Shown: positions 1 through 24,234 of the stretch, piece after piece
Position numbering within the stretch: the stretch's first letter is position 1
How the letters are laid out: each line of letters starts with the position of its first letter
Virus record (IMG/VR): IMGVR_UViG_3300011445_000062
Location: 1-24,234 of that record
Strand: one strand, 5' to 3'
Source: a virus
Length of the DNA stretch: 24,234 nucleotides
Notes under the pieces: model-generated
Told to the model about the DNA's origin: nothing
Database searches by the model: none
The model's input: only the letters and a program-made list of their open reading frames with translations
Program-made: the position numbers and the translations under genes

Positions 1-63
1 GCTACCCATCATGGTGAATGGGTGTTGATGATAAAAGAACTGGCGGACCCTAACTTTGAGTGA
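1..63 (+). CDS. 3' end of an upstream gene, possibly RegA translational repressor
   Basis: Frame 1 is open from the window edge to a TGA at 61-63 and gives the last 20 residues of a protein. It includes HHGEWVLMIKEL. In T4 the gene just before gp43 is regA, and RegA ends in a segment of the type HEWKLVPKY, which this tail loosely resembles. The stop overlaps the TTG start of the polymerase gene by 8 bases, so the two genes are probably translationally coupled. The RegA label is inference from position and a weak C-terminal likeness; the fragment is too short to be sure. Confidence 0.4.
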   Translation, partial: ATHHGEWVLMIKELADPNFE

Positions 64-2539
64 TTTCTATACGCATGTAGCTATCCATAAGAACAAGATT
101 CTTGTCAATGGATATCTGAATGGTAAGCGTTATAAACAAGAAGTTCCCTACAAACCGTATTTTTTCACTTATGGGCCAACCGATCTAAAGTCGGCCTATA
201 AAACTGTTCAAGGTAAGTATGTCAAAAAGATGCCATTTGACAGCATCTATAAGGCAAAGGACTTTTACAAGCAGTATTCCGAGGTTGCAAATTTTGAAAT
301 CTTTGGCCTAGAGAAATTTGTTTACACCTATATCAATGACACTTTCAAGGATAACATAGAATACGATCCTGCACAGATTATGGTGCATAATCTGGACATT
401 GAAACGGGAAAAGCTGATGATGGTTCATTTGCCGAAGTTGAGAAGGCGAATGGACCTATTACTTTGATCGGTATCGGACTTAGGGATCAGCGGCTTGTTT
501 TTGGCTGGAAAGGAGAATATACACCAAAGACCAAGAACGTAATGTATATTAAATGTAAAGACGAAAAAGACATGCTGGCAAAGTTCATTTCTTTTTGGGC
601 TCATGATGAGTTTCGTCCAGATGTTGTGACAGGATGGGCGGTAGAAAAATATGATATCCCTTTCATTGTCAATCGCATTCGTCTCTTGTTTGGGGATGAT
701 GCTGCAAATCGTCTTTCCCCTTGGGGCATCCTGCGAGAAAAACGAGTTGTTATCAAAGGACAAGAGAAGCTGATTTATGTCCCTGTCGGTGTATCTATTC
801 TTGATTACTATGATCTTTATATAAAGTTCAAGCCATACAAGCTAGAGTCCTACAGTCTGGATAATGTTGCATTTCATGAAACTGGTAAGAGAAAGTTAGA
901 TTTCTCTGAGTATGAATCTCTTGACGAATTATGCGAAAAGAATTATGAGAAATTTGTTGATTATAACATAACAGACGTTGATCGCGTAGCTGAGATTGAT
1001 CAGAAGAACAAGTATCTGGAACTGTGCTATACAATTGCATTTGACGCAAAGGTGAACTTCATTGATTCTCTAACTTCCGTGCTGCTTTGGGACGTGATTA
1101 TTCATAATTATCTTCTTTCTAAGAACATCGTTATTCCTAGCAGCGCCCGTACATCACCAATGAACATTCCCGGAGCTTTCGTTAAACAACCCGATAAAGG
1201 ATTGTATGAATGGGTAGTTTCTTTTGATTTGGAAAGCCTCTATCCCCATCTTATTATGTGGGGGAACATCTCTCCCGAAACTTTTCAAGGACATAATAAT
1301 TGGTCTGAAGTAGATTTTGAAAATGTTCTCAACGGCACATTTAGAACATCTGACAAAAATTTTACGCAATGTGGAAATGGAGCTAGGTTCAGAAAGGATA
1401 TTCATGGATTCCTTCCTGAACTCATGCATAAACAATTCAAGCTTCGTGCTCAGTATAAGAAGAAGATGCTTGAACTGAAAGCTGCCAAGGCCGATGAAAG
1501 GGAAATTCAAAAATATTGGAACTTCCAACAAGCCAAGAAAATTCAGCTGAATTCATTATATGGTGGGCTGGCAAATCAGTATTTTCGCTGGTATGACTGG
1601 CGTCTGTCCTCTGCAATCACGATGAGTGGTCAACTTGCTATTCGTTGGATTGAAAAGCGATTCAATAGCTTTTTAAATGGACTACTTAATACAGCAGATG
1701 TTGATTATGTCATTGCAATGGATACAGATTCATGTTATATTACACTCAAAGATTACGTTCAAAAGCTCTATCCGAATGCAAGCCATGCTGAGACAATTGA
1801 TATCTTAGCGCGCGATGCTGAGACAGTCTTTCAACCTGTCATCAAGAAAGGATATCAAGAGTTTTCAGAAGTAATGAATGCCTATGAAAATTGCCTAAAA
1901 ATGAAGCGCGAATCAATCATTGACAAGGCAATTTGGACAACCAAGAAACGCTATATTCTGAATGTTTGGGATTTGGAGGGTATACGTTATAAGGAAGCGG
2001 AAGTCAAGCACGTTGGTATTGAAGTTGTCCGTTCCGTTATTCCTCAAAAATCCCGTGATGCTATGAAAAAAGCAATCAAGCTCATTTTCAGCGGCACAGA
2101 AGCAGATATAAAGCAATTTATTGCAGAATTTTGGGAAGACTTTAAAAAAAGTACGTTTGATGAGATTGCTTTTCCTCGTGGTGTCAATGGGATAACTAAA
2201 TACAAAGACGGTGTGACACTGTACAAAAAAGGCACGCCGATACATACAAAAGCTTCAATAATATACAACAATATGGTGTCAACAAAAGGATTGACGAACA
2301 AATATAGTCTGATCTATGACCGTGACAAAATCAAGTTCGTTTACCTCAAAACACCAAACCCGTCGTTATCACCTGTAATTGCCGCACCAAGGCACTTGCC
2401 AAAAGAACTGAATTTGGACAAATTCATAGACTATGATTTGATGTTTGAGAAGACATTTTTGGACCCCATTACAGCGATTCTGGATGCCATTGGATGGAAT
2501 GTAAGCGATAACTCAACCTTAGAAGGATTTTTTGAGTAG
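56..2539 (+). CDS. 43: T4-type family B DNA polymerase (gp43)
   Basis: Replicative DNA polymerase with 3'-5' proofreading, 827 residues (T4 gp43 has 898). The start is a TTG that gives MSDFYTHV, matching the MKEFY-type N-terminus of T4 gp43; no ATG fits. Exo I is DIET (D114, E116). Exo II is GWAVEKYD, with D200 kept but the usual Asn replaced by Ala195. Exo III is YNITD (Y303, D307). Polymerase motif A is DLESLYP (D391), motif B is KIQLNSLYGG (about 495-504) and motif C is MDTDS (D556, D558). The last residues, LEGFFE, could be a clamp-binding tail (inference). The gene is followed by a glycosyltransferase and then uvsX, close to the T4 order. Identification is secure. Confidence 0.97.
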   Translation: MSDFYTHVAIHKNKILVNGYLNGKRYKQEVPYKPYFFTYGPTDLKSAYKTVQGKYVKKMPFDSIYKAKDFYKQYSEVANFEIFGLEKFVYTYINDTFKDNIEYDPAQIMVHNLDIETGKADDGSFAEVEKANGPITLIGIGLRDQRLVFGWKGEYTPKTKNVMYIKCKDEKDMLAKFISFWAHDEFRPDVVTGWAVEKYDIPFIVNRIRLLFGDDAANRLSPWGILREKRVVIKGQEKLIYVPVGVSILDYYDLYIKFKPYKLESYSLDNVAFHETGKRKLDFSEYESLDELCEKNYEKFVDYNITDVDRVAEIDQKNKYLELCYTIAFDAKVNFIDSLTSVLLWDVIIHNYLLSKNIVIPSSARTSPMNIPGAFVKQPDKGLYEWVVSFDLESLYPHLIMWGNISPETFQGHNNWSEVDFENVLNGTFRTSDKNFTQCGNGARFRKDIHGFLPELMHKQFKLRAQYKKKMLELKAAKADEREIQKYWNFQQAKKIQLNSLYGGLANQYFRWYDWRLSSAITMSGQLAIRWIEKRFNSFLNGLLNTADVDYVIAMDTDSCYITLKDYVQKLYPNASHAETIDILARDAETVFQPVIKKGYQEFSEVMNAYENCLKMKRESIIDKAIWTTKKRYILNVWDLEGIRYKEAEVKHVGIEVVRSVIPQKSRDAMKKAIKLIFSGTEADIKQFIAEFWEDFKKSTFDEIAFPRGVNGITKYKDGVTLYKKGTPIHTKASIIYNNMVSTKGLTNKYSLIYDRDKIKFVYLKTPNPSLSPVIAAPRHLPKELNLDKFIDYDLMFEKTFLDPITAILDAIGWNVSDNSTLEGFFE

Positions 2540-3563
2540 AGGATATACATTGTTCACTGTTCCTGTTGATAAGTTTTACATCATTGCTGTTTGTTCCAAT
2601 CCAGTCAGATATCATACTCGTGCACGTCTGTTTGAAGAATTTGCTAAGCACATGGCTGATGTTGGTGCTCAACTGATTGTTGTTGAGTGTGCTTATGGAG
2701 ATAGACCTTTTCATCTCACACAAGCCGGAAATCCATTTCATCTGCAATTTAGGACAGATCAAGAGATATGGCATAAAGAAAATCTGATCAATCTTGGTAT
2801 TCAATACCTCTGTCAACTAGATAAAAATTGGAAATATGTTGGCTGGTGTGATGCAGATATTCATTTTCAAAGACAAGATATTATTATGGAAACAGTGCAT
2901 CAACTTCAGCATTATGATATTGTGCAGATGTTCTCTCATGTTGTTGATTTAGGACCAAAGTTTGAGCCTATTCAGCATCAGAATGGTTTCGTTTGGTCTT
3001 ATTTTCAGAATGATTTTGGACCTCCTGTTGGTCCAGGTTACACACCAAAGCTAAAAGGTGAAAATAGGGATTACTATGGTGGTATTGTAGGAGGCGCCAA
3101 GGGTAGTGGATTCTGGCACTGTGGTTATGCATGGGCTGCTCGGCGTTCTGCTTTAGATAAAATCAGTCTTTTTGATAAAGCTATTCTAGGGTCTGCTGAT
3201 CATCATATGGCAATGGGTTTGATTGGTCAAGTTCATAGATCAATTCCAAATTGGATAACCAATGGATATCGCGAACATCTTATGAACTGGCAAGAAATTG
3301 CGGAGCAAAGATTACGCAGAAACATTGGTTATGTTCCTGGACTGATTGCACATCACTGGCATGGGAATAAAAAAGATAGAAAATATGTAGACAGATGGAA
3401 GATACTAATTGACAATCAGTATGATCCTAATGTAGATATTGCACGCGACCCGCAAGGTCTTTATCGCTTGAATGTTCATTGCGGAGCACGATCAATAAAA
3501 CTGAGGGATCAAATCAGAGCTTACTTCAGATCAAGAAACGAAGATAGTATAGACGTGGAGTAA
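2532..3563 (+). CDS. GT-A-fold-like glycosyltransferase
   Basis: A 343-residue protein with features of a nucleotide-sugar-dependent glycosyltransferase. An N-terminal beta strand FYIIAVCSNP is followed at 105-111 by WCDADIH, a DxD-type metal/nucleotide-sugar motif. Later come WHCGYAWAARRSAL (195-208) and GSADHHM (220-226), as in galactosyltransferase-like proteins whose acceptor and catalytic loops lie there. No signal peptide is seen. Two TTG starts are possible: 2532 overlaps the polymerase stop by 8 bases, copying the junction at 56-63; 2550 has the better ribosome site (AGAGGA, 6 bases upstream). The acceptor is unknown: DNA bases, host envelope or virion protein are all possible. It sits where T4 carries imm, 42 and beta-glucosyltransferase, but it does not look like T4 Bgt. 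Confidence 0.75.
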   Translation: MSRGYTLFTVPVDKFYIIAVCSNPVRYHTRARLFEEFAKHMADVGAQLIVVECAYGDRPFHLTQAGNPFHLQFRTDQEIWHKENLINLGIQYLCQLDKNWKYVGWCDADIHFQRQDIIMETVHQLQHYDIVQMFSHVVDLGPKFEPIQHQNGFVWSYFQNDFGPPVGPGYTPKLKGENRDYYGGIVGGAKGSGFWHCGYAWAARRSALDKISLFDKAILGSADHHMAMGLIGQVHRSIPNWITNGYREHLMNWQEIAEQRLRRNIGYVPGLIAHHWHGNKKDRKYVDRWKILIDNQYDPNVDIARDPQGLYRLNVHCGARSIKLRDQIRAYFRSRNEDSIDVE

Positions 3564-3570
3564 ACATAAG

Positions 3571-4077
3571 ATGAACGACCTTAATAGAAAAATAGTAATC
3601 GTTTTATTAATTATCTGTTTTTTTATAATTATTCTGTTAGCATCCATTCGTCCTGGCACTGCTGGTAGTCATAAATTTGGCAACTTTGTCGCTGTATGCC
3701 CAGGTCATAAAATTGTTTACAGAGAGCTTCCGCAAAATTCACCTGGAATGTATGCTCCCGGTGTGATCATTTTAGACCCTCATGTATTGCGACAAGAGAA
3801 GCTAGTTGTGCAAAAGTTTGTTTTCTTTCATGAGTGCGGCCACGGATTTGTAGGGGAGAGTGAACATGCGGCTGATTGCTTCGCTGCCAAGCATGGTATA
3901 AGGAATGGCTGGCTCAAGGAAACAGATATAGAAGCAATTTGTTTATCATTTGTCGGTCCTGCAACATTCACTCATCCTTCTGGTAAGAGTCGTTGTGGGA
4001 ACATTTATCGTTGTGTGTCGGCAGCTAAAAAGGAAATTGCCAGTGGAAAAACTCCAGACAACAATATCAGTAAGTAG
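3571..4077 (+). CDS. membrane-anchored HExxH zinc metalloprotease-like protein
   Basis: 168 residues. A strongly hydrophobic stretch at about 8-26 after a short basic N-terminus predicts a signal anchor, placing the rest in the periplasm or outside. The core contains HECGH (87-91), a zinc-protease HExxH motif, followed seven residues on by EHAAD (98-102), which can supply the third metal ligand, as in gluzincins. Cysteines at 43, 89, 103 and in the C-terminal third could form disulfides after export. The start is ATG 3571, 8 bases after the preceding gene. Possible jobs are wall or envelope remodelling, or superinfection exclusion (inference). A non-catalytic metal-binding protein cannot be ruled out. 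Confidence 0.7.
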   Translation: MNDLNRKIVIVLLIICFFIIILLASIRPGTAGSHKFGNFVAVCPGHKIVYRELPQNSPGMYAPGVIILDPHVLRQEKLVVQKFVFFHECGHGFVGESEHAADCFAAKHGIRNGWLKETDIEAICLSFVGPATFTHPSGKSRCGNIYRCVSAAKKEIASGKTPDNNISK

Positions 4078-4087
4078 TTTCCTTTTA

Positions 4088-4234
4088 ATGGATGGTATTA
4101 GAGAATATTGCCATATGAATGGAATTCATTATATAATCACTGTTGGCCCAGGACATGGTAATACTTGGGACATTACGTTTGAAAATATTACAGATTTAGA
4201 GAAAGTTAGAAAATGGTCTGGAATAGAAAAGTAA
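4088..4234 (+). CDS. small hypothetical protein (48 aa)
   Basis: Short ORF beginning MDGIREYCHMNGIHYI and ending KWSGIEK, just after the metalloprotease gene. The same frame is open further upstream inside that gene, where a TTG near 4037 sits behind an AAGGA; I prefer ATG 4088 because it removes the overlap, although it lacks a clear ribosome site. The alternating hydrophobic pattern (HYIITV, WDITF) suggests a small alpha/beta fold. No family is recognised and it could be spurious. Confidence 0.5.
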   Translation: MDGIREYCHMNGIHYIITVGPGHGNTWDITFENITDLEKVRKWSGIEK

Positions 4235-4335
4235 CAGATAAAAAAATAAAACAATACGAAAAACATAAAGCAAAAATGTTAAAGAAGAAAGAGAGACGAA
4301 ACGAAGAATATGAAGCTCAGAGAAAAGTTACTTAA
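4213..4335 (+). CDS. possible small lysine-rich ORF (40 aa)
   Basis: An ATG at 4213 opens a 40-codon frame starting MVWNRKVTDKKIKQYEKHK and ending EAQRKVT before TAA. It overlaps the end of the previous small ORF by 22 bases and the start of uvsX by 26 bases. The product would be a very basic, probably single-helix peptide. The composition may simply reflect the A-rich DNA here, and the ribosome site (GAGAAAG) is weak. It is listed because it fills the only gap between the two neighbouring genes. Confidence 0.3.
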   Translation: MVWNRKVTDKKIKQYEKHKAKMLKKKERRNEEYEAQRKVT

Positions 4336-5308
4336 TAATACTACGATTGAAGATACTTCCTTACTAGGCGAAAGTAAATTTTACGAAGAAAGGGATATGG
4401 TTTCAACTGAGTATCCCATGATCAACGTTGCGCTGTCGGGAAGTATTACAGGCGGTTTATTTCCTGGAATCACACAACTAGCAGGCCCAAGCAAGCACTT
4501 CAAGTCTATGTTCGCGTTGCTGCTGGCATCTGCTTATCTGAAGCAATATCCAGATAGCGCCATGCTATTTTACAATTCAGAATTTGGAACACCGATTTCT
4601 TATTTTGATCAGTTTCAGATTCCTGTTGATAGAGTTATTCATACACCTCTTTTAAATATTGAACAACTCAAATTTGATTGTGTTTCACAGTTGGAGAAAA
4701 TTGATCGTGGTGATAAAGTTGTTATCGTTATTGATTCAATTGGTAGTTTGGCGTCTAAAAAAGAACTTGATGATACGTTGGCTTCTAAGACTGTGGCCGA
4801 TGTTGGTAATAGGGCTAAAGCTCTTAAGTCGTTTTTCAGGATGGTCACGCCGTATTTTCCGATGAAAGACCTTCCTTGCATCGTCGTCAATCACAGTTAT
4901 GAAGAAATTGGGATGTTTCCAAAGCAGATCGTTGGCGGCGGTACTGGATCGTATTATAGCTCTGAAAATATTTGGATGATCGGAAGACGACAAGAAAAGG
5001 AAGACAAAGCAATCGTTGGTTATCATTTCATCATCAATATTGAGAAGTCTAGATATGTCAAAGAAAAATCTGCAATTCCTATCACTGTCATGCATGATGG
5101 AGGTATCAATAAGTGGTCAGGTATGCTAGACTTGGCTATTGAGGCTGGCTATATAGAGAAGGTCGGACATTCGTTGCTCTTGAAGGGAAATGACAAGAAA
5201 CATAAGAAAGATGATATCATTGACAACGATGAATTTTGGAAGTCGGTTCTAGAGAAAACAGACTTCGCCAATTGGATCAAAAACAAATACTCACTAGAAA
5301 GGAATTAA
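4310..5308 (+). CDS. uvsX: UvsX-like RecA-family recombinase
   Basis: Strand-exchange ATPase for recombination-dependent replication and repair, 332 residues (T4 UvsX 391). The Walker A motif is GPSKHFKS at 59-66, nearly the T4 UvsX form GPSKSFKS. Walker B is VVIVIDS at 138-144, followed by a conserved IGSLASKKE. Further RecA-core features are the NHSYEE stretch and a GGGTGSYYSS loop of the L2 type. The N-terminal MKLREKLLNNTTIE resembles UvsX N-termini. It follows the gp43 region and precedes gp41, as in T4. Start ATG 4310 is chosen on homology of the N-terminus. Confidence 0.95.
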   Translation: MKLREKLLNNTTIEDTSLLGESKFYEERDMVSTEYPMINVALSGSITGGLFPGITQLAGPSKHFKSMFALLLASAYLKQYPDSAMLFYNSEFGTPISYFDQFQIPVDRVIHTPLLNIEQLKFDCVSQLEKIDRGDKVVIVIDSIGSLASKKELDDTLASKTVADVGNRAKALKSFFRMVTPYFPMKDLPCIVVNHSYEEIGMFPKQIVGGGTGSYYSSENIWMIGRRQEKEDKAIVGYHFIINIEKSRYVKEKSAIPITVMHDGGINKWSGMLDLAIEAGYIEKVGHSLLLKGNDKKHKKDDIIDNDEFWKSVLEKTDFANWIKNKYSLERN

Positions 5309-5312
5309 AATA

Positions 5313-5918
5313 ATGTCTGGAACGAATATTAAATCATTGGATAAACAGCAATTTGTTGATTATGAAAAAAATCTTGCGTCTGGGATATTTAAGCACACCA
5401 ATAAACTAGAGCAGAACCAATTTGTCGCAATAAAGGAAAAGGATTTTGATCCAATGTTGAGAAAGGTGATGGAAGAAAATAAGTCCAGAGTATATCATCA
5501 ATTTGATGGTAAGTATGAAATGAAGCTTGCTGGAGATGTAAAAGTAAATAACGATCTTCATTTTAATGATCCTAAGACTGGCGAAAGATTGGCTACGATT
5601 TTCGCTGATGGTAATTATATTGGTAATTTTGAAAATGTTGTTGAGGTAATTAGTAAAAACGACAAATATACCTTTAATATGTTTGGAGGTATTATGAGAG
5701 CGATGAAATCTTATCAACGGCTTGAGGAAAATCATAAGAAACTATGTGTAATCAAAGAGACAATATTGAAAAATCTTCGTGCCAGTGTTTGTGAAAATGA
5801 AAATCTCCGTATGGAAAATGAGAAGCTTCGTGCACAACTCAATCAGTTTGATGCCCCTGATAAGAATAAAATGTCAAGTAACGAAGGTGTATTGAGCGCT
5901 ATTAGGAAAGTTCGTTAA
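5313..5918 (+). CDS. hypothetical protein with C-terminal coiled coil
   Basis: 201 residues, no recognised family. The middle part (about 65-125) is rich in beta-type segments such as KYEMKLAGDVKV and RLATIFADGNYIGNF. The C-terminal third (about 130-185) is a long charged helix with leucine spacing, including ENENLRMENEKLRAQL, typical of a coiled coil and hence oligomerisation. ATG 5313 lies four bases after the uvsX stop, with AAAGGA upstream. It occupies the place between uvsX and gp41, so a role in recombination or helicase loading is conceivable, but nothing in the sequence shows it. Confidence 0.8.
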   Translation: MSGTNIKSLDKQQFVDYEKNLASGIFKHTNKLEQNQFVAIKEKDFDPMLRKVMEENKSRVYHQFDGKYEMKLAGDVKVNNDLHFNDPKTGERLATIFADGNYIGNFENVVEVISKNDKYTFNMFGGIMRAMKSYQRLEENHKKLCVIKETILKNLRASVCENENLRMENEKLRAQLNQFDAPDKNKMSSNEGVLSAIRKVR

Positions 5919-5919
5919 A

Positions 5920-6231
5920 TTGGAATTTGATTTTAAGAAGCATTTAGAACGACAGAGTGAATGGTCAGAAAAAATCTTTGGTCCCGGTGACAGAACAAAA
6001 GGGATTGTTGACCATATCCGTAAGGAGTTAATTGAGGTAGAGGCCAAACCAAATGACTTGTCAGAGTGGATGGATATTGTTATACTAGCTCTGGATGGAG
6101 CTTGGCGCCAAGGTGCATCCCCTGACGATATTATCAATGCATTGGTAGCCAAGCAAACCAAAAACGAAAACCGTGTGTGGCCTGATTGGCGAACACAACC
6201 ATTGGATAAAGCGATTGAGCATGTCAAATAG
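5920..6231 (+). CDS. MazG/DUF550-like dNTP pyrophosphohydrolase
   Basis: 103 residues resembling the DUF550 (dATP/dGTP pyrophosphohydrolase) group of all-alpha NTP pyrophosphatases. Metal ligands are arranged as in MazG-like proteins: E36-x2-E39 in RKELIEVE, then E49-x2-D52 in LSEWMDIV. The RTKGIVDHIRKE entry and a C-terminal RVWPDWR are typical of the group. It would hydrolyse a dNTP to dNMP and pyrophosphate, affecting the nucleotide pool during phage replication. The start is TTG 5920 with AGGAAAG nine bases upstream; it follows the preceding stop by one base, consistent with one transcript. Confidence 0.85.
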   Translation: MEFDFKKHLERQSEWSEKIFGPGDRTKGIVDHIRKELIEVEAKPNDLSEWMDIVILALDGAWRQGASPDDIINALVAKQTKNENRVWPDWRTQPLDKAIEHVK

Positions 6232-6424
6232 TGAGCAAGAAGGTGTTGGCGAAGCTGCTTTCTTAGCGACTGTCTGTCTAACTCTTGGTATTGCATTTCT
6301 TACAGGATGGTATTCAGGCAATCCAATAATCACTATCGGTGTTGGATTGATTACCTTTCCTCTTGCTTTCGTTGTGTTTATGTTTCTTGCAATTGTTATT
6401 GAGTGGTTGATAAGAAAGGTGTAG
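6221..6424 (+). CDS. small membrane protein (67 aa), two TM segments
   Basis: From ATG 6221 (MSNSEQEGVG) the protein has two hydrophobic stretches, about residues 12-33 and 37-63, separated by a short YSGN turn, so a helical hairpin in the inner membrane is predicted. ATG 6221 gives an 11-base overlap with the preceding gene; an earlier in-frame ATG at 6173 would add 16 residues that only mirror the upstream gene. No family is recognised. Small membrane proteins next to replication genes in T4 relatives sometimes act in superinfection immunity, but that is only context. Confidence 0.7.
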   Translation: MSNSEQEGVGEAAFLATVCLTLGIAFLTGWYSGNPIITIGVGLITFPLAFVVFMFLAIVIEWLIRKV

Positions 6425-6431
6425 TTGTTGA

Positions 6432-7817
6432 TTGGAAAGTTTGATATTATCACATCTATTATACAATGAAGAGTATGCCAGAAAAGTAATACCTTATCTC
6501 AAAGCGGAGTATTTTCATAAGACTTCAGACAAAATCATCTTCAATATTGTTCAGGACTTTATAACGAAATACAATTCGCTTCCTTCAAAGGAAATTTGTT
6601 ATATAGACCTGACGAATCAGGAAAATCTTTCGGAACAAGATTTCAAAGAGTGTCAAACGACAATTGGTGCTCTTGAGGTTTCTGAGAAGACTGAACTTGA
6701 TTGGTTGACTACAAAGACAGAAGAATTTTGTAAAGAGAAAGCGTTATACAATGTCATTCGGAAATCAATTACTTATCTTGATGATAAAACTGGAAAGCTC
6801 GGGGACAAAGGTGTTCTTACAAAACTTTTTGCCGATGCTCTTGCCGTTTCCTTTGATCCTGCAATCGGTCATGACTTCTTTGATGACTTTGTTTCACGTT
6901 GGGAATTGTATCATCTAACCGAAAATAGAATTGCGTTTGATCTAGAATTATTCAATAAAATCACACGCGGAGGTGTAGCAAGAAAAACTCTTAGCATTCT
7001 TATGGGGCCTCCTGGTATTGGTAAGTCTATATTTCTTTGTCATTTTGCGGCAGCTAATCTTTCAGCTGGTTACAATGTATTATATATCACGTTGGAAATG
7101 GCTCAAGAGCGTATTGCAGAGCGCATAGACGCAAATCTTCTGGACGTGCCTATTGAAGACTTAGAGAAGCTTTCTAAAGAAGAATATACAGCCAAGATTA
7201 GGAAAATAAAGCAGAAAACCGATGGTAAACTGATTATAAAGGAATATCCAACGTCTGGTGCAGGGTCTAATCATTTTCGTCATCTCTTGGAAGAATTGAA
7301 GATTAAAAAGAACTTTCGGCCTGATATCATTTATGTAGATTATTTGAATATTTGTGCTTCAGCAAGGATGAAGTATGGTAGCAATGTCAATACTTACATG
7401 TATATGAAATCTGTGGCCGAAGAGTTGAGAGGAATTGCAGTTGAATATGAAGTTCCAGTGTTTACAGCTACACAAGTTAATAGACAAGGGTTCAGAAACT
7501 CTGATCCTGATATGGAGAACACATCCGATAGTATAGGGCTTCCGCAAACAACAGATTTGATGTTCACTTTGATAACGAATGAAGATTTAGAAAAAATGAA
7601 TCAAATTATGGTGAAGCAATTAAAGAACAGGTATTCTGATCCAAATTATTTTAAGAGATTTGTGGTTGGTGTTGACAAGAAAAAAATGAGACTTTATAAT
7701 ACAGAGCAATCAGCACAGGATGATATCATTGATGAACCAGTAATGGATGGAACTTCTTTTGGTCAAAAAATGGGATGGGAAGAAATGGACAAGACTCTTT
7801 TTGAGGACGTAAAATGA
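6432..7817 (+). CDS. 41: gp41-like replicative DNA helicase (DnaB family)
   Basis: Hexameric 5'-3' helicase of the T4 primosome, 461 residues (T4 gp41 475). The N-terminus MESLILSHLLYNEEYARKV parallels T4 gp41 MVEIILSHLIFDQAYFSKV, which fixes the TTG start at 6432. The RecA-like core has Walker A GPPGIGKS at 192-199, TLEMAQERIAERIDAN (H1a/DnaB motif 1a region) near 220-235, Walker B IIYVDYLN with D303 and a VFTATQVNRQG motif 3 near 343-353. The C-terminal tail is acidic. It overlaps the next small gene by ATGA and would work with the gp61 primase at 18315. Confidence 0.96.
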   Translation: MESLILSHLLYNEEYARKVIPYLKAEYFHKTSDKIIFNIVQDFITKYNSLPSKEICYIDLTNQENLSEQDFKECQTTIGALEVSEKTELDWLTTKTEEFCKEKALYNVIRKSITYLDDKTGKLGDKGVLTKLFADALAVSFDPAIGHDFFDDFVSRWELYHLTENRIAFDLELFNKITRGGVARKTLSILMGPPGIGKSIFLCHFAAANLSAGYNVLYITLEMAQERIAERIDANLLDVPIEDLEKLSKEEYTAKIRKIKQKTDGKLIIKEYPTSGAGSNHFRHLLEELKIKKNFRPDIIYVDYLNICASARMKYGSNVNTYMYMKSVAEELRGIAVEYEVPVFTATQVNRQGFRNSDPDMENTSDSIGLPQTTDLMFTLITNEDLEKMNQIMVKQLKNRYSDPNYFKRFVVGVDKKKMRLYNTEQSAQDDIIDEPVMDGTSFGQKMGWEEMDKTLFEDVK

Positions 7818-8020
7818 AGTATGAAGTGACAAAAATAGGTAAGAAAAAAGTTTGTATTATTGAAACAAAAACTAATCAGGTGATTCGTGTTTATAAAAAC
7901 AACAATAAAAATATGGCTTATCAACTTTGCCAACACCTCAATACATCAGGTGGGTTTCAGGGAGAAACACCAGCATATTTCTTGAAAAAAGAAGAGCAAT
8001 CGTCCTTGACAGCATCCTAG
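7814..8020 (+). CDS. small hypothetical protein (68 aa)
   Basis: Starts at an ATG that overlaps the helicase stop (ATGA), so it is probably translated by coupling. The 68-residue product is basic, with two or three beta-type strands at the N-terminus (MKYEVTKIGKKKVCII) and a short helix. No family is recognised. Its last codons contain the -35 hexamer of the promoter proposed for the next cassette, and a small CCTAG/CTAGG inverted repeat spans its stop codon. Confidence 0.7.
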   Translation: MKYEVTKIGKKKVCIIETKTNQVIRVYKNNNKNMAYQLCQHLNTSGGFQGETPAYFLKKEEQSSLTAS

Positions 8021-8034
8021 CTTCTAGGCTAGTG
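8005..8034 (+). promoter_or_regulatory. sigma-70-like promoter of leader element A
   Basis: CTTGACA at 8005-8011 fits the alphaproteobacterial -35 consensus CTTGAC. With 17-18 bases of spacing the -10 is CTAGTG (8029-8034), four of six against CTATAT, so this half is weak. The predicted start point near 8041 falls directly before a hairpin. A better version of the same arrangement exists at 17004. Confidence 0.45.
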
Positions 8035-8041
8035 TCCAATC

Positions 8042-8130
8042 GTTCCCTCTGAGAGCGGGAACAGACTCCACGGCGCGGCAGAGAGGAACGGGAATTGCTT
8101 CCCCCCCAATTTCCCTATTCCCGTTCCTCT
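8042..8130 (+). promoter_or_regulatory. structured leader element A: two hairpins before a small gene
   Basis: Hairpin 1 pairs GTTCCC (8042-8047) with GGGAAC (8057-8062). Hairpin 2 is a perfect 14-bp stem, AGAGGAACGGGAAT (8082-8095) with its complement at 8117-8130, and a 21-base loop starting TGCTTCC and holding seven C. An alternative inner pairing (GGGAATTG with CAATTTCCC) is also possible. No U-run follows, so it is not a standard terminator. About 29 bases later comes the ATG at 8160. It shares order, stem length and sequence blocks with 17042-17113. It could be a processing site, stabilising 5' leader, translational switch or short RNA. Confidence 0.65.
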
Positions 8131-8159
8131 TTCTCTCTAAAACCTTCGGGAGACGTGAT

Positions 8160-8372
8160 ATGCGAGTGATGAGGTTCATGGATGAGACAGGTGATCGGGC
8201 AATAACTCTAGACGATCCGAAGTCTTTTCAAGAAGCAAAAGACCGATTCAATGATTTGGTCCTTTTGAAGCAAACACATCGGGCAATGGATACCAAAGGT
8301 AAAGGCCCAATTAACAAATTTGAAGATGCAGGTGAGGAAACGTTAGTGTTTCCGCATCTAGTCGGCGGTTAG
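8160..8372 (+). CDS. small conserved-looking phage protein (70 aa)
   Basis: 70 residues from ATG 8160, with GGGAG seven bases upstream. It begins MRVMRFMDETGDRAI and ends EETLVFPHLVGG. The shape (a short TGDR strand, DDP-S-x2-EA-x2-RF helix, FEDAGEETLVFPHL, terminal GG) reminds me of a widespread family of tiny phage proteins of unknown function; I cannot confirm that here. It lies alone between structured leader A and an intrinsic terminator, so it may be an independent transcription unit. Confidence 0.7.
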   Translation: MRVMRFMDETGDRAITLDDPKSFQEAKDRFNDLVLLKQTHRAMDTKGKGPINKFEDAGEETLVFPHLVGG

Positions 8373-8398
8373 CGTTCCACGAGGGCGTTGGACGCGAG

Positions 8399-8447
8399 GG
8401 CTGTATGGTTCTTCTTTCTTGTGGAGGGCCATACAGCCATTTTTTTG
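8399..8447 (+). terminator. intrinsic terminator with preceding bulged hairpin
   Basis: GGCTGTATGG (8399-8408) pairs perfectly with CCATACAGCC (8429-8438) and is followed by ATTTTTTT. The 20-base loop is long for a terminator but the 10-bp stem and U7 tract are clear. Just upstream, GCGTTCCA (8371-8378) can pair with TGGACGC (8389-8395) with one bulge, giving another two-hairpin arrangement. Confidence 0.8.
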
Positions 8448-8480
8448 TCAAAAACTACGTTTTTGGAGGAGAACAAAACC

Positions 8481-8708
8481 ATGCCAAGGTTTGATATCCC
8501 GTTGAACTGTGCTGTTCCTGGAACAGAAGGAAACATTATGATTATTGTCGCACGCTTACAAAAGGTGTTGCGACGTCATAAAATACCTGAGTCCTTCATA
8601 CATGATGCGACTTCCAAAATCTTTGCTGTAGATAGTTACACAGCACAACTTGGTATTATCGCTAAGATTGTGCACTTCAATGGCGGTCAGTTTGATGGGC
8701 TTAAATGA
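8481..8708 (+). CDS. small hypothetical protein (75 aa)
   Basis: ATG 8481 has a strong GGAGGAG ribosome site 8 bases upstream and begins MPRFDIPLNCAVPGTEGN. An in-frame upstream extension to 8388 would run through the terminator and is rejected. The middle holds a basic helix IMIIVARLQKVLRRHKIPES, then a DSYTAQLGIIAKIV helix. The pattern GN-x-hydrophobic-RxxKxLRR is seen in small phage and plasmid proteins of unknown function; the match is from memory only. It is enclosed by terminators at 8399 and 8749. Confidence 0.75.
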   Translation: MPRFDIPLNCAVPGTEGNIMIIVARLQKVLRRHKIPESFIHDATSKIFAVDSYTAQLGIIAKIVHFNGGQFDGLK

Positions 8709-8748
8709 AGAATAAATAGAGTTGTAAGTAGAGGGAAGCTCAATTTTG

Positions 8749-8772
8749 CCCGCCTTTATGGTGGGTTTTTTT
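8749..8772 (+). terminator. intrinsic terminator
   Basis: CCCGCC (8749-8754), loop TTTAT, GGTGGG (8760-8765) with one G-U pair, then seven T. It is a compact, classical rho-independent terminator closing the small-gene cassette before the methyltransferase gene. Confidence 0.88.
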
Positions 8773-8794
8773 ATTTTAAGAAGGATTTTAGAAA

Positions 8795-9430
8795 ATGCAT
8801 GAATATGAACCCCTTTTCCACTTTAAAGAAGAAGAAATTGACGGAATAGCGCCTTGGTGTTGGCAAATATCCGATGATGGAGCTTGGACAGGCCCAAAAG
8901 AAAATTGGCTCAATGGGCATAAAAATAATATCACTAAACATGTTAAAAAGTTTGATTGTGTAGTCCAAGCTGGCGGTAACCATGGTATGTATCCAAGGTT
9001 ATTATCTGATATGTTTAAGATCGTTTATACGTTTGAACCAGACCCTTGGAATTACTTTGCTCTTGTCAATAACTGTCAAAAAGACAACATTATCAAGATG
9101 CAAGCTGCTTTAGGTGATACAAATAAAATGGTAGCTGTGCAGCGAGCATGTATGTCTAATACAGGCATGCATACAGTAATTGATATGGATAACGCGAATA
9201 TTCCCATGCTTACGCTTGATTCATTAGATTTGAAACAATTAGATTTTCTTTGGCTAGATGTTGAAGGCTATGAGGAAAAAATCTTTAGAGGAGCTACTAA
9301 ACTTCTTGAAAAACATCATCCTGTTATTTTTTCCGAAGCTGGTCATAGTGAAATTGATAATTTTCTTTCTCAATTTGGCTATAAAAGAGCCGGCAATTCG
9401 GAAATGGACACAATATACGCTATATCCTAA
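8795..9430 (+). CDS. FkbM-family SAM-dependent methyltransferase
   Basis: 211 residues. SAM-binding motif I is VVQAGGNHGMY (56-66), the acidic ribose-binding position follows in FEPDP (80-84), and the FkbM signature is at 141-167 with LDSL, LDFLWLDVEGYE and FRGA. FkbM enzymes usually methylate a sugar or peptide hydroxyl, so a role in modifying a glycan on the virion or host surface, perhaps with the glycosyltransferase at 2532, is plausible but unproven. ATG 8795 has AAGGA ten bases upstream. It is preceded by a terminator, so it probably has its own promoter or relies on readthrough. Confidence 0.9.
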   Translation: MHEYEPLFHFKEEEIDGIAPWCWQISDDGAWTGPKENWLNGHKNNITKHVKKFDCVVQAGGNHGMYPRLLSDMFKIVYTFEPDPWNYFALVNNCQKDNIIKMQAALGDTNKMVAVQRACMSNTGMHTVIDMDNANIPMLTLDSLDLKQLDFLWLDVEGYEEKIFRGATKLLEKHHPVIFSEAGHSEIDNFLSQFGYKRAGNSEMDTIYAIS

Positions 9431-9434
9431 ATAA
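9427..9434 (+). promoter_or_regulatory. late-promoter-like octamer CTAAATAA
   Basis: Resembles the T4 late promoter TATAAATA. It overlaps the stop codon of the methyltransferase gene and lies 25 bases before the start of the first large putative virion gene. The same heptamer CTAAATA recurs at three other gene boundaries in the window. Confidence 0.4.
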
Positions 9435-9458
9435 GATAATAATTTCAAGGAAAAAAGT

Positions 9459-10907
9459 ATGCAAAAAAAGGCAAAAAAAAGGCGACAAAGACAGGTGGCA
9501 AATTATATCAACTTAGAACCTACGATTGACGATACTGATCCAACCAAGGCCCAATCTGGCGCTGCAAGAACTCTTCTAAGACGAATAGCTGAAAGTCCTC
9601 TTCTTTATGAAGTTGCAGGAATGCGTTATGGTGACTTTCCGTTGTTTCATGGCCATGTTAACAATATGCATCAGAGAATGAAAACTGAAGTTGCACACGA
9701 TGGTAATTCTGAAATTCCAACTCCAGAACTTAGAAAGCATATCAGAAGGGCTGAAAGGGAAATGCAGTCCATGGGTTGGAACAATAATATGGTTACACAA
9801 AATGGTGGTCCTCATCTAAATGCAGCTATGCATGCTTATGTCGGTCATTATGCTCCTCTTTTTGCTGCTAAACGCGCATCTCAAATGAGACAAGAAAGTC
9901 TTGAGGAAGCCAAGAATTATACAATCAATTCAAGAACCCCTGCTAGAACTCTTGGGCAGCTGGTCCGTAGAAAAGACAATGTTGGCGCCCAGGCGCGCGC
10001 TGAGCGTGCTAGACGTGCAAAAGCAACTCCTACAGCTGCGCGTGATATCATTCATCGGCATGTAATGGGAGGGAAAAAACGCCCCAAAATACATGAATTT
10101 GAAGCCGCCGCCAATGCTCTATCAAAAAATCCTGGTTCTCTAGCCAGAACCCTTCAAAGAGCGGCTAAAGAGCGAAAGAAATGGGATAATATCAAACAAT
10201 TCCATGCAAAAGTAAGACGCCAAGAGAAACAAGCTGTTGCTAAAAAACATAAGGCCGAGATTGATGCTATTCGCGCTCAAGTTAAAGCTCATACAGCCAA
10301 ACCAAAGAAACCAAAGGCAAAAGGGACTACTAAGGCTGCAAAGACACTTGTTCCAAAAGCAACAAAGATACCAAAAACAAAATTGTCTCCTAAGGAAAAA
10401 CAGTTTATTGCCAGGGCTCTTACTAAAGCTCCAGAGTCAACTACATTTCATCCTGTAGAAGTTAAACCACAGGAAAGGGCTATTCTAAAAGGAGCTAAGA
10501 AACGTTTAGCTGGAGCTAATATCAAATCAACACCTTCTCCAGGAACTTTGATTCCTAAGCAAAGTACAGGAAGAGAGGCACAAAAACGCCCACCTCCTTT
10601 ACCTAAAATAAATGTTCCATCTACACGGGAACCGCTACCAGAGCCAAAAATAATCCAGCAAAAAGCTGAGATTGTTAGGGATGCTTATGGAAAGGAGCAT
10701 GATGGTAGAAAATATTATCTTTCTAGAGGTGGACATATAAACATGTGGGATGATTTACATAAAGATTTTGATCGTGGTATGGTTCCACCTGATGAAGAGT
10801 TACCTCACCATGAACATTATAAAAATGATATTCGTGCTAGGATTCCAAGCAAAATGGAATTGTTTCTTAATAGAAAGAAACGGGAAAATCCAAGAAATCT
10901 ACGATAA
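9459..10907 (+). CDS. large basic protein, putative virion/head-associated
   Basis: 482 residues, very rich in Lys, Arg, Ala and His. The N-terminus MQKKAKKRRQRQ is strongly basic. Residues 35-150 are mixed helices with many His (GHVNNMHQRM, HAYVGHYAPLF). Residues 170-270 form charged helices, 280-312 and 340-400 are Lys/Pro-rich low-complexity linkers, and the C-terminus is again basic. No catalytic motif is visible. The start is ATG 9459 with CAAGGAAAA upstream, downstream of a late-promoter-like octamer, and the stop overlaps the next ATG by one base. DNA-binding packaged protein or scaffold-type role is inference; no family is recognised. Confidence 0.8.
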   Translation: MQKKAKKRRQRQVANYINLEPTIDDTDPTKAQSGAARTLLRRIAESPLLYEVAGMRYGDFPLFHGHVNNMHQRMKTEVAHDGNSEIPTPELRKHIRRAEREMQSMGWNNNMVTQNGGPHLNAAMHAYVGHYAPLFAAKRASQMRQESLEEAKNYTINSRTPARTLGQLVRRKDNVGAQARAERARRAKATPTAARDIIHRHVMGGKKRPKIHEFEAAANALSKNPGSLARTLQRAAKERKKWDNIKQFHAKVRRQEKQAVAKKHKAEIDAIRAQVKAHTAKPKKPKAKGTTKAAKTLVPKATKIPKTKLSPKEKQFIARALTKAPESTTFHPVEVKPQERAILKGAKKRLAGANIKSTPSPGTLIPKQSTGREAQKRPPPLPKINVPSTREPLPEPKIIQQKAEIVRDAYGKEHDGRKYYLSRGGHINMWDDLHKDFDRGMVPPDEELPHHEHYKNDIRARIPSKMELFLNRKKRENPRNLR

Positions 10908-12817
10908 TGTCAGTATCTAAAACAATCACTAAAACAGTCAGAGAAAAGCAGCTAGAGGAATCTAATGCCCTTCTTGGTTTGATTGGCGGTGGTTTGGTGT
11001 TGGGTGCACAAGCCATTTATAATAAATGGAAGAACTCTAAATCTTTTCGTGATCCGCACGGTGATTATGCTTATCATGGGCCATCCAAGACCTATTATGG
11101 TAAGAGTTTCAAACCAGCTAATGAGAAAGCCTTTTTCAAACATCTAACACATGAACGTATGATGGACCCTGTAAAGGCCCAAGATATGATCACTCGTCTC
11201 AAAGCACCTCATGAAAATAACGAGCATATTCAAAAACATATGAAACTGGCTAATTTATACAGAGATGCGGCTGAAAAATCAGTAGCTAAAAAACGTGCTG
11301 TTAAAGATGCCCAAGCGGTTATGGATAGAGAAGAAGGAACAAAAGCTAAGATTTCTATGCATGTTCATACCGCAAGAAAAACACGCAAGGCGGCAAGAGC
11401 GTTGACGCATATGAATGTTAAAAATCCAAAAACAGGCAAGGTATCTTCTAAACAAGTTCGCCGTGATAAAGTTATGAAGAATATGCCAAAAGACGAAGTA
11501 TCAGCAATAATGGCGAAAAGAAAAGAAAAAGCTAAAGCTTATAGAAAGGCAGCAGAGTTTCATATGAAAAAAGCAAGACGATTGAAACAAGGATTAGATA
11601 AAACTTGGGAAGAAGATTTCGCTCCAATGGTAAGAGATATGCTTTTGGAAGGCTTTAGCCAAGATGAAATTATAAGTATATTTGATGACGGTTTAGACCT
11701 AAACGAGGAAGAATTACTAATGGTAAAGACAGAAATAGACAAAGAAGATAAGAAGGACAAAGAAGAGCCTAAAGAGCCTGATACGTCCGTATATCATGTG
11801 CCGTCAGACACAAGAATGACTGATACAACTTCTCTCATGACAGAGGATTATATCTATTCCGTTGTAGATGATTTGGCCAAGGTGTTCATGGAAGAAGAGA
11901 TTGTTTCCATTCTTGCTGGCGACTTTGATGATTATCATTTGCGTCTTCATAAATGGGGTAAATCTGGTAACCTTCGTGTTCAACGCCTCCAAAACGCCAA
12001 GAATGCGATTGCAGAAGGTTATTTGGATGGTTATGCGGAATGGTTAGAAGAGCAACTATTACCAGGAAAAGGCGTTGGTTCTGTCCCTGATCCAAGATTG
12101 AATAAATCAAAGTCACCGATTGCTAAAAATCGGTCACTTGTTCCACAATCACGAGCACTATATTGGTCCACACCAGCATCGCAACCAGCGGCTAAGAAAG
12201 CTGCGGGTCCAGGTCTGTTTCGCGGTGTAAAGAATCAATATAATAGCATAAGAAACAATGTTCGCAGTTTCTTAGGTGGAAGAAAACAACTCCAAAAGAA
12301 ATTGGGTGCTCAAGCTTATAGAAAAGGGCAAGATGCGGAAAGTAATTTACATCAAGCAAAAGCTATTGATTCTACTTTAGCAAGTCATGCACGGAATGTT
12401 CCACAACACGGTGATGCTACTCAAAAAGTTGGTATGGCTGCACTTAATGCTATTAAAGCTGGTGGTAATAAAAAATCTATTGGTAAAAGTGTAGCAGCTG
12501 CACATGCAGATCATGAAACAAATGTAAGGGTACAAACAGGTGTTCATGCTGGTGTTGCGAGTGCTTTATCTCGTGAAAGAGATTCAGCATTCTCAAAAGC
12601 AAAACAAAATGTAGCTGCATCATCTAGATATGGTAAGTTGGCTAGGGATAAAAACGCCCGGTTGCCTTGGAAAAATGCATTTCGTGGAGAAGATATTGAA
12701 AAACAAGCTAATGATGATTTTCTTCATTTACTTGAAAATGGTTTCACCTATGATGAAGCTGTCCAGCTAATTGAGCAGCAATATGAGGATGAATTTATAA
12801 AAAAAAAGCAGAGCTAA
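10907..12817 (+). CDS. large helical putative virion protein, zero-frame product
   Basis: 636 residues in the zero frame. A hydrophobic, glycine-rich segment at 21-38 (ALLGLIGGGLVLGAQAIY) could insert in a membrane. Residues 80-230 are Lys/Ala-rich helices. Three related motifs occur: MLLEGFSQDEIISIF (245-259), VFMEEEIVSIL (326-337) and LLENGFTYDEAVQLIE (608-623), of the form hydrophobic-LL-x2-GF-x2-DE-x2-x-Ile seen in structural proteins of T4-like phages. An acidic stretch lies at 275-292. The frame ends just after a run of nine A, and the -1 frame stays open for 182 codons, so a longer 816-residue form is likely. It follows the 9459 gene with a one-base overlap. Confidence 0.8.
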   Translation: MSVSKTITKTVREKQLEESNALLGLIGGGLVLGAQAIYNKWKNSKSFRDPHGDYAYHGPSKTYYGKSFKPANEKAFFKHLTHERMMDPVKAQDMITRLKAPHENNEHIQKHMKLANLYRDAAEKSVAKKRAVKDAQAVMDREEGTKAKISMHVHTARKTRKAARALTHMNVKNPKTGKVSSKQVRRDKVMKNMPKDEVSAIMAKRKEKAKAYRKAAEFHMKKARRLKQGLDKTWEEDFAPMVRDMLLEGFSQDEIISIFDDGLDLNEEELLMVKTEIDKEDKKDKEEPKEPDTSVYHVPSDTRMTDTTSLMTEDYIYSVVDDLAKVFMEEEIVSILAGDFDDYHLRLHKWGKSGNLRVQRLQNAKNAIAEGYLDGYAEWLEEQLLPGKGVGSVPDPRLNKSKSPIAKNRSLVPQSRALYWSTPASQPAAKKAAGPGLFRGVKNQYNSIRNNVRSFLGGRKQLQKKLGAQAYRKGQDAESNLHQAKAIDSTLASHARNVPQHGDATQKVGMAALNAIKAGGNKKSIGKSVAAAHADHETNVRVQTGVHAGVASALSRERDSAFSKAKQNVAASSRYGKLARDKNARLPWKNAFRGEDIEKQANDDFLHLLENGFTYDEAVQLIEQQYEDEFIKKKQS

Positions 12818-12859
12818 ACGAGGGTGAGTTTGGCCGCCGCGCCTTACACACTTTAGCTC
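12799..12859 (+). other. predicted -1 frameshift site (A9 slippery run with stem)
   Basis: Nine A at 12799-12807 followed by G contain A AAA AAG at 12802-12808, in the zero frame as ATA AAA AAA AAG, the classic bacterial slippery heptamer. A Shine-Dalgarno-like GAGGA is at 12785-12789, about 12 bases upstream. Downstream, GAGCTAAA (12811-12818) pairs perfectly with TTTAGCTC (12852-12859). The zero-frame stop is at 12815-12817. The stem starts only two bases after the heptamer, closer than usual. Confidence 0.65.
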
Positions 12860-13356
12860 ATTGGTTGCGGTTAGATCGTAACGTTGAACCTGAATGGAAT
12901 CATGATGAAATTATCAGTCATCATGAACAAATCATTCGCGGTATGCCTAGAGGAAGCCATAGATTAGCTGGGAGGCTTCGTAGCGCGATTGATAATCCTG
13001 CTGTTCAAGAGCATGGACGTGGCCGCATTCCAGAGCTTCAAAGACGACATTTTCAAGTCGCTGCTGATCATATTTCTCACATAGAAGACCCTCAAACGCG
13101 CGAGCGTGTAGCAGGTAATTGGAAGAGTCTTTTCAATCGCACCAACGGCCGTTTCAATCACAGACGGTTTGATGCTTGGGCGCGAACTGGAGAGTATAAC
13201 CAAGAACAACCCGGATTTGGGGCACGTCATGATGGTTCTTTCCGAAGAGCTTATAGAGACCCCGGTCAAACGAGACCTCCGAGACGGCCAAGACCCAAGA
13301 AACCCAAGAAGATGTGGTGGAAGTTCAGGAAAAATCAGGGTGAGTTTGAGGTTTAA
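12808..13356 (+). CDS. C-terminal extension read by -1 frameshift from the 10907 gene
   Basis: The -1 frame is open from 12793 through the A9 run to TAA at 13354-13356 and reads AELNEGEFGRR immediately after the slip, then a His/Arg-rich sequence and a basic proline-rich end (PRRPRPKKPKK, then NQGEFEV). The only early initiation codon in this frame is TTG 12865, which has no ribosome site, so independent translation is unlikely. Joining gives 634 + 182 = 816 residues. The composition is coding-like and matches the basic neighbours. The alternatives are transcriptional slippage on the A9 run, or a single-base sequencing error splitting one gene. A 12-base repeat AGGGTGAGTTTG occurs at both ends of the extension (12821 and 13337). 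Confidence 0.7.
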   Translation, partial: AELNEGEFGRRALHTLAHWLRLDRNVEPEWNHDEIISHHEQIIRGMPRGSHRLAGRLRSAIDNPAVQEHGRGRIPELQRRHFQVAADHISHIEDPQTRERVAGNWKSLFNRTNGRFNHRRFDAWARTGEYNQEQPGFGARHDGSFRRAYRDPGQTRPPRRPRPKKPKKMWWKFRKNQGEFEV

Positions 13357-13365
13357 ACCCCTTTA

Positions 13366-13373
13366 CTAAATAT
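13366..13373 (+). promoter_or_regulatory. late-promoter-like octamer CTAAATAT
   Basis: Lies 10 bases after the stop of the frameshift extension and 44 bases before the next gene. A nearby TTGACAGTCAA (13377-13387) is palindromic but has no matching -10 box. Confidence 0.4.
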
Positions 13374-13416
13374 ACATTGACAGTCAAAAAAACCGCAGAA
13401 AGACATTTGGATTTTA

Positions 13417-14319
13417 ATGCTTATCACTGAAAAAGTTGTTGGCGATCTAATTAAAAAATTTGGTAAGCTCTTTTCCTTTAAGAAGACGACTCCAAGCGAT
13501 TTTCATTCTAAGCTCCAACAAACAACAGCTGGGTTTGAGCATCATTATCATGTTGATGGTCAGCATGTTAATGTTATGTATACAAATCGCGGTAAGAATG
13601 CTTATGATGTTGATTTTAAAGTCAACGATGATTTTAGTAGAGCGATAAAGCCAAATTTTCATCCAGTTACAGGACTAAAAATCCTTCTAAGTGTTAGAGA
13701 TTCAGCACATAAATTCAAAAAAGAAATCAATCCTCATGCTTATCATTTTGAGGCATATGATGCTAATCCATTAATTCAGCAATATAAAAGGCATCTTTAT
13801 GATAGGGCTGCTAATCGTTTCGCAGAAAAATATAGTGGAAGAGTTAAACACCAAAAGAAAAAGGTTGTTGTAACATTTCCAAAACATAAAATGAATGAAG
13901 ATGCTGAAAAGAAAAAATCTGGAAAATATAGAGGATTTCAGGATAGCTATTCTCATCAAAATCATAAGGTTACAATTAGATATGATAAAATCGGGGCTGC
14001 TGAAAATGCTTATAAAGTTCATTTTTGGGTAGATAAAAAGGTAAAATCTAAGTCTGCCGGTGGAGAATCAGGTAGGACATTACTTTGGAGTGTTCTAGGT
14101 CGTATCAAAACATTCGTAAAAACACAAAAACCATCTTTACTTCATATGAATGGTAATAGTGAAGAAAGAGATAGAATTTATAAACATGCGGCTATGTCTA
14201 TAAACAGGGATCATCCAGGGTCAGAGGTTACGCATATTCCACAAATGGGAAGTCTTGTTCATTTTCCACAACATATAAATACAGAGAAACATAGTCTTAC
14301 TAAAAAGGATAAGAAATAA
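13417..14319 (+). CDS. putative virion protein with tandemly duplicated domain
   Basis: 300 residues made of two related units. Unit 1 spans about 39-141 and unit 2 about 173-269. Both start GF-x3-Y and then share H-V-x3-Y, NAY-x-V-x-F-x-V, a buried LL-x-SV helix, a short F-x-K-x3-P segment and a terminal helix with R-x3-Y/LYDR-AA. The unit resembles a single domain found in several proteins of marine T4-like phages (recalled, not searched). The linker and C-terminus are Lys-rich. The start is ATG 13417 and the stop overlaps the next ATG. No enzymatic motif is seen; a structural or packaged role is inferred from neighbours. Confidence 0.8.
   Translation: MLITEKVVGDLIKKFGKLFSFKKTTPSDFHSKLQQTTAGFEHHYHVDGQHVNVMYTNRGKNAYDVDFKVNDDFSRAIKPNFHPVTGLKILLSVRDSAHKFKKEINPHAYHFEAYDANPLIQQYKRHLYDRAANRFAEKYSGRVKHQKKKVVVTFPKHKMNEDAEKKKSGKYRGFQDSYSHQNHKVTIRYDKIGAAENAYKVHFWVDKKVKSKSAGGESGRTLLWSVLGRIKTFVKTQKPSLLHMNGNSEERDRIYKHAAMSINRDHPGSEVTHIPQMGSLVHFPQHINTEKHSLTKKDKK
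14274..14281 (+). promoter_or_regulatory. T4-type late promoter TATAAATA
   Basis: An exact match to the T4 late -10 consensus inside the 3' end of the preceding gene, 38 bases before the start of the Ig-domain virion protein. Position and sense fit a late promoter for 14319 and the structural genes after it. Confidence 0.5.
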
Positions 14320-14918
14320 TGGCACAACATGGTGCAATAGACCAAACAAACAATGCCCCTATTTGGGTGACGGCACAAGTCAATAAAAGTGTCAATACTG
14401 CAAATCGCGATGCTTTATATAACAATAACACCCCTGATTCATTTGTTACAGGTGAGCGTGTAGGTGTTTTTGGTGTTGCTGCTAACCAAATGGCTAACAC
14501 TTTTGGCTCTATTCCTCATACAGGCTGGATTCTTCGTAAGATCGGCACCGGGGGCCGCGCCGGTCGTGTTCAACAAGAATGCCTTGTTGCTGGTGGTTTT
14601 AACACAGATACTCATGGCGACGTTTCGCTCTATATTACGACACAACCTATCAACAACACTGCTGCGGACCCTGCTCCTGCAACGTTCCGTGTGGTTGCTA
14701 ACGCTTATCCGGCCAATACTGTGACTTATCAATGGCAACGTTGGGGTGGGGCATCATTTGCTGATATTTCGGCCAATTCTATTTATACCCTTGTGACAAC
14801 TGCTGCGATGGTGATTTCTGACGTAACTGGCCTGAATGGTGAGATTTATCGCGTTAGGGTAATGACAGGTAGTGCAGCGAATGTCTTTTCTTCTAATGCT
14901 GTTTTGACAGTTACATAA
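14319..14918 (+). CDS. virion protein with C-terminal Ig-like domain
   Basis: 199 residues. The N-terminal part (1-95) contains GERVGVFGV, HTGWILRKIGTGGRAGRV and LVAGG, a pattern I associate with structural proteins of T4-like cyanophages. Residues about 105-199 form an Ig-like beta sandwich: strands ATFRVVANA, TYQWQRW (core Trp), a GGASFADI turn, AMVISDV, EIYRVRVM (tyrosine-corner position) and SNAVLTVT. Ig domains in phages are commonly found on capsid decoration (Hoc), tail or fibre proteins and help surface attachment. The base composition is richer in GC than adjacent genes. ATG 14319 overlaps the previous stop by one base. Confidence 0.85.
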   Translation: MAQHGAIDQTNNAPIWVTAQVNKSVNTANRDALYNNNTPDSFVTGERVGVFGVAANQMANTFGSIPHTGWILRKIGTGGRAGRVQQECLVAGGFNTDTHGDVSLYITTQPINNTAADPAPATFRVVANAYPANTVTYQWQRWGGASFADISANSIYTLVTTAAMVISDVTGLNGEIYRVRVMTGSAANVFSSNAVLTVT

Positions 14919-14934
14919 TAACTAAAGATTTGCT

Positions 14935-15249
14935 ATGGCCAACAATATCAGTGAAGCGATTGAATCAAAGGATATCCCTGTTGTAAACACAGTCAGTAGT
15001 AACGCTTATGTTATTGTTACTACTGACCCAAATGGTAATGCAGAAACTAGGAATGTTTCGATTCACAATCTACTTGCGAATAGCACACATGATGTGAAAG
15101 CAGCGAATCTTTATGTGACATTCAATACTACGCCAGCCAATAGCACAGCCAATTGCACTAAAGGACAATATTGGAATGACGACAACTATCTTTACGTGGC
15201 GATTGCGAACAACACCATCAGACGTATTGCCCTTGGTGGCACATTCTAA
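14935..15249 (+). CDS. small putative structural protein (104 aa)
   Basis: 104 residues rich in Asn, Thr, Ser and Val with beta character. The C-terminal half, YVTFNTTPANSTAN then YWNDDNYLYVAIANNTIRR, has the form of a repeated beta-strand motif that I recall from small virion proteins of T4-like phages, often annotated structural. ATG 14935 follows the Ig protein by 16 bases and shares its Asn/Thr-rich style, so the two are probably co-expressed and may interact (inference). Confidence 0.75.
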   Translation: MANNISEAIESKDIPVVNTVSSNAYVIVTTDPNGNAETRNVSIHNLLANSTHDVKAANLYVTFNTTPANSTANCTKGQYWNDDNYLYVAIANNTIRRIALGGTF

Positions 15250-15259
15250 GGAAATTCAA

Positions 15260-15448
15260 ATGAAAACTATCTATGAAGGAAAGCACGGAAATGTTTGTGA
15301 GCATGAGGATTTTCCATTTCATGTTGTTGATTCAAACGGTAAACATGTTGGATATTATACGACTTTTGATGTTGCTAAAGGAATGACAAACAAAGCCCCT
15401 GTGATAGTGAAGAAAGAAGATAAGAAAGAAGACCCTTCTAAAAAATAA
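15260..15448 (+). CDS. small hypothetical protein (62 aa)
   Basis: ATG 15260 follows AAGGAA at 15248-15253 and begins MKTIYEGKHGNVCEHEDF. An earlier in-frame ATG at 15176 lies inside the previous gene and is rejected. The first 45 residues look like a small beta-rich domain (HVVDSNGKHVGYYTTFDVA); the tail is a run of Lys, Glu and Asp. No family recognised. Confidence 0.75.
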   Translation: MKTIYEGKHGNVCEHEDFPFHVVDSNGKHVGYYTTFDVAKGMTNKAPVIVKKEDKKEDPSKK

Positions 15449-15451
15449 TGA

Positions 15452-15838
15452 ATGAATATATCGGAAGACAACTTTTTACTATACTGTGCGAAATTTTATA
15501 ACAATCCTTACTGTGCGACTCTTGAAGAATTCTATAGTGATATCGTAAGGATCAAATATCTAAAGAAGCTTTTTACTCGTTATGAAAAAACTGGTAAGCT
15601 GAAAGAGAGATTGATTCTAAATCATATTATTATCCTAAACAATGTCTTTACTCCAGAGCATGCTACGAGAATTCTGGTTTTCAAAATGGAGGAGTATCTA
15701 CCTTACTTGAAACCGTTTCTGGAACTCTTAGGGACATTACCAGATGTAGTTACAGGAATTGGAAAGGACGATAAGAAAGTGGATACACGAGAAATAATAG
15801 CTGATACACAAATCAATTTCATTCTGAGTAAGCTATGA
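15452..15838 (+). CDS. conserved T4-superfamily helical protein of unknown function
   Basis: 128 residues, almost all helical. The N-terminus NISEDNFLLYCAKFYNNPYC, the central KYLKKLFTRYEKTGKLKERL, NHIIILNNVF and a later EYLPYLKPFLELLGTLP follow a pattern I recall in hypothetical proteins conserved near the head genes of T4-like cyanophages. Start ATG 15452; the gene overlaps the following one by ATGA. The role is unknown; conservation in the superfamily and coupling to the capsid-targeted protein suggest a morphogenetic function (inference). Confidence 0.8.
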   Translation: MNISEDNFLLYCAKFYNNPYCATLEEFYSDIVRIKYLKKLFTRYEKTGKLKERLILNHIIILNNVFTPEHATRILVFKMEEYLPYLKPFLELLGTLPDVVTGIGKDDKKVDTREIIADTQINFILSKL

Positions 15839-16299
15839 AAACTTTTCAGGAATTTCTCTCAGAAAGTAAAATAAAACTTTCAGGCGATAAAGAAGCTTTG
15901 GAGATGCTATTTGGAAAACCTAAAGCTGATATGTCTAAGCTTCCACAATTCAAAAACAAACCAGGGACTAAAGGTCATTTAGATGAGTTGTTAGCTCAAC
16001 ATGAACATCATTGTGAGCAATGGCACATTCAACACGAGGCCGGCGCAAAAACATTAGCCAAATATCATGGAAAAACCATCACTGCTTTAGAAAAACTTGG
16101 GGAAAAGCATTACTATAAACATTATGAGGATTTGTTCAAGAGCAAGCATAAAATTCATTGGGGTGGTAAGACATATGGTGTAAATAAACACTGGTTCTCA
16201 AATCAATTTGATAATTATTCCAATGGTAGAGAAGGTAGTAAATATAAGAAAGAAGGCGATGCTGTTTTTGATGCTATCCGAAAAAGGTTGCCAGATTAA
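15835..16299 (+). CDS. putative internal head protein with capsid-targeting N-terminus
   Basis: 154 residues beginning MKTFQEFLSES. T4 internal proteins packaged in the head carry an N-terminal capsid-targeting peptide of the form MKTYQEFIAEA, removed by the prohead protease at (Leu/Ile)-x-Glu. Here LSE followed by Ser fits both peptide and cleavage site after residue 10. The rest is His- and Lys-rich (HEHHCEQWHIQHE, KHYYKHYEDLFKSKHK), suitable for a DNA-associated packaged protein. It is coupled to the gene before (ATGA) and the gene after (one-base overlap). The packaging role is inference from the peptide match; the body has no recognised family. Confidence 0.75.
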   Translation: MKTFQEFLSESKIKLSGDKEALEMLFGKPKADMSKLPQFKNKPGTKGHLDELLAQHEHHCEQWHIQHEAGAKTLAKYHGKTITALEKLGEKHYYKHYEDLFKSKHKIHWGGKTYGVNKHWFSNQFDNYSNGREGSKYKKEGDAVFDAIRKRLPD

Positions 16300-17030
16300 T
16301 GCCTCTTCCAAAGAACGCTAAACCTGAAGCCTGGATAAAAGACTTCGTTCATTCTGATAATCCGAAGTTCAAAGGCAAAGATAAAAAGACTCGCATCAAA
16401 ATGGCTCTTGCTGCCTACTATGCTAAGAAGGCGGCCGGAATGCGGAAAAAGAATAAAGAAAAGCGATCCAAGAAAAAATCTCTTAAAGAAAATATACTTC
16501 TAGAACTATCTCCAGAACCTTGGTCGCCAAAACCTGAACGCCAGCATAATGTAACGGTTCATGTTATGGGATTTGATGATTCACATCCAACTAAAGCTAT
16601 TGCGCATCATCTTGCTTCTTTTGGAATTGCGGTCCCTGGTAATACACTTACTGAAGCTCATGCCCACGTTACTCAAGCTTTGCCACAAATCCATAAGCAA
16701 TATTACAATCGTGTATTACATAAGAAGTTTCATCGGATGGCTTATTTTTCTTCATTTGATGATCATGTAGGCACAAAAGATGAAATGGGACCAAATCATG
16801 TTGTTCATATCATAAATATTGGAGAAGATGCTGCGATGGCTGTCAACAACATTGGAAGTGGAAACATAGAAGGTGCTGGTGTTGGTCCGAAAGGCGAGCC
16901 TGGGGTCCGTCGTAAAAGAAAGAGATATAAAACTCCCCCTGTAATATTTCAAACATTTAGGCGTAGGTTTCTAAAGAATTTGCAAATGCCGGCAAAACTA
17001 GCGCTTGACAATAACTGCACAAGCGTCTAA
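16299..17030 (+). CDS. putative virion-associated protein with conserved N- and C-terminal motifs
   Basis: 243 residues. The N-terminal 7-46, including AWIKDFVHSDNPKFKGK and MALAAYYAKKAAG, is a motif recurring at the start of proteins in T4-like and jumbo phages. Residues 47-62 are a basic linker. The middle is His-rich with alpha/beta character (NVTVHVMGF, HVVHIINIGED). Near the end is NNIGSGNIEGAGVGPKGEPG (183-202), a glycine motif I also recall from virion proteins of these phages. The last 20 residues run into the promoter of the next unit. No catalytic residues are recognised. It starts at ATG 16299, overlapping the preceding stop. Confidence 0.75.
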   Translation: MPLPKNAKPEAWIKDFVHSDNPKFKGKDKKTRIKMALAAYYAKKAAGMRKKNKEKRSKKKSLKENILLELSPEPWSPKPERQHNVTVHVMGFDDSHPTKAIAHHLASFGIAVPGNTLTEAHAHVTQALPQIHKQYYNRVLHKKFHRMAYFSSFDDHVGTKDEMGPNHVVHIINIGEDAAMAVNNIGSGNIEGAGVGPKGEPGVRRKRKRYKTPPVIFQTFRRRFLKNLQMPAKLALDNNCTSV

Positions 17031-17032
17031 AT
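17004..17032 (+). promoter_or_regulatory. sigma-70-like promoter of leader element C
   Basis: CTTGAC (17004-17009), 17 bases, CTAAAT (17027-17032). Against the rhizobial consensus CTTGAC-N17-CTATAT this is 6/6 and 5/6. It lies in the last codons of the preceding gene. The expected start near 17039 is immediately before a hairpin. Confidence 0.65.
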
Positions 17033-17041
17033 CCAGTCTTA

Positions 17042-17113
17042 CACACGCCGCTCCTCCCGCGTGTGATGTGCCAGAAAGAGGGAGTGGATTTGCTTCCAAC
17101 ACTCCCTCTTTCT
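17042..17113 (+). promoter_or_regulatory. structured leader element C: two hairpins before a small gene
   Basis: Hairpin 1 pairs CACACGC (17042-17048) with GCGTGTG (17059-17065). Hairpin 2 is a perfect 14-bp stem, AGAAAGAGGGAGTG (17073-17086) with its complement at 17100-17113, and a 13-base loop containing TTTGCTTCC. It is followed by CTTCTAAAA and, 23 bases after the stem, by ATG 17137. Like element A it shares the CAGA-GAGG entry, TTGCTTCC loop start, CCTCTTTCT 3' arm and TCTAAAA exit. No U-run follows. Confidence 0.7.
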
Positions 17114-17136
17114 TCCTTCTAAAAAGGTTAAAGACA

Positions 17137-17571
17137 ATGAAACGGAATACTTGGAAATTTACTTATGCCGGAAAGGCTCTTGCAGTCGCATCTAAATTAA
17201 AGCTCAATTATCATCAGAGTCGTTTGACTTTCTGGGAGAAGCGCCAGAAAGAAGTTGAAGAGCAAATTCAGAAAGATGGCGTCAAAATTGATAAAAGTCA
17301 GCTTCTTCGGATGGCTAATAATGCTGCTCAAGGATTCTCTGCTTCCAATACCTATTCACGTCAACCGACTGTTGAAATCAACGAAGAAATGCTTAAAGAT
17401 TTGAATGAATGTTTGGATAAAGTAAGAAGTCATCGCCAGTATTTTGATGATTACTCTGGTTGGCTTCAGCTATTCAATGCGCAACCAGAAGCCGAGTTGA
17501 AACTTCATCATGACGATTATCTCTATTTCTTTGATGAGAGAAGGAAGCTAGGAGAAGAAGAAAAGGAGTAA
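17137..17571 (+). CDS. hypothetical helical protein (144 aa)
   Basis: Start ATG 17137 has AAAAAGG about nine bases upstream; a longer frame to 17005 would read through the promoter and leader hairpins and is rejected. The protein begins MKRNTWKFTYAGKALAVASK and is mainly charged helix: a likely coiled coil at about 25-60 (FWEKRQKEVEEQIQKDG) and another near 85-105 (INEEMLKDLNECLDKVRSH), ending in acidic EEEKE. No family recognised. It is the first gene of the transcript expected from the promoter at 17004, with the 71-aa gene next. Confidence 0.8.
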   Translation: MKRNTWKFTYAGKALAVASKLKLNYHQSRLTFWEKRQKEVEEQIQKDGVKIDKSQLLRMANNAAQGFSASNTYSRQPTVEINEEMLKDLNECLDKVRSHRQYFDDYSGWLQLFNAQPEAELKLHHDDYLYFFDERRKLGEEEKE

Positions 17572-17576
17572 GTGTC

Positions 17577-17792
17577 ATGGCCAAAATTAATGTCACCTTC
17601 ACGACAAAGGAACGTGAATTTATTGAAAGAGTATTACAAGAGTTTTTAGAGAGTAATTCTGAAGTTGATGATGTAAGACTATGCGTTAGAATTGCTGATA
17701 AGGTTAATCCACCAAAAATGGAAGAGCCAGATGAACGCGACTCAGAAACAATGGAAATAAAAGGTAATGTCGCACCCATAAAGCGTTGGTAA
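17577..17792 (+). CDS. small hypothetical protein (71 aa)
   Basis: ATG 17577 with AAAGGAG eight bases upstream. A beta strand (MAKINVTFTTK) is followed by an amphipathic helix REFIERVLQEFLESN and a shorter one (VRLCVRIADKV), then a charged tail with many Glu and Asp. Probably co-transcribed with the preceding gene, five bases away. No family recognised. Confidence 0.75.
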   Translation: MAKINVTFTTKEREFIERVLQEFLESNSEVDDVRLCVRIADKVNPPKMEEPDERDSETMEIKGNVAPIKRW

Positions 17793-17796
17793 GACC

Positions 17797-17825
17797 TTGA
17801 CCTAAATACCAATTCGCAGTATAAT
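17797..17825 (+). promoter_or_regulatory. near-consensus sigma-70 promoter for the tRNA pair
   Basis: TTGACC (17797-17802), exactly 17 bases, TATAAT (17820-17825): five of six and six of six. The start would be near 17832, just before tRNA-Trp. A CTAAATAC octamer (17802-17809) lies in the spacer, so a late-type element may overlap the early promoter. Confidence 0.8.
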
Positions 17826-17835
17826 ACCACGAATT

Positions 17836-17911
17836 ACGGGTGTAGCTGAGTGGCACAGCGGTAGCCTCCAAACCTACGTCATCAGGGGTTCGATTCCTCT
17901 CTCCCGTGCCA
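17836..17911 (+). tRNA. tRNA-Trp (CCA)
   Basis: A 76-base cloverleaf with encoded CCA. Acceptor ACGGGTG pairs with CTCCCGT with one T-T mismatch and G73. The D stem is GCTG/CAGC. The anticodon loop CTCCAAA gives anticodon CCA, with GTAGC/CCTAC closing by four pairs and a C-C mismatch. T stem AGGGG/CCTCT with loop TTCGATT. It reads UGG. Confidence 0.9.
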
Positions 17912-17918
17912 TCTTCGC

Positions 17919-17996
17919 GCTGGCTTAGCTCAATGGCTTAGAGTGCCGCACTGTGAATGCGGAGATGGTATGGTTCAATTCCACCAGCCAGTACCA
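17919..17996 (+). tRNA. tRNA-His (GTG), alphaproteobacterial type
   Basis: Acceptor GCTGGCT pairs with AGCCAGT, giving G1:U72, then A73 and encoded CCA. The base before G1 is C, so there is no G-1. D stem GCTC/GAGT. Anticodon stem CCGCA/TGCGG is perfect around loop CTGTGAA, anticodon GTG. T stem TATGG/CCACC has only three good pairs, so the gene is a little degenerate. It starts seven bases after tRNA-Trp and should share its promoter. Absence of G-1 with U72 and A73 is the special histidine identity of alphaproteobacteria. Confidence 0.88.
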
Positions 17997-18018
17997 AAAA
18001 ATTATTATTAGGTGAGTT

Positions 18019-18318
18019 ATGAGATTGTATTATAGAGCATATGAAAGAAGAGCAATTCTTGTTTATAGATATATACCACAACCACATCTACAACAACCAG
18101 AGAAAGAAGACGAAGACGAAGAGGAAGATGGTATTCCTATGTTTCTATTATTAGTGATTTTTCTTGTTTTTCTTTATGCTATGAAAGATACTATTCCAGC
18201 AACAAGTCCTGTTGAGCAGGCTAAAGCGGATATGATTCAACGCTGCGTAAAAGAAAAAACACCTCCAGATTATTGTTTTGAAATTGCTAAGGAATGGACT
18301 GATAAAAATCGTAAATGA
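18019..18318 (+). CDS. small membrane protein with acidic linker (99 aa)
   Basis: The N-terminus is basic and tyrosine-rich (MRLYYRAYERRAILVYRY). A run of Glu and Asp at 30-38 precedes one transmembrane helix (about 41-56, MFLLLVIFLVFLYAM). A short C-terminal domain has two cysteines (RCVKEK and PDYCFEIAKEW) that could form a disulfide, which would fit a periplasmic C-terminus. ATG 18019 follows TAGGTGAG. Its stop overlaps the primase start (ATGA). No family recognised; T4-like phages often have such small membrane proteins beside replication genes. Confidence 0.75.
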   Translation: MRLYYRAYERRAILVYRYIPQPHLQQPEKEDEDEEEDGIPMFLLLVIFLVFLYAMKDTIPATSPVEQAKADMIQRCVKEKTPPDYCFEIAKEWTDKNRK

Positions 18319-19340
18319 ATTGGATTGATACGAAATATATCCTTTTAATATCTGGTCGTCTCCAAAAGTTCAAAAGAAAAAGTCCGACACTCTATAATTT
18401 TCGGTGTCCTTTCTGCGGCGACTCAACCAAGAATCCAAACAAGGCGCGCGGATATATCTATTCACGTAAGGCCGATTTTTGGTTTGCCTGTCACAACTGT
18501 TCCAAATCCTTCACCTTCCCTAAGTTTCTGAAAGAACTAGATGCTGGACTCTATGAGAGTTATCGGCACGATCTTTTCAATGATCGTTATACAGAAACGA
18601 ACGAAGATAAGTGTACTCTGTCGCACGAAGACAAGTCTATTCTGCTGCGCGATAACAAGTCTTTAGTGTCATTAGAACTAATTTCAGACTTGACTTCACG
18701 CCATCCTGCTAGAAAATACCTAGAATCGCGGCTGATTCCTAGTAAGTTCTTTTCCGAACTATACTTCTGCGATAGATTCCAATCTTGGACTAATGAGCAA
18801 ATTCCCAAGAAGTATGAAGATTATCCATATGAGGAAGAGAGAATTATTATTCCTCTATTTGATCCATCTGGAATAATGTTTGGTTATCAGGGGCGAGCTA
18901 TGGGACTGAATCCAAAGGTTCGTTATGTTTCAATTATCCTAGATGAAAGCAAACCAAAGCTATGGGGATGGAACAGAGTTGACTTCAACAGAAAATACTT
19001 TATACTAGAGGGTCCGATTGATGCCATGTTTCTTTCCAATGCGATTGCAACGGCTGGCGGAAAAATCACATCTGAGTTATTGAAGGTTGGTTGCAATCTG
19101 GATAATGCAGTCATTGTCTATGATAATGAGCCAAGGAATCCGCAAATTGTGGCGAACGTTGGGAGCGCGGTAAAAAATAATTATGCTGTCGTGATCTGGC
19201 CAAAGAACCTCCCATATAAAGATATAAACGAGATGGTTCTAGCGCACTTCAAACCTGAAGATGTTGAGTTTTTGTTGAAGAAACACACCTATCGCGGGCT
19301 AGAAGCGGAGTTGGAGTTTGCGTCATGGAAGAGAATGTAG
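18315..19340 (+). CDS. 61: gp61-like DNA primase
   Basis: Makes the RNA primers for the gp43/gp41 replisome; 341 residues, close to T4 gp61 (342). The zinc-binding domain has C31-x2-C34 in FRCPFCGDS and C59-x2-C62 in FACHNCSK, with KARGYIYS between, as in T4 gp61. The Toprim core shows FILEGPIDAMFL with catalytic E232 and VIVYDNEPRN (D270, E272). ATG 18315 overlaps the preceding stop. The gene is away from gp41 but on the same strand. Confidence 0.95.
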   Translation: MNWIDTKYILLISGRLQKFKRKSPTLYNFRCPFCGDSTKNPNKARGYIYSRKADFWFACHNCSKSFTFPKFLKELDAGLYESYRHDLFNDRYTETNEDKCTLSHEDKSILLRDNKSLVSLELISDLTSRHPARKYLESRLIPSKFFSELYFCDRFQSWTNEQIPKKYEDYPYEEERIIIPLFDPSGIMFGYQGRAMGLNPKVRYVSIILDESKPKLWGWNRVDFNRKYFILEGPIDAMFLSNAIATAGGKITSELLKVGCNLDNAVIVYDNEPRNPQIVANVGSAVKNNYAVVIWPKNLPYKDINEMVLAHFKPEDVEFLLKKHTYRGLEAELEFASWKRM

Positions 19341-19924
19341 ACAAGACACGGAAGATAGTTGGGTATGATGCAAACAATAAAGCTATTTGGGTAAAATATG
19401 TAAATCAAGACTATTGGTTTCTCAAGTCTTTTGAGAGAATCTTAACAGAAGAATTGAAGTTGATACTAAACAAAGAGAATACAAAACAGCTTCAAGAATT
19501 GTATGAAGGCGATAAAAATAGTGGTAGCTTTTGGGATTTATCTACACTTTGTCTTAATAGAACTGATCATGACTTCTGTATTAATGCTCATCTACTTGTT
19601 CCTGATTTACCTATAGGTCTTCTTAAAACATTTATAGATAAGTTTAGTAACATTCCAGGTAGTGCTTTCAAACAGCTACTTAGTGGATTTGCTATTCATC
19701 GCAACCTTGATAACGTGAAATATGAGGTTGTTGATACGTCTAAATTTACTGCTTTAATTGATAAGAAGATAGAAGAAAATAAAAATAAAATTATTGTAAT
19801 GCCTGATCAAGAAAAAGCAACAAATTGGTTGATCGGGCAAATTATGAAGGAAATTAAGGATAGGTCTAAGGTCAATATTCAAGAGCTAAAGGCGACTATC
19901 CAAGACAAGCTAAAACCTAAATAA
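19325..19924 (+). CDS. unknown protein with GatB/YqeY-like C-terminal tail
   Basis: 199 residues, beginning MEENVDKTRKIVGYDANN and overlapping the primase by 16 bases. Residues 20-160 show no family I recognise. Residues 161-196, DQEKATNWLIGQIMKEIKDR then a LKATIQDKL helix, follow the pattern of the GatB/YqeY tail (A-x2-N-W/F-L-x-GQ-x-MK, then L-x3-I-x2-KL), a small helical domain that in GatB contacts tRNA. The match is short and from memory. The neighbouring tRNA genes make a tRNA link attractive, but a primase accessory role is equally possible from the overlap. Confidence 0.75.
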   Translation: MEENVDKTRKIVGYDANNKAIWVKYVNQDYWFLKSFERILTEELKLILNKENTKQLQELYEGDKNSGSFWDLSTLCLNRTDHDFCINAHLLVPDLPIGLLKTFIDKFSNIPGSAFKQLLSGFAIHRNLDNVKYEVVDTSKFTALIDKKIEENKNKIIVMPDQEKATNWLIGQIMKEIKDRSKVNIQELKATIQDKLKPK

Positions 19925-19963
19925 GACAATATCTGTTTAAGCATCCCAGAATCTTGTAAAATG

Positions 19964-19977
19964 CCCATTTTTATGGG
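19964..19977 (+). terminator. weak hairpin, possible terminator before nrdJ
   Basis: CCCAT, loop TTTT, ATGGG, then GGTTTC and a T-rich stretch at 19989-19994. The stem is only five pairs and the T-run is 12 bases away, so termination would be partial. Confidence 0.35.
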
Positions 19978-20018
19978 GGTTTCAACTATTTTTTGTAAAG
20001 GAGAAGTATCGTATTTCT

Positions 20019-21944
20019 ATGAAGAATTCCCCCTCTATGGACCTATACCAACAAGTCATTCATCTCACAAAATATTCCCGATGGAATGAAGACACACAAC
20101 GCCGAGAAACTTGGGAAGAGACTTGCACAAGACTTGTTGATTTCTTTGAAAAACATCTCCAAGAAAAATTACAATTTGAATTAGATGCTAAAACCAAAAC
20201 CGATCTTTTTGACTCGGTTTTTGCATTTGACGTAATGCCTTCCATGCGTGCTATGATGACAGCTGGTAAGGCTCTGGAAGCTGTTCAAGTTGCCAACTTC
20301 AATTGCACTTATCTTATCGTTGATTGTATTCGTTCCTTTTCCGAACATATGTATTGTCTTATGTGCGGATCAGGTGTTGGCTTTTCAGTTGAATCTAGGT
20401 TCACAAATAAGCTTCCTGAAGTTCCAGAAGAAATAATGCCAACAGACACAACGATTGTCGTAGCTGATTCAAGAAAAGGCTGGTGTGTAGCTCTCAATCA
20501 ACTCTTAACAATTCTTTATTCAGGTAATATCCCCAATCTAGATGTTTCCAAGTTGCGCGCTGAAGGGGCAAGACTAAAAACATTTGGTGGTTATTCTTCA
20601 GGACCAAAAGTTCTTGTAGACCTTTATCATCACATTATCAATGTTTTTCAGAAAGCAAAAACCAGACGCCTCAAACCAATTGAGGTGTTTTCTATTATGA
20701 CTTACATCGCTCAAGTTGTTGTTGTAGGTGGTGTTAGACGGTCAGCAACAATTGCTCTTTTTGATAAAGATGACTTTGAGATGCGCAATGCTAAGTCAGG
20801 TAATTGGGGGAAAGAAAATCCTCATTATGCGATGGCTAACATTTCAGCTGTCTTTGAATCAAAACCGGATTCCTCTGAATTTCTTGGTGTCTGGTCCGAT
20901 TTAGTGCGCTCCGGTTCTGGGGAGCCTGGAATGATAAATCGCGCGGCTTTATGGAAACAATGTGAAGCCATAGATAGAAAAACAAGAGATGAAGATGATC
21001 AGCGTATTCCATTTGGAGTTAACCCCTGTTCTGAGATTATTCTTCGCCCGTTCCAGATGTGTAATCTTTCTGGTATTGCTATTCGTCCAAACGACACACT
21101 TCAATCACTCAAACGTAAAGTCAAACTCGCAACAATTCTTGGTACGTTTCAATCCACAATTACTGATTTTGAATACTTGAGAAAACGTTGGAAAAAAAAT
21201 GTTGATGAAGAAAGACTTCTTGGTGTTTGTCTTGCCGGTATAATGGATCATCCTGTTTTATCAAAGATTTCTGATGAATCTGGAAAATGGTTACGAGAAT
21301 TGAAAGATGTGGTATGGCAAACCAACAAAGAATGGGCAAAACTTTTAGGGATTTCTGCCTCTACTTCTGTAACAGCTATCAAACCGGCTGGAAATTCTGG
21401 TGAACTTTACTCTGTTGCAAGTGGTATCCATCCGCGTTATTCTCCTTATTACATTAGGACGACTCGGGAAAGCGCTATGTCGCCTCTTTGTAAGTTCTTG
21501 AAAGACCAACAAATCCCTTGGGAAGTGAGTAAGCAGAATCCACGTGATGTTGTCTTCTCCTTTCCTCAGAAATCGCCCGACGATGCGATCTGCGCGAATC
21601 TCATTGCTGGTGTTGATCAGTTGCGCCATTGGCTCCATGTCAAAGAGAATTGGGCCACACACACGGTCAGTTGCTCTATCTATGTCAAAAAAGACGATTG
21701 GTTGCAAGTGGCATCTTGGGTCTTTGAAAATTTTGATTCCATCACAGGTTTATCATTTTTTCCATATGATGGTCATGTCTATGAACAAGCTCCGATTCAA
21801 GCGATTGATAAAGCGACTTATGTAGACCTACAAAATCAGATGCCAAAAACACTTGATTTTGAGCAATTAAAAGAGTATGAAAAAACTGATAATACAAATG
21901 TAAGTCAAGAATTGGCCTGCACGAGCGGAGCATGTGCTCTCTAA
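20019..21944 (+). CDS. nrdJ: class II (B12-dependent) ribonucleotide reductase NrdJ
   Basis: Monomeric adenosylcobalamin-dependent ribonucleoside-triphosphate reductase, 641 residues (Lactobacillus leichmannii enzyme 739). First active-site cysteine is C96 in NFNCTYL. The radical centre is NPCSE (N335, C337, E339), followed by C348 in QMCNL as the second redox cysteine. A KPAGNSGE loop is at 455-462. The C-terminal shuttle pair is C634 and C639 in ACTSGACAL. It makes dNTPs without oxygen dependence and replaces the T4 NrdA/NrdB type. AAAGGAG is 15 bases before ATG 20019, rather far; MDLYQQV at 20037 is an alternative start. Rhizobial hosts are known to rely on class II enzymes. Confidence 0.96.
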   Translation: MKNSPSMDLYQQVIHLTKYSRWNEDTQRRETWEETCTRLVDFFEKHLQEKLQFELDAKTKTDLFDSVFAFDVMPSMRAMMTAGKALEAVQVANFNCTYLIVDCIRSFSEHMYCLMCGSGVGFSVESRFTNKLPEVPEEIMPTDTTIVVADSRKGWCVALNQLLTILYSGNIPNLDVSKLRAEGARLKTFGGYSSGPKVLVDLYHHIINVFQKAKTRRLKPIEVFSIMTYIAQVVVVGGVRRSATIALFDKDDFEMRNAKSGNWGKENPHYAMANISAVFESKPDSSEFLGVWSDLVRSGSGEPGMINRAALWKQCEAIDRKTRDEDDQRIPFGVNPCSEIILRPFQMCNLSGIAIRPNDTLQSLKRKVKLATILGTFQSTITDFEYLRKRWKKNVDEERLLGVCLAGIMDHPVLSKISDESGKWLRELKDVVWQTNKEWAKLLGISASTSVTAIKPAGNSGELYSVASGIHPRYSPYYIRTTRESAMSPLCKFLKDQQIPWEVSKQNPRDVVFSFPQKSPDDAICANLIAGVDQLRHWLHVKENWATHTVSCSIYVKKDDWLQVASWVFENFDSITGLSFFPYDGHVYEQAPIQAIDKATYVDLQNQMPKTLDFEQLKEYEKTDNTNVSQELACTSGACAL

Positions 21945-21948
21945 ATAG
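21941..21948 (+). promoter_or_regulatory. late-promoter-like octamer CTAAATAG
   Basis: Overlaps the nrdJ stop codon and lies 36 bases before the next start. Same heptamer as at 9427, 13366 and 17802. Confidence 0.35.
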
Positions 21949-21983
21949 TAGTAACGAATATAGGAATAGAAAGGAATAAAACA

Positions 21984-22187
21984 ATGGGTTGGATTACACT
22001 CACTTCCGTAGATGAAGGCAATGCAGAATATCGCTTGAACACTAGACACATAGTATGTTATTATGCTTCTGTGCTTCCAGTTGATGGAGAAATCCCAGAG
22101 AAAACAATCGTGCAGACTGCGGATGGAAAGACTTGGAGTGTCAAAGAAACTCCAGAAGCCATTGCTAGTATGGTTTGGAACTGGTAA
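21984..22187 (+). CDS. small beta protein, FlbD-like (67 aa)
   Basis: 67 residues from ATG 21984 with GAAAGGAA upstream. The order of strands (WITLTSVDEG, AEYRLNTRHIVCYY, KTIVQTADGKTWSVKETPE, then a short helix) matches the FlbD-like layout of I-x-LT, LN-x3-I, T-x-I-x3-DG-x2-x-V-x-E. FlbD proteins are small and of poorly known role; in phages such a fold is just a conserved small protein. The likeness is by pattern only. Confidence 0.7.
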   Translation: MGWITLTSVDEGNAEYRLNTRHIVCYYASVLPVDGEIPEKTIVQTADGKTWSVKETPEAIASMVWNW

Positions 22188-22250
22188 GGAAAGATAAACG
22201 ATGAAATCTGAAGGCACTGGTGGATTCTAAGAACTGAAAGCCCCATAAAT

Positions 22251-22442
22251 ATGGACGAGTTTACGAGGAGTTTAAAGCTTTTCTTTCTCGGCCAATTCAT
22301 TATGGGGGTATCATTTTTTTGGGATTATTTATTCCATTTGGAACGAAATACAATACCATGGGATATAGCTACTTTTGGCTATTTTTTTGGTATACTTTAT
22401 TCTTTGGTTTATTTGGTAAAGTTAATCAAATATACCCCTTGA
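22251..22442 (+). CDS. small membrane protein (63 aa)
   Basis: 63 residues with two hydrophobic helices, about 8-27 (LKLFFLGQFIMGVSFFWDYL) and 41-60, joined by a short polar loop. No strong ribosome site precedes ATG 22251, although CATAAATA directly before the start could mark a leaderless or late message. No family recognised. Confidence 0.65.
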   Translation: MDEFTRSLKLFFLGQFIMGVSFFWDYLFHLERNTIPWDIATFGYFFGILYSLVYLVKLIKYTP

Positions 22443-22453
22443 CAAGGTAAATT

Positions 22454-22651
22454 ATGGACAGGTATGTAAGGCATGAGTTTGAATGTGGCGACTGTGAGAT
22501 GAACTACGAAATTCGTCACGATAAAAGTTATGCAGATGAATGTATATGTTGCCCATTCTGCGGCTCTGTAAGTATTAAAAAAATAGACCCTGATGAGAAA
22601 GATGACGGAGATGATGAGGAATCTAGACCCGACTTACGAGACGAGGAATAA
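22454..22651 (+). CDS. small zinc-ribbon protein with acidic tail (65 aa)
   Basis: Two cysteine knuckles, C11-x2-C14 in FECGDCEMN and C33-x2-C36 in CCPFCGSV, with extra cysteines at 30 and 32, give a zinc ribbon like those of FmdB or transcription-related small proteins. The last 20 residues are almost all Asp, Glu and Arg. It may bind nucleic acid or a host protein; nothing further can be said. ATG 22454 follows AAGGTAA. Confidence 0.8.
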   Translation: MDRYVRHEFECGDCEMNYEIRHDKSYADECICCPFCGSVSIKKIDPDEKDDGDDEESRPDLRDEE

Positions 22652-22739
22652 AGTCGCAAAAGAAATCATGCGAGGATGCTTCGTTGTTGGCACGATATTA
22701 TTTCTGGCGGCTCTTGCCATGATCTGGGAAATCATATAA
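22614..22739 (+). CDS. tiny membrane protein (41 aa)
   Basis: An ATG at 22614, overlapping the zinc-ribbon gene by 38 bases, opens a 41-codon frame that begins MRNLDPTYETRNKVAKE and ends in a single hydrophobic helix (about 22-41, CFVVGTILFLAALAMIWEII). A shorter version from ATG 22668 would be just the helix. The GGAG at 22607 is close to the first start. The clean amphiphilic-then-hydrophobic design suggests a real small membrane protein. Confidence 0.5.
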   Translation: MRNLDPTYETRNKVAKEIMRGCFVVGTILFLAALAMIWEII

Positions 22740-22742
22740 GAT

Positions 22743-22814
22743 GCGCGTGAACGTCAATGGATGACGATGTGGCTTTCAATCCGACAGAATTAGGTTCGAT
22801 TCCTAACATGCGCG
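22743..22814 (+). tRNA. tRNA-like gene, possibly tRNA-Glu (TTC), degenerate
   Basis: Acceptor GCGCGTG pairs with CATGCGC (one G-U), D stem CGTC/GACG is perfect and T stem TTAGG/CCTAA with loop TTCGATT is perfect. The anticodon arm TGTGG-CTTTCAA-TCCGA has two mismatches; its loop gives TTC (Glu). An alternative with an 8-base loop and a bulged G restores the stem. The 3' end reads GCTA, so CCA would be added after transcription. Identity is uncertain. Confidence 0.6.
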
Positions 22815-22955
22815 CTAAAAACATTTTAATTATTATAGAAAAAGGATGTAGAAGATAATGATTAATCCAGGCTGAATATCAAGCTAGAGAACCCCCATAA
22901 CGATAACGAACCCCCTGAACCATGAAATCTAACCTGAACACGGAGAGTTATCAAA

Positions 22956-23555
22956 ATGACAACAACTAAAGAATACGAAGACACTTTTCTCAAAATCAAT
23001 CGCGACAATCTATCCTATGAACAAAGGAGGATTCGTCGCTCCGAACTAAATGCCAGAAAATGGCTAAAAAAAGCCAAAGACAATCATGATCAATCTTTGC
23101 GTGCCCAAAATGGCATAAAGGGCAATCGCAAATATGAATACATTGAAAGGAAGTGGAACCATAATCCAGAGCTTCGCGACCGCCTTTGGTCACATAGGAC
23201 TAAAGATGTGCGTCCTGAGGCCCGTGCAGCCCATCTGGCGCTTGGTTTTCTCTGGGGCACTCCCTACCGAGCTATGGAGCATGTCGCCTTCCTAAGCCCA
23301 AATTGGGCGATTGTGTGGAAGAAAGTCACCAAGCTAGGCGAATTGCCAGATACACAAGAAAATCGTGACAAATTCATGGCTTGGGCTGACATTCCTAGCA
23401 CTAAGCCAAGAACGGCAGCACCGGGTAGAAATGTTAGTAAAGATTACACCGAACATCTTTCACAACCAAAGCCTAGTATTCTTATTACTCCTATTTTCAA
23501 ACCAATTGTGCCAGCTGTTGCAGTTCCACCAGTGGATACATCAAAAACACCATGA
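22956..23555 (+). CDS. hypothetical protein with proline-rich tail (199 aa)
   Basis: 199 residues from ATG 22956 with GGAGAG upstream. The N-terminal 100 residues are basic helices (YEQRRIRRSELNARKWLKK, RKYEYIERKWNHNPELRDR). Residues 85-140 form a compact helical region (LALGFLWGTPYRAMEHVAFL, NWAIVWKKVTKLGELPDT). The last 40 are Pro/Val/Ala/Lys-rich (PIFKPIVPAVAVPPVDTSK), probably disordered. No family is recognised. The stop overlaps the next start by four bases. Confidence 0.8.
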   Translation: MTTTKEYEDTFLKINRDNLSYEQRRIRRSELNARKWLKKAKDNHDQSLRAQNGIKGNRKYEYIERKWNHNPELRDRLWSHRTKDVRPEARAAHLALGFLWGTPYRAMEHVAFLSPNWAIVWKKVTKLGELPDTQENRDKFMAWADIPSTKPRTAAPGRNVSKDYTEHLSQPKPSILITPIFKPIVPAVAVPPVDTSKTP

Positions 23556-23776
23556 CGCAAGTGCCTGATTATCAGAGGGGAAGAAATGATGGTATTCAAT
23601 TTGCCATTTCATGGTTGCATGCCCGCGCCCAAACGATGAATGATCCAAAAGCAAAATGTGTACTCAATTCAGCTGGATTTCATTTGGGCCAAAATTTACA
23701 TAAAGTAAATGCGCCCAAAGAAGAGCCATTGAATATGAGTGAACAATTTCGTCGTTATCAAGAGCTAGAGAAATGA
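23552..23776 (+). CDS. small hypothetical protein (74 aa)
   Basis: 74 residues, ATGA overlaps at both ends show it belongs to a coupled three-gene run. A helix GRNDGIQFAISWLHARAQTM is followed by KAKCVLNSAGFHLGQNLH and a charged C-terminus. No family recognised. Confidence 0.75.
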   Translation: MTQVPDYQRGRNDGIQFAISWLHARAQTMNDPKAKCVLNSAGFHLGQNLHKVNAPKEEPLNMSEQFRRYQELEK

Positions 23777-24123
23777 CACGTAAGCTAATAGCACTGGTAG
23801 TTGTTGGTATCCTCTTTTCAGGATTGATTGGAGGATACTATGTTATGCATCAGAACAACACGATGGAAACAGAGTGGCAGCAATTTAAGAATAAAGTTGG
23901 GGATAAAATATCTGGATATATATCTGCGAATGATCTAGAGGCGGAAGGATGGGAAGATAATTTCGCAAAGTTTCTACACAAAGAGTTAAGCACAATTCCT
24001 AAATATGAAGAGCTTTGTAGCGGCTGGTCTGTGAATTTCAAACCTGAAGATGGGTCGCTAGTACATATAGATTTGGCCGAACGCCCTATCTATAAATGGC
24101 ATAGGATTACTATAGGAAAATGA
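23773..24123 (+). CDS. signal-anchored or exported small protein (116 aa)
   Basis: A basic start (MTRK) and a hydrophobic helix at about 5-27 (LIALVVVGILFSGLIGGYYV) predict an N-terminal membrane anchor or signal peptide. The remaining 90 residues (KVGDKISGYISANDLEAEG, YEELCSGWSVNF) look globular and acidic. No family recognised. It is the last of the coupled run beginning at 22956. Confidence 0.75.
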   Translation: MTRKLIALVVVGILFSGLIGGYYVMHQNNTMETEWQQFKNKVGDKISGYISANDLEAEGWEDNFAKFLHKELSTIPKYEELCSGWSVNFKPEDGSLVHIDLAERPIYKWHRITIGK

Positions 24124-24129
24124 CATTTT

Positions 24130-24234
24130 TTGTGGACATACAAAACTAAACCTTTCACTAGCGAAGATATTGGTGAGAACATCGGATTCGTTTATTTAAT
24201 AACAAACAATACCAATAACAAGAAGTATATTGGA
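24130..24234 (+). CDS. GIY-YIG homing endonuclease, 5' part (cut by window end)
   Basis: From TTG 24130 the frame reads MWTYKTKPFTSEDIGENIGF and then VYLITNNTNNKKYIG, continuing off the window. VYLI followed about ten residues later by KYIG is the GIY-YIG catalytic signature, and the preceding W-x-Y-x4-FTSEDIG lead is typical of free-standing GIY-YIG endonuclease genes of T4-like phages. There is no ATG in this frame. AGGA is 12 bases upstream. The catalytic Arg and Glu fall outside the window. Confidence 0.8.
   Translation, partial: MWTYKTKPFTSEDIGENIGFVYLITNNTNNKKYIG

Follow-up and report, generated by a model that had tools for sequence, protein, structure and literature searches.

A predicted programmed -1 frameshift at a dnaX-like A9 run extends a basic protein of a T4-related phage

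A basic-protein block with a predicted trans-frame extension

The gene p636 occupies positions 10907 to 12817 on the + strand of the stretch of viral DNA analyzed here (IMG/VR record IMGVR_UViG_3300011445_000062, 24,234 nucleotides, hereafter the window) and encodes, as its normal termination product, a basic, helix-rich protein of 636 amino acids (pI 9.6). Its end is overlapped on the same strand by an open -1 frame of 182 codons (12808-13356; G+C 0.485), the product of which is more basic still (pI 11.2). Together with the neighboring p482 and p300, p636 and the extension form a series of strongly basic products (pI 9.6-11.2) located upstream of p199 and p104, two genes with weak tail-type matches. 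An FkbM-type methyltransferase gene (8795-9427), kept in the sister lineage described below, adjoins this block, and a sister contig (L006) appears to carry the Ig-like C-terminal part of p199 twice, in tandem, at positions 517-1407.

The source phage is T4-related. The DNA polymerase shares 44% identity with those of T4-like cyanophages, a sister contig encodes a T4-type gp23 and a gp21-type prohead protease, and single neighboring genes have relatives in Stenotrophomonas phage DLP6, Caulobacter phage Cr30, Rhizobium phage RHph_I1_18 and cyanophages. The window also harbors tRNA-Trp and tRNA-His genes (17836-17996 and 22743-22814), as well as a weak third tRNA that was found by Rfam and missed by ARAGORN.

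The basic block itself returned no relative for p482, p636, the extension or p300 among annotated phage records; a match to a mycobacteriophage capsid gene (36 bits, E 0.8) was dismissed as chance. For the extension, no relative was detected in bacterial and archaeal genomes and no family in Pfam and PHROG, where an Ig-like domain was likewise not found; the chance matches of a DNA pattern, GAGGGTGAGTTTGGCCG, were to two unrelated contigs. For both the extension and p636, AlphaFold gave models of low confidence (pLDDT 50 and 46, respectively), and the all-helix model of the extension, at that confidence, gave no significant Foldseek match. A sequence search of solved structures found nothing. 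In DLP6, Cr30 and RHph_I1_18, the region of synteny lying upstream of the respective p199 relatives likewise encodes basic proteins, with no detectable homologues among them. An earlier reading of the DNA, made from the letters and open reading frames (the sequence-only reading), had described p636 as looking like a basic head or virion protein. The basic character was borne out, and the virion role is suggested by composition and neighborhood, with no family, fold or annotated homologue behind it. Since neither a homologue nor a fold was found, we infer the label of virion protein from context, in which p636 may plausibly be an internal or minor virion protein. The neighboring p154 begins with MKTFQEFLSE, which resembles the N-terminal sequence that targets T4 internal proteins to the head.

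The A9 run and its flanking signal elements

In the zero frame, p636 ends with ATA AAA AAA AAG CAG AGC TAA, so that the stop codon (12815-12817, identical in both lineages compared) lies two codons past a run of nine A and the following G; the open reading frame list and the sequence agree with the sequence-only reading in placing the end of the 636-aa frame right behind this run. The run spans 12799-12807, is identical in both lineages and contains two overlapping heptamers of the X_XXY_YYZ type in the zero frame. The first, a dnaX-like A_AAA_AAG, was located at 12802-12808, in the phase previously claimed for it, and is followed by C. This is the most shift-prone heptamer in E. coli, a 3' C increases shifting, and its combination with a Shine-Dalgarno-like sequence 9-14 nt upstream constitutes a strong bacterial -1 signal (PMC5009743). 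The second, A_AAA_AAA (12799-12805), had not been pointed out before; it is a weaker site than A_AAA_AAG in E. coli (PMC5009743), and is here better spaced with respect to the flanking elements, being 9 nt past an upstream GAGGA and 5 nt short of a downstream stem. The site is not a matter of chance: of the 29 genes of the window, none but p636 presents an in-frame X_XXY_YYZ heptamer within the last 15 codons, and in-frame A_AAA_AAG occurs only twice in ~7,390 codons. The p482 gene opens with another in-frame A_AAA_AAG and an A8 run (9464-9480); in the sister lineage this heptamer is not kept, whereas the A8 is.

The region in which a ribosome may change frame is narrow. A TGA in the -1 frame (12790-12792), also absent from the sequence-only reading and kept in both lineages, confines entry into the extension frame to positions 12793-12814, and within these 22 nt the A run is the sole slippery sequence. 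Upstream of it lies a Shine-Dalgarno-like GAGG (12785-12788), a putative 5' stimulator that is kept in the sister lineage with a variable next base. In the window the element reads GAGGA (12785-12789) and ends 12 nt before A_AAA_AAG, the distance given by the sequence-only reading, and 9 nt before A_AAA_AAA, thus within the 9-14 nt range described for Shine-Dalgarno-like stimulators of -1 frameshifting (PMC5009743). The probability of finding a Shine-Dalgarno core by chance in a 9-nt coding stretch is 4.3%.

Downstream of the run, a stem-loop (12811-12859) is predicted that consists of two outer arms and an inner branched hairpin. The arms, GAGCTAAA (12811-12818) and TTTAGCTC (12852-12859), form the perfect 8-bp stem previously proposed, and the stem is kept in both lineages. 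The spacer between it and A_AAA_AAG is, as had been remarked, only 2 nt, which is short for a dnaX-like stimulator, and amounts to 5 nt when measured from A_AAA_AAA. The 53-nt segment behind the heptamer folds with -18.5 kcal/mol, a stability reached by none of 200 shuffled sequences and by 0.5% of the positions in the window; the corresponding z value is -3.2 in the window and a less extreme -1.8 in the sister lineage, for which an identical fold is predicted. Past the main stem there is a second small hairpin (12864-12882, GTTGCGGT/ATCGTAAC), for which the sister lineage has G-C in place of one G-U pair and lacks the terminal pair. A search of Rfam returned no match at the putative frameshift site and hence no intron or recoding RNA of a known family. 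Where stop codons elsewhere in the window are followed by a long open -1 or +1 frame, this frame is mostly that of the next gene.

A homopolymer of this length is also a potential site of transcriptional slippage, whereby RNA polymerase would add one A (A10) in some mRNAs and normal translation would then enter the extension. Bacterial polymerases slip at nine A, and slippage at runs of A9 length is known in dnaX of Thermus, in Shigella type III secretion system (T3SS) genes and in IS elements (PMC5009743); the run found here is of that length, about nine A or T, in both lineages. We consider this a live but rather unlikely explanation of the mechanism. Slippage of the polymerase would require neither the GAGG nor the phase of the heptamer nor the downstream stem; these three features are nevertheless present and kept, and their combination, as read in the sequence, favors a slip of the ribosome over one of the polymerase. 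The maintenance of these signals is only weakly independent as an argument, the block in which they reside being little diverged between the lineages.

Conservation of both frames and selection on the extension

The sequence-only reading had named an assembly error in the homopolymer as the main alternative, and the direct contact of two open frames at a run of A does invite the suspicion of an assembly or sequencing error, or of a recent mutation breaking a single gene of 816 codons. This explanation is rejected by two comparisons and appears scarcely credible. In a near-identical assembly, IMGVR_UViG_3300011441_000055, 7378 nt could be aligned with the window with 1 mismatch and 0 gaps, the A9 run included; this match ends at window position 13284, and a second contig of the same sample begins at 13291. 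The same A9 is present in a sister lineage, IMGVR_UViG_3300044742_000232 (L005), which has ~75% nucleotide identity to the window and from which the neighboring genes are separated by a dS of ~1. L005 encodes a p636 homologue (647 aa, 72% identical) and, in the same relative -1 frame, an extension that is also of 182 aa. It keeps the GAGG, the -1-frame TGA, the sequence A9-G-C-A-G-A-G, the zero-frame TAA and the stem. From the heptamer to position 12859 the two lineages differ by three substitutions. None of them changes an amino acid of the -1 frame, and all fit the stem, being located in loops or replacing one of its C-G pairs by U-G. With a quarter of its bases changed, this lineage keeps the same arrangement, so that a sequencing error is rejected, and the extension is moreover still open and under selection. 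Both frames and all signal elements are therefore present in, and common to, two lineages, and the alignment to related phages that the sequence-only reading had proposed as a check finds the A run and both frames conserved. The comparison is based on these two lineages; a third lineage with the extension was sought in IMG/VR and none was found.

The extension frame is open from GCA at 12808 to TAA at 13354-13356, and its product is 89-90% identical in L005. Between the window and L005 this frame shows no stops, a single 3-nt indel and a pN/pS of 0.20, whereas each of the other five frames contains stops and has a pN/pS of 0.30-1.7. When the 54 substitutions of the extension were scattered randomly in 2000 trials, a mean of 37 and a minimum of 27 amino-acid changes were obtained, against the 19 that are seen. 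The extension hence evolves as a protein in exactly the -1 frame and is under protein-level selection. In agreement with the sequence-only reading, which had noted 182 further open codons with no credible start, the frame contains no ATG or GTG, its first possible start being a TTG at 12865 that lacks a Shine-Dalgarno sequence. The combination of frame-specific selection and the lack of a usable start codon makes expression as a trans-frame product the well-supported reading of the extension, as judged from these sequence comparisons. The TTG, which occupies the same place in L005, would be the natural starting point if the extension were a separate downstream gene translated by reinitiation or from an internal start. 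We hold such an arrangement to be very improbable given the lack of a Shine-Dalgarno sequence at this codon and the conservation of what precedes it, the 19 codons before the TTG being identical at the protein level between lineages and differing by three synonymous changes only.

The conservation of the RNA elements has to be read in light of the low divergence of the region. Between the window and L005, dS is 0.33 for the extension as compared to 0.99 for p636, 1.02 for p300 and 1.22 for p482, and nucleotide identity rises from 70-80% to ~93% close to the slippery run, dropping after ~13120 and further after 13300. The resulting low-divergence block covers window positions 12795-13300, with ~93% and then 82-90% identity, between flanking genes with dS of ~1. 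Because synonymous divergence in the extension is low, the conserved stem and A9 are not independent evidence of function, and they might have been retained just as parts of a block that is young or recombined; the frame-specific selection on the protein stands regardless. To judge from these patterns, the block may have arisen by recombination, by the recent sharing of a module or under RNA-level constraint. An overlapping antisense gene was discarded as an explanation for its low dS, as every antisense frame has stops in one or both lineages. The G+C content of the extension (0.485, against 0.39) also sets it apart, and most of it is bracketed by an imperfect 17-nt direct repeat (12816-12832 and 13332-13348; 15 of 17 positions, found in 0.5% of shuffles), the two copies of which share their reading frame (N-E/Q-G-E-F). 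It is conceivable, if rather doubtful, that the slippery run, stem and extension constitute one exchangeable cassette, swapped between phages, that adds an optional tail to an existing protein.

Proposed expression and relation to known recoding systems

Programmed -1 ribosomal frameshifting is probably the mode of expression of the gene spanning 10907-13356. The majority of ribosomes would terminate at the TAA at 12815, releasing the 636-aa protein, and a minority would slip back by one base within the A9-G run. The heptamer A_AAA_AAG (12802-12808) is the most likely place for this slip, with the overlapping A_AAA_AAA (12799-12805) perhaps aiding or replacing it. The event would be stimulated by the GAGG on the 5' side and by the stem-loop on the 3' side, and the shifted ribosomes would complete a form of 816 aa (634 + 182; 92.9 kDa). 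The predicted junction reads ..FIKKKAELNEGEF.., with ..FIKKKAELNEGEFGR.. and ..DEFIKKKAELNEGEFGR.. as junction-spanning peptides, and is the same whether the slip occurs at either heptamer or an A is added in the mRNA. The arrangement suggests a ribosomal slip, with the long form in the minority; both forms would be basic phage-particle proteins, the extended one a minor component. As to the sequence-only reading of a programmed -1 shift yielding an 816-aa minor product of a head or virion gene, the shift gains support from the frames, A9, GAGG, stem and stops conserved in L005, and the head or virion role is suggested by basic composition and gene neighborhood.

The known programmed frameshifts of tailed phages mainly concern tail chaperones and capsid or tail-tube extensions. 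In the lambda G/GT tail assembly chaperones, a late gene is likewise shifted by -1 shortly before it ends, and a minor fusion results; the protein described here is much larger and more basic and shows no sequence match to them, and none of the neighboring proteins scanned in the window was identified as a tail-tube or tape-measure protein. The signal itself resembles the E. coli dnaX cassette, which has the same A_AAA_AAG, an upstream Shine-Dalgarno sequence and a downstream stem-loop (PMC5009743). It differs in that the E. coli shift leads to a short product, while here it would lead to a long one, as in a minority of bacterial dnaX genes, in the 2-nt spacer to the stem and in the gene, which is unrelated. 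Two forms of a phage protein, the normal one and one lengthened by a shift close to where the first frame ends, are also made in the case of gene 10 of phages T7 and T3 (10A/10B) and of the capsid or tail-tube extensions of Lactobacillus phage A2 and Listeria phages (PMC5009743). Those cases involve major capsid or tail-tube proteins that often gain an Ig-like domain, whereas p636 has no detectable relatives, its basic extension matches no Ig family and the phage is T4-related. In IS elements and in Shigella spa13, an A9-type run similarly gives rise to a trans-frame extension, by transcriptional slippage (PMC5009743); at the p636 site an in-phase heptamer, a Shine-Dalgarno-like sequence and a stem are present in addition.

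A frameshift-extended minor phage protein with a dnaX-like signal is of a known kind, here in a protein family without relatives. As the extension has no start of its own, routine gene calling misses the 93-kDa product that the frameshift reading predicts as a minor form. If this reading is true, the conserved dnaX-like site, situated in the gene for an uncharacterized basic protein from a T4-related phage, would add a target of a different sort to the proteins known to be extended in this manner.
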